From Filomicrobium sp. (GTDB lineage: Bacteria > Pseudomonadota > Alphaproteobacteria > Rhizobiales > Hyphomicrobiaceae): 64,000 nt of DNA. Made by a program: the position numbers and the translations under genes. Position 1 is the first letter of the stretch; the number at the start of each line of letters is the position of its first letter. This document shows positions 1-64,000 of the stretch, in pieces. Location of the stretch: positions 2,574,501 through 2,638,500 of the forward strand of contig CP051234.1 of NCBI GenBank assembly GCA_017792465.1, written 5' to 3'. The notes below the pieces were generated by a model, which was not told where the DNA came from, ran no database searches, and saw nothing but the letters and a program-made list of their open reading frames with translations.

Positions 1-1
1 C

Positions 2-949
2 GGCGAGGCGGAGAAGTCGGTCGTTATAGATCGGTTCAGCGCAGAGAAATCGATCGACGTCCACGTCATCACGCGCGATGGCAAGCGGCTTGATCTTTCC
101 AAAGGTGCAAACAGAGGCGGGCTCGATGCGACCGAGTTGTCGGCACTTGAGGTCGACGAAGGGTGCAAGTCCGGGCAATTGGCCAAGCTCACTAGCGAAG
201 ACCTGGGTTCCGGCAACGACTTCATGCAGGGCAGCGTCCTGCCCTGCGGCATCGGCTCGTTTGCATGGGCTCATGTGTTCGTTGCCAACCGCGATGCATT
301 TCAGAAAAAGGAGCCCGGATCGCTGAGCAACGTTTTCGACAGCAAGGCGTTTCCCGGCAAGCGGGCGTTGATCAAGGCGCCGAAGTTCCTGATGGAGGCA
401 GCGCTTATCGCTGACGGGGCGAAGGTCGAGGAAATCTACGAGCTTCTGGCAACCGAGGACGGCCGGGCGCGTGCCTTCGGCAGGCTTGATGCAATCAAAG
501 CGGACATCATTTGGTTCGACAGCAGTGCCGCGGCGATGAAGGCCTTCAATTCCGGAGAAGCGGTTTTTGCGCAGACATTCAGCGGCCGAGCATTTTTTGA
601 TGCTGCGCGCGGACACCCCGTCGATATCATCTGGGATGGGCAGATATACACGATGACCTACTGGGGCATTCCGGCGGACGCGAAGAACCCCGAATTGGCG
701 CGCGAATTCGTCCGGTTTGCCACCGAGCCTCAACAGCTGGCGGGCGTTGCGCAGCGCTTCCCGTACGGTCCGACCCGGACGGCAGCCTTGGCGCTTTCAA
801 AACGTCATCTGATTTCCGGGATCGATCTTGAGCCTTATCTGGCGACCGCACCCGACAACATGAAGAACGCGCTGGCTCTTGATGAAGTCTGGTGGCGCGA
901 CAACGATGAAGTCCTTGAGACAGCGTTTGACGCGTGGCTGTCGAAGTAG
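2..949 (+). CDS. ABC transporter solute-binding protein (PotD/PotF-like), 5' truncated
   Basis: The frame is open from the window edge and ends at 949, leaving about 315 residues of the C-terminal part of a periplasmic solute-binding protein. The stretch around residues 85-150 (GKRALIKAPKFLMEAALIADG) and the later IYTMTYWGIPADAKNP and EFVRFATEPQQ segments are typical of the extracellular solute-binding family that includes the polyamine proteins PotD and PotF. A role in capturing a small organic cation for an ABC importer is therefore likely, but the ligand cannot be read from sequence. The start codon and signal peptide lie outside the window, and no permease or ATPase gene follows, so the rest of the operon should lie upstream. 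Confidence 0.8.
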   Translation, partial: GEAEKSVVIDRFSAEKSIDVHVITRDGKRLDLSKGANRGGLDATELSALEVDEGCKSGQLAKLTSEDLGSGNDFMQGSVLPCGIGSFAWAHVFVANRDAFQKKEPGSLSNVFDSKAFPGKRALIKAPKFLMEAALIADGAKVEEIYELLATEDGRARAFGRLDAIKADIIWFDSSAAAMKAFNSGEAVFAQTFSGRAFFDAARGHPVDIIWDGQIYTMTYWGIPADAKNPELAREFVRFATEPQQLAGVAQRFPYGPTRTAALALSKRHLISGIDLEPYLATAPDNMKNALALDEVWWRDNDEVLETAFDAWLSK

Positions 950-1027
950 CTGCATCGCCCGATGATGGGCGGGATGGCCATTTGTGAACTCGCCCGCTCA
1001 GGTCATTGCAATCGTCATGGCAAACAA

Positions 1028-1064
1028 AAAGGGAGCCCCCGATCGCGGGAGCTCCCTTTTCTTA
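1028..1064. terminator. Bidirectional Rho-independent terminator
   Basis: AAAGGGAGC at 1028-1036 pairs with GCTCCCTTT at 1051-1059, with further C/G pairing inside, and T-rich flanks on both strands. It sits between the convergent solute-binding protein gene and the M15-type peptidase gene and can serve both. Confidence 0.75.
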
Positions 1065-1094
1065 TTAGTCAGCTCTCAGTCCGGTTCGCTTCCC

Positions 1095-1850
1095 TTACCA
1101 GGAGCGGCGCGGGCCGGTGTCGATGTGGAACAGGCCGCCGCCGTAGTGCTTGACGCCGCCCAACGACCCGTGGCTCTTCAAGAAGGCATAGACACCGCGG
1201 TAATTGCCGCGCACGCGGAAATCAACAGCGTTACCTGAGAGGTGCCAGGACTTCTTGGCTCCACCAACGGCTCGATTGCGTCCCTTGCTGCGGCACGTCG
1301 AATTGACTGTCACCGAGCCATAGTTGGCAGCGACCTGATAAACGACTGCTTTCAGAGTGCCATTCAGGCAGCTGGCAGACGCGGCCCAGCGGACGCCGCC
1401 GCCGGTCAGGCTTTTCTTCTCGGGCACGTAGTTGGAGCCCAGCGATGCGACTTTGGCCCTTTTGGACTTATAGCGATAGCGCTTGGTCGAGCCATACTTG
1501 CGGCGCTTATTTGAATAGCGTTTTTTTGCATAACGCTTTCTTTTAGTGCCTTGATAGGCATAGCGCTTTTTCCTGGATTTATATCGGGAATATTTCTTTT
1601 TCCGTTGCGACCGCTTATATGAACGGCGTGCAGACTTGCGGTATTTCCGCTTTGCATAGCGCTTTTTGCGGTAGGTCCTGGCGTACTTCTTTTTTGATTT
1701 CTTGGAATAACCGGCTACTGCCTGATCCGACAGGCCGATCGGCGCGCTCACAAGACTTGCCACCAAAGCAAGAAAAAGCGCGACAATAAGCGCCTTTGCG
1801 CGCCTCACGACCGGCTTGCCGGTCGCCTGCAAAGCTCCGAAAAGCTGCAT
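1095..1850 (-). CDS. Secreted M15-type (DD-peptidase-like) protein with a Lys/Arg/Tyr-rich segment
   Basis: The C-terminal ~100 residues resemble the peptidase M15A/DUF882 fold: WHLSGNAVDFRV and HYGGGLFHIDTG carry the His/Asp zinc-site pattern of D-Ala-D-Ala carboxypeptidase-like proteins. The N-terminus has a hydrophobic export segment (about residues 20-40). Between the two lies a ~100-residue tract almost entirely of K, R, Y and S (repeated KKRY/KRYAK units), which may bind anionic wall polymers or nucleic acid. The ATG at 1850 has a GAGGGG ribosome site 8 nt upstream; the in-frame ATG at 1856 is too close to it. A cell-wall role is inferred from the family. The basic tract is unusual. Confidence 0.72.
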   Translation of the reverse strand: MQLFGALQATGKPVVRRAKALIVALFLALVASLVSAPIGLSDQAVAGYSKKSKKKYARTYRKKRYAKRKYRKSARRSYKRSQRKKKYSRYKSRKKRYAYQGTKRKRYAKKRYSNKRRKYGSTKRYRYKSKRAKVASLGSNYVPEKKSLTGGGVRWAASASCLNGTLKAVVYQVAANYGSVTVNSTCRSKGRNRAVGGAKKSWHLSGNAVDFRVRGNYRGVYAFLKSHGSLGGVKHYGGGLFHIDTGPRRSW

Positions 1851-2209
1851 GCCCATATCCCCTCATTTTAACGCGCGGCAAAACAATTCATTCTTCGAGA
1901 CATTTCGCCGCATTTATTAAATGCCCCAAAAATCCTTTTCGGATTCATTCTTTTGGGCGCGGAGAGGTAGCGAAAAATTTGGGGAAATAAACGGGAAAAA
2001 TAGATTATGGTTAACGGCGTAACAGAACGCTGCTCGCTTCCCCGTGTTTGAAATTGGTATTGAATGCAAAATGTCGCAGATCAAGACTTACGACTGCAAT
2101 GGCGCAAGTTTTTCCAATTACAAGGCAAGTAGAAATCACAAAAACCGGGCGAGACTGCCGATAGTTGCTGATGCACTTACTTTCGCGGGGTGATCTTGGG
2201 AAGTCTTTG
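1851..2209. other. AT-richer intergenic region
   Basis: There is no credible gene in this 359-base stretch between the divergently oriented ends of the peptidase (promoter side) and the symporter (3' side). It is clearly less GC-rich than its surroundings and presumably holds the peptidase promoter; I could not place -35/-10 boxes with confidence. Confidence 0.5.
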
Positions 2210-4348
2210 TCAGGTCCGTTGTGCCGCTTGACGACGGCGCCAGAAGCTTGGGCTTAACAAGCCGGCCACCAGGGCCGTAATGATCCCAACGGGGGCTCCG
2301 ATTGCTGCTGCGGCACGCGGATCAATGCCAAACCAGTTGGCAAGCTCGCGCCCCTGGTCGAGGGCGGCGCGGCAGGCTTCCAGGCCTTCGGCGCCGGGTT
2401 TGGCGCAGTTGGCCAGATATTCGCGCAGTTCGTCGAGGAGCCAGGGCGGCGCATCGGAAATGGCCGACCAGGTCAGTGCAAACTGCGGCGAGAAAATACT
2501 TGTTGTTCCAATGACATAATAGAGGCAGGCGGCCAGACCCGCGAGACCGCCCAGAGCCAGTGCCGGGCCGCTGATGCGCGGCCAAAGAGCTGACAGCAGG
2601 ACCATTGGGAAGAGTGACGCCCCCATCAACGCAAACGCCCAATAGAGGCGGTTGATCGGCGATTCCACCAGCCCAAGGACGATGCCTGCTGCGGCGCCGG
2701 CCAGGACAACCGCGATCAAGAAATGGAGCCCAAGCGAGGGTGGCGGCCCTGCGGCTTCAGCTTCAGCGGCGTTGAGCGGCCTGGAGTAGCCGGTGACGGC
2801 CTCCACGCCCATTCGAAGCGTCGCCGCGAGGCTCAAGAGCGCCAACAGGCCAAGTGTGGCCGCGATGGCCAAGGCGGCCGGAGGGGCGAGCCCGATCAAC
2901 TGCGGCATGACCAGCGGGACGGCGGCGGCGTTGATGGCGAGGTCCTGGACACGCAAGCGACCATTGGGATCGCCGCAATCGGGCGTCTCAGGAGCGGCGT
3001 CTGCGGGTAGAGCGTCAGGCAGGAGGCCAGTCGCAGCGTCCTGCCCGGCTGGCGGACTTGCTTGCGGGGCACTCGTCGCTCCGTCGCAAACGCGCATATA
3101 GCCTGCTTTTTCAGCCGTCTTGAGCCAAGCCGGCTGGGCCGTCACTTCAATCCCGGTGATCAGTTTCTGAAACAGTTCATTCTTGGCGAAGATCGATAGA
3201 GCCGGGATCGCGGTCAGAACAATGACGGCAACCACGAGGCTCAGCGCCGTCTTCTGTCTGGAGGCATAGGTGGCGCGTGCTTCATCGGATGCCGGCTGCT
3301 CTTCGGCCGCAACCCCATGCGCCAAGGCGGGAGACTTGCGGCGCCAAAGCGTGTGCGGAAGAACGGCGGCTCCAAGCAACATGCTGAGCGTCAAGGTGAA
3401 GAAGTTCAAATTTGAGAGCTGGACGAACGGGCGCACGAATGGCGGCATCGATACCGGATCGGCCAGGCCATTGAGCAGCAAAGTCCGTTCCGCCGCTGTC
3501 ACCGCCGAAATGCCCGGCGCATAAGCAATCTGCGGGAATAGGCCCAGCGGCTCGGCGCCGGTTGCGAGCCACGCCAGGACCCAAATGCCAACGGTCAAGG
3601 CGATCAGCGCCAAGGCCTTGTAGCCATACCAGAAGGTGCGCCCCGGAATAAGCGAGGCAAGGACGGCCAGCACAGCTGCTCCAGCCAGAATGGTTTTGAT
3701 TTCTCCGACCGCAATTCCGAGCTGAACCGCGGCTGCGGATATGGCGAGTTCGGCGACTTCAAGCTCGATCGACATCAGCATGACGAGGGCTGCTGCCATG
3801 CACAGGCCGGCGGCTGCCGCAGCATAGTGGCTGTGGGTCAATCGTCCGAGCAGATCGTCAAGATGGAGCGCACCCGCTCGATCGAGCGCCGGAGCAAAAA
3901 AGACCAACGAAACGATCAACCCGGCGGCCAACCCCAGAAACAGCGGCAGTCCGTCATGCCCCATGACGAATAACGCGCCTGTCAGGGTCGAGGCCAATCC
4001 GGCCGTCAGCCATCCGCCGCAAGCCGACAAAGACGCCCCGAAAGCCTCCAGACGCTGATGGCGGGAGGTTCGGTTCCAAGGGCCCGACAGCCATAACGCC
4101 AGCAATCCAACGAGCAAGAGGCCGCCCTGGGCCGCAAAATAAAAGCCCAACGGCAAGCCAGCCAAGCTGACTGCGTTGAGTGTCGGAGCGGCCAGAGGGA
4201 TTGCCAAAGTCAGCAGTGCAGCCAGCGCCAACACGAGAGCTGCGACTCGCGGCCGCGGGCGAAAACGGCTTTGCACCCCGTTAGTGGCGAACGTTGCGGG
4301 ATCGGAATTGGCTGAGACGGTCGTGCTCTCGATGTGCGTCTCAGTCAT
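2210..4348 (-). CDS. Sodium:solute symporter (ActP/VC_2705-like) with N-terminal DUF4212-like segment
   Basis: A ~712-residue polytopic membrane protein with at least a dozen hydrophobic helices, in the solute:sodium symporter superfamily related to acetate permease ActP. Residues ~30-90 (two helices, LPLGFYFAAQGGLLLV) look like DUF4212, normally a separate small protein encoded next to this symporter type, so this appears to be a fusion. A loop around residues 395-460 is rich in Ala, Pro and Asp and contains CDGATS and PDCGDPNG cysteines. ATG 4348 is preferred over the upstream in-frame TTG at 4363. The likely substrate is a small carboxylate such as acetate, consistent with acs at 32 kb; this is inference. 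It is divergent from purH. Confidence 0.75.
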   Translation of the reverse strand: MTETHIESTTVSANSDPATFATNGVQSRFRPRPRVAALVLALAALLTLAIPLAAPTLNAVSLAGLPLGFYFAAQGGLLLVGLLALWLSGPWNRTSRHQRLEAFGASLSACGGWLTAGLASTLTGALFVMGHDGLPLFLGLAAGLIVSLVFFAPALDRAGALHLDDLLGRLTHSHYAAAAAGLCMAAALVMLMSIELEVAELAISAAAVQLGIAVGEIKTILAGAAVLAVLASLIPGRTFWYGYKALALIALTVGIWVLAWLATGAEPLGLFPQIAYAPGISAVTAAERTLLLNGLADPVSMPPFVRPFVQLSNLNFFTLTLSMLLGAAVLPHTLWRRKSPALAHGVAAEEQPASDEARATYASRQKTALSLVVAVIVLTAIPALSIFAKNELFQKLITGIEVTAQPAWLKTAEKAGYMRVCDGATSAPQASPPAGQDAATGLLPDALPADAAPETPDCGDPNGRLRVQDLAINAAAVPLVMPQLIGLAPPAALAIAATLGLLALLSLAATLRMGVEAVTGYSRPLNAAEAEAAGPPPSLGLHFLIAVVLAGAAAGIVLGLVESPINRLYWAFALMGASLFPMVLLSALWPRISGPALALGGLAGLAACLYYVIGTTSIFSPQFALTWSAISDAPPWLLDELREYLANCAKPGAEGLEACRAALDQGRELANWFGIDPRAAAAIGAPVGIITALVAGLLSPSFWRRRQAAQRT

Positions 4349-4569
4349 AGCGGCTCGGTCCAAACTTTAGCGGCGTGCAGCAAGTGGCGGTTTAGGCGAG
4401 ATTTACCGATGGGAAACGCCCGTGTCGATGGGCGTCTTGCAAGACCATCGGACAGGTGGTCCATCCGCTGCATTTTCTCATCTTGCGACCCATGCTACCG
4501 AGGCTGCAACGCAACGCGCCGGATTCGCCCGTTATTTCCGGCTGAGATCCAAAGAAAGCACACAAGAAC

Positions 4570-6162
4570 ATGGCCGAAAAACCGCGCAAGATCACCCGTG
4601 CCCTTATCTCCGTTTCAGAAAAAGCCAATCTTATTCCATTCGCGCAGGCGCTGGCCAAGCGGGGCGTCGAGCTTGTTTCAACGGGCGGGACGGCGGCGAC
4701 GCTGAAGAAAGCAGGTCTTGAGGTTCGTGATGTGTCCAAGCTCACGGGCATGCCGGAAATGATGGATGGCCGCGTGAAAACCCTGCATCCGAAGGTCCAC
4801 GGGGGCCTGCTTTATATTCGCGACAACGAGGAGCATCAGGCAGCTGCCGACACGCACGGCATCTCAGCGATCGATATGCTTGTTGTGTCGCTTTACCCCT
4901 TCGAGGAGACGCTGGCTTCCGGCGGCGATTTCGACGCGCTTATCGAAAATATCGATATCGGCGGGCCGGCCATGATCCGGGCGGCGGCCAAGAACCACGA
5001 TGGCGTGACCGTCATCGTCGATCCGGCCGACTATGACCGCGTCGTCGAAGAACTCGACCAGAATGACGGCGCGACGACGCTGAAACTGCGGCGGGCGCTT
5101 GCGGCCAAGGCCTATGCGCGGACGGCATCCTACGACGCGGCGATCAGCACGTGGATGGCGGAGGTCGCCGAAGATGATGCGCCGACGTGGCGGACTTTCG
5201 GTGGGCGGCTGGCGCAAGTTACGCGCTACGGCGAGAACCCGCACCAGAAGGCGGCGTTCTATAAATCGGGACTGGCGCGCGAAGGCGTGGCGACCGCCGA
5301 GCAGCATCAAGGCAAAGAACTCTCCTACAACAACCTCAACGATACCGATGCGGCCTTTGAGCTGGTTTCGGAATTCGCCTCTGGCAATGGCCCGGCGGTT
5401 GCGATCATCAAGCACGCGAACCCGTGCGGTGTTGCGCTTGGGTCCAGCCTGGCTGAAGCCTATTCGCGGGCGCTGATGTGCGATCCGGTGAGTGCGTTCG
5501 GCGGCATCATCGCATGTAACCAGGAGATCGACGAAGAAGCAGCCATCGAGATGACGAAGATCTTCACCGAGGTCGTCATCGCTCCTGGCGCCAGCGACGG
5601 GGCCAAGGCGGTCTTCGCGCAAAAGAAGAACCTCCGGCTTTTGACGACGGCTGGATTGCCCGACCCACGCGCTGCAGGCCTTGTCGTCAAAGCGCTGGCG
5701 GGCGGGCTGCTGGTGCAGGATCGCGATAACGCCAACGTCGAAGATCTCGAGCTCAAGGTCGTCAGCAAGCGGGCACCGACGGACGCAGAACTGCAGAACC
5801 TGAAGTTCGCGTTCAAGGTAGCCAAACACGTCAAATCGAACGCGATCGTTTATGCGCGCGACCTGGCGACCGTCGGGATCGGGGCCGGCCAGATGAGCCG
5901 GGTCGATTCAACGCGGATCGCGGCCTGGAAAGCGCTCGATGCGGCGAAGGCGGCGGGACTGGACGAGACGCTGACGAAAGGTTCGGTCGTCGCATCGGAT
6001 GCGTTCTTCCCGTTTGCCGACGGGCTCATCACGGCAGCCGAAGCCGGAGCCACCGCGGTCATCCAGCCGGGCGGCTCCATGCGCGACGAAGAAGTCATTG
6101 CGGCGGCTGACGAACGCGGCCTGGCGATGGTCTTTACAGGCATCCGCCACTTCCGGCACTGA
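4570..6162 (+). CDS. purH: Bifunctional AICAR transformylase/IMP cyclohydrolase
   Basis: This 530-residue protein catalyses the last two steps of purine synthesis: 10-formyl-THF-dependent formylation of AICAR, then ring closure to IMP. The N-terminal ~200 residues form the MGS-like cyclohydrolase domain ([44 protein letters not shown]). The rest is the transformylase domain ([46 protein letters not shown]). The length is the family norm and the start is ATG at 4570. In many Rhizobiales purH follows rsmB and a heparinase-like gene; here those two lie about 16 kb away, so the usual block is split. It is closely followed by a GNAT gene. Confidence 0.97.
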
Positions 6163-6198
6163 TTGCCGATTGGCAAAAACGCTTCTTGGGGAGAGACC

Positions 6199-6723
6199 GT
6201 GACCGGTGACGAAAACGCTCTTCCACTAGATGTCCGTTTGCGGCCGGCCGAGGAAACCGATTGGCCGCAATTGACGCGCTGGCTGCGCGATCCTGCCGTG
6301 CAAAAGTGGTGGGGCCATGCTTCCGATGCGGAAGCTGCCATCCGGCTGATCCTCGAAACACCTTCCGCAATAGGACGGATTATCGAAGTCGGCGACCGGC
6401 CGGTCGGATACGCGCATGCCATTGAGGCGACGTTCTGGGGCGAGACGCTGCCGGATGATTTGCCCGACTGGACCTGGGATGTCGATCTCTTCATCGCGGA
6501 AGCCGACTATCGAGGCCGGGGCGTCGGCAAACAGGCGCTCGAACTTCTCGCCGAGGACGTGTTCGGTTCGACGTTTGCGATGGCGCTCAGCGTCTTTGTG
6601 TCGGTGAAGAACGAAGTCGCGGTCCGCTCTTATGAGCAGGCGGGCTTCAAATGGGTCAGCGTCTGGGACGATCCGATCGCCGGTCCGGTCTGGCTGATGC
6701 TACGGGAGCGGCCGAAAAAATAG
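6199..6723 (+). CDS. GNAT acetyltransferase (AAC(6')-like)
   Basis: A ~174-residue acetyltransferase. The acetyl-CoA signature is visible in [20 protein letters not shown], followed by [13 protein letters not shown] typical of the aminoglycoside 6'-N-acetyltransferase/RimJ-like branch. The GTG at 6199 is preferred because TTGGGGAGAG lies just upstream; the frame also stays open to a TTG at 6163, directly after the purH stop. The tight spacing suggests co-transcription with purH. The true acceptor is unknown, and resistance should not be assumed from this branch alone. It ends facing the pqqA terminator. Confidence 0.8.
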
Positions 6724-6756
6724 CGCTGGCTCTCGCGCCGCTGAAACAACCAACAG

Positions 6757-6799
6757 CCAAAAAGAAACGGCGGCCGGTCAACTAAGACCGAACCGCCGT
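6757..6799 (-). terminator. Terminator of pqqA copy 1
   Basis: ACGGCGG (6767-6773) with CGGTC pairs with GACCG and CCGCCGT (6793-6799). Read on the minus strand, the stem is followed by TTTCTTTTTGG. It lies about 40 nt downstream of the pqqA stop. The same hairpin is repeated behind copy 2. Confidence 0.75.
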
Positions 6800-6840
6800 A
6801 AATCTGTTGGTCACTGCGCTAGGCAGTGTGACCAGCGAAA

Positions 6841-6930
6841 TCAGATGATGTCGATTTCTGCTGGGAGGTAGCTGGTGACTTCGAGACCAACTTCCTGCTC
6901 ACGAACCTGCGGCTTGTTCCAAACTTTCAT
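6841..6930 (-). CDS. pqqA: PQQ precursor peptide PqqA, copy 1
   Basis: A 29-residue peptide containing EVGLEVTSYLPAE. In PqqA the Glu and Tyr of the E-x3-Y motif are cross-linked by the radical-SAM enzyme PqqE and excised to form pyrroloquinoline quinone; here they are Glu17 and Tyr21. PQQ is the cofactor of the XoxF methanol dehydrogenase encoded at 48-50 kb. The start ATG at 6930 is preceded on the minus strand by GAGGAGA, a strong ribosome site. The frame stays open upstream to 7038, but that extension has no support. No pqqB-E genes are present in the window. The peptide is identical to copy 2. Confidence 0.93.
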   Translation of the reverse strand: MKVWNKPQVREQEVGLEVTSYLPAEIDII

Positions 6931-6987
6931 GTTCTTTCTCCTCGGTTGAAGGGATCTTTTCAGATCATCATTGATCCGTTGAATCGA

Positions 6988-7089
6988 GATATAGTGCGGG
7001 GAAGGCCGGTTGTATAATCGGAAATTGATCCGCGACACATAAGGTAAACTAATAGACGTAACGTTATTCCATAAGTTCAGTTATGTTAT
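6988..7089 (-). promoter_or_regulatory. Upstream regulatory block of pqqA copy 1
   Basis: Two elements are shared with copy 2. Nearest the gene, TTCCGATTATAC (minus strand, 7012-7023) lies a conserved 18 nt before TATATC (6988-6993), which looks like a promoter. Further upstream are two decamers 22 bp apart (plus strand GTAACGTTAT at 7058-7067 and GTTATGTTAT at 7080-7089), the spacing expected of a dimeric regulator bound on one DNA face. Promoter and operator function are inferred from conservation between the copies. Confidence 0.55.
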
Positions 7090-7180
7090 TTCATTTCATT
7101 TTTCCGGTCTGGCGGTCTTGAAATTGGTCGCTGTCCAGTTGGCGGCCTCGGCCAGCAAGACGCCGGCTTCGCAAGAAACC

Positions 7181-7225
7181 CTCAAAAGCAAAACGGCGGC
7201 CGGTCAATCAAGACCGAACCGCCGT
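7181..7225 (-). terminator. Terminator of pqqA copy 2
   Basis: The same hairpin as behind copy 1: ACGGCGG at 7193-7199 pairs with CCGCCGT at 7219-7225 and an inner CGGTC/GACCG. On the minus strand it is followed by TTTTGCTTTTGA. Its presence makes each pqqA a separate transcription unit. Confidence 0.65.
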
Positions 7226-7266
7226 ACATCTGGTGGCCGCACCGCTTGGCAGTGAGACCAGCGAAA

Positions 7267-7356
7267 TCAGATGATGTCGATTTCTGCTGGGAGGTAGCTG
7301 GTGACTTCGAGACCAACTTCTTGCTCACGAACCTGCGGCTTGTTCCAAACTTTCAT
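7267..7356 (-). CDS. pqqA: PQQ precursor peptide PqqA, copy 2
   Basis: This gene encodes the same 29 residues as the copy at 6841-6930, with at least one synonymous base change. The E-x3-Y cross-link motif (EVTSY) is intact. The ATG at 7356 is preceded on the minus strand by CAAGGAGCAAGACC, a good ribosome site. Two intact copies with conserved upstream sequence suggest selection for high peptide output, as PqqA is consumed one molecule per PQQ; that is inference. The 4-base-scale differences between the two leaders show the duplication is not brand new. Confidence 0.93.
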   Translation of the reverse strand: MKVWNKPQVREQEVGLEVTSYLPAEIDII

Positions 7357-7416
7357 GGTCTTGCTCCTTGGTTGAAGGGATCACTAAACGCTCAACTGAT
7401 CGATCCGTCGCCAAGA

Positions 7417-7518
7417 GATATAGTTCGCGAATCTGCGGCTGTATAATCGGAATTTGAACAACCTAATATAAGGCTGGCTGATAGATGTTACGTTATCCCA
7501 TAAGCTTAGTTATGTTAT
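7417..7518 (-). promoter_or_regulatory. Upstream regulatory block of pqqA copy 2
   Basis: The same elements as copy 1: TTCCGATTATAC (minus, 7441-7452), 18 nt, TATATC (7417-7422), and the upstream decamers GTTACGTTAT (7487-7496) and GTTATGTTAT (7509-7518), again exactly 22 bp apart. The DNA between these elements has diverged more than the elements themselves, which argues for function. Confidence 0.55.
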
Positions 7519-7519
7519 T

Positions 7520-8152
7520 TCATTTCATGTCGGCGACGCTCTCGCTGTCCTCGAGCAACGCAACTTTTCGGATTCCGGGATAGAGCAGGACCTTCGCAAA
7601 CCGGCCGCGACCACGGCCCAGAGCCTGGTTATAGACGCCTGCAGCAGTGTTGTAGTCGCGGATCGCCTCGCTCGATCTGAGAAGCGCGAAATCCAATTGC
7701 TGCCGCAACGCGCGCGAGCGCCAAGCCCTTGTCGGCGTACTGCGGCCTGCAATAGCGCGCGAGAGCTGGCTCAACCTGTCGATCAATTTCGAACGTGCGG
7801 CCATGTAGGCTGAAACCGCAGCCTGATCGGTCAAGTCGATGCGGCTGGCCTCGTCGTAGACGCGGACCGCGTCGACCGCGCTGCGGAGCTTTGTTGCGTA
7901 ATTCGGGTCGGCACTCAGCGCGGTGTGGTGGCCCTGGATCAGGCGTTCTGCGAGCACCGTGCTCATGGTGTCGGCACCACGCAGGACCGACCAACTGGCC
8001 TGGACCGAACGATCGAGCCGCGACAGCTCGCTCCAGCTGCAGCCGGCCAGTAGCGTCGCGACGGCTCCCAGGGCGACAATGCGCAGAAGTGATGCCAGCA
8101 GTCGGTGGGCACGCACGGTCAACCAACCGCCGGGCTTTGAGGCAGTCAGCAC
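7520..8152 (-). CDS. LemA-like lipoprotein
   Basis: A ~210-residue protein with an N-terminal hydrophobic segment ending in a lipobox, LLAGCSWSE, so it is probably anchored by a lipid to the membrane. The body is helical, and the C-terminal part (AIRDYNTAAGVYNQALG followed by a hydrophobic turn) recalls the LemA family, where YN-rich helices precede a conserved FP motif; that motif is not clear here. The GTG at 8152 has GGAAG upstream and is chosen over TTG codons at 8182-8185. The last codons overlap the upstream regulatory block of pqqA copy 2. The cellular role is unknown. It could equally be an unrelated coiled-coil lipoprotein. Confidence 0.6.
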   Translation of the reverse strand: MLTASKPGGWLTVRAHRLLASLLRIVALGAVATLLAGCSWSELSRLDRSVQASWSVLRGADTMSTVLAERLIQGHHTALSADPNYATKLRSAVDAVRVYDEASRIDLTDQAAVSAYMAARSKLIDRLSQLSRAIAGRSTPTRAWRSRALRQQLDFALLRSSEAIRDYNTAAGVYNQALGRGRGRFAKVLLYPGIRKVALLEDSESVADMK

Positions 8153-8463
8153 AGTTATTCTTCCGTTAAGCGAAGTTTCCAACAAATAACGCTCCGCAGA
8201 CTACGCATACAAACAGCATCGCACTGAAACGATACTGTGCCCTATACTGACGTAATTCAAAACAGATTTTACCATGTAACGATTAATGACTTCGAACCTT
8301 GTGCCAGTCCCGATAGTCTGCGTGCTGCGGGGTCTCCGGCAAAAGAGCGTCGCCGTAGAGTTGGGCGGCGAGCGGTCGGCGTGTTGTGAGGCACCAATAG
8401 GGAAAAGCGTTTTGGCGCGCCTGGAAGCCGGGCGCGCTCGAGTTCTTGGAGTATTAGGGCCTC

Positions 8464-9186
8464 ATGAATACCAAAACTTTTATCGCCGCAGCGATTGCCG
8501 TTGCCGCCGTCAACGTGCCGTTGACCGCCTCGGCCTTCGATCGCGGCTGCCGCCATGCGGTCGAATGCTATGAAAAAGTCCGCAGTCCGGACGTCTACCA
8601 GACCGTCGAACGCCAAGTTGTCGTTCGCCCCGCCAGCCGCGAAGTCGTCTATTCCCCACCGGTCATGGGAACGCGCCAAGAGCGTGTGATGGTTCGCCCG
8701 GCGAGCACTCGGCTGGTGCGCACACCGGCCCGTTATCGCACGGTGCACAAACGCGTTGTCGTTCGCCCAGCCCGCACGGTCTATGACGTGGTGCCAGCGG
8801 TCACGCGCACGGTTTACGAAACCGTTGTCGTGCGCCCGGCAACGACGAAATGGGTTCATCGCCGCCGGCTATTCCGCGGCGAGCAGATGTGCAAGTTCCG
8901 CGTGCCGGCCGTAACGCGCCGTGTGGCCCGGACTGTTGTTGTACGTCCTAGCCGCCGCGTCCGCCGCCACATCCCGGCCGTTACCCGCACCGTCGCCAAA
9001 CGCGTGATGGTGCGCGAGGGCCGCGTTCACAAAGTCCACACGCCGGCCGTCTACCGCACGGTCAGCCGTCGGGTTGTCGTCAAGCCAGGAGAACGCCACG
9101 TCGTGCGTCATCGGGCTGTTGTCGAAACCCGCCGTGAGCGCGTCCGCGTTCGTTCAGGCGGTGAGCATTGGGTGCGTTCGCGCTAA
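8464..9186 (+). CDS. Secreted protein of eight ~22-residue Val/Arg-rich repeats
   Basis: A 240-residue protein with a clear signal peptide (residues 1-24, ending LTASA). The mature chain is built from about eight repeats of 22-23 residues with consensus P-A-V-T-R-T-V-x-x-R-V-V-V-R-P, for example PAVTRTVYETVVVRP and PAVTRTVAKRVMVRE. A 14-residue insert containing RRRLFRGEQMC interrupts repeat 4. The alternation of Val with Arg/Thr suggests stacked beta hairpins with a strongly positive face. A periplasmic or surface structural role is possible. I do not recognise a named family. The gene stands alone, with a terminator behind it. Confidence 0.75.
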   Translation: MNTKTFIAAAIAVAAVNVPLTASAFDRGCRHAVECYEKVRSPDVYQTVERQVVVRPASREVVYSPPVMGTRQERVMVRPASTRLVRTPARYRTVHKRVVVRPARTVYDVVPAVTRTVYETVVVRPATTKWVHRRRLFRGEQMCKFRVPAVTRRVARTVVVRPSRRVRRHIPAVTRTVAKRVMVREGRVHKVHTPAVYRTVSRRVVVKPGERHVVRHRAVVETRRERVRVRSGGEHWVRSR

Positions 9187-9242
9187 TGCGATCTGAGGCG
9201 CGCTCGTTGGCAGCGCCGATACTGCAAACTTTCTAGATATCG

Positions 9243-9274
9243 AAGGGCGGGGCAGCGAGCTTCGCCCTTTTTCT
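9243..9274 (+). terminator. Rho-independent terminator after the repeat protein
   Basis: AAGGGCG (9243-9249) pairs with CGCCCTT (9263-9269), followed by TTTTTC. It ends the transcript of the preceding repeat-protein gene. Confidence 0.7.
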
Positions 9275-9429
9275 TTGGTCGGTAAATTCTGGCGAATTTG
9301 AAGGAATCTCGGCCGAATCTCTTCATCACCCCGAGCCTGCCATATTCCCCGCGCAATTGGATGTAGTGCAGGCGTTGAATTCGGGTCGACGCCGCAATAA
9401 GGCAAGATCGTTTAGGGGGCGTCGGCACA

Positions 9430-10317
9430 ATGAGAAATACAATCGCGGTGATGAACACCAAGGGCGGCGTCGGCAAATCGACGCTGGTACTGGCCCTTGC
9501 TGAGACGCTGTCAGCCGCGCACAACAAGAACGTCCTCGTTATCGACAGCGATGCCCAAGCGACGGCCTCCAACATGCTGATGACGGTCAACGACTTGTAC
9601 CGGCTTCAGCGCGATGGTTTGACGATTGTCGATTTTCTCGTTGCCAAGGTGTTGCGGGATGAGGAAGCGAAATGGTCCGACTTCGTGATCCGCGATGTCT
9701 CCGACGTCGATGACGCAAGATCCGTCTATTTGATGCCCAGCGATATGCAGCTGACGCTTTTTGAGCGCGAGGTTTCAAAGGAAGCCGCGCATGGCAAACT
9801 ACGCACGTCGATTGCCGAAGTCCTCAACGCCGTACGCGATATTTTCGACGTCGTGCTGATTGACTGCCCACCGGGTCTGTCGGTCCTGACCGAAAGCTGG
9901 CTCAGGGAGGCGGACTTTCACATTTCGCCGACGAAAGCCGATTATGTTTCGGTCTGCGGCCTGGAAGTTTTCCGGCGCTTCAAGGCGCTCAACCCCGAAA
10001 TGGGGTTTGCGGAAAATATGGGCGTCATGATCAACATGCACGATACCGCTTCGGAGACCGACGCCGAATACATCAGCTGGCTGAAGTCCAACCCGTCCAA
10101 CCGTTGCTTCAACGCCGTCGTTCCACGCGTCAACACCTTGCAGGATGCCGCCCGGTTCCAGTCGCAGCACCGCTCGTTCGGCGCAAAGTATCCAGGCGCC
10201 GTTGGGTCGGCGATCCGGTCTTTGAGTGCGGAAATCATCCAACGCTTGGCTGAGGCCGCGCCGGTTCGTGAGGCGCCTCAGATGGAGCAAGCACCCGTTG
10301 ATCAGGTCGCCAGCTAA
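9430..10317 (+). CDS. ParA-family ATPase
   Basis: A 295-residue deviant-Walker ATPase. The P-loop is NTKGGVGKST (residues 9-18) with the signature lysine, VLVIDSDAQATAS carries Walker A', and VVLIDCPPGLS (around residue 142) is Walker B. ParA/MinD-like proteins use ATP-driven dimerisation on DNA or membrane to position plasmids, chromosomes or protein complexes. No ParB gene or parS-like repeats lie beside it, so this is probably an orphan positioning ATPase rather than the chromosomal ParA. The chain is a little longer than core ParA and carries a Pro/Glu-rich C-terminal tail. Confidence 0.85.
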   Translation: MRNTIAVMNTKGGVGKSTLVLALAETLSAAHNKNVLVIDSDAQATASNMLMTVNDLYRLQRDGLTIVDFLVAKVLRDEEAKWSDFVIRDVSDVDDARSVYLMPSDMQLTLFEREVSKEAAHGKLRTSIAEVLNAVRDIFDVVLIDCPPGLSVLTESWLREADFHISPTKADYVSVCGLEVFRRFKALNPEMGFAENMGVMINMHDTASETDAEYISWLKSNPSNRCFNAVVPRVNTLQDAARFQSQHRSFGAKYPGAVGSAIRSLSAEIIQRLAEAAPVREAPQMEQAPVDQVAS

Positions 10318-10450
10318 GAACCCGGCCACTTAGCGCGGTCTGCACGATCTGCAATTCGCAAACACGCTGATCTGGCGCCGACGCCGGTCGCCCTGACGCG
10401 GGCAAAGACCCAGCGTGGGGCGATCATTGCTAATTTTTTGGCTGGTAAAT

Positions 10451-10525
10451 TGGAGCGGATGACGCGATTCGAACGCGCGACCCTCACCTTGGCAAGGTGA
10501 TGCTCTACCCCTGAGCTACATCCGC
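10451..10525 (-). tRNA. tRNA-Gly(GCC)
   Basis: The minus strand folds as a 75-nt cloverleaf: acceptor GCGGATG/CATCCGC, D arm GCTCAGGGGTAGAGC, anticodon arm CACCTTGCCAAGGTG with anticodon GCC, and T arm with GTTCGAATC. The CCA end is encoded at 10451-10453. Confidence 0.95.
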
Positions 10526-10708
10526 TTAGCAACGCCAGCGCGACAAGTTCGGCGCGGCGTGAGCCACGTCTTATGACGCAAGTGCTGAAGGAATTCAAGC
10601 CTGTCGAAGTGGTCATTTTTGCGCAGTGTACCGTTGAGTGTCGTTGTTGGCCAAAATCGCCTGGAAATGCTATGGCGGCCAGGGCTTTAGGAGCGGTTAG
10701 AACGGACG

Positions 10709-11212
10709 ATGGACGGCAAGATAGCGACACGCAAAGACCTCTTCGAATTCCTCGACCACCTGGGAATTGCGACGACGACGCACGAACATAAGGCCGTTTT
10801 CAGCGTCGCCGAAAGCGAAACGCTCGATGCGCGGCTGCCTGGCGGTCATACCAAGAACCTGTTCTTGAAGGACGCAAAGGGCCGCCTGTTCCTGGTCGTC
10901 GCGCAAAGTTCCAGCCAAATCGACTTGAAGGCCCTGCCAAAGACCCTAGGTTGTGCAAGACTGAGCTTCGGAAAGCCGGAGCTCCTGATGGAGACTTTGG
11001 GTGTCACGCCGGGCTCTGTGACCGCGTTTTCGGTGATCAACGATCCTGAAGCCCGTGTCAGCGTCGTCATCGATGCCACGCTGATGGATCACGACACGAT
11101 CAACTGCCATCCGCTGGAAAACACCGCCACGACGTCAATTGCGCGCGATGACTTGCTGAAATTCATGAGCGCTTGCGGGCATGAGCCACGAATTGAAAAA
11201 TTGCCGGGCTAA
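10709..11212 (+). CDS. YbaK/ProX-type prolyl-tRNA editing protein
   Basis: A 167-residue single-domain protein of the YbaK/aminoacyl-tRNA deacylase family, closest in pattern to the free-standing ProX (PrdX) editing domain that hydrolyses Ala-tRNA(Pro). Supporting motifs are HTKNLFLKDAKGRLFLVV (residues 48-65), the central LSFGKPELLMETLGVTPGSVTAF segment, the short form LGVTPGSVT, and the terminal NCHPLENTATTSI. The start ATG at 10709 has GGAGCGG upstream. It stands between a tRNA gene and the thioredoxin-TPR gene, transcribed in the same direction as the latter. Specificity for Ala versus Cys mischarging cannot be settled by eye. Confidence 0.85.
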   Translation: MDGKIATRKDLFEFLDHLGIATTTHEHKAVFSVAESETLDARLPGGHTKNLFLKDAKGRLFLVVAQSSSQIDLKALPKTLGCARLSFGKPELLMETLGVTPGSVTAFSVINDPEARVSVVIDATLMDHDTINCHPLENTATTSIARDDLLKFMSACGHEPRIEKLPG

Positions 11213-11350
11213 GTCAGAGGACTCGTCTGTTGGGGCGGAAACGAAACCACCGCGCACCGACAAAGCGTGTTAGAACTCTGGCGGAATGGGTTCTGCAGTC
11301 AAATTGAACCGGCTTGGCGGCCAATGCCGCCGCTAATGGAGAACGTTAAT

Positions 11351-12271
11351 ATGCTGTTTGGATCGGACGATAACGATGGTGCTGGAGCTGCCGGAAGCGA
11401 CGCCAGCGTTATCATGGATGCAGACACCAGGACCTTTGCCGCCGACGTACTCGAAGCCTCCAAGGACGCGCTCATCCTCGTCGATTTCTGGGCGCCCTGG
11501 TGCGGCCCATGCAAACAGCTGACGCCGCTTCTGGAAAAGGTGGTGAAGAGCTACCGCGGCAAAGTCCGGCTCGTCAAAATCAATGCCGATGAAAACCAGA
11601 CGCTGTTGCAGCAGCTGCGTATCCAGTCCTTGCCGACGATTTATGCCTTCAAGGATGGGCGGCCGCTCGATGGATTCATGGGGGCATTGCCGGAAAGCCA
11701 GCTGAGGGAATTCGTCGATCGGCTGGTCAGTGAGACCGGCGGCATGGGCATTGCCGACGTTCTTGAGACCGGTCGGGAACTGCTTGAAAAAGGTGATCTG
11801 CAGGGCGCTGCTGAAGTCTTTGCCGCCATCCTTCAAGAAGACCAGCAGAATGCGGAAGCTCTCGCCGGTCTGGCGCAGTGTTATATGAAAAGCGGCGATA
11901 CCGACCGGGCGGAACAGACCATCGGCTTGGTGCCGCCCAATGCGCGCAACAACGCCAACGTGCAGTCTGTTCTCTCGGCGCTTTCGTTTGCCAAGAAGGC
12001 CGGGAACGCAGAACCGACCGACGATCTCGCAGCGAAAGTGGCCGCCAACCCCAACGATCATCAAGCGCGTTACGATCTTGCGGTCGCGCTTGCCGCCAAC
12101 GGCGACAAGGAAGGCGCTCTTGACCAATTGCTGGAGATCGTCAGGGCCAACCGCCAGTGGAACGAAGAAGCTGCGCGCAAGCAGCTTGTCGAGCTCTTCG
12201 ATGCCTGGGGCGCCAAGGACCCGGCCACCATTTTGGGCCGCAAGAAATTGGCTGCGATCTTGTTTGCATAA
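11351..12271 (+). CDS. Thioredoxin-TPR co-chaperone (YbbN/CnoX-like)
   Basis: A ~306-residue protein with an N-terminal thioredoxin domain (active site WAPWCGPCK, cis-Pro in LPTIYAF) and a C-terminal helical tetratricopeptide region (LEKGDLQGAAEVFAAILQ and similar units), the architecture of YbbN/CnoX. Those proteins bind unfolded or oxidised clients and hand them to chaperones such as GroEL. Unlike Escherichia coli CnoX, which lacks one redox cysteine, both CxxC cysteines are present here, so it may be redox-active. The ATG at 11351 has GGAG at 9 nt; ATG 11336 is also in frame. It probably forms an operon with the next two genes. Confidence 0.88.
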   Translation: MLFGSDDNDGAGAAGSDASVIMDADTRTFAADVLEASKDALILVDFWAPWCGPCKQLTPLLEKVVKSYRGKVRLVKINADENQTLLQQLRIQSLPTIYAFKDGRPLDGFMGALPESQLREFVDRLVSETGGMGIADVLETGRELLEKGDLQGAAEVFAAILQEDQQNAEALAGLAQCYMKSGDTDRAEQTIGLVPPNARNNANVQSVLSALSFAKKAGNAEPTDDLAAKVAANPNDHQARYDLAVALAANGDKEGALDQLLEIVRANRQWNEEAARKQLVELFDAWGAKDPATILGRKKLAAILFA

Positions 12272-12313
12272 CGCCTGACAGCAGCCACGCCAAACTGCAA
12301 AAGGAACGGGCCA

Positions 12314-12997
12314 TTGCCTACGGCGGAACGATACCTCAAGCCGTCCGACCTTCCCCAGGAAGTGCCGGTCTTTCCATTGCGAGGCGCGATTTTGCTGCCA
12401 CGCGCGACGTTGACGCTCAATGTCTTTGAACCGCGCTATCTGGCGATGATCGATTGGGTCCTGCGGCAGGACCGCGTGATCGGGATCATTCAGCCGGTCG
12501 GCGGCATCGTCAGCGAAGAAAGCCCGCTTGGCAAAGACTGCAACTTGCAATCTGTCGGATGCGTCGGGCGTCTGACAGCGTTTCAAGAGCTCGACGACCG
12601 TCGGATCCTCATCACGCTCCGGGGCATCTGCCGGTTCCGCGTGAAGCAGGAAGTTTCAAGCGATACGCCATTCAGGATCATCGAACCCAGCTATGATCAT
12701 TTCGTGGGGGATTTCGAACAGGGCTGTGGCGAAGACGAAGTCGACCGTCACCGGCTTCTGGACGTGTTGCGCAAGTACCTTGATGCCAACCAGATGGAAG
12801 GCGACTGGAACTCGATCGAGCGGGCTTCAAGCGAGGCGCTCATCAACGCCCTGTCGGTCATGAGCCCCTACGGTCCGGAGGAAAAGCAGGCGCTCCTTGA
12901 AGCCGATGACCTCAAGACCCGGGCCGATGTTTTGATTGCGCTGGCTGAAATGGAGATCGCCTCTGGCGGAGGAGACGCCGGCGGTACGCTTCAGTAG
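12314..12997 (+). CDS. Lon N-terminal (substrate-binding) domain protein
   Basis: A 227-residue stand-alone Lon LAN domain: VPVFPLRGAILLPRATLTLNVFEPRYLAMI is the hallmark N-terminal strand-helix, followed by a helical half. There is no AAA+ or peptidase domain, as usual for this bacterial family, so it probably binds proteins rather than degrading them. The start is a TTG at 12314 with AAAGGAACGGG upstream. It lies 42 nt after the thioredoxin-TPR gene and 77 nt before the Trm112 gene, a conserved protein-quality cluster in Rhizobiales. Confidence 0.88.
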   Translation: MPTAERYLKPSDLPQEVPVFPLRGAILLPRATLTLNVFEPRYLAMIDWVLRQDRVIGIIQPVGGIVSEESPLGKDCNLQSVGCVGRLTAFQELDDRRILITLRGICRFRVKQEVSSDTPFRIIEPSYDHFVGDFEQGCGEDEVDRHRLLDVLRKYLDANQMEGDWNSIERASSEALINALSVMSPYGPEEKQALLEADDLKTRADVLIALAEMEIASGGGDAGGTLQ

Positions 12998-13074
12998 CGC
13001 TTGATGCGGGCAAGCCGCGGAACGGAGACCTCGGTTAAGAGCGCGTCACATCTCGTCTGCAGGATCTTGGAGCG

Positions 13075-13368
13075 ATGGACGAAAACGACAAAACCACCCA
13101 GCCTCGTCGGACGCCAGGGACTGACGAAAAGGCCTCCACCCGCCAGGTTCCAGGGGTGCAGAGCGGGGCCGCAAAAGCGCCCGCCAAAGGCGAGGAGCAC
13201 GTCGATCCGCGGTTACTTGAACTGCTGGTCTGCCCTTTGACCAAAACCCGCCTGCAGTACGACTCCAAGAAGCGCGAACTCATCAGCAAGGCTGCCGGGC
13301 TTGCCTTCCCGATCAAAGACGGCGTGCCTTTAATGATCGTCGAGGCTGCCCGTCAGCTCGAAGATTAG
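13075..13368 (+). CDS. Trm112 family protein
   Basis: A 97-residue protein whose last ~55 residues ([17 protein letters not shown] then [15 protein letters not shown]) match the Trm112/YcaR family, a small beta-rich partner that activates methyltransferases in other organisms. Only the first Cys of the usual zinc pair is obvious, as in many bacterial members. The ~40-residue Pro/Thr/Lys-rich N-terminal extension is longer than typical; no start codon fits closer to the domain. Its methyltransferase partner is not evident here. Confidence 0.85.
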
Positions 13369-13592
13369 ACGCGCCATCGGCACGCCGGAACCCGTTTCGG
13401 GACAGGCGCCGAGCGTCCATTAACCAAGTCCTTTTAGCCAATCTTCAAGCCCGCCGTGTTTACCTAATTGGGAACAATGCGCTCGGCGGCCGTTTTCATT
13501 TTTGGAAATCAAAGAATTTCGACGCCGGGCCGGTCAGACGGAATGCTGCGTAGCCCGGGGGGGATGCGCCCAAACAGGGCCTCGTTGAAGCG

Positions 13593-16031
13593 TTGAGTAA
13601 GATCCTTACAAATTCCCTGGCCGACGCCTTACGGCGCGCCAGCCTGCCGCTTCCGGAAGTGATTGCCAGCCTCGGCGGACTTGCGCTTCTGATCGCGCTT
13701 GCGTTGCTGCCTGGACCGTTCAGCGGGGCGCATGCCTTTGCGATCCTCGGCGTTGCCTTATCCTTTGCAGCACTCGTTGCGATGCTGCCCGGGCGGCGCG
13801 AACACACCCGCACGCAAGAAACTTCACAGCTCGTCCGGCTTGGCGCCATCGCCGACCAACTCGAGCGGCGCACCGAAAATCTGCAGGACGTGCAATGGCA
13901 GGCCTCAGAACGTGAATCACGCTACCGCCAGCTGCTTGATGCACAGTCCGATCTAATTTTGCGGGTCGATCACAAGCGCAAACTGACGTTCGCCAACAAG
14001 GCCTTCTGCGAAATGTTCGAAGTCTCGCAGAGCGATGTTCTGGGCCAGCCGTTCAGCCCGGATGTCATCGACGGGAAGGGCGAGAAGGCTGGAGCCTCGC
14101 CGTGGTTCTTCGACGATCAGGGACCAAGCGAGCCGCTCGTTCAGCTGATTTCAACGCCGAAGGGTGAGCGATGGATTTCCTGGCAGGTCAACGAACTCGG
14201 CGTCGATCAATCCGGGCTTTTTGAATTCGAACTGGTCGGCCGCGATGTGACGCTGGAACGCCAGCATCGCCTTGAGATCGACGAAGCGCGCGAGCTTGCC
14301 GAAAGCGCGAACGTGGCGAAGTCGCGATTCCTCGCTGCCATGAGTCATGAGATCCGGACGCCGATGAATGGCATCATGGGGATGGCCGCTCTGCTTCGCG
14401 ATACGAGCTTGTCAGACGAGCAGTCGACCTACGTCAACGCCATCAACCAATCGGCCAATACGCTGTTGTCGTTGATCGATGAGATTTTGGATTTCTCGAA
14501 AATCGAAGCCGGGCGGCTGTCGCTCAGTTCCGAGCCGTTTGCGATTGCCGACAGCGTTCGAGATGCCGTCGAGCTTCTGGCGCCGCGCGCGCATTCCAAA
14601 GGTTTGGAACTTGCCTGGTTCATCGCTCCGGATGTTCCCGATCGCGTCATCGGCGATACCATTCGCGTTCGGCAAGTGCTTCTCAACTTGCTGTCGAATG
14701 CGATCAAGTTCACCAACTCCGGCGGTGTGGTCGTTTCAGCCGAGCTCGGCTGCAAGTTCGAACAGGACGGTAACGATCACTACCAGGTGCTGTTCCATGT
14801 CAAAGATACCGGCGTGGGTCTCAGCGAAGATGCCCAGGAAAAGCTTTTCAGGGAATTTGAGCGGTCGGTTGCCGACGGCAACGTCCAACCCGAGGGGACC
14901 GGACTTGGCCTTGCCATCTCGCGGCGACTTGCCAGAGCCATGGCGGGCGATATCAGTATCGTTTCAACGCCGAACGACGGCTCGACGTTCACGGTCGAAC
15001 TGGTGCTTGAGGGCGATCCGGATGCGGCTGATGGCAACCAGCAGGTGCAGCGCTCTGGCGAGCCGGTCGACGCCACGCCTCCGGCCCGCGTGCTGCTGGC
15101 CATTGACCAGAAGATCGAACGCGAAGTTCTGGCGCATATTCTCGCCTGCCACGGCCACGTCGCGGTCGAAGTCGGCTTCAACGACGCAGCCGAAGCGATC
15201 CGGGCCGCCGGCCGCAACGGTGAAGTCTTCGATGCTGTCGTTGCCAATTGCGGGGTGTCGCCGACGGCGGCCGGGCGATTGATCGCGGCGTCTGAAGAAT
15301 TGGGGAAACGCCCGCACGGTCTCGTCATCGCCGAGGTTTCCGAACGCGCGCGGATCAGCCTTTTCCGGGAAACCGGTTTTGACGCGTTCGCTATTCGTCC
15401 GGTGCGCCCGCACGTCTTTCTGGAGCGGATCGGTATTGGCGAGAAGGCCGAGAATTCTGGGATGCCTGTTGATGGCGATCCGGGAGTGTCCAGTGCCCCG
15501 GCCACTGCCGAACCCGAACCTGAAGGTGTCCCCGCCAGCGCGCGTGCCGTCGAACAGCCAGTTATTGCCGCTGCCGACGGCGAGGACGGCCAGCGCCGTC
15601 TGGTCCTGGTTGTAGAGGACAATGAAATCAATATCTTGCTGGCGACCAAAGTGCTTGAACGCGCGGGGCTCGATGTTCTGACCGCCACCACCGGCAGCGA
15701 GGCGGTCAAACATATGCGTCTGGCGCTGCAGGGCGCTGCCAGAATGCCGGATGCCATTTTGATGGACATCTACCTCCCCGACATGGACGGCGTTGAAACT
15801 TCCAGGCAAATCAAACAGCTGTTCCAATCCCAGCCTGAGGACCCACGCAGTGCGGCTGATTGCCCGCCGATCGTCGCGCTGACGGCCCATGCCTTTGCTG
15901 AAGACCGGCGCCGGTATCTTGCCGAAGGGATGGACGAATGCCTGACCAAACCCTTTAATCCAGCCGACCTCACGCAGGTTCTCATGCGGCTATTCGCGGA
16001 GCGCCAAAAGCGCTCAAACCCCGCTGCCTAG
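13593..16031 (+). CDS. Hybrid sensor histidine kinase with pseudo-receiver and receiver domains
   Basis: An 812-residue membrane-anchored hybrid kinase. Two hydrophobic helices (about residues 25-68) are followed by a short coiled coil, a PAS domain (~110-220), the dimerisation/phosphoacceptor domain with MSHEIRTPMNGIMG (His ~252), and the ATPase domain (NLLSNAIKFTNSG, DTGVGLSEDA, GTGLGLAIS). The segment ~495-615 has the receiver fold pattern but no phosphoacceptor Asp at VVANCGVS, so it looks inactive. The final domain is a true receiver (VVEDNEIN, ILMDIYLPDMDG with Asp ~725, ALTAHA). The start is TTG at 13593. No partner regulator or phosphotransferase lies alongside. The stimulus is unknown. 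Confidence 0.92.
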   Translation: MSKILTNSLADALRRASLPLPEVIASLGGLALLIALALLPGPFSGAHAFAILGVALSFAALVAMLPGRREHTRTQETSQLVRLGAIADQLERRTENLQDVQWQASERESRYRQLLDAQSDLILRVDHKRKLTFANKAFCEMFEVSQSDVLGQPFSPDVIDGKGEKAGASPWFFDDQGPSEPLVQLISTPKGERWISWQVNELGVDQSGLFEFELVGRDVTLERQHRLEIDEARELAESANVAKSRFLAAMSHEIRTPMNGIMGMAALLRDTSLSDEQSTYVNAINQSANTLLSLIDEILDFSKIEAGRLSLSSEPFAIADSVRDAVELLAPRAHSKGLELAWFIAPDVPDRVIGDTIRVRQVLLNLLSNAIKFTNSGGVVVSAELGCKFEQDGNDHYQVLFHVKDTGVGLSEDAQEKLFREFERSVADGNVQPEGTGLGLAISRRLARAMAGDISIVSTPNDGSTFTVELVLEGDPDAADGNQQVQRSGEPVDATPPARVLLAIDQKIEREVLAHILACHGHVAVEVGFNDAAEAIRAAGRNGEVFDAVVANCGVSPTAAGRLIAASEELGKRPHGLVIAEVSERARISLFRETGFDAFAIRPVRPHVFLERIGIGEKAENSGMPVDGDPGVSSAPATAEPEPEGVPASARAVEQPVIAAADGEDGQRRLVLVVEDNEINILLATKVLERAGLDVLTATTGSEAVKHMRLALQGAARMPDAILMDIYLPDMDGVETSRQIKQLFQSQPEDPRSAADCPPIVALTAHAFAEDRRRYLAEGMDECLTKPFNPADLTQVLMRLFAERQKRSNPAA

Positions 16032-16118
16032 GCCGTTTCGGGCTATTGTTCTCGGGCTAACCCACCTTATCTCTATTTGACAGGCCGGACGCCACGGCCT
16101 CAAATCGCGCGATGCGCG

Positions 16119-16148
16119 AACGCCGAATCGGGGGAGGAGGCGTTTTTT
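16119..16148 (+). terminator. Rho-independent terminator after the hybrid kinase
   Basis: AACGCC (16119-16124) pairs with GGCGTT (16139-16144), followed by TTTT. Flanking ATGCG/CGCAT bases may extend the stem. Confidence 0.6.
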
Positions 16149-16241
16149 CGCATTCTATGAGAGAGGCCTGCGGCCGAGCCGCAGCGGCGGCTGCCCGTCC
16201 AGACGGATCGGAAGCGAGCGCCGGCATAAGGGGAAGAAACG

Positions 16242-17219
16242 ATGAGGCAGGCTGAGCAGACCTCAGCGGGCCGCCGTTCGGTGGGGCTTCGTGACATGGT
16301 TTGGAATTCAAATATTGGATTGCGGTCCCGGTTGGGGGTGGATCGGCTTGAGGCGCTCGTTCCTTCGCGTCGGCGGATTGCGCCGCGATCATTCGGCCGC
16401 GTCGGTTCGCTTGAAGTTCGAATGGCAGAGGGCCGGGATGAAATCCGGCTGGCGCAGGCGCTGCGCTATCAAGTTTTCTATGAGGAGATGTCGGCCCAGC
16501 CCTCGCTGACCGCCAAGATGCGCCGTCGCGATGAAGATCCTTATGACGCGATTTGCGACCACCTCCTCGTGATCGATCACGCCGCCGAAGAAACCTCGCG
16601 CTGGCAGCATCGACGGCGACCGAAAGTCGTCGGCACCTACCGTGTGTTGCGGCAAGCGCAGGCGGAAAAGTCGCTGGGGTTTTACACGCAGGGCGAATAC
16701 GACATCGCGCCGCTGATCGCGCGCCATCGCCGTGATTACACCTTCATGGAACTGGGCCGTTCGTGCGTCCTGAAACCTTACCGCAACAAGCGCACCGTCG
16801 AGCTGTTGTGGCACGGGCTGTGGACCTACGTGCGCGCGCACAAGGTTGACGTCATGATCGGATGCGCGAGCTTCCCGGGCACCGATCCGGAACTGCATGC
16901 GGCGCCGTTGAGCTTCATGTACCACAACGCGCTGGCAAGTGAAAAATGGCGCTGCCGCGCGCATGACGATCTCTTCGTCGAAATGAACCGCATTCCGAAA
17001 GATGAGATCGATCCGCGTGCCGCGCTGAAAGCCATGCCGCCACTCATCAAAGGCTATCTCAGACTCGGTGCGATGGTCGGGGACGGTGCCGTCATCGACT
17101 GGCAATTCGGGACGACCGACGTGATGATCGTCTTGCCTGTCGAGAACATCGACCCGCGCTATTTCGGCCATTTCGGTTCGCCGGATGAAGTCAAAAGCCG
17201 GATTGCAGAAAAAGGCTGA
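16242..17219 (+). CDS. olsB: L-ornithine N-alpha-acyltransferase
   Basis: This 325-residue GNAT-fold enzyme resembles OlsB, which transfers a 3-hydroxyacyl chain from acyl carrier protein to ornithine, the first step to phosphate-free ornithine lipids. Diagnostic stretches are ALRYQVFYEEMSAQP, DHLLVIDH, VVGTYRVLRQ, FMELGRSCVLKPYRNKRT and the lipid-acyltransferase pattern GCASFPGTDP with FMYHNALA. The start ATG at 16242 has AAGGGGAAG upstream. The ~55-residue N-terminal extension is basic and weakly conserved in the family. No olsA gene follows; the neighbours dut and coaBC are on the other strand. Confidence 0.88.
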   Translation: MRQAEQTSAGRRSVGLRDMVWNSNIGLRSRLGVDRLEALVPSRRRIAPRSFGRVGSLEVRMAEGRDEIRLAQALRYQVFYEEMSAQPSLTAKMRRRDEDPYDAICDHLLVIDHAAEETSRWQHRRRPKVVGTYRVLRQAQAEKSLGFYTQGEYDIAPLIARHRRDYTFMELGRSCVLKPYRNKRTVELLWHGLWTYVRAHKVDVMIGCASFPGTDPELHAAPLSFMYHNALASEKWRCRAHDDLFVEMNRIPKDEIDPRAALKAMPPLIKGYLRLGAMVGDGAVIDWQFGTTDVMIVLPVENIDPRYFGHFGSPDEVKSRIAEKG

Positions 17220-17281
17220 GGCTCTTGGCTTCGTGACGTTCTGCGCTGAGCAATGGGGCTCGTGTCGCGCGAGCGCTTGGG

Positions 17282-17950
17282 CTACTTGCGGGCTTTCTTC
17301 GCCGGCTTTTTTGCAGCCGTTTTTGTTGCTGGCTTGCCGGCCGCCGCCTTAGCTGACGCTTTCTTGACTGCGGGCTTTTTGGCTGCGGCTTTCTTTGTCG
17401 CCGCAGGCGCCGATTTCGTCGGCTTGTCGTCTGCGGCTGTGGCCTTTCCGGTCGATCCGAACCCGCCTTCGCCGCGTGCGGTTTCATCGAGTGTGTCCAC
17501 CACGTCCAACTGCGCCTGGACGACGGGTGCGATCACCAGTTGCGCAATCCTTTCGCCGCGGCGGATCTCAAATGGCGCGCCGCCGAGGTTAGCCAGGATC
17601 ACGCCGACCTCTCCGCGATAATCAGCATCGATTGTGCCGGGACTGTTTAGCACCGTCACGCCGCTCTTCAGCGCCAACCCTGAGCGTGGGCGCACTTGCG
17701 CCTCGTAGCCGGCGGGAAGCGCGATCTTGAGGCCTGTGGGGACCAGCGTGCGCGAGCCGGGCAACAGGGCCAATGGCGCATCCCAGGGAATAGCTGCAAC
17801 CAGATCGAGACCGGCAGCCAGTTCGCTCTGATAGGCCGGCAATGGCAGATCCTCGCCGTGCGACAGCCGCTCGACCTGGACGATCACCGTTGGTTCGGCC
17901 ACTGTTGGTTCGGACTGGGCGCCGCTGCCAGACGTGGGTTTCTTTGCCAT
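17282..17950 (-). CDS. dut: dUTP pyrophosphatase with a Lys/Ala-rich tail
   Basis: dUTPase hydrolyses dUTP to dUMP, keeping uracil out of DNA and feeding thymidylate synthesis. All five trimeric-dUTPase motifs are present in order: [39 protein letters not shown] and [10 protein letters not shown]. After motif 5 come about 55 extra residues made of AAKKPA-type repeats, resembling a histone H1 or Lsr2-like DNA-binding tail. The ATG at 17950 begins 5 nt after the coaBC stop, so the two are co-transcribed, a common alphaproteobacterial pairing. The tail is not part of the catalytic fold; nucleic-acid tethering is inference. Confidence 0.94.
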
Positions 17951-17955
17951 AACCT

Positions 17956-19254
17956 TTATTTGCCTCGCGCCTTTTTTCCGCGCTCCTTTTCCGCAGGTGC
18001 GATCTTCTTCTTTGCCAGCTCCGCCACGATTGCGCCAACCAGGGCGTCGGCGACCTGAACCTTCGACATGTCCGGCCAACTGACTTGCCCACCGTCGCGC
18101 ACGACATGAACCTTGTTGCGATCCCCACCCATGACACCGGTGCCCGCCGAAACGTCGTTGGCGACAATCCAATCGCAGCCTTTGGAAGCCAGCTTGGCGC
18201 GTGCGTGCTCGAGCACTTTTTCGGTTTCTGCGGCAAAGCCGACAACGAGGTCCGGGCGGCCTTTTTTGCGGGTCGCGATGGTCTTGAGAATATCGGGGTT
18301 GGGAACCAGTTCGAGCTTGGGCGGCGCAGCGCCCTTTTGCTTCTTGATCTTTTGCGCGCCCTGGCTCGCCACGTGCCAGTCGGCGACGGCGGCGCAGAAA
18401 ATTCCAACGTCGGCAGGCAGCGCTTTTTCGACGGCCGCCAGCATCGCTTCGGCGGTTTCAACGCGCACGACTTCGACGCCTTCAGGATCGGGGATATTGA
18501 CCGGGCCGCTGACGAGCGTGACGCGTGCTCCGGCGGCCTGGGCGGCGGCGGCAATTGCGTGCCCCTGTTTGCCTGAGGAGCGGTTGGCGATGTAGCGGAC
18601 AGGATCAATCGGCTCGTGGGTCGGACCACTCGTCACCAGAACGTGCAGTCCTTCCAGACCGCCATGTTTCAGCATCGAATGACTGCGATCACTTGGCTCA
18701 GAACCGGCAGCGATGCCCGGCATCTTCGACAATGCCTCGATCAAGGCAGGCACTTCCACAAGGCGGCCGGGACCGGCTTCATTGGCTTCGGCCATTTCGC
18801 CGACTTCGGGACCGATAAAACGAACGCCGTCGGCTTCGAGCTGACTGACGTTTCGTTGGGTCGCTTTGTTCATCCACATGCGCGGGTTCATGGCCGGGGC
18901 GACGAGCGGAGGCTTGTCGGAGGCCAGGAGCACTGAGCTTGCCAGATCGTCGGCGTGTCCGTTGGCCATCTTTGCAATGAGGTCGGCGGTGGCGGGGGCG
19001 ACGAGAATTGCGTCTGCTTCCCGGCTCAAACGGATATGGCCGATTTCGCGCTCGTCGTTGAGATCGAACAGATCGGTGAAGACCTTTTCGTTGGTCAACG
19101 CGGAAACCGAAAGCGGCGTCACGAACTGTTGAGCGGCACGGGTCATCACAACGCGCACGTGAGCGCCTTTGTCCCGCAGGCGCCGGATCAGCTCCAGGCA
19201 CTTGTAGGCGGCGATGCCACCGCTCATAATCAGGAGAATTCGCTTATTTTTCAC
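17956..19254 (-). CDS. coaBC: Bifunctional phosphopantothenoylcysteine decarboxylase/phosphopantothenate-cysteine ligase
   Basis: This 432-residue flavoprotein makes 4'-phosphopantetheine for coenzyme A in two steps. The N-terminal CoaC half shows [13 protein letters not shown], the catalytic-His region and APAMNPRMW with the PxMNxxMW motif. The C-terminal CoaB half shows [31 protein letters not shown] and VGFAAETE, and [13 protein letters not shown] near the end. The chain ends in a Lys-rich tail. dut begins 5 nt downstream. Confidence 0.96.
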
Positions 19255-19433
19255 CGACTTCTATCCGCACTGGGGGCAAAATTCATCGTCACTCTTTTAG
19301 CATGCCGGAGGGCATGCAATGGTTAAGGCGCTTTGCCGTATTTAGGCTGCGTTAACGCGTTAACGCAGAGCGAAGGCTTTTGATACTGCCTGCCTACTTA
19401 AGGCCTACCCGTTTGCGAAAGGTGGCTGTGCCC

Positions 19434-20099
19434 GTGAGAAAGCGAATTCCCGCCCGAATGATGGTTGCTGCAAGCTGCTTGATGCTTGCTGTCAACGTGC
19501 CGTTTTCGGCACCATCGGCGGCAGACGATACCCAGCGGATACAGCAGGAATGCTTCGGTTCGGATGCCAGCCGGCGCATTGAATCCTGCACCCAGCTTCT
19601 GGAGACGCCGCTGCCGCCTGCAGAGCGCAGCTATGCCTATGCGATGCGGGCGCTATCTTATTCGCTGCAAGGCCTCTACGACCAAGCCATTCCCGATTAC
19701 AACAACGCTATCGCCATCTCGCCGGACTTCGCCGTCGCGCTCAACAACCGGGCGTGGGCTTATTTCAAATCCGGTCAGGTTGCCAAGGCCGAACCTGACG
19801 TTGAACGGGCGCTGGAACTGTCTCCGCGCAGTCCGCATGCGCTCGACACGCGCGCGCATCTTCGGCAGTCGCGCGGTGACGTGACTGGGGCGCTGGAAGA
19901 TTACAACGCGGCGATGCAGTTCGGCGGCACGCGAATGGTCAAGCTATACCAGTGCGGTCTGCAGGCGCATGGCTTGTACGACGGCGTCTTGAGCGGGCTC
20001 ATTTCGGAGAACCTGCGCGGCGCCTTGGAGACGTGCGTGAAGAACCGGAATTGCGACCCGCTGCCGGCCGATGAGGAATGCCGCAAGCTGACATCGTGA
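19434..20099 (+). CDS. Secreted TPR protein
   Basis: A protein of ~221 residues with an N-terminal signal-like segment (MMVAASCLMLAVNVPFSAPSAA) and at least three tetratricopeptide units in the middle (YSLQGLYDQAIPDYNNAIAISPD; ALNNRAWAYFKSGQVAKAEPDVERALELSP; a third with QSRGDVTGALEDYNAAMQFG). It contains several cysteines in the C-terminal part, likely disulfide-bonded in the periplasm. The GTG at 19434 is preferred because it puts the signal peptide at the N-terminus, though TTG 19380 is also in frame. A scaffolding role is generic to TPR proteins. The partner is unknown. Confidence 0.72.
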   Translation: MRKRIPARMMVAASCLMLAVNVPFSAPSAADDTQRIQQECFGSDASRRIESCTQLLETPLPPAERSYAYAMRALSYSLQGLYDQAIPDYNNAIAISPDFAVALNNRAWAYFKSGQVAKAEPDVERALELSPRSPHALDTRAHLRQSRGDVTGALEDYNAAMQFGGTRMVKLYQCGLQAHGLYDGVLSGLISENLRGALETCVKNRNCDPLPADEECRKLTS

Positions 20100-20148
20100 T
20101 GGCCGGCACGACGGCGACATGCCCGGCTGATCGTCAATCTATCCAAAC

Positions 20149-20182
20149 AAAAAAGCCGCTCTCGCAATGGAGCGGCTTTTTT
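20149..20182. terminator. Bidirectional terminator, 12-bp perfect stem
   Basis: AAAAAAGCCGCT (20149-20160) and AGCGGCTTTTTT (20171-20182) form a perfect stem with a 10-nt loop. It separates the TPR gene from the convergent XRE/shikimate-kinase gene. Confidence 0.88.
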
Positions 20183-20234
20183 GCTTCATGACATCCTCGG
20201 CGCCTCACAGACGACCAAGGTCAGAGCGGCCCAA

Positions 20235-21191
20235 TCAGGCAGCTGTGCTGGGGCGGATCCGTGCCCGCTCCTCAATGAGCTTCAAGACTTCGGAGACCGC
20301 TTCATCGACGGTTCGGCCGGTCGTATCGACCACTGCATCGGCCTTGGCGTAAAGCGGCTCGCGCTCGGCCAGGGCTGTTTTCAGCTTCGGCAACAGCTGC
20401 GCAACCTGGATGTCGTCGCCATCTGATGCTTCCTCGCCCCAGGCACTTGCCATGGTATCAAGCGAGGCGCGAACCCAAACGACAAAGCAGCCAGCCAACA
20501 GCAAATCGAAGGTGTTTTTGGAGCGAACGATCCCGCCGCCCGTCTTGATGACGCCGCGCGGCAAGCTGTTCAGGACATTGCTGAGGCATTCGTGCTCGAG
20601 GCGCTCGAAGGTTTCTTCGCCATGGACGGAAAAGACTTCCGAGACTTCGATGCCGCTCGCACGTTCGACTTCCCGGTCGAGATCGACACAAGGAACGGCA
20701 AGCGCACGTGACAGTGCGGCGCCGAGCGTCGTCTTGCCGGCACCGCGCATACCAATGAGCGCGATGCGGGAAACTTTTGTCGGAGGCGTACGTCCAAAGC
20801 GATCCAGAAGAAGCCGACGAGCTTCTTCGGCCTGAGCCGCTCCGAGATTTTCCAAATGCTGAATTGCCAGCGTCTTGTCGATCGGACGATCGTCTTCTTC
20901 GATCGTCAGATCATGCACGCGCGTTCCCAGAGCATCGGCTATCGAGCGCAGAACCAGCAACGAAGCGTTGCCGGACCCCCGTTCGAGTTCAGCCAGATAT
21001 CTCTCGGAAACGCCCGAGGCAGCAGATAGTGCTTTACGGGACATGCCCATTTGCAGCCGCATCAAGCGCACACGTTCACCGACCAGGCGCAGATAGGCCT
21101 CATCGCCGGGTTCGGTCCCGCGTCGCGCTTCACTTGGTATGCCATTCGAAGGTCTTGCCATTCCCAATCCGATCGACGGTAGTGGCGACAA
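20235..21191 (-). CDS. BzdR/BoxR-type regulator: XRE helix-turn-helix fused to a shikimate-kinase-like domain
   Basis: 318 residues. Residues ~33-95 form an XRE helix-turn-helix (VGERVRLMRLQMGMSRKALSAASGVSERYLAELERG). Residues ~140-310 resemble shikimate kinase: P-loop LIGMRGAGKTTLGAALS, VDLDREVERASG and the GGG motif in VIKTGGGIV. This is the architecture of BzdR and BoxR, repressors of anaerobic and aerobic benzoyl-CoA pathways whose kinase-like domain binds benzoyl-CoA. No box or bzd genes are in the window; the divergent neighbour is an HpcH/HpaI-type aldolase. The start codon is uncertain, with ATG codons also 10 codons inside. It could regulate itself and the aldolase. Confidence 0.85.
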   Translation of the reverse strand: MSPLPSIGLGMARPSNGIPSEARRGTEPGDEAYLRLVGERVRLMRLQMGMSRKALSAASGVSERYLAELERGSGNASLLVLRSIADALGTRVHDLTIEEDDRPIDKTLAIQHLENLGAAQAEEARRLLLDRFGRTPPTKVSRIALIGMRGAGKTTLGAALSRALAVPCVDLDREVERASGIEVSEVFSVHGEETFERLEHECLSNVLNSLPRGVIKTGGGIVRSKNTFDLLLAGCFVVWVRASLDTMASAWGEEASDGDDIQVAQLLPKLKTALAEREPLYAKADAVVDTTGRTVDEAVSEVLKLIEERARIRPSTAA

Positions 21192-21511
21192 AGATCAAAG
21201 CAACAAGGCAACCGGTTGCCAACTCGGACACCCCACGCAGCTGCTTTGGCATTCTTCCGAAACAAGAATACGATTGGTCAAACCATACACGGAAACCAAT
21301 CGCTTTGCACCGCATCGCAACAAAATTATTTTGCAGCGCACTAATTCCCTAGCATTACCCTAGGATTTAGTAGGCCGCTAGGGATGCGTTATTATACTTT
21401 CGGCGACGCGGCGCGGGTTAAATAGTTGATTTTGGTCATTTTAACACCGCGCTCTGAGGAATTCGTTGGCGTAATTGTCGGTATTGTTACCAGCCATGGG
21501 GGCCCAAATCG
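21192..21511. promoter_or_regulatory. Divergent intergenic region between the XRE/SK regulator and the aldolase
   Basis: 320 bases, distinctly AT-richer near the centre. It contains TGCA at 21306-21309 and 21332-21335 (BzdR/BoxR operators contain TGCA, from known family members), then TCCCTAG (21346-21352), a CCTAGG palindrome (21359-21364) and CTAGGGA (21378-21384). These are candidate operators only; no gene is evident. Confidence 0.35.
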
Positions 21512-22285
21512 GTGCGCGAAAACAAGGTCAAAGCGATGCTGTCGCGCGGGGAGCCCGTTCTCAATGGCTGGTGTTCCCTGCCGTGCGCCTATTCGGCAGA
21601 AATCCTTGCAAATCAAGGATATGACAGCCTGACGATCGACCTGCAGCATGGTGCGATGAGTTATGAAGCCACCTTCGCGATGCTGCAGGGAATTTCGACT
21701 ACGGACACGGTCCCAATGGCGCGCGTGCCCTGGCATGACCCGGGCATCATGATGAAGCTAATTGACGCAGGAGCCTATGGGCTCATCTGTCCGATGGTGA
21801 ATTCGGCTGAGATCGCACGGCGTTTCGTCGCAGCATGCCGGTATCCGCCGCTCGGCCATCGATCGTTCGGCCCGAACAGGGCGACTCTCTATTCCGGTGC
21901 CGGGTCCAGCGGCAACTACGCGGCGGCGGCCAATGACCAGATCCTGTTGTTCGCGATGATCGAGACGCAGGAAGGCCTCGACAATCTCGAAGAGATCCTG
22001 GCAACGCCAGGGCTCGACGGCATCTATGTTGGACCCGGTGATTTGTCGATGGCGCTCGGTGTGGCCCCCAGCATGGCCCCAACGGACGCCAAGGTGACGA
22101 ACGCGATGGCCAAGATCCTTGCAGCCGCTCGCGCCCAGGGTCGGTTTGCCGCTGTGCACACCGATGGTCCTGCAACGGCGCGCAAGCGCTTTGCGGAAGG
22201 GTTTGGACTATGCACGCTGCAAAATGACGTTCGGCTGCTGTCCGACGGTGCCAAAGCGCAAGTTCGGGCTGCGCGAGGGGGCTGA
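21512..22285 (+). CDS. HpcH/HpaI-type class II 2-oxo-acid aldolase
   Basis: A 257-residue TIM-barrel lyase of the HpcH/HpaI family, which cleaves or forms 2-oxo-3-deoxy acids to pyruvate plus an aldehyde with a divalent metal. Seen are NGWCSLPCAYSAEILANQGYDSLTIDLQHG, the active-site arginine in ARVPWHDP, the metal-binding glutamate in MIETQEGLDNLEEI, and GIYVGPGDLSMALG. The substrate is not readable; a 4-hydroxy-2-oxovalerate or hydroxy-oxoheptanedioate type reaction is common in the family. The GTG at 21512 is taken as start; the ribosome site is weak. It faces away from the XRE/SK regulator. Confidence 0.85.
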   Translation: MRENKVKAMLSRGEPVLNGWCSLPCAYSAEILANQGYDSLTIDLQHGAMSYEATFAMLQGISTTDTVPMARVPWHDPGIMMKLIDAGAYGLICPMVNSAEIARRFVAACRYPPLGHRSFGPNRATLYSGAGSSGNYAAAANDQILLFAMIETQEGLDNLEEILATPGLDGIYVGPGDLSMALGVAPSMAPTDAKVTNAMAKILAAARAQGRFAAVHTDGPATARKRFAEGFGLCTLQNDVRLLSDGAKAQVRAARGG

Positions 22286-22309
22286 GGTTGAGGTTCTACG
22301 TCAGCCCGA

Positions 22310-24013
22310 CTAGTCGCCGAAGAACGACCAAGTGACTTCCGAACTGCCAAACGTCATGCCGCGCAGAACGATCTGCCAGGTTCGTAGCGGGCCGGTCGAA
22401 TCCGCGAAATAGATCGCCTCTTCCACCGACAGCTTGGCACCGGTGGCCTTGAAGCGCCAGGCCGTGCCGTCGGGCAGCTGGATTTCGGCGGAGTTGTCTG
22501 AATTCGGCGAGGACACCTCAACATTCGGATGCAGCCGGAAATGGATGGAGTAGGGGATGTCCTTGCGCAGGCGGATGTCGGTGCTGCGCCCACGAATGCG
22601 ATCTGTGCCGTCCAGACGGAAGCCGTTTTTGGAAAGCTCCAGAATGCGCTCATGTACGAGGTTGAAACGGTGAGCGTAGCCATCGTGGTTGGCTTCGAGC
22701 CGTTGGCCTTTGTCGGTCTGGCGCAATTCGGAGAAGACGACGTCGGGATACCTGATCGGGTTTCCGCCGACCAGTTCCTCCAGGAATGGATGGCGAACCA
22801 TCTTGGAAGATGACTTCTCGCCGAGGCAGAGCGTGTTGTGCGAGACGGTCGCGCGCGCCTTGTTGTTCCATTCCGGATCGCGCTGGCGCAGAGCGCCGCC
22901 GTTGGCGAAGACGAGATAGGGGCCGTGGCTCAACTCGAACGACAGGCATCCGGCATGCGCCGTGCCCGCATATTCGAGCGGCGGGGGCGCGCCGACATCG
23001 CTGATCACAACCGTTCGTCCGCCGGTCATGCGGGCGTAGCCACTTTGCGTGGCGCTTTCCAGCATCGGGCGACCGGTGTTGGCGCCATAGGCCAAGACGG
23101 TGGCGATGTGCGCAGGGTCGGCAATGCCAGCGCCGTTGAAGCGGGCGAGCGAACCGTCCCCGATGCGCATAAAGCGCAGCATGCCAAGGGCACGATCGAC
23201 GGCCCTTGCGATTTCCGGGGGAACCTTGCGGTTGCGCGCGACAAAGCACTGGCTGAGCGGCAACAAGTCGAGCAGCAGTTCGACCAACGCGGCGGGATTG
23301 CGCGAGATGTGACCACCGTCCGGCAGGATCTGCTTTGCAAGTTCGGCTGACAACAGCCTCTCGGCGTCGGACAACTGGCGGTCGTGATCGGCAATTGTCA
23401 GATTCCCGAGGACAATGCCCATTAGCGCAAGAAGTCGGGGCAGCCCAACTGGAGCAGTGCGCCACGTCGCCGACAACCTGACGACCTGAAAGCCCAGACT
23501 TTCGGTGACGGCGTCGTAGGTCTTGGCGTCGGCATCTTCCAAAAGCAAATTGGCGTGGGTGATCCAGGAGATCATCCGGCGGGCGATGATCTCCGGCTTC
23601 CAAGCAATGCCTCCACCACCGCCGCGATAGCGGGTGGTCCATTCGACAGCCAGCTGGCGGGCTTTGTCGCGGGCCTTTAAGTCTTCGGCAGCCTCCAAAT
23701 GGCGCAACCAGCCAAAGCCGTGCAGCGCGCGTTCCCATGCCTCGCTCGGTGGGCGCGTCTCAAAGGGCGATTCCCCATGCAGAATTGCCAATGATCCGGC
23801 AAGCCCGAACTGATCGACTTCGACTTCGTTCCAGAAACTCGGGTCGCGGGTGCGCAAATCCTGCGGGATGATGAGAAGCTGATCGGCGACCTGCGCGCCA
23901 TAGCGCCAGCGCAAGGGCTTGGAATAGAGCACGCGCGAGACAAAGCGGCGCCTGGCCCGGTCGGCCCCGAGCGTAGTGACGCGGACGCGCTCGCCGATGC
24001 TCAGGCGCGGCAT
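22310..24013 (-). CDS. Heparinase II/III-like protein
   Basis: A 567-residue protein with the alginate lyase/heparinase II/III layout: an N-terminal alpha/alpha toroid (WRTAPVGLPRLLALMGIVLGNL) and a C-terminal beta-sandwich domain (WNNKARATVSHNTLCLGEKSS, where N-T-L is near the usual active-site His). In Rhizobiales this gene normally sits next to rsmB, as here, and its natural substrate has not been established to my knowledge. It lacks an obvious signal peptide. Spacing to rsmB is about 196 nt, so it may be in the same transcript. Confidence 0.82.
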   Translation of the reverse strand: MPRLSIGERVRVTTLGADRARRRFVSRVLYSKPLRWRYGAQVADQLLIIPQDLRTRDPSFWNEVEVDQFGLAGSLAILHGESPFETRPPSEAWERALHGFGWLRHLEAAEDLKARDKARQLAVEWTTRYRGGGGGIAWKPEIIARRMISWITHANLLLEDADAKTYDAVTESLGFQVVRLSATWRTAPVGLPRLLALMGIVLGNLTIADHDRQLSDAERLLSAELAKQILPDGGHISRNPAALVELLLDLLPLSQCFVARNRKVPPEIARAVDRALGMLRFMRIGDGSLARFNGAGIADPAHIATVLAYGANTGRPMLESATQSGYARMTGGRTVVISDVGAPPPLEYAGTAHAGCLSFELSHGPYLVFANGGALRQRDPEWNNKARATVSHNTLCLGEKSSSKMVRHPFLEELVGGNPIRYPDVVFSELRQTDKGQRLEANHDGYAHRFNLVHERILELSKNGFRLDGTDRIRGRSTDIRLRKDIPYSIHFRLHPNVEVSSPNSDNSAEIQLPDGTAWRFKATGAKLSVEEAIYFADSTGPLRTWQIVLRGMTFGSSEVTWSFFGD

Positions 24014-24209
24014 CGCTCATTCTCCCTCTCCAGCGGGGATCGCCGGCACGCGCAGCAGGTCTTCGCCTGCTGGCGGGCTCTCTCCCCATTCACCCCGAAA
24101 TGCCGTTAGACCGTAGCCCGCCTGAAGGCAAGCTGGAACGGCGCCAGATACCTTCTAGCCCTCGCAGAAGTGGAAAATTCGGCAGCTCAGCGAAAAAGAA
24201 GGAGCCAGA

Positions 24210-25760
24210 TCAGCAGCGTTTGACCAATCGGCTTGCGAAAAAGCCGTCCATTCCGGTTTTTCGCTCGGTTGCGCGCGCCTCAGAGGCGGGATCCTCGGTC
24301 GCTGGGCTACTACTGGCAGGCGCAGCGACCTCGGGACTGTGGCACGGCAGGGTTCGCAAGTCGCCGTTTGGCGCCAGCCACTCCGGCTTGATGCCGGCTT
24401 CACCGGGAGCAATCGGCGCGCGTTCGAACTCGGGATTGGCTTGCAGGAATGCGTCGATCTGTGCGTCGCCTTCTTCCGGCTCAAGAGAGCACGTGCAGTA
24501 GACGATCGTTCCGCCGGGGGCGACAAACTTCGCGACATGGTCGAGGACGCGTTTTTGCAACTCGGCCAGCGCAACGATATCGGACGGCTGCTTGAGGTGG
24601 AGGATATCGGGGTGACGCCGGATTGTGCCGGTCGCCGAACATGGTGCGTCGAGTAGGATCGCATCGAATGTCCCGGCCGGTTGCCATTCGGCGGCGTCCG
24701 CTTCCACCAGTTCGGCCGACAAACCGAGCCGCTCTAGATTTTCTTGTACGCGCTTGAGACGGCCGGCGGAGATGTCGACGGCGGTGACAGTCGCGCCTGC
24801 GGCGGCGAGTTGCGCAGTCTTGCCGCCAGGGGCTGCGCAGATGTCGGCGACCGTCTTGCCTGCGATGTCTCCGAGCAGCCGCGCGGGCAGAGCGGCGGCG
24901 GCGTCCTGGACCCACCATGCGCCTTCTGAGAATCCCGGCAGTTCGTCGGTGCGGCCGCCTTTGTCGTAGCGCAGGGACCCTGTTGCGAGTTGATCGGCAC
25001 CGATGTCATTGGCCCAGCGCGCGCGGTCGGCGCTGTCCTTCAAGCTGATGTCGAGCGCGGCTTCGTTAAGACAAGCCACTGCAATCGCGCGGGTGGTCTT
25101 GCCACCGTAAGCTTTCTCCCAGCGCTGCCACATCCAATCGGGATAGGCGGCCCTGACAAGATCGAGGCCGGCCAGGAGTTCTGCGCCTCGCTCCGACACC
25201 CGACGCAGCACGGCGTTGACGAACTTGGAAAGGTGCGCCGACTTCTTGCTCTTCTGGGTCTGCTCGACGGCCAGATTAATCGCGGCATGTGGAGGCGTTT
25301 TTAGAAGCAGAAGTTGTGCGGCCGTCGACAGCAGGATGGCAAAGACGCGTGACTGCTTTGCTGGTAGCGGCTTGTCGATGAAATTCGCCAGCACCTCTTC
25401 AAGAGGCCGCGCATAACGCAGTGCGTTGGCGGCGATGGATCTGGCCATCGCACGATCGCGGGGCTCCAATGTCTGATAGGCAGACTTTTTCAGGATCGCC
25501 GCCCAGGCCTCGTCGAAGGGCCGTCCGTCGCTCAGGACCGCATCGAGCAGATCAACGGCCAGTTCGCGTAGCGCCAGGCCCGGCACGGGCTCGGCTTCCC
25601 GGCTGCGGGCTACTTCGCGAGGAGCGTTTTTCGCAGAGCCTTTCGGGGCGCCTTTGCGGGGGCCGCTCTTATGACGATGGCTGCCCGATGGCTTGCCGGT
25701 GTGTTTCGATGGCCCGCGCTTTGGCGCAGACCGCGAAGGCTGCTTGGTTTGATCGCTCAC
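24210..25760 (-). CDS. rsmB: RsmB/NOP-family 16S rRNA m5C methyltransferase
   Basis: A 516-residue enzyme of the RsmB class, which methylates C967 of 16S rRNA using S-adenosylmethionine. After a basic, low-complexity N-terminal tail of ~50 residues comes the NusB-like RNA-binding domain (to ~residue 215), then the SAM domain with CAAPGGKTAQLAAAG, LDAPCSATGTIRRHPDI (release cysteine region) and YCTCSLEPEE (catalytic cysteine). The start is 5 nt before the htpX stop, so htpX is transcribed first and rsmB second. The C-terminal ~60 residues are more variable. Confidence 0.92.
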   Translation of the reverse strand: MSDQTKQPSRSAPKRGPSKHTGKPSGSHRHKSGPRKGAPKGSAKNAPREVARSREAEPVPGLALRELAVDLLDAVLSDGRPFDEAWAAILKKSAYQTLEPRDRAMARSIAANALRYARPLEEVLANFIDKPLPAKQSRVFAILLSTAAQLLLLKTPPHAAINLAVEQTQKSKKSAHLSKFVNAVLRRVSERGAELLAGLDLVRAAYPDWMWQRWEKAYGGKTTRAIAVACLNEAALDISLKDSADRARWANDIGADQLATGSLRYDKGGRTDELPGFSEGAWWVQDAAAALPARLLGDIAGKTVADICAAPGGKTAQLAAAGATVTAVDISAGRLKRVQENLERLGLSAELVEADAAEWQPAGTFDAILLDAPCSATGTIRRHPDILHLKQPSDIVALAELQKRVLDHVAKFVAPGGTIVYCTCSLEPEEGDAQIDAFLQANPEFERAPIAPGEAGIKPEWLAPNGDLRTLPCHSPEVAAPASSSPATEDPASEARATERKTGMDGFFASRLVKRC

Positions 25761-25765
25761 CTAGA

Positions 25766-26752
25766 TCAACCCCAAGGCCCGCGACGGCGGGTGCTTTGGC
25801 CAACGTTGCTCCAGGGCCCTGAGGTAGAACCGGCATCAGGGGATTGAACGCTACCTGAGCCAGTTGACCAATCAGATACTTGGTAGTCAGACGTTCCCCA
25901 TTCGCGCGCCATTTCCTGCAGCTCGTTGATGCGGTTTTCCATCGACGGGTGGGTCGAGAACCAGTTGTCGAACCCGCGTCCGGTGAGCGGGTTGGCGATA
26001 AACAGATGCGCTGCGGCGGGAACGGCTTCGGCAGGTTCGTTGACGATGCGGCGTGCCGCGTTGCCAATCTTGTCGAGGGCGGAGGCAAGCCACAACGGGT
26101 TGCCGCAAATCATCGCGCCAAGGCGGTCGGCCTGGTATTCGCGCGAGCGGCTGATGGCCATCTGCACGAGCATCGCGGCGATCGGGGCAACGATGGCAGC
26201 GGCCAGTACACCGATCCAACCGAACGGGCTGTTGCGGTCGTCGCGGCCAAACAGCATCGAGAACTGCAGCCACTGAGCCATCATCGAGATCGCGCCGCCG
26301 ATCGTGGCCGCCACCGTCATGGTGAGCGTATCGCGGTTCTTAATGTGGGCGAGTTCGTGGGCCATGACGCCTGCGATTTCCTCGGGGCTCAACATTTCCA
26401 GTAGACCCGTCGAGGCGGCGACCGCCGAGTGATCGGGATCGCGGCCGGTTGCGAAGGCGTTGGGCTGAGCATTCGGCAGCACATAGACGCGTGGCATCGG
26501 CAGCTCGGCACGGGCGGCCAGATCGCGGACCATCCGGTAATATTCAGGGGCTGTGTTTTCGTCGACCTCGGTCGCTGAAAACATTTTCAGGACGACGGTG
26601 TCTGAGTTCCAGAAGCTGAAAAGGTTCATCGCCAAGGCTATGAAGAAGGCGATCACCATGCCGGTCTGACCGCCGACGGCGTATCCCATGACGACGAAAA
26701 TCGCCATCAGGGCCGCCAGAAGCAAAGCCGTTTTCGCATAGTTCATGGGCAT
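25766..26752 (-). CDS. htpX: Membrane zinc metalloprotease HtpX
   Basis: A 328-residue inner-membrane M48 protease that degrades misfolded membrane proteins. It has four hydrophobic segments (two near the N-terminus, two in the middle) and the zinc motif HELAH (residues ~132-136), with the downstream [11 protein letters not shown] metal ligand. The ATG at 26752 (MPMNYAK) is preceded by GAGG at 9 nt; the frame remains open another 127 codons upstream but crosses the divergent SdhAF4-like gene and is not supported. The C-terminal ~50 residues are Ser/Gly-rich. Confidence 0.94.
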
Positions 26753-26858
26753 GATTTCAAACCTCAGTCGAAATACGTTACAAACAGATGTGGCATCCGG
26801 CGGTGGGCTTTTCCAGCCGTCTCCGTTTGCATTCTCCTTAATATATGGAGCAAAGCCG

Positions 26859-27149
26859 TTGAGTGACAAACAGTCCGAGTTGCAAAGGGTTCCTGTGACC
26901 GATCCGATCTCTGACGACGTGCCAGTAGCTGGCCAGAATGGGGCCGTCGAGGAGCCGCGAACGTTAACGCCAGCGGCGCAACGGGCGTTGGCGGAGGCTG
27001 AAGCGCGGCGAAAAGCGGCTGCAGACGCCGAAGCAGGCCACAATGCGGATGCGAATGATGGCCAGGAGAAAGAGCTCGGCGGCCAGAAAGGGCCTGAACC
27101 GACGCGCTTCGGCGACTGGGAAAAAGGCGGCATTATTTCGGACTTCTAG
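26859..27149 (+). CDS. DUF1674 / SdhAF4-like succinate dehydrogenase assembly factor
   Basis: A 96-residue protein whose C-terminal third ends [18 protein letters not shown], the signature of DUF1674, the bacterial counterpart of the mitochondrial SDHAF4 that helps bind flavin to SdhA. The middle is a charged helix ([19 protein letters not shown]). The TTG at 26859 is preferred because GGAG lies 8 nt upstream; a longer frame reaches 26745 but overlaps the htpX start. It is divergent from htpX and only just overlaps the next gene's 3' end. No sdh genes are in the window. Confidence 0.82.
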
Positions 27150-27442
27150 CGGCGCTCATTGGCGTTTCCGCCTCCGTACAGCTGGCGCTTCGGCCGCCAC
27201 GCCGGATGGATGCGCCCGTTCCTGAGGTATCGATTTGGCTCAGGTTCGGCGTCCCAGGATCGGACTGCTTTCGGGCTCAGGTGCCCCGGACGTTTCGATT
27301 TAGGACGCGTTGCCTGACAGATCTTGGACTTGCAGTAGCAATTGCGGCTTTCGGGGGTGCCGCAATCGCTGTTAACCAAGCGCCGGGCCGGCGCTGCCTT
27401 AGAACGGCCTGAACCACATTCAACACATTGAACTTTCTGCAT
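27146..27442 (-). CDS. Small Cys-rich basic hypothetical protein
   Basis: A 98-residue, strongly basic protein that I do not recognise. The N-terminal part has CVECGSG and CYCKSKIC, spaced like a zinc-binding module, and the C-terminal part is rich in Arg, Pro and Gly. The ATG at 27442 has GGAGGA about 10 nt upstream, a strong ribosome site, which is the best argument that it is real. Its 3' end overlaps the SdhAF4-like gene by four bases on the opposite strand. It may be conserved only in close relatives. Confidence 0.4.
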   Translation of the reverse strand: MQKVQCVECGSGRSKAAPARRLVNSDCGTPESRNCYCKSKICQATRPKSKRPGHLSPKAVRSWDAEPEPNRYLRNGRIHPAWRPKRQLYGGGNANERR

Positions 27443-27633
27443 TTTTAGAATTTCCTCCATTGCCGCCGATAAGGCACGAAAAGTTTCTAGATCGATTTTG
27501 AGACTGGCCTTTACCGGATACTAACTGCGCTCGGCGCTGCGGGGGCGGTGTTCGCCGACGCGCGCCAGCTGAGGGCATTCACCTTGCACTTCCTTGATCA
27601 AAACGTTTCGCGTTGACTCAAGGAGATACTTCC

Positions 27634-28863
27634 ATGGCCGCTCAGCTCTTCAAGACCGGCTCTTTCATTGCCAAGAGCGAATTCGCTCGAGATGACCGCG
27701 GCAGCGTCGCTGTCATCTTCGGCTTCATGCTCCTTGCGTTCTTGATGGTCGCCGGAGTCGCGATCGACTATGGCCGCCTCTACCATACGAAATCTCGCCT
27801 CGTCAGCGCCGCCGATGCTGCCGCCCTTGCCGGCGGCAGCGCGCTCCTCGATGGCCGGCTCAGCGATGCCGAAATCGAAACACTGGCGAAGAAGTACTTC
27901 CAGAAAAACCTGGAAGATGGCGGTAACCTCTTTGGGACCGTGACGAGCCCGAATGTCACCATAAACCGCGCCACCGGCGAAGTGCACGTCGACACGACGG
28001 CGATCGTGCCGATGTCGATCACGAAGCTTGCCGGATTTAATGACGTCACCGTTCCTGTCGAAAGCGACACGGGATACGACCTGCGCGATATTGAGCTTGG
28101 CATCGCGCTTGACGTCACCGGCTCGATGCGCGGCAGCAAGATTGCCGACCTGAAAGCCGCGGCCAAGGACCTGATCGACACCCTGATGCCGGATGGCGCG
28201 CATCAGAACCGCGTGCGCATCGGTCTTGCCCCTTATGCCGCCAGCGTCAATGCCGGCTCCTATGCGAGCGTCGTAACCGGTCACAGCGGTCGTGGCCACA
28301 CGTGCGTCCATGAACGCTCAGGCACGCAGAAATTCACCGATGCAGCCCCGACCGGCATCAACAAGCTTGGCCGAGAGCGAAATATGAGCTGCCCTTCGGC
28401 GCAAGTTCTCCCGCTCAGCGAAAATAAGACACTCTTGAAAAACCAGATCGACCGCCTGTCCGCCAGTGGAAACACCGCCGGCCACCTGGGCGCAGCGTGG
28501 GCCTGGTATCTCGTCTCTCCGGTCTGGGATTCAATCTGGCCGGCGGCCAACAAGCCGGTTGCCTACAACGACGGAAAAACCATGAAGGCTGTGATCCTGA
28601 TGACGGATGGCATCTTCAACGAAGAGTATATTATCGGAAACGGAAGGTCGGCTCGTCAGGCACGCTCGGTCTGCACCGAGATGAAGGCCAAAGGTGTTAC
28701 CGTTTATTCAATCGCTTTCCAGGCTCCGGGTTCGGCGCAGTCGCTGCTGCAGGACTGCTCTTCGGGTAGCTCGTACTACTATGCTGCCTCGAACGGCGGA
28801 GAACTGCGCCAGGCTTTCCAGAAGATCGCGAAGACACTCAACAATCTGCGGCTGACCAACTAA
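27634..28863 (+). CDS. TadG-like pilus-assembly protein with VWFA domain
   Basis: A 409-residue protein. Residues ~22-50 (DRGSVAVIFGFMLLAFLMVAGVAIDYGR) form the TadE/TadG-type N-terminal transmembrane segment, followed by ADAAALAGGSALL. The von Willebrand A domain shows LDVTGSM (residues ~159-165, MIDAS) and ILMTDGIFN. Such proteins act in tight-adherence pilus assembly or as surface adhesins. The ATG at 27634 has AAGGAG upstream. No other tad genes are near, so it is an orphan. The last 20 codons recur four more times downstream (see the repeat entry). Confidence 0.85.
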   Translation: MAAQLFKTGSFIAKSEFARDDRGSVAVIFGFMLLAFLMVAGVAIDYGRLYHTKSRLVSAADAAALAGGSALLDGRLSDAEIETLAKKYFQKNLEDGGNLFGTVTSPNVTINRATGEVHVDTTAIVPMSITKLAGFNDVTVPVESDTGYDLRDIELGIALDVTGSMRGSKIADLKAAAKDLIDTLMPDGAHQNRVRIGLAPYAASVNAGSYASVVTGHSGRGHTCVHERSGTQKFTDAAPTGINKLGRERNMSCPSAQVLPLSENKTLLKNQIDRLSASGNTAGHLGAAWAWYLVSPVWDSIWPAANKPVAYNDGKTMKAVILMTDGIFNEEYIIGNGRSARQARSVCTEMKAKGVTVYSIAFQAPGSAQSLLQDCSSGSSYYYAASNGGELRQAFQKIAKTLNNLRLTN

Positions 28864-29342
28864 TAGGTCCTTGCTGGCCAACACTTCCTAAAGTCGTGTG
28901 GGCTGGTGGAGAACTGCGGCAGGCCTTCCAGAAAATCGCGAAGACGCTCAACAACCTACGGCTGACCAACTAATAGGTCCTTGCTGGCCAACACTTCCTA
29001 AAGTCGTGTTGGCTGGTGGAGAACTGCGGCAGGCCTTCCAGAAAATCGCGAAGACGCTCAACAACCTACGGCTGACCAACTAATAGGTCCTTGCTGGCCA
29101 ACACTTCCTAAAGTCGTGTTGGCTGGTGGAGAACTGCGGCAGGCCTTCCAGAAGATCGCGAAGACACTCAACAACCTGCGGCTGACCAATTGAGTATTTT
29201 CCGACCCAACACTTCCTAAAGTCGTGTTGGCTGGCGGAGAACTGCGCCAAGCATTTCAGAAGATCGCGAAGACGCTCAACAACCTACGGCTGACCAACTA
29301 AGAAGTCCTTGCTGGCCAACACTTCCTTTGCTCAACACCGCG
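28801..29342 (+). repeat. Five tandem copies of the TadG-like gene's 3' end plus a hairpin
   Basis: The last 20 codons of the gene (ELRQAFQKIAKTLNNLRL and flanks) begin at 28801 in the gene and again at 28911, 29021, 29131 and 29239. The period is 110, 110, 110 and 108 bp. Each copy ends in its own stop codon (TAA, or TGA in the fourth). All base changes I can find between copies within the 20 codons are synonymous. A hairpin CCAACAC...GTGTTGG follows each copy, at 28878, 28988, 29098, 29206 and, diverged, 29316. The copies are in different frames and lack credible start sites. Confidence 0.92.
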
Positions 29343-29833
29343 CAAGCTGGTGTTGACGACCGAAGTCGCGTCGGGAGGCTTCTCTGCCAAGACATCGATG
29401 GCTGGCGCTTCGGCGTCACCCTCTTTTTAGCTTGGTGGCACGTTTGATTTAGGCCCTCAATAAAACATCGCTTCGAGCAGAATTATGCGGCTTGGAAGAC
29501 CAGCGCACACGAGGTCAGTCGCACGCGTGAGCCCTGTTCCGATGTGCTGAATAGTGCGGCAAAATTCTGCCAAACGCCGTGCATGCTGCACCAAGTTTAA
29601 GCAGCCAAAAAGTCTGCCGCAAATACACTTGACCGGAATTGAAAGTCGGTATGCACTATCGGGAAAAGCCTACTTTCAGGGTTTGGAAATTGCCAGGGAT
29701 ATCGTTCAACAACAATGTCTGTGGAAGATCACGCGAAGATGCATCGCATGGGCTCTTTTGATCCAATCGCAAAATAATTAGCCGATTGGCGAAGACATTC
29801 CGCAGATGAAAAATTAGAAAAACGAGTGGGTCT
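29343..29833. other. Intergenic region before the ANTAR gene
   Basis: About 490 bases without a gene I can support. It is AT-richer than the surroundings. Short open frames exist but have no ribosome site or recognisable content. It separates the 3'-end repeat array from the ANTAR operon and probably contains that operon's promoter. Confidence 0.45.
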
Positions 29834-30418
29834 ATGCTCGTACGCAATCTGCATTTTTCCTACCTGCCGGAACACGGCCATTTCTGCGCATTGCTGGACT
29901 TCGTTGGCTTCGACTGGTCGGGACCTTCGCAATGCTCGTTTGGCGCGACGAAGGACGGAGCCGACAGGATCGCTGGATGCATTCCGAACTCGGTCTGTCT
30001 CTTGCTGTTCAGCCGCCGCCGCCGATCCGGCGCTCCCTGCCACAGAACCGATGCTGCGCCTTCGGCGGTCCATGTCGACGCCATAGACGCGGACCTCCTC
30101 TACGATGTCGCATATAGCGGCGGCGGCGTTGTCTACAGTTCTATCGGATCCGATGATCACCTACCCGGTGAGCTATCTGCGAGATCCCGGCACGTGCTCA
30201 CTCACGTTTGCCGCAAAGGGGTCCAGGCGGAACAGGCGCTCGAGGATCGCAACCAGATCTTCCGCGCAACGCGAATCCTGATGGGGATCACCGGCAGCAG
30301 CGAGAACGATGCCTTTCAGAAGCTGAGAACGCTGGCCATGCACAGGCGGCAGACACTGGCTTCGATATCCAAACAAATAAATCGACTGGGAGAGACGACC
30401 TTGGAGCGTGCCGCATGA
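29834..30418 (+). CDS. ANTAR-domain RNA-binding regulator
   Basis: 194 residues. The C-terminal ~58 residues (ALEDRNQIFRATRILMGITG then AFQKLRTLAMHRRQTLASI) match the ANTAR helical domain, which in NasR, AmiR and EutV binds dual hairpins in mRNA leaders to block termination. The N-terminal ~125 residues are weakly receiver-like: LVRNLHFSYLPEHGHFCALL recalls AmiR, but the middle (RRRRSGAPCHRT) is atypical, so a frameshift or rapid divergence is possible. Its stop overlaps the ATG of the next gene (ATGA), which implies co-translation. Confidence 0.68.
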   Translation: MLVRNLHFSYLPEHGHFCALLDFVGFDWSGPSQCSFGATKDGADRIAGCIPNSVCLLLFSRRRRSGAPCHRTDAAPSAVHVDAIDADLLYDVAYSGGGVVYSSIGSDDHLPGELSARSRHVLTHVCRKGVQAEQALEDRNQIFRATRILMGITGSSENDAFQKLRTLAMHRRQTLASISKQINRLGETTLERAA

Positions 30419-31362
30419 CACAAGCAAAACGACCCTTCGTTCGGGTCACGGAATTATGGGTCCCGAACGCTGACGGGCAGAAACTGAAGTTGGCCCGCGG
30501 CCAATATGGTGAGCTCAGCGATTTCGAGACTGTCAGCCAGGACTTGGAATTTGCTTTCGGCGAAGGCTTGCCTGGAAAAGCCTGGAAAGATGGGCATCCG
30601 ATCGTCATGCACGACCTGTCGAAGCCGTTGTTCTTGCGGGAAGACGCAGCCCGGAAGGTCGGCCTGACATGCGGCGTTGCCGTTCCGATCATCAAGGGCG
30701 AAGAGACAAAAGCCGTCCTCGTTCTTCTCTGCGGTGACAGCGAGGAACATCTCGGCGCGATCGAGGTTTGGAACGCGCCGCCGGGTGAACCTGATATGGG
30801 CCTCTCGGATGGCTATTTCGGAACCGCGTCAAAGTTCGAGTTCCAGTCGAAGCACATGAAGTTCCGCAAAGGATTTGGTCTGCCGGGCCTCGCCTGGGAA
30901 AGTGGCACGCCGATCGTCATGGGCGACCTTGGACGGACCAAGAAATTCATCCGGCGCCAAAGTGCTGAGACTTCGGGGATTACGCGTGGTCTTGGCATTC
31001 CGCTTGGCGATCGCGACGACGGGACCTGGGTGCTGACGATCCTTTCGGCATTAAGCACGCCGATCGCCGGGCGCTTCGAGGTCTGGCTGCCAAGCGACGA
31101 CGGAAACGGTTTGGTTTTCAACACCGGCATTTGCGAAAGCGGAGCTGACCTTGGCGGCGCCTACGAAGGCTTGAGCGTCAGCAAAGTTGACTCTGCGCTC
31201 GGACGGGCGCTGCATGACGGGATACCTTGGATCTCGACGAGCATCGAGGATGAAGACCCGGAAGTCTCCGCATCCTGTAAGGCCGCCGAATTAAGCAGGT
31301 TGGTCGCGATGCCGGTGTATTCGGGAGAGAAGTTAAATTCGGTCGTCGCCTGGTATTCCTGA
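30415..31362 (+). CDS. Triple-GAF-domain protein
   Basis: A 315-residue soluble protein made of three GAF-like repeats, about residues 8-110, 114-215 and 219-315. Each opens with a similar strand (VTELWVPNADG, AIEVWNAPPGE, RFEVWLPSDDG), and the first two share GLPGKAWKDGHPIVMHDL / GLPGLAWESGTPIVMGDL. GAF domains bind small ligands or cofactors. No output domain follows, so the signal is probably passed to a partner; the ATGA-coupled ANTAR protein is the obvious candidate. An in-frame extension upstream to 30208 lies inside the ANTAR gene and is rejected. The ligand is unknown. Confidence 0.75.
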   Translation: MTQAKRPFVRVTELWVPNADGQKLKLARGQYGELSDFETVSQDLEFAFGEGLPGKAWKDGHPIVMHDLSKPLFLREDAARKVGLTCGVAVPIIKGEETKAVLVLLCGDSEEHLGAIEVWNAPPGEPDMGLSDGYFGTASKFEFQSKHMKFRKGFGLPGLAWESGTPIVMGDLGRTKKFIRRQSAETSGITRGLGIPLGDRDDGTWVLTILSALSTPIAGRFEVWLPSDDGNGLVFNTGICESGADLGGAYEGLSVSKVDSALGRALHDGIPWISTSIEDEDPEVSASCKAAELSRLVAMPVYSGEKLNSVVAWYS

Positions 31363-31396
31363 ATTTGCGTGACGAGAAAACGGAAGGGTGTTCCCT

Positions 31397-31768
31397 ATGG
31401 AAACGAAGCCTGTATTCATGCAGAAGACTTTCAACTTCAAAGGGCAAGGCCTTGAGACGGCCATTTCAATTGAAGGCTTGTCTTATACGGTTCCTGAAAA
31501 TACCAAATCGCAATTGGTTTATTTCCGAGCCGGCAATTCCGCCGATGACCTCGTCAACCTCACGCTTTTACGCGACGGGGAATTGATGCGCCTCTTTCCG
31601 ATCGGCATGAAAAGCTCAATGCATTTTCCGTTGGCCATCCAGGAATTCCTGCCGGCCGGTACTGTGCTGGAACTCGTCCTGTCGGCGCCGGACAAGTTGC
31701 CGGGCTCGATTTTCGTCGACATCGGTTTGATGGAGCACGTCCGCGAGGAGACGGTCGCCGCATCGTAA
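31397..31768 (+). CDS. Small unrecognised protein of the ANTAR-GAF operon
   Basis: A 123-residue protein without signal peptide or membrane helix that I cannot assign to a family. Alternating polar/hydrophobic segments (TAISIEGLSYTVPE, SQLVYFRAGN, TVLELVLSA, GSIFVDIGLM) suggest an all-beta fold. It has no cysteine. The ATG at 31397 has GGAAGGG upstream; GTG at 31388 is also possible. It is 34 nt after the triple-GAF gene in the same direction, so it is probably the third gene of the operon, and a terminator follows. Confidence 0.65.
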   Translation: METKPVFMQKTFNFKGQGLETAISIEGLSYTVPENTKSQLVYFRAGNSADDLVNLTLLRDGELMRLFPIGMKSSMHFPLAIQEFLPAGTVLELVLSAPDKLPGSIFVDIGLMEHVREETVAAS

Positions 31769-31814
31769 GTCGGTGATTTGGTTGCCGTCGCTGCGAGGAC
31801 GTTCGGTTGAAATG

Positions 31815-31848
31815 AAAACGGCCCCGGAGATTTCCGAGGCCGTTTTTT
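31815..31848 (+). terminator. Terminator of the ANTAR-GAF operon
   Basis: AAAACGGCC (31815-31823) pairs with GGCCGTTTT (31838-31846), with further inner CGG/CCG pairing, followed by TT and later a second T run. It is a classic Rho-independent terminator behind the small unknown gene. Confidence 0.85.
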
Positions 31849-31862
31849 GGGTCTTTTTTACG

Positions 31863-31924
31863 CCAACACTTCCTAAAGTCGTGTTGGGCTCGATAACCGC
31901 CAACACTTCCCAGGGTCGTGTTGG
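31863..31924. repeat. Two copies of the CCAACAC...GTGTTGG hairpin next to acs
   Basis: Hairpins at 31863-31887 and 31900-31924 match the element found after each 3'-end copy at 28.9-29.3 kb. The second ends one base before the acs stop codon. Compared with the first, its loop-side bases TAAAG become CAGGG; this turns two inner T-A pairs into T-G pairs if the plus strand is read as RNA, so pairing would be kept. Confidence 0.8.
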
Positions 31925-31925
31925 G

Positions 31926-33884
<1,959 letters not shown>

Positions 33885-34246
33885 GCGTCTTCCTCCCGAG
33901 TAGATTTGGTGTGATTGTTTGCCAGCATTATGGACAGGCGGCGGGGGCCAAACAACCAACCCCTTCGTCGAACTAACCCTGCTGATTCTAGTATAATTCT
34001 AGTGTTTTCGTGCGTTTCGCATCTTGGTATTTCGGTGATGCTACGAAAGAAAATGCGCACCGTTAAGACCAGATTTTGCACGCGATGAATGGCGGACATA
34101 TTTTGCCTGCCCGTCTTGCAGTGCAGCAAAATGTAGTACCCTGATCGATATCTGATTTTTGGCGGGGATGGCGTCGGCACATCCAATGGCCTGTTCGCGA
34201 CAACTCTTCTGGCGACACACCCTCGCGCAATGTGTAGAAAGCTTGG
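33885..34246. other. Divergent intergenic region between acs and the MBL hydrolase
   Basis: 362 bases. TATAAT occurs at 33992-33997, and ATTCTAG is directly repeated at 33985-33991 and 33996-34002. These could be promoter or operator elements for acs or the divergent gene, but no matching -35 box could be placed. No gene is seen. Confidence 0.4.
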
Positions 34247-35173
34247 ATGCGTCAAAACAATTCGCCTCCAGAAGTCCCGCTGCGCCGGGATATGAATTTC
34301 AGCTACGGCATCCCAGGCGGCATCCTGCCAGGCGTCGTCCGGCTGGTTGCTAACAATCCAGGTCCGTTCACCCACAAGGGAACGAATACCTATCTGATTG
34401 GATCGAAGTCGCTGGCTGTCATCGATCCAGGGCCGGATGATCCCCTGCATCGCGAAGCCATCCTGACCGCGGCGAACGGACGGCCGATCAGCCATATCCT
34501 CATCACCCATGCGCATCGCGACCATCTGGATGGGCTGGCCAAGCTGCAGGAAGCGACCAAAGCGATTTCGATGGCTTATGGCCGCGCGCATTTGGAGGTG
34601 CCCGAGCAGCTAAATTCACCTTCGGGCCGAGATTTCGTCGACCTGGATTTCGCACCCGATGTTCGCATTGAAGATGGGGCGGTGATCGAAGGCGAAGACT
34701 GGAAGCTCGAAGCGCTCTTTACCCCTGGCCATGCGCCGGACCATCTGTGTCTGTTACTTGCCGACCAGAACGTCATCTTCTCGGGCGACCACGTTATGGG
34801 GTGGAATACGACAGTGATCGCCCCGCCTGAGGGCCGGATGGCAGATTACAACGCTTCGCTGTCAAAGCTTCTCGACATCAATTGCGACCTCTACCTGCCC
34901 GGTCACGGCGGACGACTGGAAGATGCGCGGCGGACGGTCAAGGCTTTCCTTCTGCACCGGCAATGGCGCGAGCAGGCGATCCATGATGCGATTCGCAACA
35001 AGGGCCTCAACATCCGCGGCATCGTTGCGCTGATCTATAAGGGCCTTGATGAAAAGCTCATTCAAGCCGCCGGTCTGTCAGTGATGGCGCACGTCGAGCA
35101 CCTCAAGGAGCAGGGGTTCGTGGCTTACGAAGCGCCGCTCGACCTCGATACTGAGATTACAGCCACCAGCTAG
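34247..35173 (+). CDS. Metallo-beta-lactamase-fold hydrolase (LACTB2-like)
   Basis: A 308-residue hydrolase with the MBL zinc motif THAHRDHLDG, then FTPGHAPDHLCL, FSGDHVMGW and LPGHGG, in order. The GTNTYLIG strand and the C-terminal winged-helix-like tail (IRGIVALIYKGLDEKLIQAA) match the LACTB2-like RNase/hydrolase branch common in Alphaproteobacteria. A signal peptide is lacking, so it is cytoplasmic. The true start could be the ATG at 34292 (MNFSYG), which fits the family's N-terminus. The substrate is unknown. Confidence 0.88.
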   Translation: MRQNNSPPEVPLRRDMNFSYGIPGGILPGVVRLVANNPGPFTHKGTNTYLIGSKSLAVIDPGPDDPLHREAILTAANGRPISHILITHAHRDHLDGLAKLQEATKAISMAYGRAHLEVPEQLNSPSGRDFVDLDFAPDVRIEDGAVIEGEDWKLEALFTPGHAPDHLCLLLADQNVIFSGDHVMGWNTTVIAPPEGRMADYNASLSKLLDINCDLYLPGHGGRLEDARRTVKAFLLHRQWREQAIHDAIRNKGLNIRGIVALIYKGLDEKLIQAAGLSVMAHVEHLKEQGFVAYEAPLDLDTEITATS

Positions 35174-35223
35174 CTGGGTGACGGTGGGGCGACGCCGGAT
35201 CTGCCGGCGTTGGCGTCTAGCGT

Positions 35224-36066
35224 TCAGCGTCGCTTGGTCTTCTTTGAGCGCTTCTTACGCCGCAGATTGCTGGTTTGCGGACCCGACACGGTGGCTTCGA
35301 GGCGGGCGACGATTTCCTTCAAGACTCTGCGGACACGTTCGGCGTTGCGGCCGAGGTCATGACGGCCGTAGCGAGACGCAGATCGGACATCGATCTTTGC
35401 CGTCAGGCGATTGCCGACGACGCGGATGACGACATCGTCGTAAAAGCCCCAGATCAGCGTCCGGTCATAGGCCTCGATATCGCCTTCTGCAGGCGCCTCA
35501 TCTCCGGGCGGGGTCTCCTGGACGATTTTCATGCCGAGACGGCGCAAGGCATCGACGGAGACTTCATAGGCTTCGGAAACCGAGCGGTTGACGAGCAGCG
35601 GTTTGAGATCCGGGAACGCGGCTCGTTGTAGTTCGGCAAAGGCCTCGCCTGGGTAATCGGGCAAATTCGCTCCCGGTGCGCGGCGGGCTCCCAGCACGAC
35701 GAACTGGGGCGGGCTCGCCCAGTCGGTGGTGATGTCGTTGATTTCCGGATTGGCGTTGACTTTCGGCAGGACGATCGCCGGCCAGGCAACAACAACCGTG
35801 GCGAGCAATCCGCCCAGAAAAACCGTACCAAGACCCTTTGCGCCGGTGCGCCAGATATCGAGGATCGCCAGGACGCCGAGCGCCAGCGCCAACAGCCCAC
35901 CCAGGATCGACAGCTTGACCAGATTGAGCGCGACCGGCGTGGGGATTGAAAACAGGCGGTGGAGGAAGATCGCGCTTAAGATCAAGGTCGCGCTGAAGAC
36001 GGCGATGCGGCCGCACCACGCAGCATAGCGGCTTGACTTCCCTAAGATATCGAAGGGCGTTTTCAT
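35224..36066 (-). CDS. DUF1499 membrane protein
   Basis: A 280-residue protein with three hydrophobic helices in the first ~110 residues and a soluble domain afterwards. The C-terminal half (VSVDALRRLGMKIVQ, then YDRTLIWGFYDDVVIRV and IDVRSASRYGRHDLGRNAERVR) is the DUF1499 signature. It ends in a Lys/Arg-rich tail (KKRSKKTKRR). DUF1499 has no established biochemical function that I know of. Its 3' end faces the MBL hydrolase gene. Confidence 0.85.
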   Translation of the reverse strand: MKTPFDILGKSSRYAAWCGRIAVFSATLILSAIFLHRLFSIPTPVALNLVKLSILGGLLALALGVLAILDIWRTGAKGLGTVFLGGLLATVVVAWPAIVLPKVNANPEINDITTDWASPPQFVVLGARRAPGANLPDYPGEAFAELQRAAFPDLKPLLVNRSVSEAYEVSVDALRRLGMKIVQETPPGDEAPAEGDIEAYDRTLIWGFYDDVVIRVVGNRLTAKIDVRSASRYGRHDLGRNAERVRRVLKEIVARLEATVSGPQTSNLRRKKRSKKTKRR

Positions 36067-36236
36067 TTCGTCAGATCTGATCCGAATGTTTTCGTCCCGC
36101 AGAGAACTGCCACACTCCTTGGGCCACGTCAGCCAGAAAGCGGTTGATAGTCGGCGCGTGTGGTTTTTCCATGGGGATGGTTGCTTATACTGATCAATGA
36201 GTTGCGGCTTGATTCAAGATCGATGAGGCGCGGCCA

Positions 36237-37184
36237 ATGGCCCCCGGTGGACTTCTGAAACGCCAGTTTGAAGGTTCTTCATCCGGTCGCGGACGCGTCC
36301 GGGCCGGCGTCTTGGCGTTAATTTGTTGCGCCGGCTTCGCGACGGTGCCGGTTTTCGCGCAGCCGCGCATATCGGATGGGGACCCCATCAGGATTGCAAG
36401 CTGGAACCTGCTGGATGCAGTGGGTGTCGGCGTGATCGATCGCGCCGAACCGGCAGCACCAACGTGGCGCAATACCTTCGGCTCTGAGCGGCGCGTCGCT
36501 GCCAAACCAAAATTCGCCGGCGACAGGCTAGGCGCGGATGTCGTCCTTTTGCAGGGCGTGAAGAGTGTCGGCGAAGTGCGGCAGCTATTTCCGGCGCGGA
36601 CCTGGAAACTCATTCTTTCGCGGCAAATTCTGCGCGATGGCACCAGCGGCCGTTTTTCGGCTTCGACGCGGATCGATGGGTCCGGGACAACGACGGCGAT
36701 CGCTGTGCGTTATCAGAGACGGCTCAGGGTGACGCGGATCGAGCACTTGCTTGAACTGGCGCCGGTTGGCGCAGAGAATGAGGGCAGCGACGCTCCGCGG
36801 AATTTAGAAGCCGGAGCACAACCGGAGAATGCTGGAGATACCGCATCAGGACCTGAGCCTTCACCCTCGGCAGGTGTGGCTGTTCGGCTTTCGCAATCCG
36901 GGCGGCTGTTCTGGGTTGTTTCTGCCGCTCTTGAAAGCGACTGCAGCGGAGCGGGCGAGAAGCCATGCGAGGCAGCCGGCAAGCTTGAGGCGTGGCTCAA
37001 GGAAAAGCGCGACAAGGGCCGCAGCATTGTCGTCGGCGGACAGCTTTATCCGGATTTGCGCCAAGCCGGGCCGCGCGGAGCCTGTGCGGACCAGGAGATC
37101 GTCGCCGACAAGGCACTTGAGGCTGAGACCGGTGCCGATACGGTCGCAGGCTGCATCGCGTTTGCCGATATCGCACCGCTTTGA
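36237..37184 (+). CDS. Secreted endonuclease/exonuclease/phosphatase-like protein, degenerate
   Basis: A 315-residue protein with an N-terminal hydrophobic export segment (~residues 24-42). The start of the mature chain looks like the EEP fold (PIRIASWNLLDAVG, then RLGADVVLLQGVKSV), but the catalytic Glu expected after LQ is Gly, and the late His/Asp motifs (SDH) are not visible; GGQLYPDL may sit at the GDFN position. It is therefore probably inactive or divergent. The middle has a Glu/Gly/Pro-rich low-complexity insert. The ATG at 36237 has GAGG upstream. Confidence 0.6.
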   Translation: MAPGGLLKRQFEGSSSGRGRVRAGVLALICCAGFATVPVFAQPRISDGDPIRIASWNLLDAVGVGVIDRAEPAAPTWRNTFGSERRVAAKPKFAGDRLGADVVLLQGVKSVGEVRQLFPARTWKLILSRQILRDGTSGRFSASTRIDGSGTTTAIAVRYQRRLRVTRIEHLLELAPVGAENEGSDAPRNLEAGAQPENAGDTASGPEPSPSAGVAVRLSQSGRLFWVVSAALESDCSGAGEKPCEAAGKLEAWLKEKRDKGRSIVVGGQLYPDLRQAGPRGACADQEIVADKALEAETGADTVAGCIAFADIAPL

Positions 37185-37226
37185 GCGCTTCGACGCGCGA
37201 CCGCTTTGCCACCCTGCCGCCCTGCC

Positions 37227-37895
37227 TTACGGGAACAACCGCGTCGTGTGCCACGGCTCGTTCGGGCCCTCGCGGCGGAACACGAGGCGCTCATGCAGGC
37301 GGAACGGGCGGTCCTGCCAGAACTCGATCTCAACCGGCGTGATGCGGAAGCCCGACCAGTGCGGCGGACGAGGAATTGTGCCGAAGCCGTATCGTGCAGC
37401 GACGCTGGCGACAGCCTTGGCAAGCTCCAACCTGCTGGACAGCGGGCGGGATTGCTTGGAGGCCCAGGCACCAATGCGGCTGCCGCGGGCTCGTGACGCA
37501 TAGTAGGCGTCGGCTTCTTCGTTAGAGACGGCGCTGACCGGTCCGCGGATGCGGATCTGCCGTCGCAGGGATTTCCAATGAAAGACGCAGGCTGCCTTCG
37601 AGACGGTCGCCAATTCCTGCCCCTTGGCGCTTTCGAGGTTGGTGTAGAAGACGAAGCCGCGATCAGGCACGGCCGGTTCGTCGACGCCTTTCAGGAGCAC
37701 CATCCGCACGTTGGGCAGGCCATCGCCATCGACGGTCGCCAGCGCCATGGCGTTGGGATCGTTGACTTCAGAGGCTGAAGCCTCAGCGAACCACGTCTGG
37801 AACAGACCGAAGGGGTCTTCGGCCGCCGTCAGCGTGTCGTCGGTCTGGCTGGCGAGGGTCTCTTCGTCGAGGGGAGCGTCGTTGTGGTCGGTCAA
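37227..37895 (-). CDS. pdxH: Pyridoxamine 5'-phosphate oxidase
   Basis: A 222-residue FMN enzyme that makes pyridoxal 5'-phosphate. Motifs include [52 protein letters not shown], and the C-terminal [24 protein letters not shown] ending in W-H-T-T-R-L-F-P. The frame is open beyond the domain, and no ATG fits; the TTG at 37895 (LTDHNDAP) is chosen since it gives the family length. It is convergent with the EEP-like gene. Both fmn and PLP sites look intact. Confidence 0.92.
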
Positions 37896-38214
37896 GTGGC
37901 ACCTGTTGCTGGCATGCTCGTCGAGGCGTTGGTTCGCCGACGGGCCGGGGGCCCGGCAGCCATCGCGCGCCGTTGCAGCGGGAAAAACGCTGTTCGGCTG
38001 GCGGCTCGGGCGTCCCAAGCCTTTTGCCTAAACCCCATTTTGCCTGGCGCCAAGCCCCAGGCCACTCCGGCGATTGTTCCAATTTAGCGCAGGCGTTCAG
38101 CCGGTCTTAACCAACTTGCCCCACACTGAAGCTCAGTTGGCCGGTGTTCAGGGGCAAGTTTTCCCTAACGGGCCGTGATCAAGTTGCGTTGTGAACAGTC
38201 GTTGAGTTTTGAAA

Positions 38215-38622
38215 ATGCGTCCAGAATCCTGCCTTGAAGCCATCGTTGCGACCTTGCTGACAGGCTTCGTCGCCGTCGCGGCGATCCTATTGGGCGCCGC
38301 ACCCGGCTTCGCCCAATCCGTGCCTTCCCTTGAAAAGTGCGCGCCAAGGGCCGCGAAGGTCGCCTTGACCCGCATCGACCAAGTTGCCGCCCTTGAGAAC
38401 CTGCAATACGCCCTTTCCGAGCTTGGAGACGGCGCCAGCTACGTCTGGCATCGCCATCGCGGCCAGCTTTCCGGCGTGATCCAGCCGACGATGTCGTTCC
38501 GCGACGCCAAAGGCCGCATTTGCCGGCATCTGGTCGTCCTTTTGAGCGCTGGCGATAAATCGCGCAAAACCGAGGCCATCGCGTGCCGGATGGATAACGG
38601 AATCTGGCGCTTCGATAGCTAG
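38215..38622 (+). CDS. Small secreted protein with surface-antigen-like C-terminus
   Basis: A 135-residue protein with a signal peptide (residues ~1-34, AAPGFAQS). The C-terminal part, YVWHRHRGQLSGVIQPT then GRICRHLVVLLSAGDKSRK and ACRMDNGIWRFDS, resembles the Rickettsia 17-kDa surface antigen/RT0821-type domain (pattern G-x-V-x-P, CR, ACR, D-G-x-W). Two cysteines may form a disulfide. The ATG at 38215 is taken; TTG 38209 is also in frame. The role is unknown. Confidence 0.68.
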   Translation: MRPESCLEAIVATLLTGFVAVAAILLGAAPGFAQSVPSLEKCAPRAAKVALTRIDQVAALENLQYALSELGDGASYVWHRHRGQLSGVIQPTMSFRDAKGRICRHLVVLLSAGDKSRKTEAIACRMDNGIWRFDS

Positions 38623-38907
38623 TTCCGCTGTAAACTCAATTGCTTAGCAGTATGCCGCGAGCAGGCTTTAATGCCACACTAAGGCGCATCTGGACCGCTT
38701 TGCCCTTTCGTGTAGGATGCGCGCAATCCAATGCTGCGAAGGCTCACTGGGAATCTGGCTGGCAGACGCTATCTTGATCCCGTTGCCTTCGGCCAACCAC
38801 GTTACCAGCGCGCATGACGCAAGACGACGGCCCGAAGCGGGTGGCAGAGCCTCCAGCCGGGTTTACGTTGTACTTGCAGCAAGAGAAGATAGAAGGGCAT
38901 CCGAGAT

Positions 38908-39756
38908 ATGAGTGACGCTGCGCCTCGTTCCACCGAGCCGACAGGAAATCTTATGGCAGGCAAGCGCGGGCTCATCATGGGCGTCGCGAACAACCGTTCG
39001 ATCGCCTGGGGCATTGCCAAGGCCTGCGCAGCGCAAGGGGCAGAACTGGCCTTCACCTACCAGGGCGATGCGCTGAAAAAGCGGGTCGAGCCGCTGGCTC
39101 AGGAGCTGGGCACGAAGCTCGTCCTGCCTTGTGATGTCACTAACGCCGCGTCGATGGACGAACTCTTCGCAACCTTGAAAGCCGAATGGGGCCAGCTTGA
39201 CTTTCTGGTGCACGCCATCGCCTTTTCAGACAAGGCGGAGCTTGACGGGCGCTACGTCGATACCTCGGAAAACAACTTCACGCAGACCATGCTGGTGTCC
39301 TGCTTCTCGCTGACAGCGCTGGCACAGCGCGCCGAAAAGATGATGAGCGAAGGCGGCTCGATCATCACGCTGACGTACTACGGCGCCGAAAAGGTCATGC
39401 CGCACTACAACGTGATGGGCGTCGCCAAGGCCGCTCTTGAAGCGAGTGTCAGATATCTGGCCGCCGACCTCGGCAAGAACGGCATCCGCGTCAATGCAAT
39501 CTCCGCGGGCCCGATCAAGACGCTGGCGGCTTCGGGCATTTCGGACTTCCGCTATATTCTGAAGTGGAACGAATATAACTCGCCGTTGCGCCGAACGGTG
39601 ACGATTGATGAAGTCGGCGGATCCGGGGTTTACCTGCTGTCGGATCTTTCGCGCGGGGTCACCGGAGAAGTGCATCACGTCGATGCGGGTTATCACGTCC
39701 AGGGTATGAAGAACGAAGAGGCCCCGGATATCACAGTCACAAAGTCCGAGGGCTGA
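38908..39756 (+). CDS. fabI: Enoyl-ACP reductase (NADH)
   Basis: A 282-residue short-chain dehydrogenase-type FabI that reduces enoyl-ACP in fatty acid elongation. The family glycine-motif GVANNRSIAWGIAKA is at residues ~26-40, and the catalytic Tyr-x6-Lys lies in YYGAEKVMPHYNVMGVAK, followed by VNAISAGPIKTLAASGI. The ~15-residue N-terminal extension before the fold is common. The histidine phosphatase follows 58 nt downstream in the same orientation. Confidence 0.95.
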   Translation: MSDAAPRSTEPTGNLMAGKRGLIMGVANNRSIAWGIAKACAAQGAELAFTYQGDALKKRVEPLAQELGTKLVLPCDVTNAASMDELFATLKAEWGQLDFLVHAIAFSDKAELDGRYVDTSENNFTQTMLVSCFSLTALAQRAEKMMSEGGSIITLTYYGAEKVMPHYNVMGVAKAALEASVRYLAADLGKNGIRVNAISAGPIKTLAASGISDFRYILKWNEYNSPLRRTVTIDEVGGSGVYLLSDLSRGVTGEVHHVDAGYHVQGMKNEEAPDITVTKSEG

Positions 39757-39814
39757 GCCGCATCGGACACCTTCAAAATGCGTTTGTGACTGTTCAGGGG
39801 TATGGAGAGTTGAG

Positions 39815-40402
39815 GTGAAAGACGGCGTCACTCTCTACTGCATTCGTCATGGCGAGACCGACTGGAATGCCCAGTCGCGCTATCAGGGCCAGGTCGATGT
39901 CCCGCTTAACGCAACGGGTCGCGCGCAGGCGCACCGCAACGGCGTCGCGCTGAGATCCCTCCTGCCTGACATCGCCAAAGCGGATTACGTTTCAAGTCCG
40001 CTATCGCGCGCTCGCGAAACGATGCGCATCGTCCGGCAGGCGCTCGATTTGCCGCCTGATGACTTCCAGTTCGATGACCGGCTGAAGGAAGTGCATTACG
40101 GCAACTGGGAAGGCCAGCTTCTGGAAACGCTTGTTTCGACGGAGGCCGACGGAATTGCAGCAAGGCGCGCCGATCCCTACCACTTCAAACCTCCCGGCGG
40201 CGAGAGCTACCAAGAGCTTCTGCAGCGCATGTGCAGCTGGCTTGAGACGGTTGAGCGCGACACGGTCGTGACGACACACGGCGGGATTACGCGGACGATG
40301 CGCGCGCATCTGCTTGGACTTGATCGGGATCGGATCCTGGAGCTTGAGGTTCCGCAGGACAAGGTTCTGATTATCCGCCGCGGAGAGATGTCCTGGGTTT
40401 GA
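39815..40402 (+). CDS. Histidine phosphatase family protein (phosphoglycerate mutase-like)
   Basis: A 195-residue enzyme of the histidine-phosphatase superfamily. The catalytic LYCIRHGETDWNAQSRYQG motif is near the N-terminus, SSPLSRARETMRI supplies the second Arg, and TTHGGITRTMR the second His. The GTG at 39815 has GGAGAG upstream. The fabI-adjacent position is frequent in Rhizobiales. Without biochemical data it cannot be told from cofactor-dependent mutase, alpha-ribazole phosphatase or a broad phosphatase. Confidence 0.88.
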   Translation: MKDGVTLYCIRHGETDWNAQSRYQGQVDVPLNATGRAQAHRNGVALRSLLPDIAKADYVSSPLSRARETMRIVRQALDLPPDDFQFDDRLKEVHYGNWEGQLLETLVSTEADGIAARRADPYHFKPPGGESYQELLQRMCSWLETVERDTVVTTHGGITRTMRAHLLGLDRDRILELEVPQDKVLIIRRGEMSWV

Positions 40403-41144
40403 GCCGCTGAGCCATCGCAGGGCCGCTGGTGGCGCTCCCCACCCAACTTTTTGGTGCCGCTGAGACGGTCCTAAACCGTCCCCTCACAGCCCCCAAAAAG
40501 AAAAGGACCAGAGCAGCGGCAGCTCCGGTCCTCTCCACGCTATTCAGGACGACTCGAAGCCGGCGGCTCAATTCCGGCAGGAGCGGTCCTTTTATGGTCA
40601 ACGTCATTCTGCCGCGGTTTGGCTAGTACCGTTCCAAGCAAGTGGTCCGGATGCAGCAGAACAAGTTGTGTGACGCAAATTTATACGCACGCAGAAACAC
40701 CTGTTGATGTTTCCGTCGCTTGCTTGCGTGTTCCGGTGGCCCATCCAAGCGTTTGCATTTGTTTGGCCGGCGTTTTTTGCCCTGGCCCAGTGCATCTGAG
40801 ATGGCGCCCGAAATCTCCGCTGGACCGTGTTGGGTTACGAATCCAGTGAGAATCACGCTTTGACTCAATAGCTTTCATAAGCTGTAACGAGTCGCCTTGT
40901 CATCTATATTGCCGGAAACGGGACCTTGGCGGTGGCCGCCAAGCCTCGGTTGGATTTTTTTGCAACACTTTTCCAGCATTTCTAGATCCTGCATTCTCAA
41001 TAGCAAGGAGATGCAATCTTCTCCTCAGTGGTGATATGATGACACAGGTTGGCGGCGCGATTCATTCGCGCCAGGCCACAAATCCCAGTCCGACCGAGCC
41101 TGCTTTGATCCGGTTCGCGGTCCTTCGATCTTCTTCAGGAAAGT
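40403..41144. other. Long intergenic region upstream of aroC
   Basis: 742 bases with no protein gene I can support. The left third contains two strong hairpins (separate entry). The stretch 40620-40900 has short open frames on both strands without ribosome sites. The end near 41050-41144 presumably holds the aroC promoter. Confidence 0.5.
40496..40594. ncRNA. Two oppositely oriented terminator-like hairpins; possible small RNA
   Basis: The first hairpin, AGGACC-A-GAGC pairing with GCTC-C-GGTCCT within about 40507-40535, is followed by TTTTCTTTTT when read on the minus strand. The second, AGGAC/GTCCT with an inner GCCGG/CCGGC at about 40546-40592, is followed by TTTTAT on the plus strand. The plus one can end the histidine-phosphatase transcript. 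The minus one has no gene to serve, which suggests an unannotated minus-strand RNA from 40.5-40.9 kb. Confidence 0.35.
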
Positions 41145-42242
41145 ATGTCTCACAACACGTTCGGTCACCTGTTCCGCTTCACGACATGGGGTGAAAGCCA
41201 TGGCCCGGCTATCGGCTGCGTCGTCGACGGCTGCCCGCCTGGACTTGCCATTACTGTTGAAGATATCCAGCGCGATCTCGACCGGCGGCGTCCGGGGCAG
41301 TCGCGTTTTACGCCCCAGCGTCAGGAACTCGATCAGGTCGAGATTCAATCCGGCGTCTTCACAGACGAAAGCGGGCAGCAGGTGACGACGGGGACGCCGA
41401 TCGGGCTTGTCATCCGCAATGTCGATCAGCGCTCCAAGGACTACGGCGATATCGCCAAGAAATTCCGGCCGGGGCATGCCGATTTCACTTACGAGGCCAA
41501 ATACGGCCTGCGCGACTACCGCGGCGGCGGACGCTCGTCAGCTCGCGAAACGGCGATGCGGGTGGCCGCAGGTGCCATCGCCCGCAAGGTCATTTCCGGC
41601 ATCACCATCAAGGCCGGTCTTGTGCAGCTTGGTCCACACAAGATCGATCGCTCGCGGCTCGACTGGTCGATCGTCGATGACAACCCGTTCTTCTGCCCCG
41701 ACCCAGGCAGCGTGCAGCCATGGTCAAGCTACCTTGACGGTATTCGCAAAGCGGGCTCTTCGATCGGCGCGGTCATCGAAGTCGTCGCCGAAGGGGTTCC
41801 GGCCGGCCTTGGCGCTCCGATTTATGCCAAACTCGACCAGGACCTTGCCTCAGCGATGATGAGCATCAACGCCGTCAAGGGCGTCGAGATCGGCGAAGGG
41901 ATGGCGGCTGCCGAACTGACCGGGGAAGCGAATGCCGACGAGATCAGGATCGGCGCGGACGGCCAGCCCGAATTCCTGTCCAATCATGCCGGCGGGATAC
42001 TGGGCGGCATCGCATCAGGGCAGCCGATCGTGTGCCGGTTTGCCGTCAAACCCACCTCTTCAATCCTGACGCCGCGGCGGACGATCGACCGCGACGGCAA
42101 TGAGACCGAAATTCTCACCAAAGGCCGTCACGATCCCTGCGTTGGTATTCGCGCCGTGCCCGTCGGCGAGGCAATGATGGCGCTCGTTTTGGCCGACCAC
42201 CTGCTTCTTCACCGCGCGCAATGCGGCGATGCAGCGAAATAA
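41145..42242 (+). CDS. aroC: Chorismate synthase
   Basis: A 365-residue enzyme that makes chorismate from EPSP with reduced FMN, the end of the common aromatic pathway. The family signatures are [22 protein letters not shown] at the N-terminus, [21 protein letters not shown] and [19 protein letters not shown] near the end. The ATG at 41145 gives the usual length. Upstream is a long intergenic region, downstream a membrane protein gene; both suggest single-gene transcription. Confidence 0.96.
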
Positions 42243-42374
42243 CTCCGATTTGTTGGTGCAGCCTGTTGCCAAGCCAGTATTACACTGCTTACGCTGACGT
42301 TGCGCTGCAGCAAGTCCGTTGGCGGCGGATAGTTTGCGCTGCCGGCCGAAGTGATCGTGGGGGCATTTTCGACG

Positions 42375-42911
42375 ATGGCTGATGCACCGACTGTGAATAT
42401 CGACGACGCCAACGGCTACACCGTTGGCTATGGGCGGGAGAAGGGTCAGTTCCGGGTCTTCGTTCTATCGGGCGTCGGCATCATCTTTACGACTGCGGCG
42501 TTCTACACCGGGAGCGAATTGCTGCTTGCGATTGGCGTCGCGGCGCTCGGCACGGCCTATTACTTTTTTCCGCTGATCGAGACAGGCCGGGCCCGGCTAG
42601 GCGCAAACGAGTACGGGATTTTTATCGAAGGGCTTGGCCTTATTGGGTGGCGCTCCATCGAGAAAATCGAGCTCATCCAGATCGCCGTGCGCACGATCAT
42701 AAATTACGAGATGCAGATCACGTTAAAGCAACCCGTCGAGCGCGCGCTGCTGGCAGACTGGCGCAAGATGCCGATTTATCGACTGTTGATGCGGCTGCCC
42801 TGGACCATGGGGCACTCCAATACCATCCGGGTCCCGCTTGAACCCTTCGCTGAGCCTGCCGACGAGATCGAGCGCACGCTTAACCGCATGCGCCGCTTCT
42901 ATCAAAGCTGA
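42375..42911 (+). CDS. Two-helix membrane hypothetical protein
   Basis: A 178-residue protein with two adjacent hydrophobic helices (FVLSGVGIIFTTAAFYTG and LLLAIGVAALGTAYYFF), then a soluble C-terminal domain starting GRARLGANEYGIFIEGLGLIGW, which resembles a bacterial PH-like membrane domain (PH domains often follow two helices, as in YdbT/YcxE). The C-terminus is charged and helical. The start is uncertain: ATG at 42375 (MADAPT) or GTG at 42351. It is not recognised as a named family. Confidence 0.62.
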   Translation: MADAPTVNIDDANGYTVGYGREKGQFRVFVLSGVGIIFTTAAFYTGSELLLAIGVAALGTAYYFFPLIETGRARLGANEYGIFIEGLGLIGWRSIEKIELIQIAVRTIINYEMQITLKQPVERALLADWRKMPIYRLLMRLPWTMGHSNTIRVPLEPFAEPADEIERTLNRMRRFYQS

Positions 42912-43000
42912 CTGCCCTGAACGTTTTGCCAAAGCGCCGGTGCCGTCGCCTCATTGCAGGCGAAGGCCGCGCGCCTCTTTCTAAGCGACTAGCTCGGAGA

Positions 43001-44359
43001 TCATATCGGCAAGGGGACGCCAGCTGCTTCAAACGCCGCTTTCTGGCGGGCGGCGACTGCCTCAACTTGGAAGCCTTCAATGGTCTCGTTGAAGAGTTCG
43101 TACCAATTCAGCTTGGCGTCGAGATGCAGGAAGACGCCGCCGAGCCCGATGGCAGCCCGGTCCATGAAGACGAACTCCCGAGGAATGGTGACAGGGCCTT
43201 TTTCCTTCAGCACGGATCGGACGTGCATCATTTCCTTGCGGCCGTATTCGCCCGGCGTTGTTTGATCGGCGATGGTCCGCTCGCGGTCATCGAGGAGCGG
43301 GCCGTAGATGAACTTCGCCCAGATCGTCAGTCCGTCGATGAGTTCGCTGTTGAGGCCCTTGAAGCCCCACTGTTCGTAAGCGGAGACCACACGATCTCGG
43401 TCACCCTCCAATAGTCCGCGATAGAGATTGACGACGCCTGCGACAAAGGCCGGCGGGAAGGTTCTGATGCATCCGTAATCAAGGAGGTTGATGCCTCCAG
43501 GGCGATCGCCATCGGAGAAGACCGTGTAGTTGCCAAGATGCGGATCGCCGTGGATCACACCGTAATGGCTGAACGGATACCACCAGGCGCGGAACATTGC
43601 TCGCGCGATCTGGTTGCGGTCTTCAAGCGGGTTTTCCTTGAAATTCAGGAGCGGCTTGCCTTCCAGCCAAGTCATCGTAAGCAAGCGGCCCGTCGAGAGA
43701 TCATCGATGACGTCGGGAACGCGGATCATCGGATCGTCAGAGAAAATGCCGGCATAAAGCTTCGTATGGCGGGCTTCCAGTTCGTAATCGAGTTCTTCGC
43801 GCAGACGGGTTGAGATCTCCTTGAAGATCTCCTTGGTGTCGACGCCTGGGTCGGTGCGGGCGTGGATCTGGAACACCAGCTTCAGCTGACTGAGATCGGC
43901 TTCGACGGCCGACTGCATGTCTGGGTATTGCAGCTTGCAGGCGAGCTGGCGGCCGTCATCCAAGGTCGCGCGGTGCACCTGGCCCAGGGATGCGGAGGCG
44001 GCGGACTGAGCTTCGAAGCTCGCGAAGCGACTTTCCCAATCGCGACCCAATTCGGCAATCATGCGCCGGCGCACGAAGGCCGGACCCATCGGCGGGGCCT
44101 GGCTTTGCAATTGCGCCAGTTCGCGCGCGTATTCCTTGGGCAGGGCTTCGGGGATGGTCGACAAGAGCTGGGCGACCTTCATGATCGGGCCTTTGAGCCC
44201 ACCCAGAGCGGCCGCCAACTCGCGCGCCGACTTGTCCCGATCGAGTTCGAGACCCAGAAGTCTCCTTCCAGCATAGCGTGCTGCGACGCTGCCGACGTTG
44301 GTTCCCACGCGCGCGTATCGCGATGCGCGGGCCGTAAATCGATTGTCTTCGTTACTCAT
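43001..44359 (-). CDS. ABC1/UbiB (AarF) family atypical kinase
   Basis: A 452-residue member of the ABC1/UbiB atypical kinase-like family; members assist quinone biosynthesis or lipid homeostasis. The hallmark lysine motif is KGPIMKVAQLLS (KxxQ), the Ala-rich nucleotide loop is SAASASLGQVHRA, and the catalytic region is VIHGDPHLGNY with the later LLDYGCIRTF. It has no C-terminal membrane helices like those of UbiB, so it is probably not the ubiquinone UbiB but the paralogous family common in Rhizobiales. It stands alone. Confidence 0.88.
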   Translation of the reverse strand: MSNEDNRFTARASRYARVGTNVGSVAARYAGRRLLGLELDRDKSARELAAALGGLKGPIMKVAQLLSTIPEALPKEYARELAQLQSQAPPMGPAFVRRRMIAELGRDWESRFASFEAQSAASASLGQVHRATLDDGRQLACKLQYPDMQSAVEADLSQLKLVFQIHARTDPGVDTKEIFKEISTRLREELDYELEARHTKLYAGIFSDDPMIRVPDVIDDLSTGRLLTMTWLEGKPLLNFKENPLEDRNQIARAMFRAWWYPFSHYGVIHGDPHLGNYTVFSDGDRPGGINLLDYGCIRTFPPAFVAGVVNLYRGLLEGDRDRVVSAYEQWGFKGLNSELIDGLTIWAKFIYGPLLDDRERTIADQTTPGEYGRKEMMHVRSVLKEKGPVTIPREFVFMDRAAIGLGGVFLHLDAKLNWYELFNETIEGFQVEAVAARQKAAFEAAGVPLPI

Positions 44360-44456
44360 CGCCGGTTTTCATAAGCCCGAAAGATCTGACGTCAGGTCTT
44401 GGACCGCCGCACACCGTTTGGAGCGGCGGTCTCATCTGTCTTACGTTCGGGAATGT

Positions 44457-44750
44457 CTACCGGTTTTCTTCGTTGAGCAGTTCAAAAAAGCGCTCCGGAC
44501 CGCCTGGCCGAGACAGATCCACTTCGTGCGCGAATATCGCACGGTCGCGTCTTGAGTAGCGCCAGTGGCGGCCGGCATTGCGTCTGCTCTTTTTGCGATA
44601 GCTGTAGCGGGATGAGTACTTCGCGCTGTCTTTGGACTTCAAGCCGTGGGCTTCAGCCGGCGTGGGCGAAAATCCCGTGCTCGCAAACACGGCTGCCAAT
44701 AGCGCGGCGCTGGCGATGGATGCGAGTTTGATCTCTTTGGCATAGGGCAT
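44457..44750 (-). CDS. Small basic secreted protein
   Basis: A 97-residue protein with a signal peptide (LASIASAALLAAVFASTG then PAEAHG) and a short, basic mature part (YSYRKKSRRNAGRHWRYSRRDR) ending in an acidic helix. The ATG at 44750 has GAGGTTATG upstream; a frame extension to 44897 is unsupported. Its composition resembles the Lys/Arg/Tyr-rich tract of the M15-type protein at 1.1 kb. The role is unknown. Confidence 0.6.
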   Translation of the reverse strand: MPYAKEIKLASIASAALLAAVFASTGFSPTPAEAHGLKSKDSAKYSSRYSYRKKSRRNAGRHWRYSRRDRAIFAHEVDLSRPGGPERFFELLNEENR

Positions 44751-44950
44751 GACATAACCTCGGGGGCGAAAAATACCGATGCAGCCGACGCGACACCGCG
44801 TTGGGCTCAGGTATAAATACGTCTTCAATCTAAATTGGGGGTGCGTGGCGCAGATCGCAACTCTTGCCATCCCCCTTGGAGCCGTCGCAGATCCCAAATT
44901 GGGTCGCTTTGGAGCACGTCAATCGGCGGTCGCGACCGGCCCAGCTGCCG

Positions 44951-45706
44951 TCAAATGCCCTGCCCTTCGGCCTCGCGCTCGAGTTCGCGCAGGCGTTCGT
45001 TGGCTCCCGGCCAAAATGGATTGACGGCCATCAATTGACGGTGAGCGGCGAGTGCGCCGGCCTTCTGACCGGTTTCTTCAAGCATCCGCGACAAGCCTTC
45101 GAGCGCCTTGTAATGATTGGGATCGAGCGCCAGGACACGGCGCAAATCGCCCATCGCCCTGGCGAAGTTGTTTTGTGAATAGTTCAAAACTGCGCGTTGA
45201 TGCCAACCTTCGGCATAGTCAGGAGCCAACTCAACGACGGCATCGAAAAACTTCAGCGCCAGCTCTTCCTTCTTTTGCGCCATCGCCTGCGAGCCCCGCT
45301 GCATCAGGACGGCGACGGTATCGCCATGACCAAACAGCCAGAAACGCTCGATGACGCCGGAAATTTCCTGTCCGGACTTTTCGTCGTCGGCGGTAGCGAG
45401 GAGGGCATAAAGGTTCGCCATCGCGTCGGCGCGCGCCTTGGGCGATTTGGGTGGGTCGAGGAGGACCTTCTTATGATAGGGAAGCGGTGGGGCTTCGGGC
45501 TTTTTGGCCGTATTTTTCTTGCTTGGCGGCGTGGCCTGATCGGGATTTGCCGCATCGGGTAAATCCGGGCGACGCTCGTTTTGGGCCGGCGGTTGACCTG
45601 TGCCAAGCTCGCCATTGGGGGCGGCGTCCTGAGCGAATGCAGGGCTGGCAGCCAGCGTGCTGCTGGCAACAAGCAGGGCCTTCAAGACGGGTATGCGCGT
45701 TTTCAT
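44951..45706 (-). CDS. Secreted TPR protein
   Basis: A 251-residue protein with a signal peptide (MKTRIPVLKALLVASSTLAASPAFAQ), a Pro/Asp-rich linker, then at least three TPR units (MQRGSQAMAQKKEELALKFFDAVVELAPDY; ALLNYSQNNFARAMGDLRRVLALDP-like; LEETGQKAGALAAHRQLMAVNP). The ATG at 45706 is preferred over the in-frame ATG 24 nt upstream since it begins the signal peptide. Specific function unknown. Confidence 0.75.
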   Translation of the reverse strand: MKTRIPVLKALLVASSTLAASPAFAQDAAPNGELGTGQPPAQNERRPDLPDAANPDQATPPSKKNTAKKPEAPPLPYHKKVLLDPPKSPKARADAMANLYALLATADDEKSGQEISGVIERFWLFGHGDTVAVLMQRGSQAMAQKKEELALKFFDAVVELAPDYAEGWHQRAVLNYSQNNFARAMGDLRRVLALDPNHYKALEGLSRMLEETGQKAGALAAHRQLMAVNPFWPGANERLRELEREAEGQGI

Positions 45707-45840
45707 TGAGCGTCCGACAATAAAAGACATGCCCCAAAGCTATGGGGCATGTCGGGTCGGTGTCAAAGAAACTTCGCGGTTGCGAAGCTTACATTTTGTT
45801 CACGCACAAGCCGCGCGGGGCGCAGGACAGGCCTGATTGA

Positions 45841-45966
45841 TCAGCCCTGGCGCGCCTTGAAGCGACGCTGCGTCTTGTTGATGATGTAGAGCTTGCCGCG
45901 GCGGCGAACCAGTCGGTTGTCGCGGTGGCGCGAACGAAGCGATTTCAGCGAGTTGCGAACTTTCAT
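45841..45966 (-). CDS. rpmJ: 50S ribosomal protein L36 (zinc-free type)
   Basis: A 41-residue protein beginning [16 protein letters not shown] and ending [11 protein letters not shown], the alphaproteobacterial L36 form. It lacks the Cys/His zinc ligands of the classical form, so it does not need zinc. The ATG at 45966 has GGGTAACG upstream. The gene is alone, as usual for this type. Confidence 0.95.
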
Positions 45967-46308
45967 GGCGTTACCCGTCGGAATTGATGTGTTGTTTGGC
46001 CGGGCGGGAAAGACCATATGCGCGCCGCAGATATTACAGCGCGCGATCGTCGTGTCGCCCCGGTTGGGAGTTGGCGCAAAATATGGTCTGTCCCGGCGAA
46101 AGTCAACTGCTGCGGGCTTCTTAGGTCGATGCCACCTTTGCGACAGTCGGAAAGAGGCAACCCAGACGCCGATGGGATATCTAAGCAATGTTGCATGGAT
46201 AGGCCTGCAGGCCGGATTGTCGCAGCGAGCCAGTTTGGTGTCGAGGCGCGCAGGTCGCCGCGGGTTTGGCCCGTATCGGTCAGAATTGATAAAAGGGGGG
46301 TGTGAGAG
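45967..46308. other. Intergenic region between rpmJ and tRNA-Val
   Basis: 342 bases with no supported gene. It presumably contains the rpmJ promoter and the 3' flank of the tRNA. I saw no repeats or strong hairpins. Confidence 0.5.
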
Positions 46309-46383
46309 TGGTGGGCGATACTGGGATCGAACCAGTGACCCCTACCATGTCAAGGTAGTGCTCTACCGCTGAGCTAATCGCCC
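46309..46383 (-). tRNA. tRNA-Val(GAC)
   Basis: The minus strand forms a 75-nt cloverleaf: acceptor GGGCGAT, D arm GCTCAGCGGTAGAGC, anticodon arm CTACCTTGACATGGTAG with anticodon GAC, and T arm GTTCGATCC. The CCA is encoded at 46309-46311. Confidence 0.95.
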
Positions 46384-46540
46384 TCTCACTTTGAGAATTC
46401 CGCTTTTTTTCGAACCAGCCAAGGCCTGAGCCGTCACGGTAAAAGCTGGCGAGCCGGGCATCGACAAGGTGCTCCCGGCAAAGCGGAGATGATCGTTTAC
46501 TCAAGCTGCCCACAGAACGCAAGTGCGAACTTGCAGAGAA

Positions 46541-46570
46541 AGCAAAACGGCGACAATCGAGCGCCGCCGT
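46541..46570 (-). terminator. Terminator of xoxGJ
   Basis: ACGGCG (46547-46552) pairs with CGCCGT (46565-46570); on the minus strand TTTTGCTTT follows. It lies 25 nt past the xoxJ stop. Confidence 0.65.
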
Positions 46571-46594
46571 CAAGCCAAATGGACAGAATCAAGG

Positions 46595-47470
46595 TCAGCC
46601 GTTTTTTCGTGGCGCCGTGATCTGCTTGTTGTCTTCGTCGATAATCGGAACGCCAAAATCAAGCAGGATCTTGTCGATATCGCCCTGGCGTTTCCGAATT
46701 ATATCGTTGAGTTCGCGTTTCCACTGCGTGTCCGACTGCCGGACCCCCATCGTGATGCGAAACGACATTGGAGGCTGTCGGCCTTCGTGCAGGAGCGGTG
46801 TCACGACGAGATCGTCCTTGCCGCCCTTCTTTGCGAAATAGCCAGCGTTCGGTCCCCAAAGAACACCGATATCGACGGCGCCAGAGCGGATGTCTGCAAG
46901 CATCGCCTCGGTCGGAGAGTCGTAGCGACGGTCGACAAATAGCTGGTAGGGCTTCGCGTTAATCATCAACCCATTGCGGTTGAGGACCGTTGCCGGTGGG
47001 GTGCCCGCAACAACGCCGATCCGCTTGGAGCGAAGTCGTTCGTCAGAAAGGCTGTCGATGTCAGCCAGTGGTCCGTCCTTCTTGGTGACGAGCGAGTAGG
47101 CCGATTTGTAGTAGTGGTTCGTATTCAAAACCATCTCGTCGCCTTGGGCGAAACCAATGACGAGATCGCAAGCCTTGGCAAACAAGGTTCGCCGTATGAA
47201 ACCCGTCGCCTGCGGGAACCAGGTGTATTCCACCGGTATGCCTCCGAGCTCGTCAGCGACGACCTCGGCGATTTTATTTTCAAAACCAGGCTCGTCGGGA
47301 TCCTTGCTCGAAAATGGAATGTTTGCAGGGTCCGCGCAGACACGGAGAACTTTCCGGTTCACCAAGTCGGCTCGGTTGGTTTCAGCTGCCTCGGCGGCCA
47401 AGCCGCCGAGGAAACTGCATACGCACACCAGAGCTATGCGCGCGAGAGGCTTAGCCTTCAAGGCAAGCAT
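46595..47470 (-). CDS. xoxJ: XoxJ, periplasmic binding protein of lanthanide methanol dehydrogenase
   Basis: A 291-residue protein of the extracellular solute-binding fold with a signal peptide (CSFLGGLAAEAAE). RVCADPANIPFSS is the hallmark N-terminal strand of XoxJ/MxaJ; VLWGPNAGYFAKKGG and DDLVVTPL follow. XoxJ is thought to help XoxF fold or activate. The ATG start at 47470 overlaps the end of xoxG by 20 bp, so xoxG and xoxJ are translationally coupled. The protein is of normal length. Confidence 0.93.
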   Translation of the reverse strand: MLALKAKPLARIALVCVCSFLGGLAAEAAETNRADLVNRKVLRVCADPANIPFSSKDPDEPGFENKIAEVVADELGGIPVEYTWFPQATGFIRRTLFAKACDLVIGFAQGDEMVLNTNHYYKSAYSLVTKKDGPLADIDSLSDERLRSKRIGVVAGTPPATVLNRNGLMINAKPYQLFVDRRYDSPTEAMLADIRSGAVDIGVLWGPNAGYFAKKGGKDDLVVTPLLHEGRQPPMSFRITMGVRQSDTQWKRELNDIIRKRQGDIDKILLDFGVPIIDEDNKQITAPRKNG

Positions 47471-48011
47471 TCTCTGCTTCTCCGAGGCCCTTCGGTTTCG
47501 GATCCTTTGACTTCGGACGACCGCGCGGCATCACACCGTCGGCGCGTGCCTTGAGGTAAGTGTAAATGCCATCGAGGTAGCACATGACGTTCTTGTTATC
47601 GCCGAGCGCGGGCATAACGCTTTCACCGCCACCAGGCTGGTGAACAATGCGGCCACTTGCAACCACGCCAATGAAGTCTTCGTAGCTCAGGGTTTTGAGC
47701 GACTCGGCCAAAGCCGGTGCGTAAGTCGAGCCGACGCCTTCGGGGCCGTGGCAAACGTGACATTCAGAGTGATAGCGCTGAAATCCGCGATAGGTCAGAA
47801 AGTCGATCTTTCCATCTTTTTTGATATGATAGGTCGGTGCGCCGGACTCGAGGAACCATTTGCCTGCGTCCTCATCGAACTCGGCACCTTTTCCAGCAAC
47901 TGTTGCGCCTTCTTCGTTTTTCGTAGCTTCAGCAGCGGCCGGTCCAATAGCCACCATTGACGCCGCGGCGAAAAGGATCGCAGCAGGTATCATCTTCCAA
48001 ATGCTTGTCAC
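47451..48011 (-). CDS. xoxG: XoxG, cytochrome c electron acceptor of XoxF
   Basis: A 186-residue periplasmic cytochrome cL-type protein. It has a signal peptide (LFAAASMVAIGPAAA), one heme site C84-H-V-C87-H88 (SECHVCHGPEG) and a distal methionine region SVMPALGDNKNVMCYLDG. It accepts electrons from XoxF. The start is a GTG at 48011 with GGAGGGAAACGC upstream. It is separated from xoxF by 348 bp including a strong terminator, so xoxGJ appear to have their own promoter. The C-terminus is Lys/Pro-rich. Confidence 0.95.
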   Translation of the reverse strand: MTSIWKMIPAAILFAAASMVAIGPAAAEATKNEEGATVAGKGAEFDEDAGKWFLESGAPTYHIKKDGKIDFLTYRGFQRYHSECHVCHGPEGVGSTYAPALAESLKTLSYEDFIGVVASGRIVHQPGGGESVMPALGDNKNVMCYLDGIYTYLKARADGVMPRGRPKSKDPKPKGLGEAENACLEG

Positions 48012-48306
48012 GCGTTTCCCTCCATCCAGGTCTCTTGCGTTGTTTTGTTGCCGTCACACAATACCAGCCTGCGACATCAAATTGGCTGCGGCGTGACGAA
48101 GCGCCGTTAGGCTTTTTTAGCTCTTTTTAACTACGTCGCCGTCGGATTTAGGCGCAGCCATCTTTGCGCATTGCAAGTGCGCGCCAATTCAAAGTCTTCT
48201 GAGAGATAAGCACTTGGTGCAAGTTCGCAATTCGTATTTGCCTAACTCGATGCCAAGTATTTCTTATTTGGGTATTCTCCGGACTTCATCCGGTTTAGGC
48301 CGGACC
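48012..48306. other. Intergenic region upstream of xoxG
   Basis: About 295 bases, rather AT-rich, between the xoxF terminator and xoxG. It is expected to hold the xoxGJ promoter. No gene is seen and boxes could not be placed by eye. Confidence 0.45.
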
Positions 48307-48339
48307 AAAAAAAGCCGGCGCAGGTTCCCCTGCGCCGGC
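48307..48339 (-). terminator. Strong terminator behind xoxF
   Basis: GCCGGCGCAGG (48314-48324) and CCTGCGCCGGC (48329-48339) make an 11-bp perfect GC stem with loop TTCC; on the minus strand seven Ts follow. It separates xoxF from xoxGJ, so most xoxF transcripts should stop here. Confidence 0.92.
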
Positions 48340-48359
48340 CCTTTAAGACAATTAATGTC

Positions 48360-50159
48360 TTATGGCAGCGAGAACACCGTCAAAGTTCCACCGAGAGCGG
48401 TGTAGTTCGACAGACCAGCGTAGCCACCCACTGCACCCAAACCGTCGGTTGGGTTGGTGAGGCCAGCTGCCAGACCGATGCCGGCCCAGCCGCCAACGCC
48501 CGAAAGGACGGCGACGTACTGTTTGCCTTTGTGCTCATAGGTCATGACGTTACCGATGATGCCGGAAGGCGTGCGGAACTTGTAGAGCTCCTTGCCGTCT
48601 TTCTCATCAACAGCCTTCAGGTAACCTTCCAGCGTGCCGTAGAACACGACGCCACCTGCGGTTGCCATAGCACCCGACCAGACAGAGAACGGCTCTGGCT
48701 TCGACCAGACGATTTCACCTTTGCCTGCGTCCCAAGCGATGAAGTTACCCATGCCGCCATGGCTGTTCGGAGCTGGGTACATCGAGAGGGTTGCGCCGAC
48801 GTAAGGCTGACCGGCGGTGTAGGACACTTTGAATGGTTCGTAGTCCATGCAGACGTGGTTCGTCGGGACATAGAACAGGCCAGTGCGCGGCGAGAAGGTA
48901 GCAGGCTGCTGGTCCTTCGAGCCGAGAGCGGCCGGGCAGATGCCCTTCGAGTTTACGTCTTCACCATTCTTAGCGGTCGAGTATTTGTCGACAACGTAAG
49001 GACGACCATAGTTTGGCTTCGACTTGTCGAATTCAACGCCCGTCGTCCAGTTGACAACCGGGTCAAACTTCTCAGCGACGAGCAGTTCACCGGTGACGCG
49101 GTCGAGGGTGTAGCCAAGGCCGTTACGGTCGAAGTGGACGAGAACCTTGCGCTTCTCACCTTTGACGTCGATGTCAGCGAGAATCATCTCGTTGATGCCG
49201 TCATAGTCCCACTCATCGAACGGAGTCATCTGGTAGACCCACTTGGCCATACCGGTGTCGGCGTCACGAGCCCAAATGGTCATCGACCACTTGTTGTCGC
49301 CAGGACGCTGAGATGGGTTCCAAGTCGATGGGTTACCCGAACCGTAGTAGACGAGGTTGGTTTCAGGATCGTACGAATACCAGCCCCAGGTGGTGCCGCC
49401 GCCGATCTTCCACTGATCGCCCTGCCAGGTTTTCAGCGAGGAGTCCTTGCCGACTGGCTTGCCAAGCGACATGGTCTTTTCCGGATCCATCAGCATGTGA
49501 TCGTCCGGACCCGACGAGTGGCCGCGCCATACGCGCTTACCGGTGTTCATGTCGTAAGCGGTGACGTGACCGAGAACGCCGAACTCACCACCGGAAATAC
49601 CGACGATGACCTTGTCGTTAACGGGCAGAACCGTTGCAGTGTTGGTTTCACCGCGCTTCGGATCACCGTTCTTCGTCTTCCAGATTTCCTTACCGGTCTT
49701 TGCGTCGAGCGCAACAACCATGGTGTCGGCCTGGTGGAGGAAGATTTTGCCGTCTGCATAAGCGAGACCGCGGTTAACGGTGTCGCAGCACATGACTGGG
49801 ATAACCGTTGGATCCTGCTTTGGCTCATACTTCCAAAGGATACGGCCAGGCTCGTTCAGGTCGAGAGCGAACACATTGTTCGGGAACGGCGTATGGACGT
49901 ACATGGTGTCGCCGATAACGAGAGGCGAACCTTCGTGACCGCGAAGAACACCAGTCGAGAACGTCCAAGCGACCTTGAGGTCCTTGACGTTGCTGGCGTT
50001 AATCTGGTCGAGTTTCGAGTAACGCTGGTTAGTATAGTCACCCGTCTGAAGGACCCACTGTTTGGGGTCCGAAGTCTGCTTGATGACGTCCTTGTTTGCC
50101 AAAGCAGGCGAAACAACTACGGCAGCCAGCAGCGCACCTGTCAGTGCACTCTTGCGCAT
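48360..50159 (-). CDS. xoxF: XoxF, lanthanide-dependent PQQ methanol dehydrogenase
   Basis: A 599-residue eight-bladed beta-propeller quinoprotein that oxidises methanol to formaldehyde or formate in the periplasm. It has a signal peptide ([21 protein letters not shown]), the vicinal disulfide C124-C125 near PQQ, metal ligands E192, N276 and D318, and D320 in WDYDGINE: this extra Asp is the lanthanide hallmark, where calcium MxaF has Ala. The ATG at 50159 has AAGGAGGAAG upstream. A strong terminator follows. xoxG, xoxJ, PQQ genes and accessory genes are nearby. Calcium-type mxaFI genes are absent from the window. Confidence 0.98.
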
Positions 50160-50493
50160 TGCGCTTCCTCCTTGTGAGATCTTGCCACGCTTGCAAGAGA
50201 CAGCAACGTCAGCGTGTCACAGTTCTAACCCGTCAGCTTTTATGGTCGCTGATCTTTACGTGGGCTTGAACTTTCGATGCGGACACCGAAAACCCCCGGT
50301 GCCTGAAGTCGATTGCTGTCTGGTCGAAAGTCTATGCACTTTTTGTCGCGGTCTGCAAGTGCGCATGAAGATTCAATCGCCAATATCGGGAAAAAATCCC
50401 TCCTATCTGTGCCGAGGCCAGCGTTTTATTGCATACCTCGATCCGACGCCGGCCAAATTTCGCACTTGCACCTAAACTTTGCGGGACTGCAGC
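50160..50493. promoter_or_regulatory. Divergent promoter region between xoxF and the zinc hydrolase gene
   Basis: 334 bases carry the 5' ends of two oppositely transcribed methanol-oxidation genes. I could not place boxes reliably, and saw no match to the GTTAYGTTAT repeats found upstream of pqqA. Confidence 0.5.
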
Positions 50494-51477
50494 ATGCTCA
50501 AAAACGAAAAAACTCCTCTTATTCGACTCGGTTTGCGGCCAAATCGGCGAAGCGTCTGCCTTCAGCTGTCGCTCGCTCCGCTGATGGCTTTGGCTTGGCC
50601 GGCAGCTGGTAAAACGAGCGGAAACGCCCATGTCACGGAGATTTCCGACGGGATCTTTGCGCATCATGGACATGTAGAATTGCAAACAGAGGCAAACCGA
50701 GGCGATATCTCGAATAATGGATTTATCGTTGGCGATGAGGCGGTCGCGGTCGTCGATACCGGTGGCAGTTATCAGACCGGTCTAGCGCTGCGAGAGGCGG
50801 TCAAACAGGCCACCAACAAGCCGATCAAGTATGTCATCAACACCCATATGCATCCCGATCATGTGCTGGGAGATGCCGCCTTTCTTCCAGACAACCCGCA
50901 ATTTGTCGGACATGCGAAACTTGCCCGCGCACTTGGCGCGCGCAGTGCGCGATATTTGGAAGCCGCGCGCGAAGCGATGGGGGAAGCTGCCTTTGCCGGG
51001 ACGGAAATTGTCATGCCGACTTTGGAGGTCAGCGAGCCGACCGAACTTGATCTTGGCAATCGGAAAATCGTCCTTGAACCGCAACCGACCGCGCATACCG
51101 ACAACGATCTTGTCGTCCGCGACCGAAAGACCGGAACCGCTTTCCTTGGCGACCTGATTTTTTCGGTGCACGTGCCTGCGCTTGATGGGTCAATCGTCGG
51201 GTGGACGATCGTTTTAGAGAAATTCGGGACGGAAGCGCCGGCTCTTGTTGTCCCAGGGCATGGTCCGGTCGCGATGCAATGGCCGGAGGCGTCACAGCCA
51301 ATACAGCGCTATCTGGGCAAGCTTGCCAGCGATGTGCGTGCAATCATCAAACGCGGTGGGACGATTAAAGAAGCGATCGAAACGGCCGGCGAATCCGAAC
51401 GTGGTAAATGGAAACTCTTTGATGAGTTTCATCGCCGGAACGTCACGGCTGCATTCGCAGAACTCGAGTGGGAGTAA
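50494..51477 (+). CDS. Quinoprotein relay system zinc metallohydrolase (type 2)
   Basis: A ~327-residue MBL-fold protein with a signal-like N-terminus. Zinc motifs are THMHPDHVLGD, then AHTDNDLVV, FLGDLIFS and VPGHGPV. It resembles the SoxH-related hydrolase regularly encoded next to PQQ dehydrogenase/SoxYZ-like carrier pairs, so it is placed in the quinoprotein relay. The ATG at 50494 is preferred, with 15 nt of frame upstream. It is divergent from xoxF and followed by the SoxYZ-like gene. The substrate is not known. Confidence 0.85.
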   Translation: MLKNEKTPLIRLGLRPNRRSVCLQLSLAPLMALAWPAAGKTSGNAHVTEISDGIFAHHGHVELQTEANRGDISNNGFIVGDEAVAVVDTGGSYQTGLALREAVKQATNKPIKYVINTHMHPDHVLGDAAFLPDNPQFVGHAKLARALGARSARYLEAAREAMGEAAFAGTEIVMPTLEVSEPTELDLGNRKIVLEPQPTAHTDNDLVVRDRKTGTAFLGDLIFSVHVPALDGSIVGWTIVLEKFGTEAPALVVPGHGPVAMQWPEASQPIQRYLGKLASDVRAIIKRGGTIKEAIETAGESERGKWKLFDEFHRRNVTAAFAELEWE

Positions 51478-51604
51478 CACAATAGTGCTCGAAACACGGC
51501 AAGCGGGCCGTTGATCCCGGGGCCGAAACGCTCGAAAATAGCCGCGAATAAGCGCCTGATAACGAACGAGAGCCGCGGGAGGCTCTTCAAGGAGGCAGAC
51601 CGGT

Positions 51605-52447
51605 ATGAAACTGAACGGCATGACGAAACAATGGGGCGTTCTTCTATTTGCAGGGCTATTGGCCATCGGCGTCAGTGCGACCGCGGGCTCGACTGCAGCA
51701 ATTGCGGGCGAGGACGAAGAGCTCTGGCAGAGTATCCGCGACGATGTTTTCCAGGCAGGCAAGCCGATCGTCGACAACTCCGACAAGTTGGTGCTCGACG
51801 CCCCATACAGGGCGGAAGATGCAGCCGTCGTTCCCATCTCCATTACGATTCCCGCCGATGTCGCTCCGCATGTCCGCAAGCTGACGCTGATCGTTGAAAA
51901 GAACCCGGCACCGGTTGTTGCGACGTTCAAGTTCGGCAAGGCCGCCGGCTTGGGCGAGCGCAAGATTTCGACCCGCATCCGCGTTGACATGTATTCGAAC
52001 GTTCGCGCGGTCGCCGAACTCGATGACGGCAGCCTGCAGATGCAGACCAAGTTCGTTAAGGCTGCTGGCGGATGCTCTGCGCCGGCGCTCAAGGACATGG
52101 ATGCGGCTTTGGCCAACATCGGGAAGATGAAGATCAAGTCCTTCGACGACAAAGCCGCGAGCTCGAAGCTCACCTCCGAAGCGCAAGTCATGGTCCGGCA
52201 TCCCAACTACTCGGGCATGCAGATGAACCAGCTGACCGGCCTTTACATCCCGGCTAAGTACGTCGAGCACATCGAGGTCAAGAAGGGCGACACGTTGGTC
52301 TTTGACATGGAGGGCGGGATCTCTCTATCCGAGAACCCCAATATCCGCTTCACCTATTCGGCAGCCGTCAACGGGCCAATTTCGGTCGTCGCGCGCGATA
52401 CGGATGGCAAAACGTTTTCCGGTTCGGTCGTTGTCAGCGGTTCTTAA
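51605..52447 (+). CDS. Quinoprotein dehydrogenase-associated SoxYZ-like carrier
   Basis: A 280-residue fusion of SoxY-like (residues ~35-150) and SoxZ-like (~175-280) halves behind a signal peptide. In SoxY the C-terminal GGCG cysteine carries the sulfur intermediate; the corresponding loop here reads AAGGCSAPALKD, so the cysteine is kept. The family is found next to PQQ dehydrogenases; its partner reaction is unproven. The ATG at 51605 has AAGGAGGCAG upstream. It is the second gene of the plus-strand pair, with a terminator 50 nt downstream. Confidence 0.88.
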   Translation: MKLNGMTKQWGVLLFAGLLAIGVSATAGSTAAIAGEDEELWQSIRDDVFQAGKPIVDNSDKLVLDAPYRAEDAAVVPISITIPADVAPHVRKLTLIVEKNPAPVVATFKFGKAAGLGERKISTRIRVDMYSNVRAVAELDDGSLQMQTKFVKAAGGCSAPALKDMDAALANIGKMKIKSFDDKAASSKLTSEAQVMVRHPNYSGMQMNQLTGLYIPAKYVEHIEVKKGDTLVFDMEGGISLSENPNIRFTYSAAVNGPISVVARDTDGKTFSGSVVVSGS

Positions 52448-52494
52448 GCGGCCTCAAGGCCGGCAAGGCGGTCGCAAGAAATTACGAACTTAAT

Positions 52495-52532
52495 AAAAAA
52501 GGGCCCGCGAAAACCTAAGTTCGCGGGCCCTT
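52495..52532. terminator. Bidirectional terminator
   Basis: GGGCCCGCGAA (52501-52511) pairs with TTCGCGGGCCC (52520-52530), with A-run before and TTCTATTC after; on the minus strand a T run follows. It serves the SoxYZ-like gene and the convergent small secreted gene. Confidence 0.88.
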
Positions 52533-52603
52533 CTATTCTTGGCTTGCGGGTTAGTCGGTCGTTGGAGAACGGACCCTCAGTTGTCACCTTCCCGAAGCGC
52601 GGA

Positions 52604-52984
52604 TTAGAAGCAAAGGAGTTCGGCTTCGACCTGCGCGCGTTTCAAGCGCTTCACCTTGTCCTGAAGCGGCTTGTAGCGCAGCGGCGCGACGCTCTCTCCG
52701 CCTTTCTGAACGACCGCCATGATCGTTTCGGCTTCCTCGTAATTGTCGTAGGGAAGCAGTTCGGCGATCTTGTCGATCGAGCATGAGCACTTGAACAGGT
52801 TTTCACGGGATTGTCCGTTGACCTGCATGCACGCGAAGACGTAATCGGCCCGCGCAGTCGTCGGATAATCGTTCTCCGGCAACTCCATCGCGCTGGCCGG
52901 CACGGCTGCGACCGCGATCATTGCAGCGGCGCCGAATATGGCTGAGGGGCCAAATCGACTAATACCTAGAACCTTGAAAAACAT
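52604..52984 (-). CDS. Small secreted Cys-containing protein of the xox island
   Basis: A 126-residue protein with a signal peptide (SAIFGAAAMIAVAAVPASA). The mature part has a cysteine-rich stretch FACMQVNGQSRENLFKCSCS, then DKIAELLPYDNYEEAETIM, and a C-terminal Cys. Two disulfides are likely. The ATG at 52984 is only 2 nt past the stop of the upstream gene, so the two are coupled. I do not recognise a named family, but such a protein is encoded in the methanol-oxidation islands of other methylotrophs as I recall. Confidence 0.72.
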   Translation of the reverse strand: MFFKVLGISRFGPSAIFGAAAMIAVAAVPASAMELPENDYPTTARADYVFACMQVNGQSRENLFKCSCSIDKIAELLPYDNYEEAETIMAVVQKGGESVAPLRYKPLQDKVKRLKRAQVEAELLCF

Positions 52985-52986
52985 CG

Positions 52987-53724
52987 TTATTTTGCCTCAT
53001 GCGAAGAGCTTGAGGCGGTCTTTTTGTCCAGGACTTTCAGGCCCTCGATCTTCATGGTTTCGTCGAGCGACGGCGATCCATCGAGCGGGCTGGAATAATG
53101 CGAGACGAATTCTGCGAAATAGCCTGGGACTTCATCGCTCATCAGGAATTCGAACTGAGCGTGTTCATAACCCTTCATCTTGTCGACGTTCTTTTTGTCG
53201 CCGGTGAAGGGACGGATTGCGAGGCGGTAACCATCGACCTTTTTGCCTTTGTATTCAAAGGTCTCTGCAATAAGCCCACCCTTCGTCCGCATGGCAATAC
53301 GAAAACGGTTCTTGTGATAGGCGCGATTGCCGCCAGCAAGCGTCGCGAAGTTGGCAACGGCTCGGTCGAGGAAAAAGACCAAGACGGGGTTGCCAGTCAG
53401 ACCGTCGAGTTTGCGCTCGCCGCGGTCACGTTCGCCGGTAAAGACTTGAACGCCGACGTCGCTGGAGCCGTCTTCCTCTTTCTTTTTGACCTTCATGATC
53501 ACCTTATCGGTGAAGTTGGGGCCCAAAAGTTTCTGCTCTGATGCAACGCGTTCGAAGTCATAAGTTATTGCTTCACCAGCCGAAACATTATTCAGATGCT
53601 TCTTGTCGAACAAGGCATCGGATATCGATGGAGGCGTTTCGGCGGCAACTGCACCCGGTAGGGTGAAAGCCAGCGCTGCGGCGGCAAGGCTGATGCGACA
53701 AGCATTGGTCAGCGAACGGTACAT
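52987..53724 (-). CDS. Secreted hypothetical protein of the xox island
   Basis: A 245-residue protein with a signal peptide (SLAAAALAFTLPGAVAAE). The body shows ITYDFERVASEQKLLGPNF, MKVKKKEEDGSSDVGVQVF and NRFRIAMRTKGGLIAETFEYKGKKVDGYRL-like segments, an alternation suggesting a beta-barrel or lipocalin-like fold. No cysteine in the mature part is evident. The ATG at 53724 has GGAGGAAGT upstream. It is upstream of the small Cys protein by 2 nt. The function is unknown; a periplasmic role in methanol oxidation is inferred only from position. Confidence 0.72.
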   Translation of the reverse strand: MYRSLTNACRISLAAAALAFTLPGAVAAETPPSISDALFDKKHLNNVSAGEAITYDFERVASEQKLLGPNFTDKVIMKVKKKEEDGSSDVGVQVFTGERDRGERKLDGLTGNPVLVFFLDRAVANFATLAGGNRAYHKNRFRIAMRTKGGLIAETFEYKGKKVDGYRLAIRPFTGDKKNVDKMKGYEHAQFEFLMSDEVPGYFAEFVSHYSSPLDGSPSLDETMKIEGLKVLDKKTASSSSHEAK

Positions 53725-53874
53725 ACTTCCTCCGGTCAATTTCGGCCCGTACTTGTTGGCTGTCGGGCGTCTTATTTGAAAATTTTCAATCATCGGCGCT
53801 CATGATCCGAGCGTTCCTAATCCCATGCGTATACTACGAACGACGATGGGCACAAGATGACCCGCTTCGTATTC

Positions 53875-54966
53875 TCAACGCAGGAAATCGCCAAATGCGC
53901 GAGGGCCGTCGGGGACCTCGACCTGGTTCTCAACCTTCAGCGTACGGGTATTGATGCGTTCGAGGGTGTTTTCCTCCCAGCATGCGACGTAGACGTAATC
54001 GCCTGAAGCATCTGCCGCAATGCCCTCCGGATAGGCCCCGACATCAATTTTTTTTGTGACCTTTAAATCAGTTAGGTCGATCACGCTGATCGTTTCAGCA
54101 TACTGATCGGTCACGAAGGCGTTGTTGCCGGCCAAAGCGACCGCATAGGGGCGCCGGCCGACCTTCACCGTCGCGACCGTCTTACCATTTTGTATGTCGA
54201 TAACGCTGACGTCGTCACTCTTGACGTTGGCGGTGTAGGCGCGGGTTCCGGCTGCGTTAACGGTTACGCCAAACGGGCGCTTGCCGACTTCCACGACCTG
54301 TTTCACCGCCAGATCGGCCGTGTCGATGATGGAGACCTGGTGGCTGTCGCGATCGGCTGACAGGAGCAGCTTTCCGTCGGGCGTGACGGCGAGGCCGGAC
54401 GGCGAGAGGCCGACCTTTACAAAGCCGGTGACGGTTAAGCTTTTGGGATCGATTATGGCGACGCGGTGGTCGTACCAGTCGGCGACATAGATCGCGCCGC
54501 GAACAGGATTGACGGCGATGCCCAACGGACCATCGCCGACCGGTATCCGCTTCAGGATCTTGCGCGCATCGATGTCGATGACGGCGATGTCCTTGGCTTC
54601 GGGCGCGGTCACATAGGCGATTTTGCGATCCGGCGACAGCGCGACGCCGGCGGGTTTGCCAGGAACGGATATTTCGGCCGTGACCTTGCTCGTTGACAGG
54701 TCGACGATTGAAACTTTCTCGGCAAGCTGGCTGGTGACGACCGCCTCATGGCGGCCGGTCTTGGCGTCGGCGCCGCCGGCTGTCAGCGGCGACGCACCCG
54801 GTCCCAGAGAGAGGACGAACACGGTCGCGATCAGCACTACGACGCGATGGGTCTGGGCCACTGAAAGTTGCATTGCAAACAAACTGGCCAGCCGGCGCCA
54901 GCTCCGGCGCATGCCCTGGTTATGGACTGCGCTGGACCCGTCAACGGCCGGCCTGAGCGGCAGCAT
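53875..54966 (-). CDS. YVTN-type beta-propeller protein (PQQ catabolism-associated)
   Basis: A 363-residue periplasmic protein with an N-terminal export segment and about seven YVTN/NHL-like propeller blades of ~42 residues: VSIVDLSTSKVTAEISVPGKPAGVALSPD, VAIIDPKSLTVTG, VSIIDTADLAV, VSVIDIQNGKTVATVKVG and ISVIDLTDLKV are seen. Such proteins are regularly encoded beside quinoprotein dehydrogenases. The ATG at 54966 overlaps the last base of the MxaD-like stop (TGATG), so the pair is coupled. Its role is unknown. Confidence 0.85.
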   Translation of the reverse strand: MLPLRPAVDGSSAVHNQGMRRSWRRLASLFAMQLSVAQTHRVVVLIATVFVLSLGPGASPLTAGGADAKTGRHEAVVTSQLAEKVSIVDLSTSKVTAEISVPGKPAGVALSPDRKIAYVTAPEAKDIAVIDIDARKILKRIPVGDGPLGIAVNPVRGAIYVADWYDHRVAIIDPKSLTVTGFVKVGLSPSGLAVTPDGKLLLSADRDSHQVSIIDTADLAVKQVVEVGKRPFGVTVNAAGTRAYTANVKSDDVSVIDIQNGKTVATVKVGRRPYAVALAGNNAFVTDQYAETISVIDLTDLKVTKKIDVGAYPEGIAADASGDYVYVACWEENTLERINTRTLKVENQVEVPDGPRAFGDFLR

Positions 54967-55505
54967 CAACCAGCTGCCTCAAGTTTCTTTTTGAGTTCGT
55001 CGAGACCGCCACGATAAACGCCGGTCACAGCTTTGACGGCTGCTTCGTCGCTGAGTTCAGGCGGTGGGTTGTTGTTCATGTAACCGCGGTAGAACGCACC
55101 TCTCCACGTCACCTTGGACTTGCCGTCGCCTTCATCTTCGACCTTCAGAATGGACGAGTAGTTCTTGACCGGCAGCACCTTCACGTCGACGTCGGTAATC
55201 TCGTATTTCATCATGTGCGCTTTAGCGTTGTACTTCACCAGCGCTTCGTGGATCTGACCGCCGCCTTTGAGCGTCAGCGTGCGCTTGGCCTTGTCCGGCT
55301 CGTTTCCGCCTTCGCCCTCGGTCTTTTCGACTGCCGGATGCCAGTTGAGATCCTGGAAATTTCCGATCACTTCCCAAACCTTGGCAGCGGGGGCATTGAT
55401 TTCGACGGTTTCGGTGACTTTCTGGCGCGTTGGCCCGTGCGCATTAGCGGCGCTGACCAGTGTCAGCGGAATGAGCATCAGTCCAAAAACGAGCGATCGC
55501 AGCAT
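54966..55505 (-). CDS. MxaD-like SRPBCC protein
   Basis: A 179-residue periplasmic protein with a signal peptide (LVFGLMLIPLTLVSAANAHG) and a START/SRPBCC ligand-binding domain (VEINAPAAKVWEVIGNFQDLNWHPAVEK; YMKYEITDVDV-like strands; VTWRGAFYRG). It resembles MxaD, which speeds electron transfer from methanol dehydrogenase to cytochrome cL. Placing it with xoxF makes a similar role likely. It is the first gene of a four-gene minus-strand set with the propeller and two unknown proteins. Confidence 0.85.
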   Translation of the reverse strand: MLRSLVFGLMLIPLTLVSAANAHGPTRQKVTETVEINAPAAKVWEVIGNFQDLNWHPAVEKTEGEGGNEPDKAKRTLTLKGGGQIHEALVKYNAKAHMMKYEITDVDVKVLPVKNYSSILKVEDEGDGKSKVTWRGAFYRGYMNNNPPPELSDEAAVKAVTGVYRGGLDELKKKLEAAG

Positions 55506-56020
55506 TCTCTTCCTCCCATAGGATCATCAAGGGTTGCCCGCACCAGCACGTATGCTGCTGAAAAAGCAGAGCAACTGGCCGGCACACTAGACTTCGAAAT
55601 TCGACAGGGCAATGTCAGGCAGGCGGCAATAATGTCGCCATTAGGATTGTCGGCACTGTCGCGGATAAACGTGTTGTATTCGACGAACGTACATGCTTCC
55701 TTCGGGACCGACGCACACGCCTGAAGGACCATGACCTACCTTTCCCACTCTCGCCCTGCCGCCGGTCTCGGCATGGATTGCACTGCACGGGGGCATTTCG
55801 CCAGCGCACGACAAGCGCGGATCTTGGCGCCGACCCTGGCGCCGACCCTGGGGCTTTCGCTTCCAGGACGGGAGGGGTGCACCCGGTCGCAAAATTTGGC
55901 GACTCACGTAAGGTCGCGACCTTCGGCAGCTGATATCAAAGGGCCGCGTTGCCTGGCCAATCGTGTACGCAACGGTTCGGAGACACCAATGAATAAAACG
56001 AGACCGATTGAGGTGATCGC
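55506..56020. promoter_or_regulatory. Divergent region between the MxaD-like gene and fhcD
   Basis: 515 bases with no supported gene. Just before fhcD a 14-codon frame runs into the fhcD start, but nothing indicates it is real. A 12-bp tandem repeat (GGCGCCGACCCT twice) lies near 55829-55850. The region must hold promoters for both directions; no fhcA or fhcB remnant is seen. Confidence 0.5.
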
Positions 56021-56953
56021 GTGTCGGACATGAGCGAAGCAAAGGCCGGAGCGCCCATCACGCGCAACGGCATTACAATCGACGATACGTTCGCCGAAGC
56101 GTTCGGGATGAGTGCCTCGGGGCTGATCATCACGGCCGATACCGCCAAGTGGGCGCGCCAGTCGGCTTTGACGATGACTGGCTTCGGCACCTCCGTTATC
56201 GGATGCGGAGCCGAATGCGGGATCGATTACGAAGTTCCGCCCGAAGATACGCCTGATGGGCGGCCGGGTGTCCGGGTTTTGATTTTCGGCTTCGCGCCGC
56301 AGCTTGTCGAAGATCAGATGAAGAACCGCGTTGGCCAGTGTGTTCTGACCAGCCCCGGATCGGCCTGCTTCAACGGTGTTGAGAGTTCTGAGAAGATCAG
56401 CTTGTCGGGCGGACCGCGCTTTTTTGGCGATGGCTGGCAGATCTCGCGCAAACTGGGCAAGAAACGCTATTGGCGGGTTCCCGTCATGGACGGCGAATTT
56501 GTCATCGAGGACAAGGCGGGCGTCGTCACCGATGCGGTCGGCGGCGGCAACATGCTGGTCGTCGGCGAAAACCGTGCCGGCGTGCTTGAAACCTGCGAGC
56601 TGGCTGTCGAAGCGATCAGCAAGGTGCGTGACGTGATCACGCCGTTCCCCGGTGGAATTGTCAGATCTGGTTCGAAAGTCGGCTCGAAATACGGCGCACC
56701 AGCCTCGACCAACGATGCGTTCTGCCCGGTCCTGCGCGGGGCGGTCGATTCGCAGCTTGGCGAACAAGACAAGTGCGTTCTTGAAATCGTTATCGACGGG
56801 CTAACCTCGCATTCGGTCGGCGATGCCACGAAGGCTGGTCTTGCGGCCGTTCTCGAAGCCGGGCCATCGCGCGGCGTCCGCCGGATCAGCGCGGGCAATT
56901 ACGGCGGCAACCTCGGCCAGCACCACTATCATCTCAAGGACTACCTGCCATGA
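56021..56953 (+). CDS. fhcD: Formylmethanofuran:H4MPT formyltransferase subunit FhcD
   Basis: A 310-residue Ftr-type enzyme of the formyltransferase/hydrolase complex that takes the formyl group from methenyl-H4MPT-derived formyl-H4MPT to methanofuran and then formate. Matching segments: GITIDDTFAEAFGMSASGLIIT, GFGTSVIGCGAECGIDYEV, TPDGRPGVRVLIFG and NYGGNLGQHHYHL at the end. The GTG at 56021 has GAGGTG upstream. fhcC overlaps its stop (ATGA). fhcA and fhcB, the other two subunits, are not in the window. Confidence 0.94.
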   Translation: MSDMSEAKAGAPITRNGITIDDTFAEAFGMSASGLIITADTAKWARQSALTMTGFGTSVIGCGAECGIDYEVPPEDTPDGRPGVRVLIFGFAPQLVEDQMKNRVGQCVLTSPGSACFNGVESSEKISLSGGPRFFGDGWQISRKLGKKRYWRVPVMDGEFVIEDKAGVVTDAVGGGNMLVVGENRAGVLETCELAVEAISKVRDVITPFPGGIVRSGSKVGSKYGAPASTNDAFCPVLRGAVDSQLGEQDKCVLEIVIDGLTSHSVGDATKAGLAAVLEAGPSRGVRRISAGNYGGNLGQHHYHLKDYLP

Positions 56954-57759
56954 GCGCGCTCAAGCTGAAACTTCGTGCGGAGCCATCGCAGCGCGTGGAT
57001 CTCTCGCAACTCTCGCCGGACAAGCTTGCCGCTTCATCGATCGCGGAGATCGAAAAGCTGGTCATTGCCGAAGGTAAAAAGCCGATCACGGTCGGTGACT
57101 GTTTCGCGGTTAGCGGCGACCCGAGCGGCGCACTGCATTTCGAAGGCGGTTCGGAAAAGCTCGACTTTGTCGGTGCCGATAATGTCGGCGAAATTATCGT
57201 CGAGGGCGATGTCGGCAGCTATGCCGGGCGGCAGATGAAATTCGGTTCGCTTGAGATCCGCGGCAATGCAGGGAGTGCCCTTGCCTCCAATCTGCGTGGC
57301 GGCCAGATCGTCGTGCGCGGCAACGCCGGCGATCGTATCGGACACCCGCGTTCGGGTGAAAAAGACGGTATCGCAGGCGGCACCGTCATCGTGATGGGAG
57401 ATGCTGGAGATTTCGCCAGCGAGCGCATGCGGCGCGGGACGCTCATTGTCAAAGGCAACATCGGCAAATATGCCGGTGCGCGCATGATGGGCGGAACGAT
57501 CTTCGCCGAAAAGGGCTTGAGCGAAGGGGCTGGAACGCAGATGCGACGCGGAACGCTGATCGGTCCGACGCTGGAGAGACAGCTCGCGACGTTTGTCGAC
57601 TGTGGGACGCATGACCTATTGATCGTGAAGATCATGGAGCGTTTTTGGCGCGATACGATTGGCGATCTCGCACCGCCGGTCATCACCAAAGCGCCGCGCC
57701 GGTTGATGGGCGACATGTCTGGCATCGGCAAAGGTGAAATTCTTTTGACGGCCGGCTGA
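56950..57759 (+). CDS. fhcC: Formyltransferase/hydrolase complex subunit FhcC
   Basis: A 269-residue beta-helix protein homologous to formylmethanofuran dehydrogenase subunit C and to the C-terminal domain of glutamate synthase. The repeated G-x-x-G coils are clear: EGDVGSYAGRQMKFG, RGNAGSALASNLRGG, RGNAGDRIGHPRSGEKDGI, MGDAGDFASERMRRG and KGNIGKYAGARMMGG. It is translated by ATGA overlap with fhcD. Its role is structural within FhcABCD. Confidence 0.94.
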   Translation: MSALKLKLRAEPSQRVDLSQLSPDKLAASSIAEIEKLVIAEGKKPITVGDCFAVSGDPSGALHFEGGSEKLDFVGADNVGEIIVEGDVGSYAGRQMKFGSLEIRGNAGSALASNLRGGQIVVRGNAGDRIGHPRSGEKDGIAGGTVIVMGDAGDFASERMRRGTLIVKGNIGKYAGARMMGGTIFAEKGLSEGAGTQMRRGTLIGPTLERQLATFVDCGTHDLLIVKIMERFWRDTIGDLAPPVITKAPRRLMGDMSGIGKGEILLTAG

Positions 57760-57820
57760 TTGGCTGGTTGCCTGCGTCTGCCAAAATTGGGGGAGCGCTG
57801 TTCGCCAGCGCTTCCCTCAG

Positions 57821-58630
57821 TCAGCGCACGGTGGCAAAGCGCCGGCGCGGTACAAGCCCGCTGATTTCAACGATGAACTTCTGGCGGATGGCGCGGCCGA
57901 AATCCTCAAAACTCTTGGCAGCCAAAACGAACGATCCGGGCCCGCCGCGGACGTTATCTTCGTACCATTTTTCAAGCGTCAGCGCTTCCTTGCCTTCGAG
58001 GATTGGCAGTCCGTTGATGATCGACCCGTAGCCGACGATTTCGTCACGGAGTTCCGGGGTCGCCACGCTCGAATTGCAGTTATCCTTGCCGTCTCCGGAG
58101 ACGTCGACAACCTTGCGCAAGGCCATGGCAGGCACCGTCGGCAAAACCTTGTCGTTCAAGAAGCGCAAGAGATTTGCCAGGCACGTGAACTCACCGCTGA
58201 TCTGCGGCAAAGCAACGATCTTGGCAGCAACGGCCTCTGCGTCAGCCTGGCTGGCAATGCGCATCCACGGAAGTGCGATCTGCGGGCGGTCTGACCAGGC
58301 CACAATCGAAACGAGGATTGCACCTTGGGCGCCGTTGAGGATCGTCCCGACGACAGCTGGATCCGACAAGGCTTTGGCGATACCGCTCATTTGCAGATGA
58401 TAACGACGATCGTCGACAGAATTCGAGACGTCGACAGCGATGATCAAAGCGGTATCGACCGGCTCAAAGACTTCCGACGCTTGAGCGGGGGCTGTCTTGA
58501 GGGCAGCGGCGCAAAGCGTCAGCGCAATCAGGAGTACGCGCGCCAGGCTGAGCGGGAGCCGAGGCAGCCGAAGAAGCTCCTTGGGCCAGCGCGAAGCGCA
58601 ATCTGCGGGTAAGCAAGAGTGAGCTGTCAC
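57821..58630 (-). CDS. DUF1194 (VWFA-like) secreted protein
   Basis: A 269-residue protein with a hydrophobic export segment (~residues 25-50) and a von Willebrand-like domain: ALIIAVDVSNSVDD holds the metal-site DxSxS, and KVVDVSGDGKDNC the second part. This is the DUF1194 family, of unknown function. Its GTG/ATG start at 58630 overlaps the pentapeptide-repeat stop by 4 bases, so the two genes are coupled. They sit between the fhc and fbp operons on the opposite strand. Confidence 0.82.
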   Translation of the reverse strand: MTAHSCLPADCASRWPKELLRLPRLPLSLARVLLIALTLCAAALKTAPAQASEVFEPVDTALIIAVDVSNSVDDRRYHLQMSGIAKALSDPAVVGTILNGAQGAILVSIVAWSDRPQIALPWMRIASQADAEAVAAKIVALPQISGEFTCLANLLRFLNDKVLPTVPAMALRKVVDVSGDGKDNCNSSVATPELRDEIVGYGSIINGLPILEGKEALTLEKWYEDNVRGGPGSFVLAAKSFEDFGRAIRQKFIVEISGLVPRRRFATVR

Positions 58631-59487
58631 GGTCTCTTCAGCCCTGGGTCACCGGGTTTAGTGGCAACGCCGAGTCCCTTGGCTGCGTTGAGGCCTTTGG
58701 CTCCGGATAGGATGGCACCCTCCATGCTCGCACCGGCAAAGTCAGCTCCGGAAATATCGGCGCCGGTGAAGTCGGCGCCTGTGAGATCGGTTGCGCGCAA
58801 GTCGGCGTCTCGCAAATCCGCATTCTTGAAGATCGCGTAGGCGAGGCGGCCCTGCTGGAGATTGGCGCCTTTGAGAATTGCGTCTGTGAAATTGGCCCCG
58901 GCCAAGATCACGTACGGCAGAACGGCGATGGTGTTGGCACCCGAAGACAACGGACTGCAATCAGCTTCCGTCAGGTCGGCCGAGCGGAAGTCTGCGCCAT
59001 CGAGCCGCGCAAAGAGCCGTGTCCGGTGGAGTTTGGCACCGGCAAACTTTGCTGTCTCGCTGCGGTCGATGCGGAAGTCGGAATGGGTCGTGGGACGCAA
59101 AATAGTGGCTTCGCTGAGATCGGCCCCGGAAAAATCCGTCCCGATCAGGGTTGCACGGTCGAGCCTTGTGTAAGAGAGATCGACGCCCTGCAGGTTGGCG
59201 CGGGCCAGATCGGTCCCGTATAGGTCGGCGCCGGTCAAAGTCGCTTTCTTGAAATCGAGCCCGGAGAGGTCGATCAGCATCAAGTTGAGATCTGTGAAAT
59301 CTACCGGCTCTGCCGGCTCGGCCTTAAATAGCTTGATCGTCACCTCACGCGCCGTGAGGTCGGCAGCTTCAGCCGTTGCGGCCGCTAGATTCGCCGTTAT
59401 CAGGCAGCCACCCAAAGCTGCCCGTAGCCATCCCGCGCTTCCCAAGGTCATCAAGGCCTCGCTTAAATCGTGAGTTCCTCGCGGCAT
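58627..59487 (-). CDS. Secreted pentapeptide-repeat protein
   Basis: A 286-residue protein with a signal segment (CLITANLAAATAEAA) and about 25 pentapeptide units of the A(D/N)LXX type: TLTGADLYGTDLARANLQGVD, ADLRDADLRATDLTGADFTG and others. These form a four-sided right-handed helix. An interruption occurs around PLSSGANTIAVLPYV. The C-terminus is Gly/Lys-rich. It is the first gene of a two-gene operon with the DUF1194 protein. The function is unknown. Confidence 0.85.
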   Translation of the reverse strand: MPRGTHDLSEALMTLGSAGWLRAALGGCLITANLAAATAEAADLTAREVTIKLFKAEPAEPVDFTDLNLMLIDLSGLDFKKATLTGADLYGTDLARANLQGVDLSYTRLDRATLIGTDFSGADLSEATILRPTTHSDFRIDRSETAKFAGAKLHRTRLFARLDGADFRSADLTEADCSPLSSGANTIAVLPYVILAGANFTDAILKGANLQQGRLAYAIFKNADLRDADLRATDLTGADFTGADISGADFAGASMEGAILSGAKGLNAAKGLGVATKPGDPGLKRP

Positions 59488-59785
59488 TCTGTCGTCCGCA
59501 CCCTTTTATAACTCCTTACTACGCATTGAAATCTCATCCAGATCAACCTTCCGGGGGCCTGAAGCCTGTTAACTTGCTGTTGAAGCAACCTTAAGGCGAG
59601 AAAAGCCTGTAAAAAATAGGCAATCTGCCCGTGGGGCCCTTGTGATGATTTGCTGGGTTCGTAGACCGCTGCTAAAAGCGCTGCACAATTTTTTGAAGGC
59701 AACCTTCCGGGGAAAGCCAAACTGGCGAAATCGAGCCGGTTTGCGCCGCAGCTAATCCCCCGGCGATGCTGAGGAGCAGCTTGAG

Positions 59786-60826
59786 ATGGCTTCCGAGCAA
59801 ATGACTTTGGCGGCGTACCTTGAAGCCTGGAGTGCCGGAGACGCGTCCCGGCAGGAGGTTTCAGCGACGATCCTGGAAATGGCGAAGGCCTCTGCTGAAC
59901 TGTCAGCGCTTGTCGCTGAAGGGCCTTTTGTCAGGGGGCTGGCGAAAACGATTGGCGACGCTGGCGGCGGGGACGTCAAAAAGTTCCTCGATGTGGAAGC
60001 CCACAAGCTTTTCAAAGCCGCGCTTCAGAACGCGCCGGTCGCGGCAATTGGTTCCGAAGAAGCCGATAATGCCGAAATTCTCAACGAGAAGGCGCCGCTC
60101 GTCGTCGCGATCGACCCGCTCGATGGCTCTTCCAATATCGAAACCAACGTATCGATCGGCACCATTTTCTCCGTGCTACCGGTCGCCGAGGGTATGAGCC
60201 CGGACGAAGCGCTGCTCCAAGCAGGCAATGCGCAGGTTGCTTCGGGGTTTGTTCTTTATGGCCCGCAAACGACGCTCGTCATGACGGTGCGCGATGGTAC
60301 GCAACTTTTCACCATGTCGCCGAAGGATCGCGTGTTCCGCCTAACGCGCGCCAACCTGCAGATCAGTCCGAACAAAGCCGAATACGCGATCAATGCCTCG
60401 AATGAGCGCCACTGGCCGAAACCCGTTCAGACCTACATGCGCGAATTGAATGCGGGCACAGCCGGCGCCAGGCAGCGGGACTTCAACATGAGGTGGGTCG
60501 GCTCGCTTGTTGCCGAGGCCTACCGCATCCTGATCCGCGGCGGCATTTTCCTCTATCCGGGCGATTCAAGACCTGGCTACGAAGCCGGGCGTCTGCGGCT
60601 TGTCTATGAAGCCATCCCGCTCGCCTTGCTGATGACCGAAGCTGGCGGTGCGGCCAGCGACGGCACGCGTGCGATCCTCGATATCAAGCCTGATGACCTG
60701 CACCAGCGCATTCCGCTGGTGTTCGGGCCGCCCGATGAAGTCCGCCGTATCGAATACTATTTCCAGGTTCCGCCGGTTGAGCAGGACTCTCCATTATTTT
60801 CAGACCGCGGTTTGCTGCGCGACTGA
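59786..60826 (+). CDS. fbp: Fructose-1,6-bisphosphatase, class I
   Basis: A 346-residue enzyme that hydrolyses fructose 1,6-bisphosphate. AIDPLDGSSNIETN (residues ~108-121) is the metal/catalytic loop; GGIFLYPGDSR and LRLVYEAIPLALLMTEAGG match the substrate-binding region. The ATG at 59786 has GAGGAGCAG upstream. It is the first gene of an operon with prk, tkt and fba, closely spaced (21, 26 and 89 nt). The order is that of Calvin-cycle-type gene sets. Confidence 0.95.
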   Translation: MASEQMTLAAYLEAWSAGDASRQEVSATILEMAKASAELSALVAEGPFVRGLAKTIGDAGGGDVKKFLDVEAHKLFKAALQNAPVAAIGSEEADNAEILNEKAPLVVAIDPLDGSSNIETNVSIGTIFSVLPVAEGMSPDEALLQAGNAQVASGFVLYGPQTTLVMTVRDGTQLFTMSPKDRVFRLTRANLQISPNKAEYAINASNERHWPKPVQTYMRELNAGTAGARQRDFNMRWVGSLVAEAYRILIRGGIFLYPGDSRPGYEAGRLRLVYEAIPLALLMTEAGGAASDGTRAILDIKPDDLHQRIPLVFGPPDEVRRIEYYFQVPPVEQDSPLFSDRGLLRD

Positions 60827-60847
60827 TCGGGAAAGCGATAACAAGCG

Positions 60848-61732
60848 ATGTCAATAAAGCATCCGATCATTTCAGTTACGGGATCTTCCGGGGCGGGGAC
60901 TTCGACGGTCCGCCATACGTTCGAGCAGATTTTTCGGCGTGAAGGTGTCAAGGCTGTGATGGTTTGCGGGGACGCGTTCCATCGCTATGACCGCGATCAA
61001 ATGGAAGTTGCGATCAACAAGGCGGAAGCTGAAGGCAACCACAATTTCAGCCACTTCGGCCCTGAAGGAAACCTTCTCGCCGAGTTGGAAGCGTTGTTTC
61101 GGGATTATTCGATCAGCGGCCAAGGCCGGTACCGGCACTACGTGCATTCGGAAGGGGAAGCGAAAAGCTTTGGCCTGGAAGGCATTGAGCCGGGCAAGTT
61201 CACGCCCTGGAAGGAGGTCGAAGAAAATACCGATCTCTTGTTCTACGAAGGGTTGCATGGTGCGGTCATCTCGAACGGCATAGATGTGGCCAAGTATGCC
61301 GACCTCAAGATCGGCGTCGTCCCCGTCATCAACCTGGAATGGATCCAGAAAATCCATCGAGACCAAGACATGCGCGGCTACACGACCGAAGCTGTCACGG
61401 CGACCATCCTGCGGCGCATGCCCGATTACGTGAACTATATCTGCCCGCAGTTTTCCGAGACCGATATCAACTTCCAGCGCGTGCCGACCGTCGACACTTC
61501 CAACCCGTTCATCTCGCGCTGGATCCCGACGCAGGATGAATCGATGGTCGTCATCCGCTTCAAGAACCCGCGCGGGATCGATTTTTCGTATCTGATCTCG
61601 ATGATCCACGACAGCTTCATGTCGCGCGCCAATTCGATCGTCATTCCTGGCAATAAGCTCGACTTGGCCATGCAGCTGATCCTCACACCTCTCATCAACC
61701 GACTGATCGAGCGCAAACGGCGCGGATCTTAA
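60848..61732 (+). CDS. prk: Phosphoribulokinase
   Basis: A 294-residue bacterial-type phosphoribulokinase, which turns ribulose 5-phosphate and ATP into ribulose 1,5-bisphosphate. The P-loop is GSSGAGTST (residues ~12-20), with HRYDRDQM, NFSHFGPEGN, LFYEGLHGA and FISRWIPTQDES following. Rubisco genes are not in the window. In Methylobacterium extorquens, which lacks a working Calvin cycle, PRK makes RuBP as a signal for the LysR regulator QscR (from memory of the literature); a similar role here is possible. Confidence 0.95.
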   Translation: MSIKHPIISVTGSSGAGTSTVRHTFEQIFRREGVKAVMVCGDAFHRYDRDQMEVAINKAEAEGNHNFSHFGPEGNLLAELEALFRDYSISGQGRYRHYVHSEGEAKSFGLEGIEPGKFTPWKEVEENTDLLFYEGLHGAVISNGIDVAKYADLKIGVVPVINLEWIQKIHRDQDMRGYTTEAVTATILRRMPDYVNYICPQFSETDINFQRVPTVDTSNPFISRWIPTQDESMVVIRFKNPRGIDFSYLISMIHDSFMSRANSIVIPGNKLDLAMQLILTPLINRLIERKRRGS

Positions 61733-61758
61733 GACCTTCCGATAGGAGCATCTGATAC

Positions 61759-63765
61759 ATGAGTGCCGCTGACACCAATAATGAAGCGACCGGCGCAAGC
61801 CTCCTGGAGATGGCCAACGCCATTCGCGCTCTCGCGATGGACGCGGTGCAGAAAGCCAACTCGGGCCATCCGGGCATGCCGATGGGGATGGCCGATGTCG
61901 CAACCGTCTTGTTCACCCGGTTCCTGAAGATCGATCCGGCCGATCCGCAATGGCCCGACCGCGACCGCTTCGTGTTGTCGGCCGGGCATGGGTCGATGCT
62001 GCAGTATGCCCTGCATTACCTGATGGGCTACGAAGACATGACGCTTGAGGAGATCAAGAACTTCCGCCAGCTTGGAAGCCGGACGGCCGGCCACCCGGAA
62101 TTCGGTCACGCCGCCGGTCTTGAGACGACGACCGGACCGCTGGGCCAGGGCTTGGCGACGTCGGTCGGTATGGCGCTTGCCGAACGCATGCTGAATGCCC
62201 GCTTCGGCGACGACCTGGTCGATCACCACACCTACGTCATTGCTGGCGACGGCTGCCTGATGGAAGGCGTCAGTCATGAAGCGATCGACATGGCAGGCCA
62301 TCTCAAGCTTGGACGCCTCATCGTCCTTTGGGACGACAACTCGATTTCAATCGACGGCTCGACCGACCTTTCGACTTCGACCGACCAGGTTGCGCGCTTT
62401 GCAGCTTCGGGCTGGCATACGCTGAAGGTCGACGGTCACGATCCGGAAGCGGTTGCGAGGGCGATCGAGGACGCCAAGAGTGACACGCGGCCGTCGCTCA
62501 TCGCCTGCAAGACGATCATCGGCAAAGGCTCGCCCAACAAGCAGGGCACGGCGTCAACGCACGGCTCGCCGCTCGGCGACGAAGAAATCGCAGCAACGCG
62601 AGCAGCGCTCGGGTGGACGGCTGCACCGTTCGAAATCCCCGAGAATGTTCTTTCGGCGTGGCGCGCAGCGGGCAAACGCAATAGCAACGTGCGCGGAGCC
62701 TGGGCCGAAAAGCTGGCCGCATCAGCAAAAAAGGCTGAATTCGAAGCCGCCCAATCTGGCGCGTTGCCATCGGATCTGACGGCGAAGATCAATGCCTACA
62801 CCGCCAAGCTTGTTGCCGACGCGCCGAAGGTCGCGACGCGCAAAGCCTCGGAGATGGCGCTCGAAGTCATCAACGCCGCCGTTCCCAACACTGTGGGCGG
62901 CTCGGCTGACCTGACCGGCTCCAACAACACCCGCACGAAGGGGATGGTTGCCGTCAGCGCCGAGGACTTCGGCGGGTCTTACATCCACTACGGCGTGCGC
63001 GAATTCGGCATGGCAGCGGCGATGAACGGTCTGGCGCTGCACGGCGGGCTGATCCCGTACGGCGGTACGTTCCTCGTCTTCACCGACTATGCCCGTCCGG
63101 CTATCCGGTTGTCGGCGCTGATGGGTCAGCGGGTCGTCTATGTCATGACGCACGATTCCATCGGGCTTGGTGAAGATGGTCCGACACACCAGCCGGTCGA
63201 GCACGTCGCAAGTCTCAGAGCTATGCCGAACCTCAATGTCTATCGCCCCGCCGATGCGGTCGAGACGGCAGAGTGCTGGCTGGCGGCGCTCGAAGACGCG
63301 AAGACGCCGTCGGTTCTGGCGTTGTCGCGTCAAGGTCTGCCGACGCTCAGGACCGAGGCCACCGAGGAGAATCTTTGTGCCAAGGGAGCCTACGTTTTGC
63401 GGGATGTGCAAGGCACACGCGACGTGACACTTGTTGCAACGGGCTCGGAAGTCGAGATCGCGGTCGCCGCTGCCGAAGCGCTTGCAGCCGATGGTATTCG
63501 CGCAGCTGTCGTCTCGATGCCTTGTTGGGAGAAATTCGAAGCACAAGATCAGGCGTATCGCGACGCGACGCTTGGTACGGCGCCGCGCGTCGCCGTCGAG
63601 GCGGGTGTCGGGTTCGGCTGGGAGAAGTGGATCGGCCAGGCCGGGCGCTTCGTCGGCATGGACGGGTTCGGCGCCTCGGCTCCAGCCAAAGAGCTTTACA
63701 AGCACTTCGGCATCACGACCGAAGCCGTCGCCGACGCTGCCCGCAAGGTTCTGGGCCGCGCTTAA
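61759..63765 (+). CDS. tkt: Transketolase
   Basis: A 668-residue thiamine-diphosphate enzyme that moves two-carbon units between sugar phosphates. The ThDP motif [13 protein letters not shown] is near residue ~160, followed by [10 protein letters not shown] at the start of the chain, [14 protein letters not shown] and [15 protein letters not shown] at the end. The ATG at 61759 has AGGAGC upstream. It is third in the fbp-prk-tkt-fba operon. Confidence 0.96.
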
Positions 63766-63854
63766 GACTTCAAGCCTTCGCAAAGGCCGGTCTCGCACCG
63801 CGCCTTTGCTTCAAAAATGTAAACGAGAATGGGCTAACAGGAGGGCCACCGGCC

Positions 63855-64000
63855 ATGGCACGGATTACGATGAGACAGCTGCTCGATCACGCAGCAGAAA
63901 ACGACTACGGCGTGCCCGCCTTCAACATCAATAACATGGAGCAGGGCCTCGCCATCATGGAAGCGGCGCAGGCGACGGATGCTCCGGTTATCATCCAAGC
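63855..64000 (+). CDS. fba: Class II fructose-bisphosphate aldolase, 3' truncated
   Basis: The first 48 residues of a class II (zinc) aldolase: [30 protein letters not shown] and DAPVIIQA are the usual N-terminus of Fba/CbbA. The window ends within the gene. The ATG at 63855 has AGGAGG 13 nt upstream. It belongs to the fbp operon. Confidence 0.92.

Follow-up and report, generated by a model that had tools for sequence, protein, structure and literature searches.

Concerted evolution of tandem repeats proceeds by unequal crossing over. Clusters of REP elements carrying GTAG or CGTC tags are reiterated in tandem along with flanking DNA of variable length, according to the accessible portion of one report (PMC3733652), and REP elements usually exceed 100 copies per genome, as stated in the available part of another (PMC2817692). 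Genomic islands of the Islander collection restore the gene that they target and leave a displaced fragment of it behind, as the excerpted text of a third describes (PMC4383910). In the literature searched, no report of gene-end arrays diverged at silent sites only was found.

The window, a 64,000-nucleotide stretch of a Filomicrobium genome (contig CP051234.1), contains a TadG-like gene whose last 22 codons and stop codon are present five times, as the gene's own end and as four displaced copies. This is a pilus-type gene; its product of 409 residues has Pfam matches to Tad (PF13400, 6.5e-13), VWA (von Willebrand A, 7.2e-8) and TadE (1.1e-5), and its best named match, 69% identical, is in a Filomicrobium MAG, so that Filomicrobium appears to fit the genus better than the Hyphomicrobium of the original prediction. 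The gene and the array are laid out as follows.

27634 to 28863, + strand: TadG-like gene, host of the array, 409 amino acids (from translation and Pfam)
28795 to 28863, + strand: tail 1, the gene's working end (last 22 codons, stop codon)
28878 to 28902, + strand: hairpin 1, with a single stem change (GTGTGGG)
28905 to 28973, + strand: tail 2, displaced, with seven differences from tail 1, all synonymous
28988 to 29012, + strand: hairpin 2
29015 to 29083, + strand: tail 3, displaced, identical to tail 2
29098 to 29122, + strand: hairpin 3
29125 to 29193, + strand: tail 4, displaced, with a TGA stop codon and then an unlike linker
29206 to 29230, + strand: hairpin 4
29233 to 29301, + strand: tail 5, displaced
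29316 to 29375, + strand: composite hairpin 3' of tail 5, with the same outer arms and a second palindrome in its loop (from sequence reading and fold)

Each unit consists of tail, stop codon, a linker of about 15 to 17 bases, and the hairpin CCAACACTTCCTAAAGTCGTGTTGG or a near variant of it. The five copies of the original prediction are thus upheld; its uniform spacing of 110 bases is amended, since the tails follow one another at 110, 110, 110, and 108 bases, and the tail amounts to 22 codons plus stop. Tandem Repeats Finder reports the array at 28798 to 29327 (period 110, 4.8 copies, score 862), and the window's other three rows score 51 to 55. Because copies 2 and 3 are identical across the full 110-base unit, the number of distinct tails is four, not five; the stop codon is TAA in four copies and TGA in copy 4. 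A short hairpin follows copies 1 to 4, and after copy 5 the hairpin is longer and encloses a second one. Compared with GTAG- and CGTC-tagged REPs, the outer hairpin (CCAACAC...GTGTTGG) has neither tag at its ends, and only the palindrome nested after tail 5 (29333 to 29358) ends in GACG, which is CGTC on the opposite strand. Composite hairpins with one palindrome nested inside another's loop are also present at L120, L122, L123, and L124, the inner one ending in GACG as in CGTC-tagged REPs. Folded as single-stranded DNA, hairpin 2 was better than 199 of 200 shuffles, whereas for hairpins 1 and 4, respectively, 28 and 23 of the 200 shuffles folded at least as well; no Rfam match was obtained within 27000 to 32500. 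Unlike the flanks of the described REP clusters, the flank repeated here is a coding gene end that has diverged at silent sites only.

Among the five tails, 10 of the 66 coding positions vary, every one of them a third position, and none of the 22 codons changes its residue. This confirms what had been read by eye from the sequence. Random changes would be expected to be synonymous in 26 to 34% of cases, and the chance of 10 in 10 is 1.4e-6 to 2.3e-5, depending on transition bias. This pattern bears directly on a plain tandem duplication of tail and hairpin within one lineage, homogenised by conversion with the working end and involving no import. Such an origin has precedents in the hairpin arrays at other sites of the genus, tandem units of 33 to 45 bases with short flanks, which agree with the remark on reiterated REP clusters with flanking DNA in the accessible portion of PMC3733652; conversion among the copies is likewise supported by the four-gamete test described below. 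We nevertheless consider it unlikely, because after any duplication the time available for change in the working copy is equally available for decay in the retired one. Duplication followed by in-place decay was simulated in one lineage with simple rates and selection on the first unit only, with or without conversion among the copies; duplication, deletion, and partial conversion were varied over 15 settings. The runs yielded 24,484 autocorrelated samples of five-unit arrays that had 8 to 14 variable sites. None of these was free of replacement changes, and the mean was about 6 to 8 per array. The simulation is simple but clear in direction and suggests that the displaced tails diverged while each belonged to a translated gene. 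That the copies were once parts of translated genes, as first proposed, is therefore borne out by 10 of 10 synonymous positions here, by 3 of 3 in a second species, G008, and by the simulated arrays. The array resembles concerted evolution in the exchange among copies and in its identical neighbours (units 2 and 3), whereas silent-only divergence is unexpected for retired copies according to the simulation. Moreover, tails 4 and 2 differ at four silent sites, yet their non-coding linkers, 15 and 17 bases long, have little in common. In G008, tails 1 and 2 are likewise separated from tail 3 by one to three silent changes, and the linkers are unlike. Both contrasts indicate that selection held the tails as the linkers drifted.

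Eight pairs of sites among the tails fail the four-gamete test, so that the tails have either swapped pieces or undergone repeated changes at the same sites. The cassette-like swapping of gene 3' ends that had been suggested thus survives in spirit, as exchange. Tails 1 and 2 show seven differences in the first 54 positions and one in the last 56 (Fisher p = 0.03, a weak value from a single comparison picked after the data were seen), a skew that fits the import of an allele replacing the gene and the front of the tail.

The simplest account of the silent-only pattern would be translation of the displaced tails, in which a GTG in the hairpin arm would start a peptide of about 25 residues that selection preserves. 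As the original prediction held, the copies do occupy different reading frames, yet each of the four displaced tails is in frame with a GTG within the preceding hairpin, and so is copy 2 of G008. This frame agreement counts as one event, the junctions being alike, and no purine-rich ribosome site is present 5' of the GTG. In copy 3 of G008, a TAG separates the GTG from a tail that nonetheless differs only silently. We know of no use for peptides of this type and regard their translation as very improbable.

The junctions between hairpin and tail are alike in all four cases, which indicates that the unit arose once and that the differing tails then came in by exchange. They also bear on a collapse of tandem full-length tadG paralogues through recombination between tails or hairpins, in which each tail would be the stump of a lost gene. 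Silent-only divergence would follow naturally, every stump having been a gene, and two adjacent TadG-like genes do exist elsewhere in the own genome (1427904 to 1431097). However, the four identical junctions speak for a single duplication over repeated independent collapses. Under the collapse model, deletions would have had to end at identical points on four occasions, unless a single collapse gave way to recombination of the kind proposed below for retired ends. A DNA search of the own genome returned no second full tail: L011 extends 22 bases into the tail at 78% identity, and the remaining matches are parts of the hairpin or linker. The nearest paralogue by protein search is 45% identical, and none in the own genome bears a matching tail. 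Among the matches listed, this tail occurs on just one full-length gene in the genus genomes that have tadG, and no tandem full-length copies are present at the tadG locus in any genus genome searched (one per species). The collapse put forward in the original prediction is accordingly set aside as quite improbable.

We propose instead that the array consists of stacked, retired tadG 3' ends, built up by unequal homologous recombination and probably in part with imported alleles, and we give this reading an even chance. A REP-like hairpin would have come to sit right behind the tadG stop codon, and one tandem duplication of tail and hairpin would have created the hairpin-to-tail junction now present four times. 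Unequal homologous recombination within the unit, probably partly with tadG alleles from related strains or species, may then have supplied a new working end repeatedly, each new end moving the previous one a unit downstream. The displaced tails would be pieces of once-translated alleles with no present role, for which reason only synonymous changes would separate them. Both the sequence of these steps and the allele import are inferred; no donor allele was seen in the comparison of one genome per species. Differences at up to 7 of 66 bases are much for alleles within a species, and the donors would have to be sister species. If this reading is true, the 500-base array is a readable record of one gene's former working ends, and hence of past recombination in the lineage, and a gene's 3' end can become an exchangeable piece when a short repeated hairpin lies behind it. 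The silent-only pattern would offer a clean means of separating retired functional ends from ordinary duplicates. On a more modest view, the locus is a rare instance of REP-like amplification sweeping up coding sequence.

A match to the last 26 residues (E <= 0.05) was obtained in 43 of 103 genomes of the family, and among the matches listed only the own genome (G000) and G008 have several tail copies side by side. The G008 orthologue has three tails at a spacing of 96 bases, and its three variable positions are all third positions and silent. Relative to the G000 units, its units begin five codons further into the tail, and its third tail has no hairpin and runs into a terminator-like stretch. 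A single tail is found at tadG in G001, G003, and G004. Remnants of further tails were sought in seven regions on both strands (14 tests), and beyond the known copies of G008 and G004 only G002 rose above shuffles, with a tail-like piece of 20 bases (18 of 20 matching) after a decayed hairpin, 113 bases behind the stop codon; this piece scored 16, where the best of 40 shuffles reached 14, a weak excess given that 14 tests were made. In G000, the region from the array to the next conserved gene gave no old tail remnant above shuffles. Thus, tadG tail remnants are possible in G004 and G002, and the G004 candidate is the following.

L211, about 5722 to 5788, minus strand: solitary decayed tadG tail of G004, on a different contig from the working tail, stop codon lost

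This tail differs from the working tail by nine silent and three replacement codon changes, and with its stop codon lost it has the look expected of a long-retired end. It is flanked by a MarR-type gene and a putative pyruvate dehydrogenase E1 gene, the latter assignment being our own reading of the sequence, and it shares its contig with the next gene after tadG in G001 and G007, which we take to be acetyl-CoA synthetase. If the two contigs abut inside a cation-exchanger gene, their ends lacking an exact overlap, the working and old tails would be about 2.9 kb apart, and the segment between them would hold the cation exchanger, a YHYH protein, and a MarR regulator.

The gap between tadG and the next conserved gene (29302 to 31925 in the window) is filled differently among relatives: it contains a Tle1-like protein in G002, nothing in G001 and G007, and in the window the genes given below. 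Since its contents differ in this way, the gap is a frequent insertion site.

29834 to 31362, + strand: ANTAR-domain gene, then GAF-domain gene, between the array and the next conserved gene; neither is at that position in G001 or G007

These foreign genes in G000 and G002, and the 2.9-kb segment of G004 if its contigs abut, would suit a tadG 3' end that serves as the attachment site of integrating elements, each restoring the gene end and leaving a tail fragment, as islands in tRNA genes do according to the excerpted text of PMC4383910. As far as that text allows comparison, Islander islands and the tadG array are alike in having a regenerated working end beside a displaced older one, but here no integrase was found, there is no fixed crossover point, and four displaced ends follow in 110-base steps with nothing between them. 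The 110-base units contain no element, and the codon of the tail at which the copies begin differs among G000, G008, G002, and G004, which argues against a fixed crossover site. No integrase or other recombinase was found among the 4 + 7 = 11 proteins scanned beside tadG in G000, G002, G004, and G008, a set that includes the upstream M48 gene and comes from incomplete contigs in the relatives. Successive integrating elements are therefore quite an improbable source of the tails.

Gene-end arrays were also sought at other loci. When 207 hairpin places were tested for repeats across the hairpin, excluding nine loci that cover the window array and places with less than 100 bases of flank, only the G008 tadG locus (L034) had a coding tail among the best 22 alignments inspected. 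A scan of 1,474 open-frame ends in 794,394 bases, many of them in frames that are not real genes, gave three scores of at least 50, namely the window array and two arrays of other palindromes in spurious frames (8 of the 15 best were inspected). That tadG is the only gene seen with a tail array counts against the reading as retired ends, since a general hairpin mechanism should perhaps yield more cases.

The searches of the own genome and of relatives that had been suggested at the outset produced no full-length paralogue with a matching tail and showed the hairpin to be an interspersed REP-like repeat of the genus, not private to tadG. It occurs at 34 sites of the own genome with up to two mismatches (none for a reversed-pattern control), in contexts that appear intergenic from their surroundings rather than from gene-by-gene annotation, and thus resembles REP elements as a short, interspersed, mostly intergenic palindrome. 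Its 34 sites fall short of the usual REP copy number, related palindromes lying outside the count, and the partner of GTAG/CGTC REPs, the Y1 transposase (RAYT, PF01797), had no match in the own genome and was found in 5 of 14 control genomes. The hairpin is also present in five other genus genomes of nine searched and absent from G001, G006, and G007. When no more than one mismatch is allowed, 29 sites remain on the own chromosome, and 28 of these share a strand. In G002, G003, and G008, the hairpin strand agrees with the sign of the GC skew in 19 of 20 stretches (L173 to L192; 19 of 20,000 bases and one of 10,067, with one agreement decided by two hairpins against one), and the single disagreeing stretch has a skew of -0.008. 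Since the strand tracks GC skew, the hairpin is polar relative to replication.

We tentatively entertain, as a rather unlikely possibility, a wider version in which the tadG 3' end and the leading-strand-polar hairpin together form a unit into which gene ends of other lineages are taken up time and again. The array would then be a layered record of alleles, the newest nearest the gene, and the exchange would be cassette-like, have no recombinase of its own, and extend to several species of the genus.

Two further repeats were observed. The same intergenic regions often also contain a second type of interspersed palindrome, GCGCTTCGGATGCCCACC...GGCATCCGGCGC (L016, L011 to L021, and others), and in G003 a 77-base non-coding direct repeat surrounds a hairpin pair (L131, 884 to 1100).

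16S rRNA genes were considered as a compass for replication direction and dropped, because the search that matched 9 of 14 controls gave no match in the own genome. The own chromosome, a single contig, has a positive GC skew in all 20 samples of 15 kb (L153 to L172). The skew is strong (about 0.1) between 2.8 Mb and 0.55 Mb, across the zero point, and weak (about 0.02) from 0.78 to 2.58 Mb, with steps near 0.6 to 0.8 Mb and back near 2.6 to 2.8 Mb; dnaA lies at 2.477 Mb. Along a normal bidirectional chromosome the GC skew changes sign, and the one-sign skew seen here could reflect an inversion, an assembly fault, or unusual replication.
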